A program made the position numbers and the translations under genes. The notes beneath the pieces are model-generated. The model was not told the DNA's origin and searched no databases. It saw only the letters and a program-made list of their open reading frames with translations. A stretch of 11,835 nucleotides of DNA, from the NCBI GenBank assembly GCA_026770615.1, contig MU631347.1:277331-289165 (forward strand). Direction: 5' to 3'. Of the stretch, positions 1-11,835 are shown in pieces (position 1 is the first letter of the stretch; each line of letters starts with the position of its first letter). This stretch comes from Pavlovales sp. CCMP2436. Taxonomy: Eukaryota > Haptophyta > Pavlovophyceae > Pavlovales.

Positions 1-1
1 G

Positions 2-145
2 AGCGCGCTGGCCCCGATCGCTGCCCAGCGTGGGAACACGACAAACAGCAACCAGCAGATCATCTCCCTAAACGCCCTTGCCCGGGCACACTACCGGAGA
101 TCCATCGGCACGCGCAGTGGCGCCCAAGCCAGCGCAGCCGACTAA
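2..145 (+). CDS. Possible C-terminal end of an unknown protein (partial)
   Basis: The frame starting at base 2 is open for 47 codons and ends at a TAA at 143-145. It uses mostly GC-ending codons and reads like protein (it includes QIISLNALARAHYRRSIG). It enters from outside the window, so no start can be given. I recognise no family. It abuts a dispersed repeat that starts at about 151, so it could equally be the end of an element-encoded protein. An open stretch this short in GC-rich DNA may be chance. Confidence 0.15.
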   Translation, partial: SALAPIAAQRGNTTNSNQQIISLNALARAHYRRSIGTRSGAQASAAD

Positions 146-150
146 AGCAC

Positions 151-228
151 GCAGCAGGCAATGGGCGACGCAGCGCTCAGACCAGCACAACATTCAGAAC
201 AGTCAGACGCCAGCTTGAATCCCTATCA
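151..228 (+). repeat. Dispersed repeat A, longest plus-strand copy
   Basis: This 78-bp segment recurs inverted at 9422-9500 inside JMJD7 intron 3. Its last 38 bp recur directly at 10046-10083 inside intron 4. The copies share the right end (CTTGAATCCCTATCA) and differ in how far left they extend. Here it directly abuts the left end of the large proline-repeat element at about 229. Confidence 0.8.
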
Positions 229-344
229 GTAATCTATATACGACGCGTATAAGTTTAAAGTAGCCATGTGGGCCGCCCAGACAGCTGAGCGGGCAGCAAG
301 GAAACTGAATCAAAACACAGTACCAGCGGCCACACCACCTATAC

Positions 345-410
345 TAATGTAGGGGGGTTCGGGCTGGCGGTACGTTTCAAGTTCAAGTCAGGCTGATCTT
401 AGCGTCCATT
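345..410 (+). mobile_element. 66-bp insertion flanked by a 10-bp direct repeat
   Basis: Compared with the right copy of the host element, an extra block sits here. It is bounded by two identical CCACCTATAC sequences at 335-344 and 411-420, as expected for a target-site duplication. The inserted DNA (GGGCTGGCGG then GCTGATCTTAGCG) resembles 9327-9385 in JMJD7 intron 3 (TAGCTGGCGGTGTGAC then GCTGATCTTAACG). It is therefore likely a short dispersed mobile sequence. It breaks the element's reading frame with a TAG. Confidence 0.7.
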
Positions 411-420
411 CCACCTATAC

Positions 421-660
421 AATACGAGCCCATACCCCCAACGGACAGCATCGCTCAAAACAAGGAACCATCAGCCTTACCTCCTATGCAGTATGAGCCC
501 ATACCCCTAACGAACAGCATCGCCCAAAACGAGGCACCAGCGGCTATACCATTTTTGCAGTATGAGCCCATACCCCCAACGGACAACATCGCTCAGTATG
601 AGCCCATATCCCCAACGGCCATACCACCTATACAGCAAGAGCCCATACCCCCAACGGACA
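421..660 (+). repeat. Protein-coding tandem repeat (QYEPIPPTD units), left copy
   Basis: Successive units start near 421, 490, 559, 595 and 634. That gives two 69-bp periods (23 codons) followed by shortened units of 36 and 39 bp (12 and 13 codons). Each encodes a variant of QYEPIPPTDSIAQN followed by an Ala/Pro linker. All spacings are multiples of three, so the array was shaped under reading-frame constraint. Confidence 0.85.
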
Positions 661-1334
661 CCCGTGCACTGACCACCCCTGCAAACGAAGATGCCTGCTG
701 CGCAACCAACCTACGAATAATGAAGAATCATTAACAGGTGTAGTAAACCCGACCATACCCTCCATGCAGCCGAAGCCCACCCTCAGGCCCAGCCGAGGCC
801 AGCAACGCTTACGCACATCGCAACCAGAGACCGTCTCGAACTAAAACCTCATTACTACCAGGAGCAGCCAGTCCCACCGAACCTAAAACAGGACCAGCCA
901 GTCCCACCATAAACCACGAATCCGCAGCAGGCCCGTCACGCATGCACGCACTGATCCATGATAAGTCCTTCATATTCATGCACCACTCACGCACACTGCG
1001 CTCAGCAACCAAACGGGCCCTTGAAACCGGCCAGTCACCCACGCTGTTACACCACTCGGGCGACAAAAAACCTAAAACCAAACATGAGCCAGCAAGCGCA
1101 AAGTCTTCAAAACGCAAACATGAGCCAGCAAGCCCGCCACACCTCACAACCCAAAGTCCTGCGCCCGAGGCCCATCCCTTGACCGTCAAGTTGTGGGATA
1201 GAGTGGACCAGCAAATAAGCCGCGCGCATATTTGTGGTTTTTGCCCCCGGCCAAAAATCTCAACATATGCGAACCAGGCTAGCGAGGAAGTAATGTTTGG
1301 GATGCGTGAAGGTGGGTCGCGCTCGCAGACGGTG

Positions 1335-1541
1335 CTGCATTTTCAGACGACGCGAGGGAGAGCAGTGGAGGTCGGTCAGTGCGCCAGTCGAGAGTCGTCA
1401 GTCGTCATCGTCGTGTGTCTGAACTGATCAGCGGTGGGGACGGTATCCGTGTGCTCGAGGTGGATCCCTGGATCTGAGTGTTTTTCAACACTTGATTTCA
1501 GTGAGATCCTCCCGGGGACGGACGATTAACTAGAAAGTTAC
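1335..1541 (-). mobile_element. Introner-like segment, inverted copy
   Basis: Read on the minus strand, this 207-bp segment starts GTAACTTTCTAGTT and ends AAAATGCAG. It matches JMJD7 intron 1 and the copy at 4347-4554 along its length, including the core CCGTCCCC...GCTGATCAG and the tail CGTCGTCTGAAAATG. The donor-like start has G>C at its fifth base (GTAACT instead of GTAAGT). It forms the 3' end of the left proline-repeat element. Confidence 0.85.
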
Positions 1542-1617
1542 CACTTATTAAACTAATCCCTATCAAAGAAAGCCGAAATTTAGGCGGCGATGTAACTGCC
1601 ACGCGATTTTTCCAGGT

Positions 1618-2114
1618 CGAAGGCTTAGGCGAGACTGCCAGAGGCAGGTGGCGGCTCATCAAGCGGTGCTCAACAGGCTGCTCAACACGCCCAACCGGCG
1701 GCCAATGGACGTCGTGAGCATGCAATTGATCTTCGACCTCGCGGGGCTGTGCCTCGACCAGCCGGCCGGCAAGGGCCTCGTCGGCGAGGAGTTCGCCCGC
1801 AGCTGCAGCCTCTGCGGCGCCAAATTGACGACTTGGTGGCCTGCTTCATGTATGAGGACGCAGTCTTCTGCTGCGCCACCCACCGCGCACGCGCTGTGTG
1901 CCTATCCGGCGGCAACGGCAAGGTCGGCAGCTCGCTCATACCTTTTCGCCCGACGGGCGTTGGCCTGGCGGCCTCACACCGGTCGTGGTTCTCGCTGCTA
2001 GACATTCACAGCGACTTGTCGACGCGTGAACATCATCGTGCGCGTCATTTAACGGCCAACCCTAGGCGATTTGACGGCACGCTCAACGCAGCCTGTATTT
2101 CTTCAAGCATCTGA
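1618..2114 (+). pseudogene. FLZ-like (FCS-type) zinc-finger exon, frameshifted
   Basis: The frame from about 1618 reads through LNRLLNTPNRRPMDVV, IFDLAGLCLDQ and SCSLCGAK. The coding signal then continues in another frame as IDDLVACFMYEDAVFCCATHR to a TGA at 2112-2114. A single missing base near 1822-1824 (an A run) explains the switch. The joined pattern C-x2-C-x18-C-x3-H with FMYEDAVFC closely resembles the FLZ/DUF581 finger of green plants (C-x2-C...YMYRGD..FC-x3-C), with the last Cys replaced by His. FLZ proteins in plants are adaptors for SnRK1 kinase. That role is family knowledge and is not shown here. A possible acceptor lies at 1614-1615 (TTTTTCCAG). The break could be real decay or a sequencing error in the A run. 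The stretch after 2000 is less convincing as coding. Confidence 0.4.
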
Positions 2115-2505
2115 CTCCTGGCCGTCACGGAACGTGACCACCGCTATCAAGCCGGCGCCAGGACCAGCGCGGCCTGGCAGATTATGATGACATTCGCGGT
2201 GTATACCGGTATTGGGGGGCCGTGTTCGTATAATTTAACTACCTGTGAGCTCGATACGTTTCATACCCCATGTACGTACGCCGCAACGCACATGAATTAG
2301 CTTGATTTGATGTCCTAGAGAGAGCATACACACGCAAGGCGTGTGCGTCCGGGGTGGTGGCTTCAATTGGGAAGAGGCGCGCAACCCCTTGAGCAGCAAT
2401 CGGCGCTTTTTTCGAATGGACATCTTGCGTGTGTGTGACGGGTGGCCACACAGCAACACAGCCCACGGTGCGCAGCTTAGGAGACAGAAAGTTCATACGG
2501 CTAAC
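2115..2505. other. No gene seen
   Basis: I see no convincing coding frame or repeat copy. The only local structure is a 7-bp hairpin (CACACGC / GCGTGTG, 2329-2335 and 2339-2345). Confidence 0.4.
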
Positions 2506-2707
2506 TTAAATAAAATGCACTTTTCGCGAGTCGCCACCTGCGATCATTTGGACGACGCGCTGTAGCAGCGTGTCGTACATCTGGATGTCGTCGGGTCGAG
2601 CGCTGATAACTGGTAGTACTGGGCCCGGGATCCGTGGCGGCCGGCGTCGATGACTTTGGCAGTGGCGCAGATGTTGCGCTCGCCTTATCCTTTTTGTCAG
2701 TGCCCAT
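2506..2707 (-). pseudogene. Short minus-strand coding remnant, frameshifted
   Basis: From an ATG at 2707 (reading down) the frame MGTDKKDKASATSAPLPK looks like a charged, low-complexity N-terminus. About 95 bases later the coding signal moves to another frame, ISARPDDIQMYDTLLQRVV followed by QMIAGGDSRKVHFI, ending in TAA at 2506-2508. The second stretch has balanced composition and an amphipathic helix-like pattern, which is why I think it was once coding. I recognise no family. It could be the start of an element-encoded ORF1-type protein or a host exon. Confidence 0.25.
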
Positions 2708-3279
2708 GGACCTCGGTCGGCTGCACCTAAGCTATGTAACTATAAATTATTTATTCGTTATCCCAGTTTGGACTTCGGTCAAATTTCAACTTCGGCATAT
2801 AACTAGACGTCGACCAAGTAAAGGGTGTCACGGGCAATAACGGTCCCACTTCTGAGCTCAATCCTATTAGATGCCATGACAAAGGACGCGGCCGCATGGT
2901 CGCCGTGTGTTCATATTTCCTTCTCCTGAGCCGAGCCTTGGAATGTAGGGTCTCAAGAGGCAAATAAAAAGCCGCGACAATTAGTTGAGCAAGCAATAAC
3001 TAATTTAACATACTTAATAAAATGCCGAATTTAAATAAATGCTGAAATCCTAAATAGGATGTTTCTCAGGAATGGCCAATAGGACGGTGACAAAGTGCCC
3101 CGAGGGGCTGCCCCAGGGGTGAGCCGGAGACATCAGAAGTTACCTATGATTCCCCACACTCCACGCCGAGGCCCCCACGCGCTTAGCGGAGGCGGTGGGC
3201 TACCTCTGGCGTGGCCATCAGCCGTCGACAGTGGTAGTGCACAGCCATCTAGTTCATATTGGCACTGGTCCCGCGCCCC
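2708..3279. other. No gene seen; AT-rich in part
   Basis: No supported gene. About 2985-3060 is markedly AT-rich (AATTTAAATAAATG and similar). GGGTGTCACGGGCAATAA at about 2823-2840 resembles the terminal motif of the small repeat at 7659-7813, and may be a solitary end. Confidence 0.35.
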
Positions 3280-3837
3280 TCAAGTTGCGCCCGGCGTGTG
3301 CGCGAGCGCCATGGGCGGTAACCTGTGGTGTGTAGTCTCAACATTGCCGAAGAAGCCGGTCGACGCTCCGGCCAAGGGTGTGAAGACCGGGTCCAGTCCA
3401 GAGTGACTCAGTCCAGACCGGCGACGCACATCACTTTGCCCTGTGCGGATGCCGGTGCGCGCGTCACTGCGGACCTGCTCGGGCGCAACTTGCTCGGGTT
3501 CGAGCGAGTTCCACCGCGTGTAGTCATCTTCGCCCGAGGTATCGCTCCCGTCCTCGCTCGCCTAGAGTGGGTCGGGCGGTTCCAGGTCCGATCCGATCGA
3601 ATTTCGCACTCGTCCGCCGTGCGCTCGCGCCGGCGATGAGGCCTGTGTGAGCGAACCCGTTTGTACGCCCAAGAGTCCCGGGAGTAGAGCGCTTTGGTTG
3701 TCACAAAGATGTCTCTCTTCCGCGCAGCTAACTCCGAGCTTGCCGCGTCCCTGCGCGTTGTCGCTTGCGCGGCTCGAAACTGGCCGACACCATGCTTTTG
3801 CCCAAAGTGTCGGGCCTTCGAGATGGAGGATCATCAA
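3280..3837 (-). pseudogene. Minus-strand reading frame with one internal stop
   Basis: One frame runs from an ATG at 3837 down to a TGA at 3280-3282, broken by a single TAG at 3562-3564. The lower part (3280-3561, 93 codons) reads as genuine protein: an acidic stretch ASEDGSDTSGEDDYTRWNS, then EPEQVRSDARTGIRTG and LDPVFTPLAGASTGFFGN. Just before the stop comes NSIGSDLEPPDPL, so the composition is continuous across it. I recognise no family. An acidic Ser/Asp linker is common in retroelement polyproteins but is not diagnostic. Confidence 0.35.
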
Positions 3838-3986
3838 TCTGATTGCTTCCTGGCTTTCCCCATGATGTGGCGTCCACGGCGATGTGCGGCGGCCCTAGGT
3901 CCCCGCCGCGCGGTTCGTCCGCTACAGCGTGCCGAATGCGTCCTATTAAAAAGGACAAACGTCCTATTCGAAAGGCCCAGGAGTGG

Positions 3987-4137
3987 GGCCGGTAAAGAAG
4001 CCGTAGTGTGAAAAAACTGAGCCTCGTTTTTTGCATTCTTTGTATGTAATTTAAGCAAATTTAAGCATTGTTCGTATGTAGTTTGCTAAGAAGCTCAGCC
4101 TCAAGCTCAATTCGCCCTTCTTATTGTCCGCGATCCC
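3987..4137 (+). repeat. Small dispersed repeat B (MITE-like), copy 1
   Basis: This segment matches 7659-7813 in JMJD7 intron 2 in the same orientation. Shared blocks include CTGAGCCTCGTTTT, TATGTA(A/G)TTTGCTAAGAA and CGCCCTTCTTATTG, with point differences between them. The copy in intron 2 has short inverted termini. Confidence 0.75.
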
Positions 4138-4346
4138 CTGTACCGGAATATGCTTGTTGAGCTCCGGTGCGGTTTGCGGAACCGAGCAAACAAATGAGTC
4201 CGGGTCTCTATGGGACAGGTCTGCGTGCATCGCTGAGCTCGATGTGTAATAACTAACTGCCTGCTTAGAAAATAGCATGGTAGAGACCGATACTAGCGAG
4301 CTAAAGGAGAGAGACAAAAATCGGCGGAAGGGCCAAACCCGTGTGT

Positions 4347-4554
4347 GTAAGTTTCTAGTTAAACGTCCGTCCCCGAGAGGATCTCACTGGAAACAAGTGT
4401 TGAAAAACACTCAGATCCAGAGATCCACCCCGAGCACACGGATACCGTCCCCACCGCTGATCAGTTCAGGCACACGACGATCGACGACTGACGACTCTCG
4501 ACTGGCGCACTGACCGACCTCCACTGCTCTCCCTCGCGTCGTCTGAAAATGTAG
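4347..4554 (+). mobile_element. Introner-like segment, plus-strand copy with intact GT...AG ends
   Basis: This 208-bp segment begins GTAAGTTTCTAGTT and ends AAAATGTAG. It matches JMJD7 intron 1 (6674-6889) over nearly its full length in the same orientation. It keeps a consensus donor and an AG at the far end, so it could be spliced if transcribed on the plus strand. It is the 3' terminal part of the larger minus-strand element at 4347-6235. Confidence 0.85.
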
Positions 4555-5289
4555 CACCGTCTGCGAGCGCGGCACACCTACGCGACTTACAAAACATTAC
4601 TTCTTCACTAGCCTGTATCACATATATTGCGCTTATTTTCCCGTGGGGCAGAAATCGCAAACATACGCGGCTTGTCTGCTGGCTCAGTCTATCCCAACCT
4701 TTGCCGGGGGTGGGCCTCGGGCGCAGGGCTTTGGGATGCGGGAAATCGCGGGCTTGCTGGCTCATGATTGTGTTTTGGTAACTTTGAGTTTGCTGGCTAA
4801 TATTTGGTTTTGGGTTTCTTGCCGCCTGAGTGGTGTGTCAGCGTGGTTGACTGGATGGTCTCAAAGGCCCGTTTGGTAGATGAGCGCATTGTGCGTGGGT
4901 GATTTTCGTGCATGGATATGACGGGCTTGTCCGAGATTAATGCGTGCTTGTTTGACGGGCCTGCTGCAGATTCGTGGTGTATGGTGGGACTAGATGGTCC
5001 TATTTTGTGTTCCCGATGTATGGTGGTACTGGCTGCTCCTGGTAGTGCTTAGGGTGTAGCTCAAGACGGTCTCTTCTGGATGCGCTTTGGGAGTATGACT
5101 CGAAGCGATCTCTTCTGAATTTGTTTTTCACGATTGGTATGCGTAAGCGTGGCTGTCCTCGGCTGGGCCTGAGGGTGGGCTCAGTCTGCGTGAAGGGTAT
5201 GCTCGGGTCTGCACCTGGAGTTGAGTCTGCTTTATTCGAAGGTTGATTGCGGGTCAAGCGTATTCGTTTGGCAGGAGTTGCCTGTGTGC

Positions 5290-5645
5290 TGGTGTCCTTT
5301 GGAGGTATGGGCTCATGCTGCATAGGTGGTATGGCCGCTGGTAACTCGTTTTGAGCGATGCTGTCCGTTGGGGGTATGGGTTCGTAATGAATGGGTGGTG
5401 AGGATGATGGTACCTTATTGTTTTGGGCGATGCTGTCCGTTAGGGGTATGGGCTCATACTGCTAGGTGGTATGGCCGCTGGTGCTTCGTTTTGGGCGATG
5501 CTGTCTGTTGGGGGTATGGGCTCATACTGCATAGGAGGTAAGGCTGATGGTTCCTTGTTTTGAGCGATGCTGTCCGTCGGGGGTATGGGCTCGTATTGTA
5601 TAAGTGATATGGCCGCCGGTGCTGTGTTTTGATTCAGTTTCCTTG
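5290..5645 (-). repeat. Protein-coding tandem repeat (QYEPIPPTD units), right copy
   Basis: On the minus strand, at least five units encode variants of QYEPIPPTDSIAQN with Ala/Pro linkers, mostly 69 bp apart. They are the inverted homologues of 421-660. At the low-coordinate end the units carry more substitutions and indels (for example QHEPIPPKD). Confidence 0.85.
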
Positions 5646-6232
5646 CTGCCTGCTCAGCTGTCTGGGCGGCCCACATGGCTACCTTAAACTTGTACGCGTC
5701 GTATATAGATATATTGTCCTTGGTTGACGCCGCTGATGCTTCGATTGCCGCTTCGCGTGATTTGTGCATGCGGAGGCTGTGGCGTAGGAGAGTGTAGTGT
5801 AAGTTGCCGGGCTTGGGTGCGTCACCGGTGTCGACGTCCTTCTTTCTGAGCTCTTCTTTGACACTTAATACTACCCTTCCGGTGAAGTAGTCCGGCCGAG
5901 ATATCATGTGTGTCGCCATTGATTTTGATTTGGCGGGTCCCAGGCGCGGGGACAGTTCCTTGCATGGAGAGCGGTGGAGGTCGTGGCGGTGCTTTTTCGT
6001 TGACGAGCACTCGTGGTATAAGTAATGCTTTGTGTCTTGTGAGTTGAGTGCTTTGCATAGAGGGCAGGTGAGGCCCATTGTTTCGGACTTTCCGTCAATG
6101 GTAATTGTAGTGGTGGCCATCGCCGGAAATTCTGCTGCCCACTCGGCATTGTGGCGGTATGATCCGAGTACCAATCTGGCCATGTGTTTAGTGTACTTTT
6201 CCGTGGGTCGCTGTGTGCCTCGATTAACTCTT
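5440..6232 (-). pseudogene. Element-encoded protein fragment: zinc cluster plus proline-rich repeats
   Basis: The frame is open from 6232 (just after a TAA) to about 5440. The first ATG at 6183 is probably internal, because the sequence before it (RGTQRPTEKYTKH) also reads as coding. Counted from that Met, C40-P-L-C43, H53, H57 and C59 form a C-x2-C-x9-H-x5-C pattern. This is like the zinc-binding C-terminus of many non-LTR reverse transcriptases. From about residue 160 comes a helix-like YKFKVAMWAAQTAEQAARKL, then QYEPIPPTD repeats with a 23-residue period. A one-base deletion near 5460 (CTGC-TAGG against CTGCATAGG in sister units) shifts the frame. The coding signal resumes at about 5323 as another repeat unit and a basic tail down to about 5000. 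Confidence 0.6.
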
Positions 6233-6264
6233 TTTTAGAAAGAAAAAACTTGGAAACTTCCAGC

Positions 6265-6673
6265 ATGGCAGGTCCCACTGTCGACGACGGACCGGGAGAC
6301 GACGGGGCCGCGCGAGGCGCGTCGCTGGGCGGCAGGCTAAGCAGCTGCAGCCTCCCCTTTGCGCCCTTCTCCACTCCACCTCTCCCTGTCTCCCGCCTCG
6401 CTCAACTGGAGGAGGCTGTCGAGTGGCTCGCCACCGAGTGCCGCGAGCTGTGGCTGCCGCGGCGCGTGCTGCGCCTCGACGGGCCGCCCTCGCCGCTGCC
6501 CTTCCTGCGCGAGCACGTGCACCTCTCGCTCCCATGTGTCATTGCCAGCGCGATGGACGGCGGCGAATGGGCGCGCGCCAGACGGTGGTCGCTCGACGTG
6601 ATGGCGGCGGCGATGGGCGCGCAGCTGATCACGGTCAACGTAACTCCCGACGGGCGCGGGGACGCCGTGGTGT
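6265..6673 (+). CDS. JMJD7: JMJD7-like exon 1
   Basis: Encodes residues 1-136 plus the first base of codon 137. It holds a Gly/Asp/Ser-rich leader and then the conserved N-terminal part (WLATECRELWLP, PPSPLPFLREHV, VTPDGRGDAV). It ends at GTGGTGT before GTAAGT. I chose this donor over nearby GTs because it alone gives TGC GGG AGG TTC across the junction, matching the spacing DAVxxxRF of the family. Confidence 0.85.
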
Positions 6674-9600
6674 GTAAGTTTCTAGTTGAACGTCCATCCC
6701 CTGGAGGCTTACACTGGATCAAAGCGTTAGAAAACACTCAGATCACACTCAGATCCAGGAATCCACCCCGGGCACACGGATACCGTCCCAGCCGCTGATC
6801 AGATTAGACACACGACTATCGACGACTCTCGACTGGCGCGCTGACCGACCTCCACTGCATCTCCCCCGCGTCGTCTGAAAATGTGTCAGGCGGGAGGTTC
6901 GTCAAGCCCGAGGAGCGGCGCATGACCTTTGCGCAGTTTGCCGCCGCGCTGCGCGAGCGCGAGGGCGGCTTGCAAGGCAGTCGGGGGACGTTAAAAGAAC
7001 TATTATTAAAAAAAGGTGTGCACTACCTTTCGTTGCAAGACGACAACCTGCGCACCGAGCATCCGCAGCTCGCGTCAGACGTGCCGTCCTCCGTGACCTG
7101 GTTCGAAGAGGCGCTAGGCTGCGCTCCCGACGCGGTCAATCTCTGGGTCGGGGACGAGCGAGCCATGAGCGCGGTCCACGCCGACCATTATGAGGTTTTT
7201 TTTTTTTTTTTTTTCTACCGGCGTGACGGCCTTGTGAAGGCAGAAATACTTGCATTGTAGCAAAAGGAAAGGATTACTGAATGTGACGTATTTCCCCGGC
7301 AGACGGTCTCCCGAACGCGAATCCAGGACTACTCCCCGAGCACACAGATACTGCCCCCCCTGAGCATGGTTACTCAGAGAGCCTGCGGGGCCAAACTGAC
7401 TTAACGAAAGGGTGCCCACTCAAAGGGGCCAAAGGAGCAGTTGTTACTCGCTCAATACACTACGCCAGTCATCACACCACGGCTTATTGTCATCACACCA
7501 TCACACATCAGGATCTAATTTCGTGATGTTGTAACATCTTGTGCATCATGTTATATGTTATGTTATGTTATCGGTGAACAACTACAGTACTTGCGGCTCG
7601 ATTCCTGATTTGAACAGAAAGGACACCAAAATCGCCTTCACATTGCCCAATATAGGGGGTCGCGGGCAATGAGAAATCGCCACGTTAAGAAACCGAGCCT
7701 CGTTTTGAGTGACCTTCAATAGTAATTCAAGCAAAATTTTACCTTCGTAACGTATGTAATTTGCTAAGAAACTGAGCTTCAGCCCAAAATGCGCCCTTCT
7801 TATTGCCCGCAACACCTAAGTGGGCACCCTTTGGCCCCGCAGGCTCTCTGAGTAACCAGGCGTAGGGGGGGGCGGTATCTGTGTGCTCGGGCAGTGGTCC
7901 TGGATTCACGTCCGGGAGACCGTCTTCGGGGACAGACGTCCTAATAAGAAGTCCTTCTCCTTAAACCTGTACACAAGGCAAACGTCCTAATAAGAAGTCC
8001 TTCTCCTTAAACCTATACACAAGGGGACAGACGTCCTAATAAGAAGTCCTTCTCCTTAAACCTGTACACAAGGCAAACGTCCTAATAAGAAGTCCTTCTC
8101 CTTAAACCTGTACACTAGGCAAAATTCGTCCTCGCAGAATCAGAATCTAAGGTTGTGAAGTTGTGAGAGCTTGTGTATCATGATCGATGAACAACTAGTC
8201 AATTTGCCTTTAAGTGCGGCTCGACACCTGATTCTAACGGGAATGACATTGGCCTTCAAATCGCGCGATGCACTACGCAGAACCAGAATTTGCCCTTCTT
8301 ATTGCCTGCGACACTCGGTTAGACTCACTCTGCCGCCTGAGACTTGACCAGGGACAGGCGATTGCCGCCCTCGTTGTCAGAACGAGACGGCTGAGTGAGC
8401 TGCGCATGAGCGCACGTCATTCTAATTTTATACCTACTCTCAGCAGAACCTCTACTGCGTAAAAATCAGATCCGGATCAACGGCTCAAAAGCCTCGCGAA
8501 GCCGAGGCTAAACGCATCCATGCTAACGCACCGAATGTGTGTACACTCCGCAGAACCTCTACTGCGTCATCTCGGGTGAGAAGGTGTTCACCCTTCTTCC
8601 TCCCGCCGACGCGATCTCGCGCGACCTCGCGCCGAGGCCGGTGGGCAGGTTCGCGCAGCGCACGGACGGCGCGTGGGAGGTGTGCGACGAGGAGGCGCCG
8701 TCCGGTGGCGTTGTGGGCGCGGATGGGGATACGGCCGGGCTGGGCGGCGGGCTGGGTGGCGGCGACGGAGGCGGGCTTGCCGGTGGGCTTGGCGGAGGCG
8801 ACGGGGGTGAGCTCGGCGGCAGCTTTGTGGAGTGGATCGGGATCGACCCGGCGGAGCCCGAGCAGCTTCCCGCGCTTTCTGGCGCAGTCACCGTGCGTGT
8901 GGGCGCGGGGGAGATGCTCTACCTCCCAGCCAACTGGTGCGCGCCGGCAGCTAGTTAGTTAGTTAGTATGACCCTCCATAGCACCCGCAGACGCCCTATG
9001 TGTTGAGGGAGGTGGCTTTCATGATATCTGCAGTGGTCGGTAGCCTATGTGACGACCCCTGTCACGTACCGTGCTAATTTATTGCGGAAGATGCTCAACC
9101 TCCCGGCGAACTGGTGCGCGTTATTTATTTATTATGTGATGATAAAAGAAGTTAATATCATTATTTATGCTATGATTTTTCTTCTACCGCCGGGTGCGCA
9201 ATCTCTGCGTCCAGGAGGCCCCGGGTGTCAGCGTCTGGCTATTATTAATGAAGGGGTGTTTTAGCTGGCGGTGTGACAAATTCTCTGCGTCCAGGAGGCC
9301 CCGGGTGTCAGCGTCTGGCTATTATTAATGAAGGGGTGTTCTAGCTGGCGGTGTGACGAATCATCAAGCTGATCTTAACGCTCTGATGCAGGCTCCGACG
9401 CGCTAGCTGATGCTATATTATTGATAGGGATTCAAGCTGGCGTCTGACTGTCCTGGAAGTTGTGCTGGTCTGAGCTCTGCGTTGCCCATTGCCTGCTGCC
9501 TTATATCATATCATATGCTGACCAAATCAGTGAGTGAACACCACCTGTTGAACCATGCTGAGCCGCTAATAATAATCATCATCACAATAACAACAATAAC

Positions 9601-10409
9601 AATAACAACAACAATACTAATAATAATGTACCCAGGTTCCACCGAGTGACGCAGAGCGCGCAGACGGTTGCAGTGAACTACTGGCACGACCCCTTGCAGT
9701 CCGCGGTGCCGCCAGGACAGATACTCGCGCAGTTCGCGCGAAAGGTGCACCGCGCGCTGCACGGGCACGGCTCCCGGGACCGGCAGGCGGATGCTGGAAC
9801 GGCGGATAGTAAGTTAATTAGTTAGACCCTTCAACACACCCGCAAACATCTGAGGGAGGTGGCTTTCATAATATCTGGCGGATTCGCTTGCAATTATTTC
9901 CTTGCAAATTAGGGACATCTTTATGAACCGACGACAACATCTGAGAGTACTCGAGAAGAATAAATTATATGATATTGCTAGACAAGACGGACCCAGCAAT
10001 TGGCAGGCGGGCCCGGAGTAGCCTCGCGAAAAGTGATATATAAAACATTCAGAACACTCAGACGCCAGCTTGAATCCCTATCATAAATATAAAACCAAAT
10101 AGTACTATATTAGTTATAATTGCGTGGGCCCTGGTTGGCTTGACCCCTAAGACGGATCAGCAAGTCTGCCTATTCAACGCGTGACGAGGGGGTTGGCAAC
10201 GTTCTTGCAGGCGCGGGCCAGTAGTACGGTACTACTAGAGCTTCGAAATAATATAAGAAGTATAGTTAAACTAAACATCATTATACAACACAATTAACTA
10301 ATTTTAATGCATGGCTGATTCAGATGGAACGACCCCTGCAACGCGGCCTGGAAAACCGGTTGCCAGCAGTGAGCAGGCGGCGTTGGTCAGCTCGCTTCGC
10401 GCGGCTTAA
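6265..10409 (+). CDS. JMJD7: JmjC-domain lysyl hydroxylase, JMJD7 family (5 exons)
   Basis: Joining 6265-6673, 6890-7194, 8554-8936, 9636-9808 and 10324-10409 gives a continuous 451-residue frame, with every junction in phase. The family uses Fe(II), 2-oxoglutarate and O2; human JMJD7 hydroxylates a lysine in the DRG1/DRG2 GTPases. Visible hallmarks: TPPDG-type segment VTPDGRGDAV (about 126-135), PDAVNLWVG before the iron site, iron ligands H233 and D235 in HADHYE, NLYCVISGEK with K248 at the 2-oxoglutarate lysine position (human K193), GEMLYLPANWFH with H368 as the third ligand, and VAVNYWHD. Human JMJD7 is 316 residues. The excess here is an N-terminal extension (about 1-45), an insertion near 170-178, a Gly-rich loop (about 288-328) and a C-terminal tail. 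The start at 6265 has a good context (CAGCATGG); the upstream in-frame ATG at 6184 lies in the transposon. The family call is firm; the fifth exon is less certain. Confidence 0.9.
6674..6889 (+). mobile_element. JMJD7-like intron 1 = introner copy
   Basis: The 216-bp intron starts GTAAGTTTCTAGTT and ends GTGTCAG. Apart from the last few bases it is a copy of the repeat at 4347-4554 (same orientation) and 1335-1541 (inverted). Homology begins at or within a few bases of the donor and ends at GAAAATG, 6 bases before the exon. It has an internal duplication, CACTCAGATC repeated. No terminal inverted repeats are seen. An intron that coincides end to end with a repeat unit defines an introner. Confidence 0.85.
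6890..7194 (+). CDS. JMJD7: JMJD7-like exon 2
   Basis: Encodes the end of codon 137 and residues 138-238, finishing exactly at HADHYE with the two iron ligands H233 and D235. The junction lies between HYE and NLYC. An AT-rich insertion at about 6989-7014 encodes TLKELLLKK in an otherwise GC-rich exon, at a point where human JMJD7 is shorter by about 11 residues. Confidence 0.85.
7285..7939. mobile_element. Intronic element with ~120-bp inverted ends
   Basis: The arm 7285-7420 and the arm 7819-7939 are inverted copies of each other. Shared blocks include GACGGTCTCCCG, ATCCAGGAC, CGAGCACACAGATAC, GGTTACTCAGAGAGCCTGCG and GGGTGCCCACT. The left arm has about 12 extra bases (CTGACTTAACGA). The outer half of each arm also resembles the introner core (CCCCGAGCACAC.GATAC.G.CCCC). 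The unit may be a TIR element, or two introner-related copies in opposite orientation. Confidence 0.75.
7659..7813 (+). mobile_element. Small dispersed repeat B (MITE-like), copy 2, nested in intron 2
   Basis: A 155-bp unit bounded by GTCGCGGGCAAT (7659-7670) and its near-perfect inverse ATTGCCCGCAAC (7802-7813). It has the same internal sequence as 3987-4137. The short inverted termini and small size fit a miniature non-autonomous DNA element. It sits between the long inverted arms at 7285-7420 and 7819-7939. Confidence 0.65.
7937..8123 (+). repeat. Four-unit tandem array, alternating 46 and 49 bp
   Basis: Units start at 7937, 7983, 8032 and 8078, each beginning CGTCCTAATAAGAAGTCC and continuing to TTAAACCT(G/A)TACAC. 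Spacings are 46, 49 and 46 bp. The alternation means a 95-bp dimer was itself duplicated. The longer unit ends AGGGGACAGA where the shorter ones end AGGCAAA. The array starts at the outer edge of the right inverted arm. Confidence 0.9.
8444..8460 (+). repeat. Duplicated intron 2 acceptor/exon 3 start
   Basis: CAGAACCTCTACTGCGT occurs here and again at 8551-8567, where it forms the true acceptor and the start of exon 3. The sequence between them begins GTAAAAATC (8459) and ends CTCCGCAG (8553). The intervening DNA therefore looks like a 95-bp insertion with intron-type ends and a 17-bp duplication of the junction. A 7-bp hairpin (AGCCTCG / CGAGGCT, 8490-8496 and 8503-8509) lies inside. Confidence 0.8.
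8554..8936 (+). CDS. JMJD7: JMJD7-like exon 3
   Basis: Encodes residues 239-365 and two bases of codon 366. It starts with NLYCVISGEK (K248 is the expected 2-oxoglutarate contact) and ends with GEMLYLPAN plus TG. A Gly-rich loop at about residues 288-328 (8735-8825), built of GGGLGGGD-like repeats, interrupts the domain between WEVCDEEAP and FVEWIGIDP; other family members have a short link there. The donor GTGCGC at 8937 restores W-F-H with exon 4. Confidence 0.85.
9085..9120 (+). repeat. Duplicated exon 3 end with donor
   Basis: This stretch repeats the end of exon 3 (8903-8941), including AGATGCTC, ACCTCCC, and AACTGGTGCGCG with the donor GT. Several substitutions would turn MLYLPANW into MLNLPANW. 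It lies 148 bp into the intron as measured from the donor at 8937. Confidence 0.85.
9202..9360 (+). repeat. 80-bp tandem duplication
   Basis: Two copies, 9202-9281 and 9282-9360, start TCTCTGCGTCCAGGAGG and end GCTGGCGGTGTGAC. They differ at one clear position in the body (T at 9261, C at 9341) and at the junction. The second copy runs on into GCTGATCTTAACG, and that extended end resembles the 66-bp insertion at 345-410. Confidence 0.9.
9422..9500 (-). repeat. Dispersed repeat A, inverted copy
   Basis: Reverse complement of 151-228, with few differences over 78 bp. It includes the shared end TGATAGGGATTCAAGC. Confidence 0.85.
9566..9628 (+). repeat. A/T/C trinucleotide microsatellite
   Basis: An imperfect array of AAT, CAT and AAC triplets, directly upstream of the intron 3 acceptor. 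Confidence 0.85.
9636..9808 (+). CDS. JMJD7: JMJD7-like exon 4
   Basis: Encodes codon 366 (last base), residues 367-423 and the first base of codon 424. It begins FHRVTQSAQTVAVNYWHD, which carries H368, the third iron ligand, and the conserved closing strand of the JmjC barrel. A basic Arg/His-rich helix region follows. The exon ends at a consensus GTAAGT. If that donor is not used, the protein would end six codons later at TAG 9825-9827. Confidence 0.85.
9809..10323 (+). other. JMJD7-like intron 4 (515 bp)
   Basis: The donor is GTAAGT and the acceptor is TGATTCAG. The first ~70 bases (TTAGTTAGACCC... GAGGGAGGTGGCTTTCATAATATCTG) match the beginning of intron 3 (8949-9033). Dispersed repeat A recurs at 10046-10083. 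The rest is AT-rich without recognisable content. Confidence 0.6.
10046..10083 (+). repeat. Dispersed repeat A, short copy
   Basis: Matches 191-228 (CATTCAGAAC...CCCTATCA) with one or two differences. Only the last 38 bp of the unit are present. Confidence 0.85.
10324..10409 (+). CDS. JMJD7: JMJD7-like exon 5 (C-terminus)
   Basis: After the acceptor at 10322-10323 the frame set by exon 4 reads NGTTPATRPGKPVASSEQAA and then LVSSLRAA to a TAA at 10407-10409. The composition and GC-rich third positions fit the upstream exons, and the phase is correct. There is no family homology to lean on in this tail. Confidence 0.55.
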
Positions 10410-10512
10410 CGGCTGGCGCGCACCCATATCGGCCGATTGTCGCCAGGGCGCAGGTTTGCGAGCGCACACGCCACTCCTAGTGCCCCCCCTCCGTCGTAGC
10501 GCCAAGCTCCCT
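10410..10512. other. Short spacer between convergent genes
   Basis: 103 bp separate the stop of the JMJD7-like gene and the stop of the minus-strand gene, so their 3' untranslated regions must overlap or be very short. No AATAAA signal is visible here. Confidence 0.5.
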
Positions 10513-10798
10513 CTAGTGGCCGAGCCCGAGTAGCGCGAGCGAAGCGGCGGCGCTGGCGAGCACAGCAAGCACAGCGAGCACAGCGCAGCCCACAGCGCCG
10601 CCGCCGAGGGCACTGCCGAGCGCGCTCTGCAGGAGCTTGGCGCGCAGGCGGGATGCGCGTGGCAGCTCCTCGCTCGCACCCGTAGGCTGCAGCGCGCCAG
10701 ACTGGCTTCCCTCGCGTCCCGTGAAGTCGAAGACGTGGATGCGGCCGCGCTGTGTGCCCACCACCACCACGTCCCAGCGCGCGGCGAGGGAGACGGGG
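10513..10798 (-). CDS. Propeller-like gene, last exon
   Basis: Starts after CTCGTCTCAAG (acceptor at 10799-10800) with C CCC GTC TCC and ends at TAG 10513-10515. It carries DVVVVGTQRGRIHVFDF and the C-terminal hydrophobic anchor. An in-frame alternative acceptor 96 bp upstream (10894) would add 32 residues without a stop. Confidence 0.65.
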
Positions 10799-11715
10799 CT
10801 TGAGACGAGCGCCAACCGGATACTGCTAGTTATTGTAGATAAGTTATCGTATATTAGTTGCTGTAGGTTAGTTATTGTACTTATCGAGACGGGGCTGGAG
10901 ACGAGTGCCAACCGGCTACTGTTCGTTATTGTATGTTAGTTATTGTATTTATAAGTAGTGGCAGCGAGGGAGACGGGGCTGCTGCGGCTGGCTGCTGTTC
11001 GTTATTGTATTTAGCAGCTCAGCATGGTTCAACAGGTTGTGTTCATTCACAGACTTGGTCGACGTCAGAAATTAGTCCTGGCAGCTGTATTTGTAAGTAG
11101 TAGTATGGCTGCCCAGTGAAGCGCGCTGTAGCCATACTACTACTTATTAATATAATAAATAAAATATATTGTATTCATGGCTGCACTAAGATATAATTAC
11201 TGCAGCCATCGGAGTCCTTTAGTTCGCTCAAGGATGTGGGGGGGGGATTAGGGGGGGAAGGGGTATGCACATGTCATTATTCGTATCCGTATTCCCAATA
11301 ATAATACTTATAATACGAACAACAAAACTACCTCTGGCCCCCGGGCCGTGCGTCGGCGAGGAGCAGGCACGCTCCAATACACCCAGGAACGGCCCCGGGG
11401 GCCAGGCCGGGGAGGACGGTTGAGCGGCGTCCGAGGAGAGCGATACCGGCCTCGGGGAGTAGGGTGACGCAGGCGCCCGCCATCGCGCAGTCGAGGCGGG
11501 CGCTCGCGGTGAGGCGACGGCGCGGCTTGGGCTCGACGGAGGTGTGCTCCTCGAGGCGGGCAGAGGCGGAGATGGGCGGGCGGCGCGAGGCGGGAAGGAG
11601 GGGTTCTGGGTTTGCGAGGACTAGCTCCTGGTGCGAGCAGAGGGCGAGGGTCGGTGGCTGGGAGTTGAGGCCGGCGTGTAGTTCGGCGGCGACGTAGCAG
11701 GAGGGATCTGCGTAC
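10513..11715 (-). CDS. Unknown beta-propeller-like protein with C-terminal membrane anchor (last two exons)
   Basis: Joining 11715-11332 to 10798-10513 on the minus strand gives one frame of about 222 residues, entering from an upstream exon outside the window. The upstream exon follows a long pyrimidine-rich tract and CGCAG. It reads YADPSCYVAAELHAGLNSQ, LALCSHQELVLANPEP, a Pro/Arg linker, and CAMAGACVTLLPEAGIALLG. The last exon reads SLAARWDVVVVGTQRG then RIHVFDF, typical of a WD40 or PQQ-like propeller strand pair. A linker follows, then a hydrophobic Ala/Leu/Val segment (GCAVLAVLAVLASAAASLAL) ending five residues before the stop. That layout suggests a tail-anchored membrane protein with a cytosolic propeller. 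I cannot name the family. Confidence 0.65.
11094..11146. repeat. Perfect 17-bp inverted repeat
   Basis: TAAGTAGTAGTATGGCT (11094-11110) and its exact reverse complement (11130-11146) are separated by 19 nt. A second, shorter pair (ATGGCTGCA at 11177-11185 and its inverse at 11201-11209) uses related sequence. Both lie in the intron of the minus-strand gene. Confidence 0.85.
11238..11263 (+). repeat. G-rich run with quadruplex potential
   Basis: Runs of 9, 7 and 4 G separated by ATTA and AA. The 9-G run could supply two tracts, so a four-tract quadruplex is possible on the plus strand. Confidence 0.5.
11332..11715 (-). CDS. Propeller-like gene, penultimate exon
   Basis: The 384-bp exon has 127 full codons, with one base of a split codon at the start and two at the end; no stop falls in this frame. 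The acceptor side has an excellent C/T tract (about 11716-11790 on the minus strand) and the donor is AGAG|GTAGTT. The phase matches the last exon. Confidence 0.65.
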
Positions 11716-11807
11716 CTGCGGGGGTGGGGAGGGTGGTGGGGAGGGTGGAGAGGAGGGGGTGGCGGGGAGGGTGGTATCAGTGTCCGTAGCCAGTGTCAAT
11801 TGCACAA

Positions 11808-11835
11808 CCCCCCCCCCCCCCCCCCCCCCCCCCCC
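11808..11835 (+). repeat. Homopolymer run of 28 C at the window end
   Basis: The sequence ends in an unbroken run of C. It may be a real poly-C tract or an assembly/sequencing limit. Confidence 0.8.

Follow-up and report, generated by a model that had tools for sequence, protein, structure and literature searches.

It is still debated where new spliceosomal introns come from. The JMJD7-like gene in the window (the whole stretch of 11,835 nucleotides analysed here, from Pavlovales sp. CCMP2436) raises this question. A preliminary description had noted that a 216-bp GT..AG interval in this gene, 6674-6889, matches 4347-4554 on the plus strand and 1335-1541 in inverted orientation, and sequence comparison bore this out. 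It had gone on to regard the intron as a copy of a dispersed repeat and as an introner, with repeat ends that coincide with the intron ends. How did the gene come by an intron made of a repeat? The reading that we consider best is a single intron gain by an ordinary antisense retrotransposon and not the work of a new introner family.

The gene has a predicted protein of 428 residues, its frame being open for 428 codons across four exons (Table 1). The structure of JMJD7 (PDB 4QU2) aligned with residues 47-286 and 330-384 at an E-value of 2.6e-58, without a gap across the first splice junction. With a sequence relationship that spans most of the protein, and with a match to PF13621, the product belongs with JMJD7 in the JmjC lysyl hydroxylase family. 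There were 389 homologues at E ≤ 0.001 (7993 scored), and the closest named one was from Diacronema lutheri (Pavlovales, Haptophyta). The gene is single copy, its exons having been found once in a genome search; two further places in the genome matched residues 288-373 only, at 1e-4.

Table 1. Positions in the window of the JMJD7-like gene, the LINE copies and the elements of intron 1
Feature	Position	Strand	Basis
JMJD7-like exon 1	6265..6673	+	spliced frame, homology; final GT matches terminal GT of LINE
JMJD7-like intron 1	6674..6889	+	216 bp, GT..AG; two in-frame stops if kept; P0001 crosses junction exactly
JMJD7-like exon 2	6890..7194	+	spliced frame, P0001 comparison, PF13621 6.5e-16
JMJD7-like intron 2	7195..8553	+	1359 bp, rich in repeats; spliced frame, P0001 comparison
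JMJD7-like exon 3	8554..8936	+	spliced frame, P0001 comparison, genome search
JMJD7-like intron 3	8937..9635	+	699 bp; spliced frame, P0001 comparison
JMJD7-like exon 4, through stop codon	9636..9825	+	spliced frame, P0001 comparison
5'-truncated LINE copy, antisense to JMJD7, LINE 3' end at 6674	6674..6883	-	family alignment
Splice donor GTAAGT, from reversed LINE 3' terminus	6674..6679	+	sequence
CTGAC, branch-point-like	6841..6845	+	its A 45 nt before AG end; CTGAC in 38/49 family copies
LINE-derived pyrimidine-rich tract	6846..6876	+	70-73% C/T in stretches measured
TGTCAG, beyond LINE copy; likely recruited acceptor	6884..6889	+	GTGGTGT + CAGGCGGG keeps frame DAVVSGGRFVKPEER
Longer LINE copy, 3' end at 4347	4347..6230, far end approximate	-	inverted arms 4347-5710, further matches
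Further LINE copy, 3' end at 1541	232..1541, far end approximate	+	inverted arms; opposite orientation to 4347 copy

Removal of intron 1 preserves the reading frame, and its retention brings two in-frame stops. Database protein P0001 (JGI source) crosses all three introns and agrees with the spliced product without a difference over the 312 residues that start at residue 117 and run to the stop. Since this match is exact over all of them, splicing of intron 1 is very likely. The contig of P0001 comprises 1,305 bases as against 3,213 bases for the genomic span 6613-9825, which argues that it holds the spliced form, although a contig known as a protein and a length alone may represent a computed gene model instead of a cDNA.

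The nature of the repeat became apparent from its other copies. The 14-mer at the donor end, GTAAGTTTCTAGTT, occurs 338 times (177 + 161) in the 119-Mb genome (703 contigs), and the reversed pattern, taken as a control, does not occur at all. With this 14-mer, two degenerate positions being allowed, 79 distinct copies were gathered; some 259 of the 338 exact copies lie outside this sample. The alignment across copies covers the LINE 3' end. All 79 share the end GTAAGTTTCT[A/T][G/T]TT, and the other end is variable, at distances from 14 bp to more than 1500 bp: 17 copies are shorter than 150 bp, 13 measure 150-300 bp, 28 measure 300-750 bp and 21 are longer, counts in which 11 of the 79 copies are cut off by the ends of the fetched sequence. 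Seven end between 190 and 240 bp. A common end together with a graded opposite end corresponds, in mirrored form, to the structure of a non-LTR retrotransposon, which has a fixed 3' end and is truncated from its 5' end.

Two boundaries have to be considered separately. Of the 64 copies tested (out of 79), 59 have GT before GTAAG, so the end of the element lies 2 nt outside intron 1. At the donor side the repeat end is thus a family-wide boundary close to the intron end, as had been proposed; at the GAAAATG side the proposed coincidence broke down. Homology had been thought to end at GAAAATG, but both other copies in the window continue for about 1.1 kb or more beyond it (232-1541; 4347-5710, to about 6230), GAAAATG is not the end of most copies in the loci that were read, and it is simply the point at which the JMJD7 copy was cut short.

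By these and the following sequence comparisons the repeat is identified as the 3' part of a reverse transcriptase (RT)-encoding non-LTR retrotransposon (LINE), lying reversed in JMJD7. The part of the longer copy at 5900-6240 had at least 39 further matches in the genome at 94-97% identity among the best 40 of 276 first-look candidates that were scored. RT domains (PF00078) gave at least 151 matches in the genome. At no fewer than 12 of the 40 listed places an RT match, read by eye, lies 1.5-2.5 kb upstream on the same strand (contigs C185, C15, C46, C32, C562, C152, C369, C89, C38, C170, C203 and C2), and the full order of RT, middle part and 3' end on one strand is present on C15, C46, C89 and C203. 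An RT piece from locus L079 matched PF00078 at 2e-20. When it was combined into a profile with seven database relatives, R2 proteins came first (1.3e-19) and LINE-1 ORF2p was among the next (5e-15). The family therefore shows both an encoded RT of the non-LTR type and a common 3' end with variable 5' truncation. Short target-site duplications are expected as well. Shared words of at least 5 nt flank 19 of 64 testable copies (mean 8.4 and maximum 15 in 200 shuffles) and words of at least 6 nt flank seven of the 64 (mean 2.2, maximum 6), an excess of the kind that such duplications would leave; at 4 nt (38 of 64, shuffle maximum 39) and at 8 nt there was no excess over shuffles. The duplications are thus seen across the copy sample and are not clear at JMJD7. 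In its related RT domain, common 3' end, graded 5'-truncation and short flanking duplications in a subset of copies the family resembles the R2 and LINE-1 retrotransposons.

Several further observations concern the element itself. In the open reading frame on the minus strand at 5440-6234 a C-x2-C...H...C zinc-like motif, recognised by eye, precedes tandem repeats of 69 bp (23 residues); the frame matched no Pfam family above its cut-off. An RNase H suspected by eye in a second LINE reading frame was rejected, being without Pfam, PDB or NCBIfam support. A MITE or another element with terminal inverted repeats was rejected too, as GTAAGTTTCTAGTT at one end and GAAAATG at the other do not form a pair of inverted repeats, and an Rfam scan of the window gave no match at gathering scores. 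The shortest copy (L075:251-269) consists of 14 bp of the LINE end followed by ACAG|G. The longer copy in the window stops some 35-50 bp upstream of the JMJD7 start codon (6265), so near that it may supply or disturb the promoter.

How did a fragment of this LINE become intron 1? The intron is probably a 210-base, 5'-truncated, antisense LINE copy that inserted into a continuous exon, its donor coming from the LINE and its acceptor from the exon. The copy would have arrived by target-primed reverse transcription. The reverse complement of the LINE end would then contribute the GTAAGT donor, the pyrimidine tract and CTGAC, which from the general splice consensus we take to be branch-point-like, and the spliceosome would use the AG just past the LINE copy (TGTCAG|GCGGG), within the former codons TCA-GGC. 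The protein would thereby shift from DAVV-SGG-RF to DAVV-CG-RF, with one residue lost, and the insertion would have survived because the intron could be spliced out. The reconstructed empty site, GTGGTGT followed by CAGGCGGG, reads in frame as DAVVSGGRFVKPEER, and the spliced form as DAVVCGRFVKPEER. The loop of the empty site has the length found in P0004 and P0016; the loops of relatives read DAVVADGRF (P0004) or are longer and end in GGRF or GGAF (P0002, P0003, P0005). Together, the in-frame empty site and these loops make it likely that the acceptor came from the former exon codons. Exact removal of the intron is also in frame (DAVVCGRF), and a loop of eight residues is the commonest, with 96 of 102 parsed among the 120 listed proteins, P0001 included; the empty site is accordingly a reconstruction and not a proof. 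Blunt insertion with the terminal GT assigned to the element (models C and D) was rejected, being out of frame.

The nearest family member of the JMJD7 copy is 90.9% identical to it, the third lowest value of 49 (family median 96.6%), and a copy among the more diverged ones suggests an older insertion. Against insertion counts the absence of a clear target-site duplication at JMJD7, where the best shared word is GTGT, of 4 nt. The donor-end GTAAGTTT is also retained in 153 of the 214 genome copies whose neighbouring 20-mer is intact; this conservation can equally reflect a 3' end that is needed for reverse transcription.

It might be argued that there was no intron gain at all: the LINE would have entered an intron that already stood at the site, the LINE donor would have taken over and the remainder of the old intron would have been deleted. 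Introns tolerate insertions, and other repeats are present in introns 2 and 3 of this gene. Against this, the LINE accounts for 210 of the 216 bp, which leaves almost nothing of an old intron, and P0002, P0003 and P0004 have one uninterrupted frame across the site. Their clusters include contigs of up to 3.6-8.2 kb, beyond what an mRNA needs; this suggests, without proving it, that the relatives are intronless, the contigs possibly not being genomic and the longest perhaps not being the one with the listed frame. On this evidence we regard an earlier intron at the site as unlikely.

Another route would start from the spliceosome itself. The reversed LINE contains an intron-like unit (GTAAGT ... 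GAAAATGCAG, 213 nt), which might have been reverse-spliced into JMJD7 mRNA and reverse-transcribed, with a 3-nt TGT insertion added later. The argument for it comes from the far boundary. Fifty-eight copies are long enough to reach GAAAATG, nine of which had to be dropped from the count because the sequence there is rearranged or changed. In the 49 with a recognisable motif it is followed by CAG 46 times, by TAG twice and by TGT once, the exception being JMJD7, so that AG stands directly after it in 48 of 49, and the JMJD7 insert ends almost there, within 3 nt of the CAG carried by the family. Moreover, exact removal gives an in-frame exon with the commonest loop length. Under random truncation a stop at most 3 nt from the family AG is a rare coincidence, unless selection for splicing chose it. 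Such selection is expected if the LINE inserted into the exon: an insertion there survives only if it is spliced, for which an AG is needed shortly after the pyrimidine tract, and the coincidence is then explained without reverse splicing. The latter requires the extra TGT insertion; it does not account for the GT that precedes GTAAG at JMJD7 as in most LINE copies, which an excised intron would not carry; and among the 79 copies there is no second one that ends at 213 outside the LINE. Reverse splicing thus seems quite improbable. A related thought, doubtful though not far-fetched, is that a whole intron lies latent in the reversed LINE (GTAAGT, CTGAC, the pyrimidine tract and CAG at about base 213). 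Were this so, any antisense copy truncated near base 213 would be born as an intron, and an ordinary autonomous retrotransposon would be an occasional intron maker, hidden from selection against gene disruption.

For the introner proposal itself to hold, the 210-bp unit would have to spread through genes in the form of introns. Introner families, in a broad survey (PMC9860276), comprise a minimum of four similar introns and lie in genes more often than expected at random. We looked at the genes around other copies. Of 316 open reading frames with at least 50 codons that lay no more than 75 bp from an insertion end, 291, at 77 copies besides JMJD7, were compared with Pfam. At E < 0.001 they yielded one host family (Yos1, on the antisense side) and one retrotransposon domain (Pol_BBD), with four more families at E-values of 0.0045-0.0085; a host family thus lies beside one of 77 copies. 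On both sides of a copy a host family was found in none of the 47, out of 78 besides JMJD7, that had candidate frames on both sides. The JMJD7 flanks, as a positive control, were detected at 4e-4 and 6.5e-16. As a background, control points were set in the same fetched loci; scanning 147 of their 256 frames, from 28 of the 47 points, gave ankyrin (3), histone deacetylase (2), Kelch (1), F-box (1) and Copia-type RT (1). Host families fell at four of the 28 points (L057 near 1000 and near 3050, L047 near 6900, L042 near 2700), as placed by rescanning 50 of the 147 frames, with one of the two deacetylase frames not located. The difference between one of 77 copies and four of 28 points has a Fisher p of 0.017, the four points lying in three loci. 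The Pfam test is blind to genes without Pfam domains, and none in 47 leaves an estimated upper bound of roughly 6% of copies, higher when this blindness is allowed for. Spliced-frame scans of about 55 shorter copies besides JMJD7, judged by eye, revealed no other convincing gene.

In favour of an introner stands one copy that is a gene's intron and brings its own donor, GTAAGT at the shared end. Against this, the JMJD7 copy is the one recognised intron among the 79 sampled, the 47 further copies for which both sides could be tested gave none, copies are not found beside genes more often than control points, and no second boundary is common to them; an introner with both ends fixed was rejected on these graded ends. 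Lack of enrichment at intron boundaries had been named beforehand as ground for giving up the introner, and in our sample the repeat is not enriched there. The dispersed repeat therefore stands and the introner family does not: the repeat is a LINE 3' end with graded 5'-truncation, and a family of introners is very improbable. There is no sign of a LINE specialised for making introns, its sampled copies lying mainly outside recognised genes. As no recognisable gene surrounds the 47 copies testable on both sides, the JMJD7 intron was likely a one-off birth and not a member of a spreading introner family.

The comparison with other introners is nevertheless instructive. Most introners described in that survey (PMC9860276) are consistent with DNA transposons. 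Those of the haptophyte Chrysochromulina sp. likewise represent a transposable element turned intron, with their own 5' splice site, a 3' splice site from the insertion site and no terminal inverted repeats. Unlike them (PMC9860276), the JMJD7 repeat is an RT-encoding LINE with graded 5'-truncation, one known intron and copies that seldom adjoin recognised coding sequence.

Finally, the supposition that 6674-6889 is not an intron and that an insertion broke the gene, for which the two in-frame stops speak, can hardly be entertained given the identity of P0001 with the spliced protein and a frame open across all four exons.

Antisense retroelements with splice signals are known from the exonisation of Alu and L1 elements and from the SINE-derived intron of rice CatA. 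As in those cases, retroelement sequence gives a functional splice site in JMJD7. In contrast to them, almost all of the JMJD7 intron is LINE fragment; the element provides the donor and the tract, and the host probably provides the acceptor. No description of a LINE-derived intron in a haptophyte was found among the papers listed in the literature searches, subscription journals being mostly outside their coverage. In this locus one can read a single instance of a LINE, ordinary and 5'-truncated, that likely became an intron with nothing to mark it as an element dedicated to making introns. A prediction follows from the locus: exons should tolerate copies truncated just past the pyrimidine tract. 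The locus also carries a caution: one intron that matches a repeat is not enough for an introner family.

The other introns of the gene hold repeats of their own. Intron 3 contains a dispersed element of about 88 bp (8948-9036), with similar sequence near 9805-9885 and at least 39 further matches in the genome at 88-93% identity (447 first-look candidates). Across this element, at about 9089-9119, stands an imperfect second copy of the end of exon 3 (about 8912-8942), an arrangement that resembles a long target duplication. A third dispersed element, of about 86 bp (GATAGGGATTCAAGCTGGCGTCTGAC), lies at 9414-9499, with copies at 151-236 and 10044-10091 (reverse); its listed matches are mostly 92-97% identical (622 first-look candidates). 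In intron 2 the acceptor and the start of exon 3 (GCAGAACCTCTACTGCGT, 8550-8567) are present again at 8443-8460, 107 bp upstream, a pattern that a short insertion with duplication of the splice acceptor would leave.
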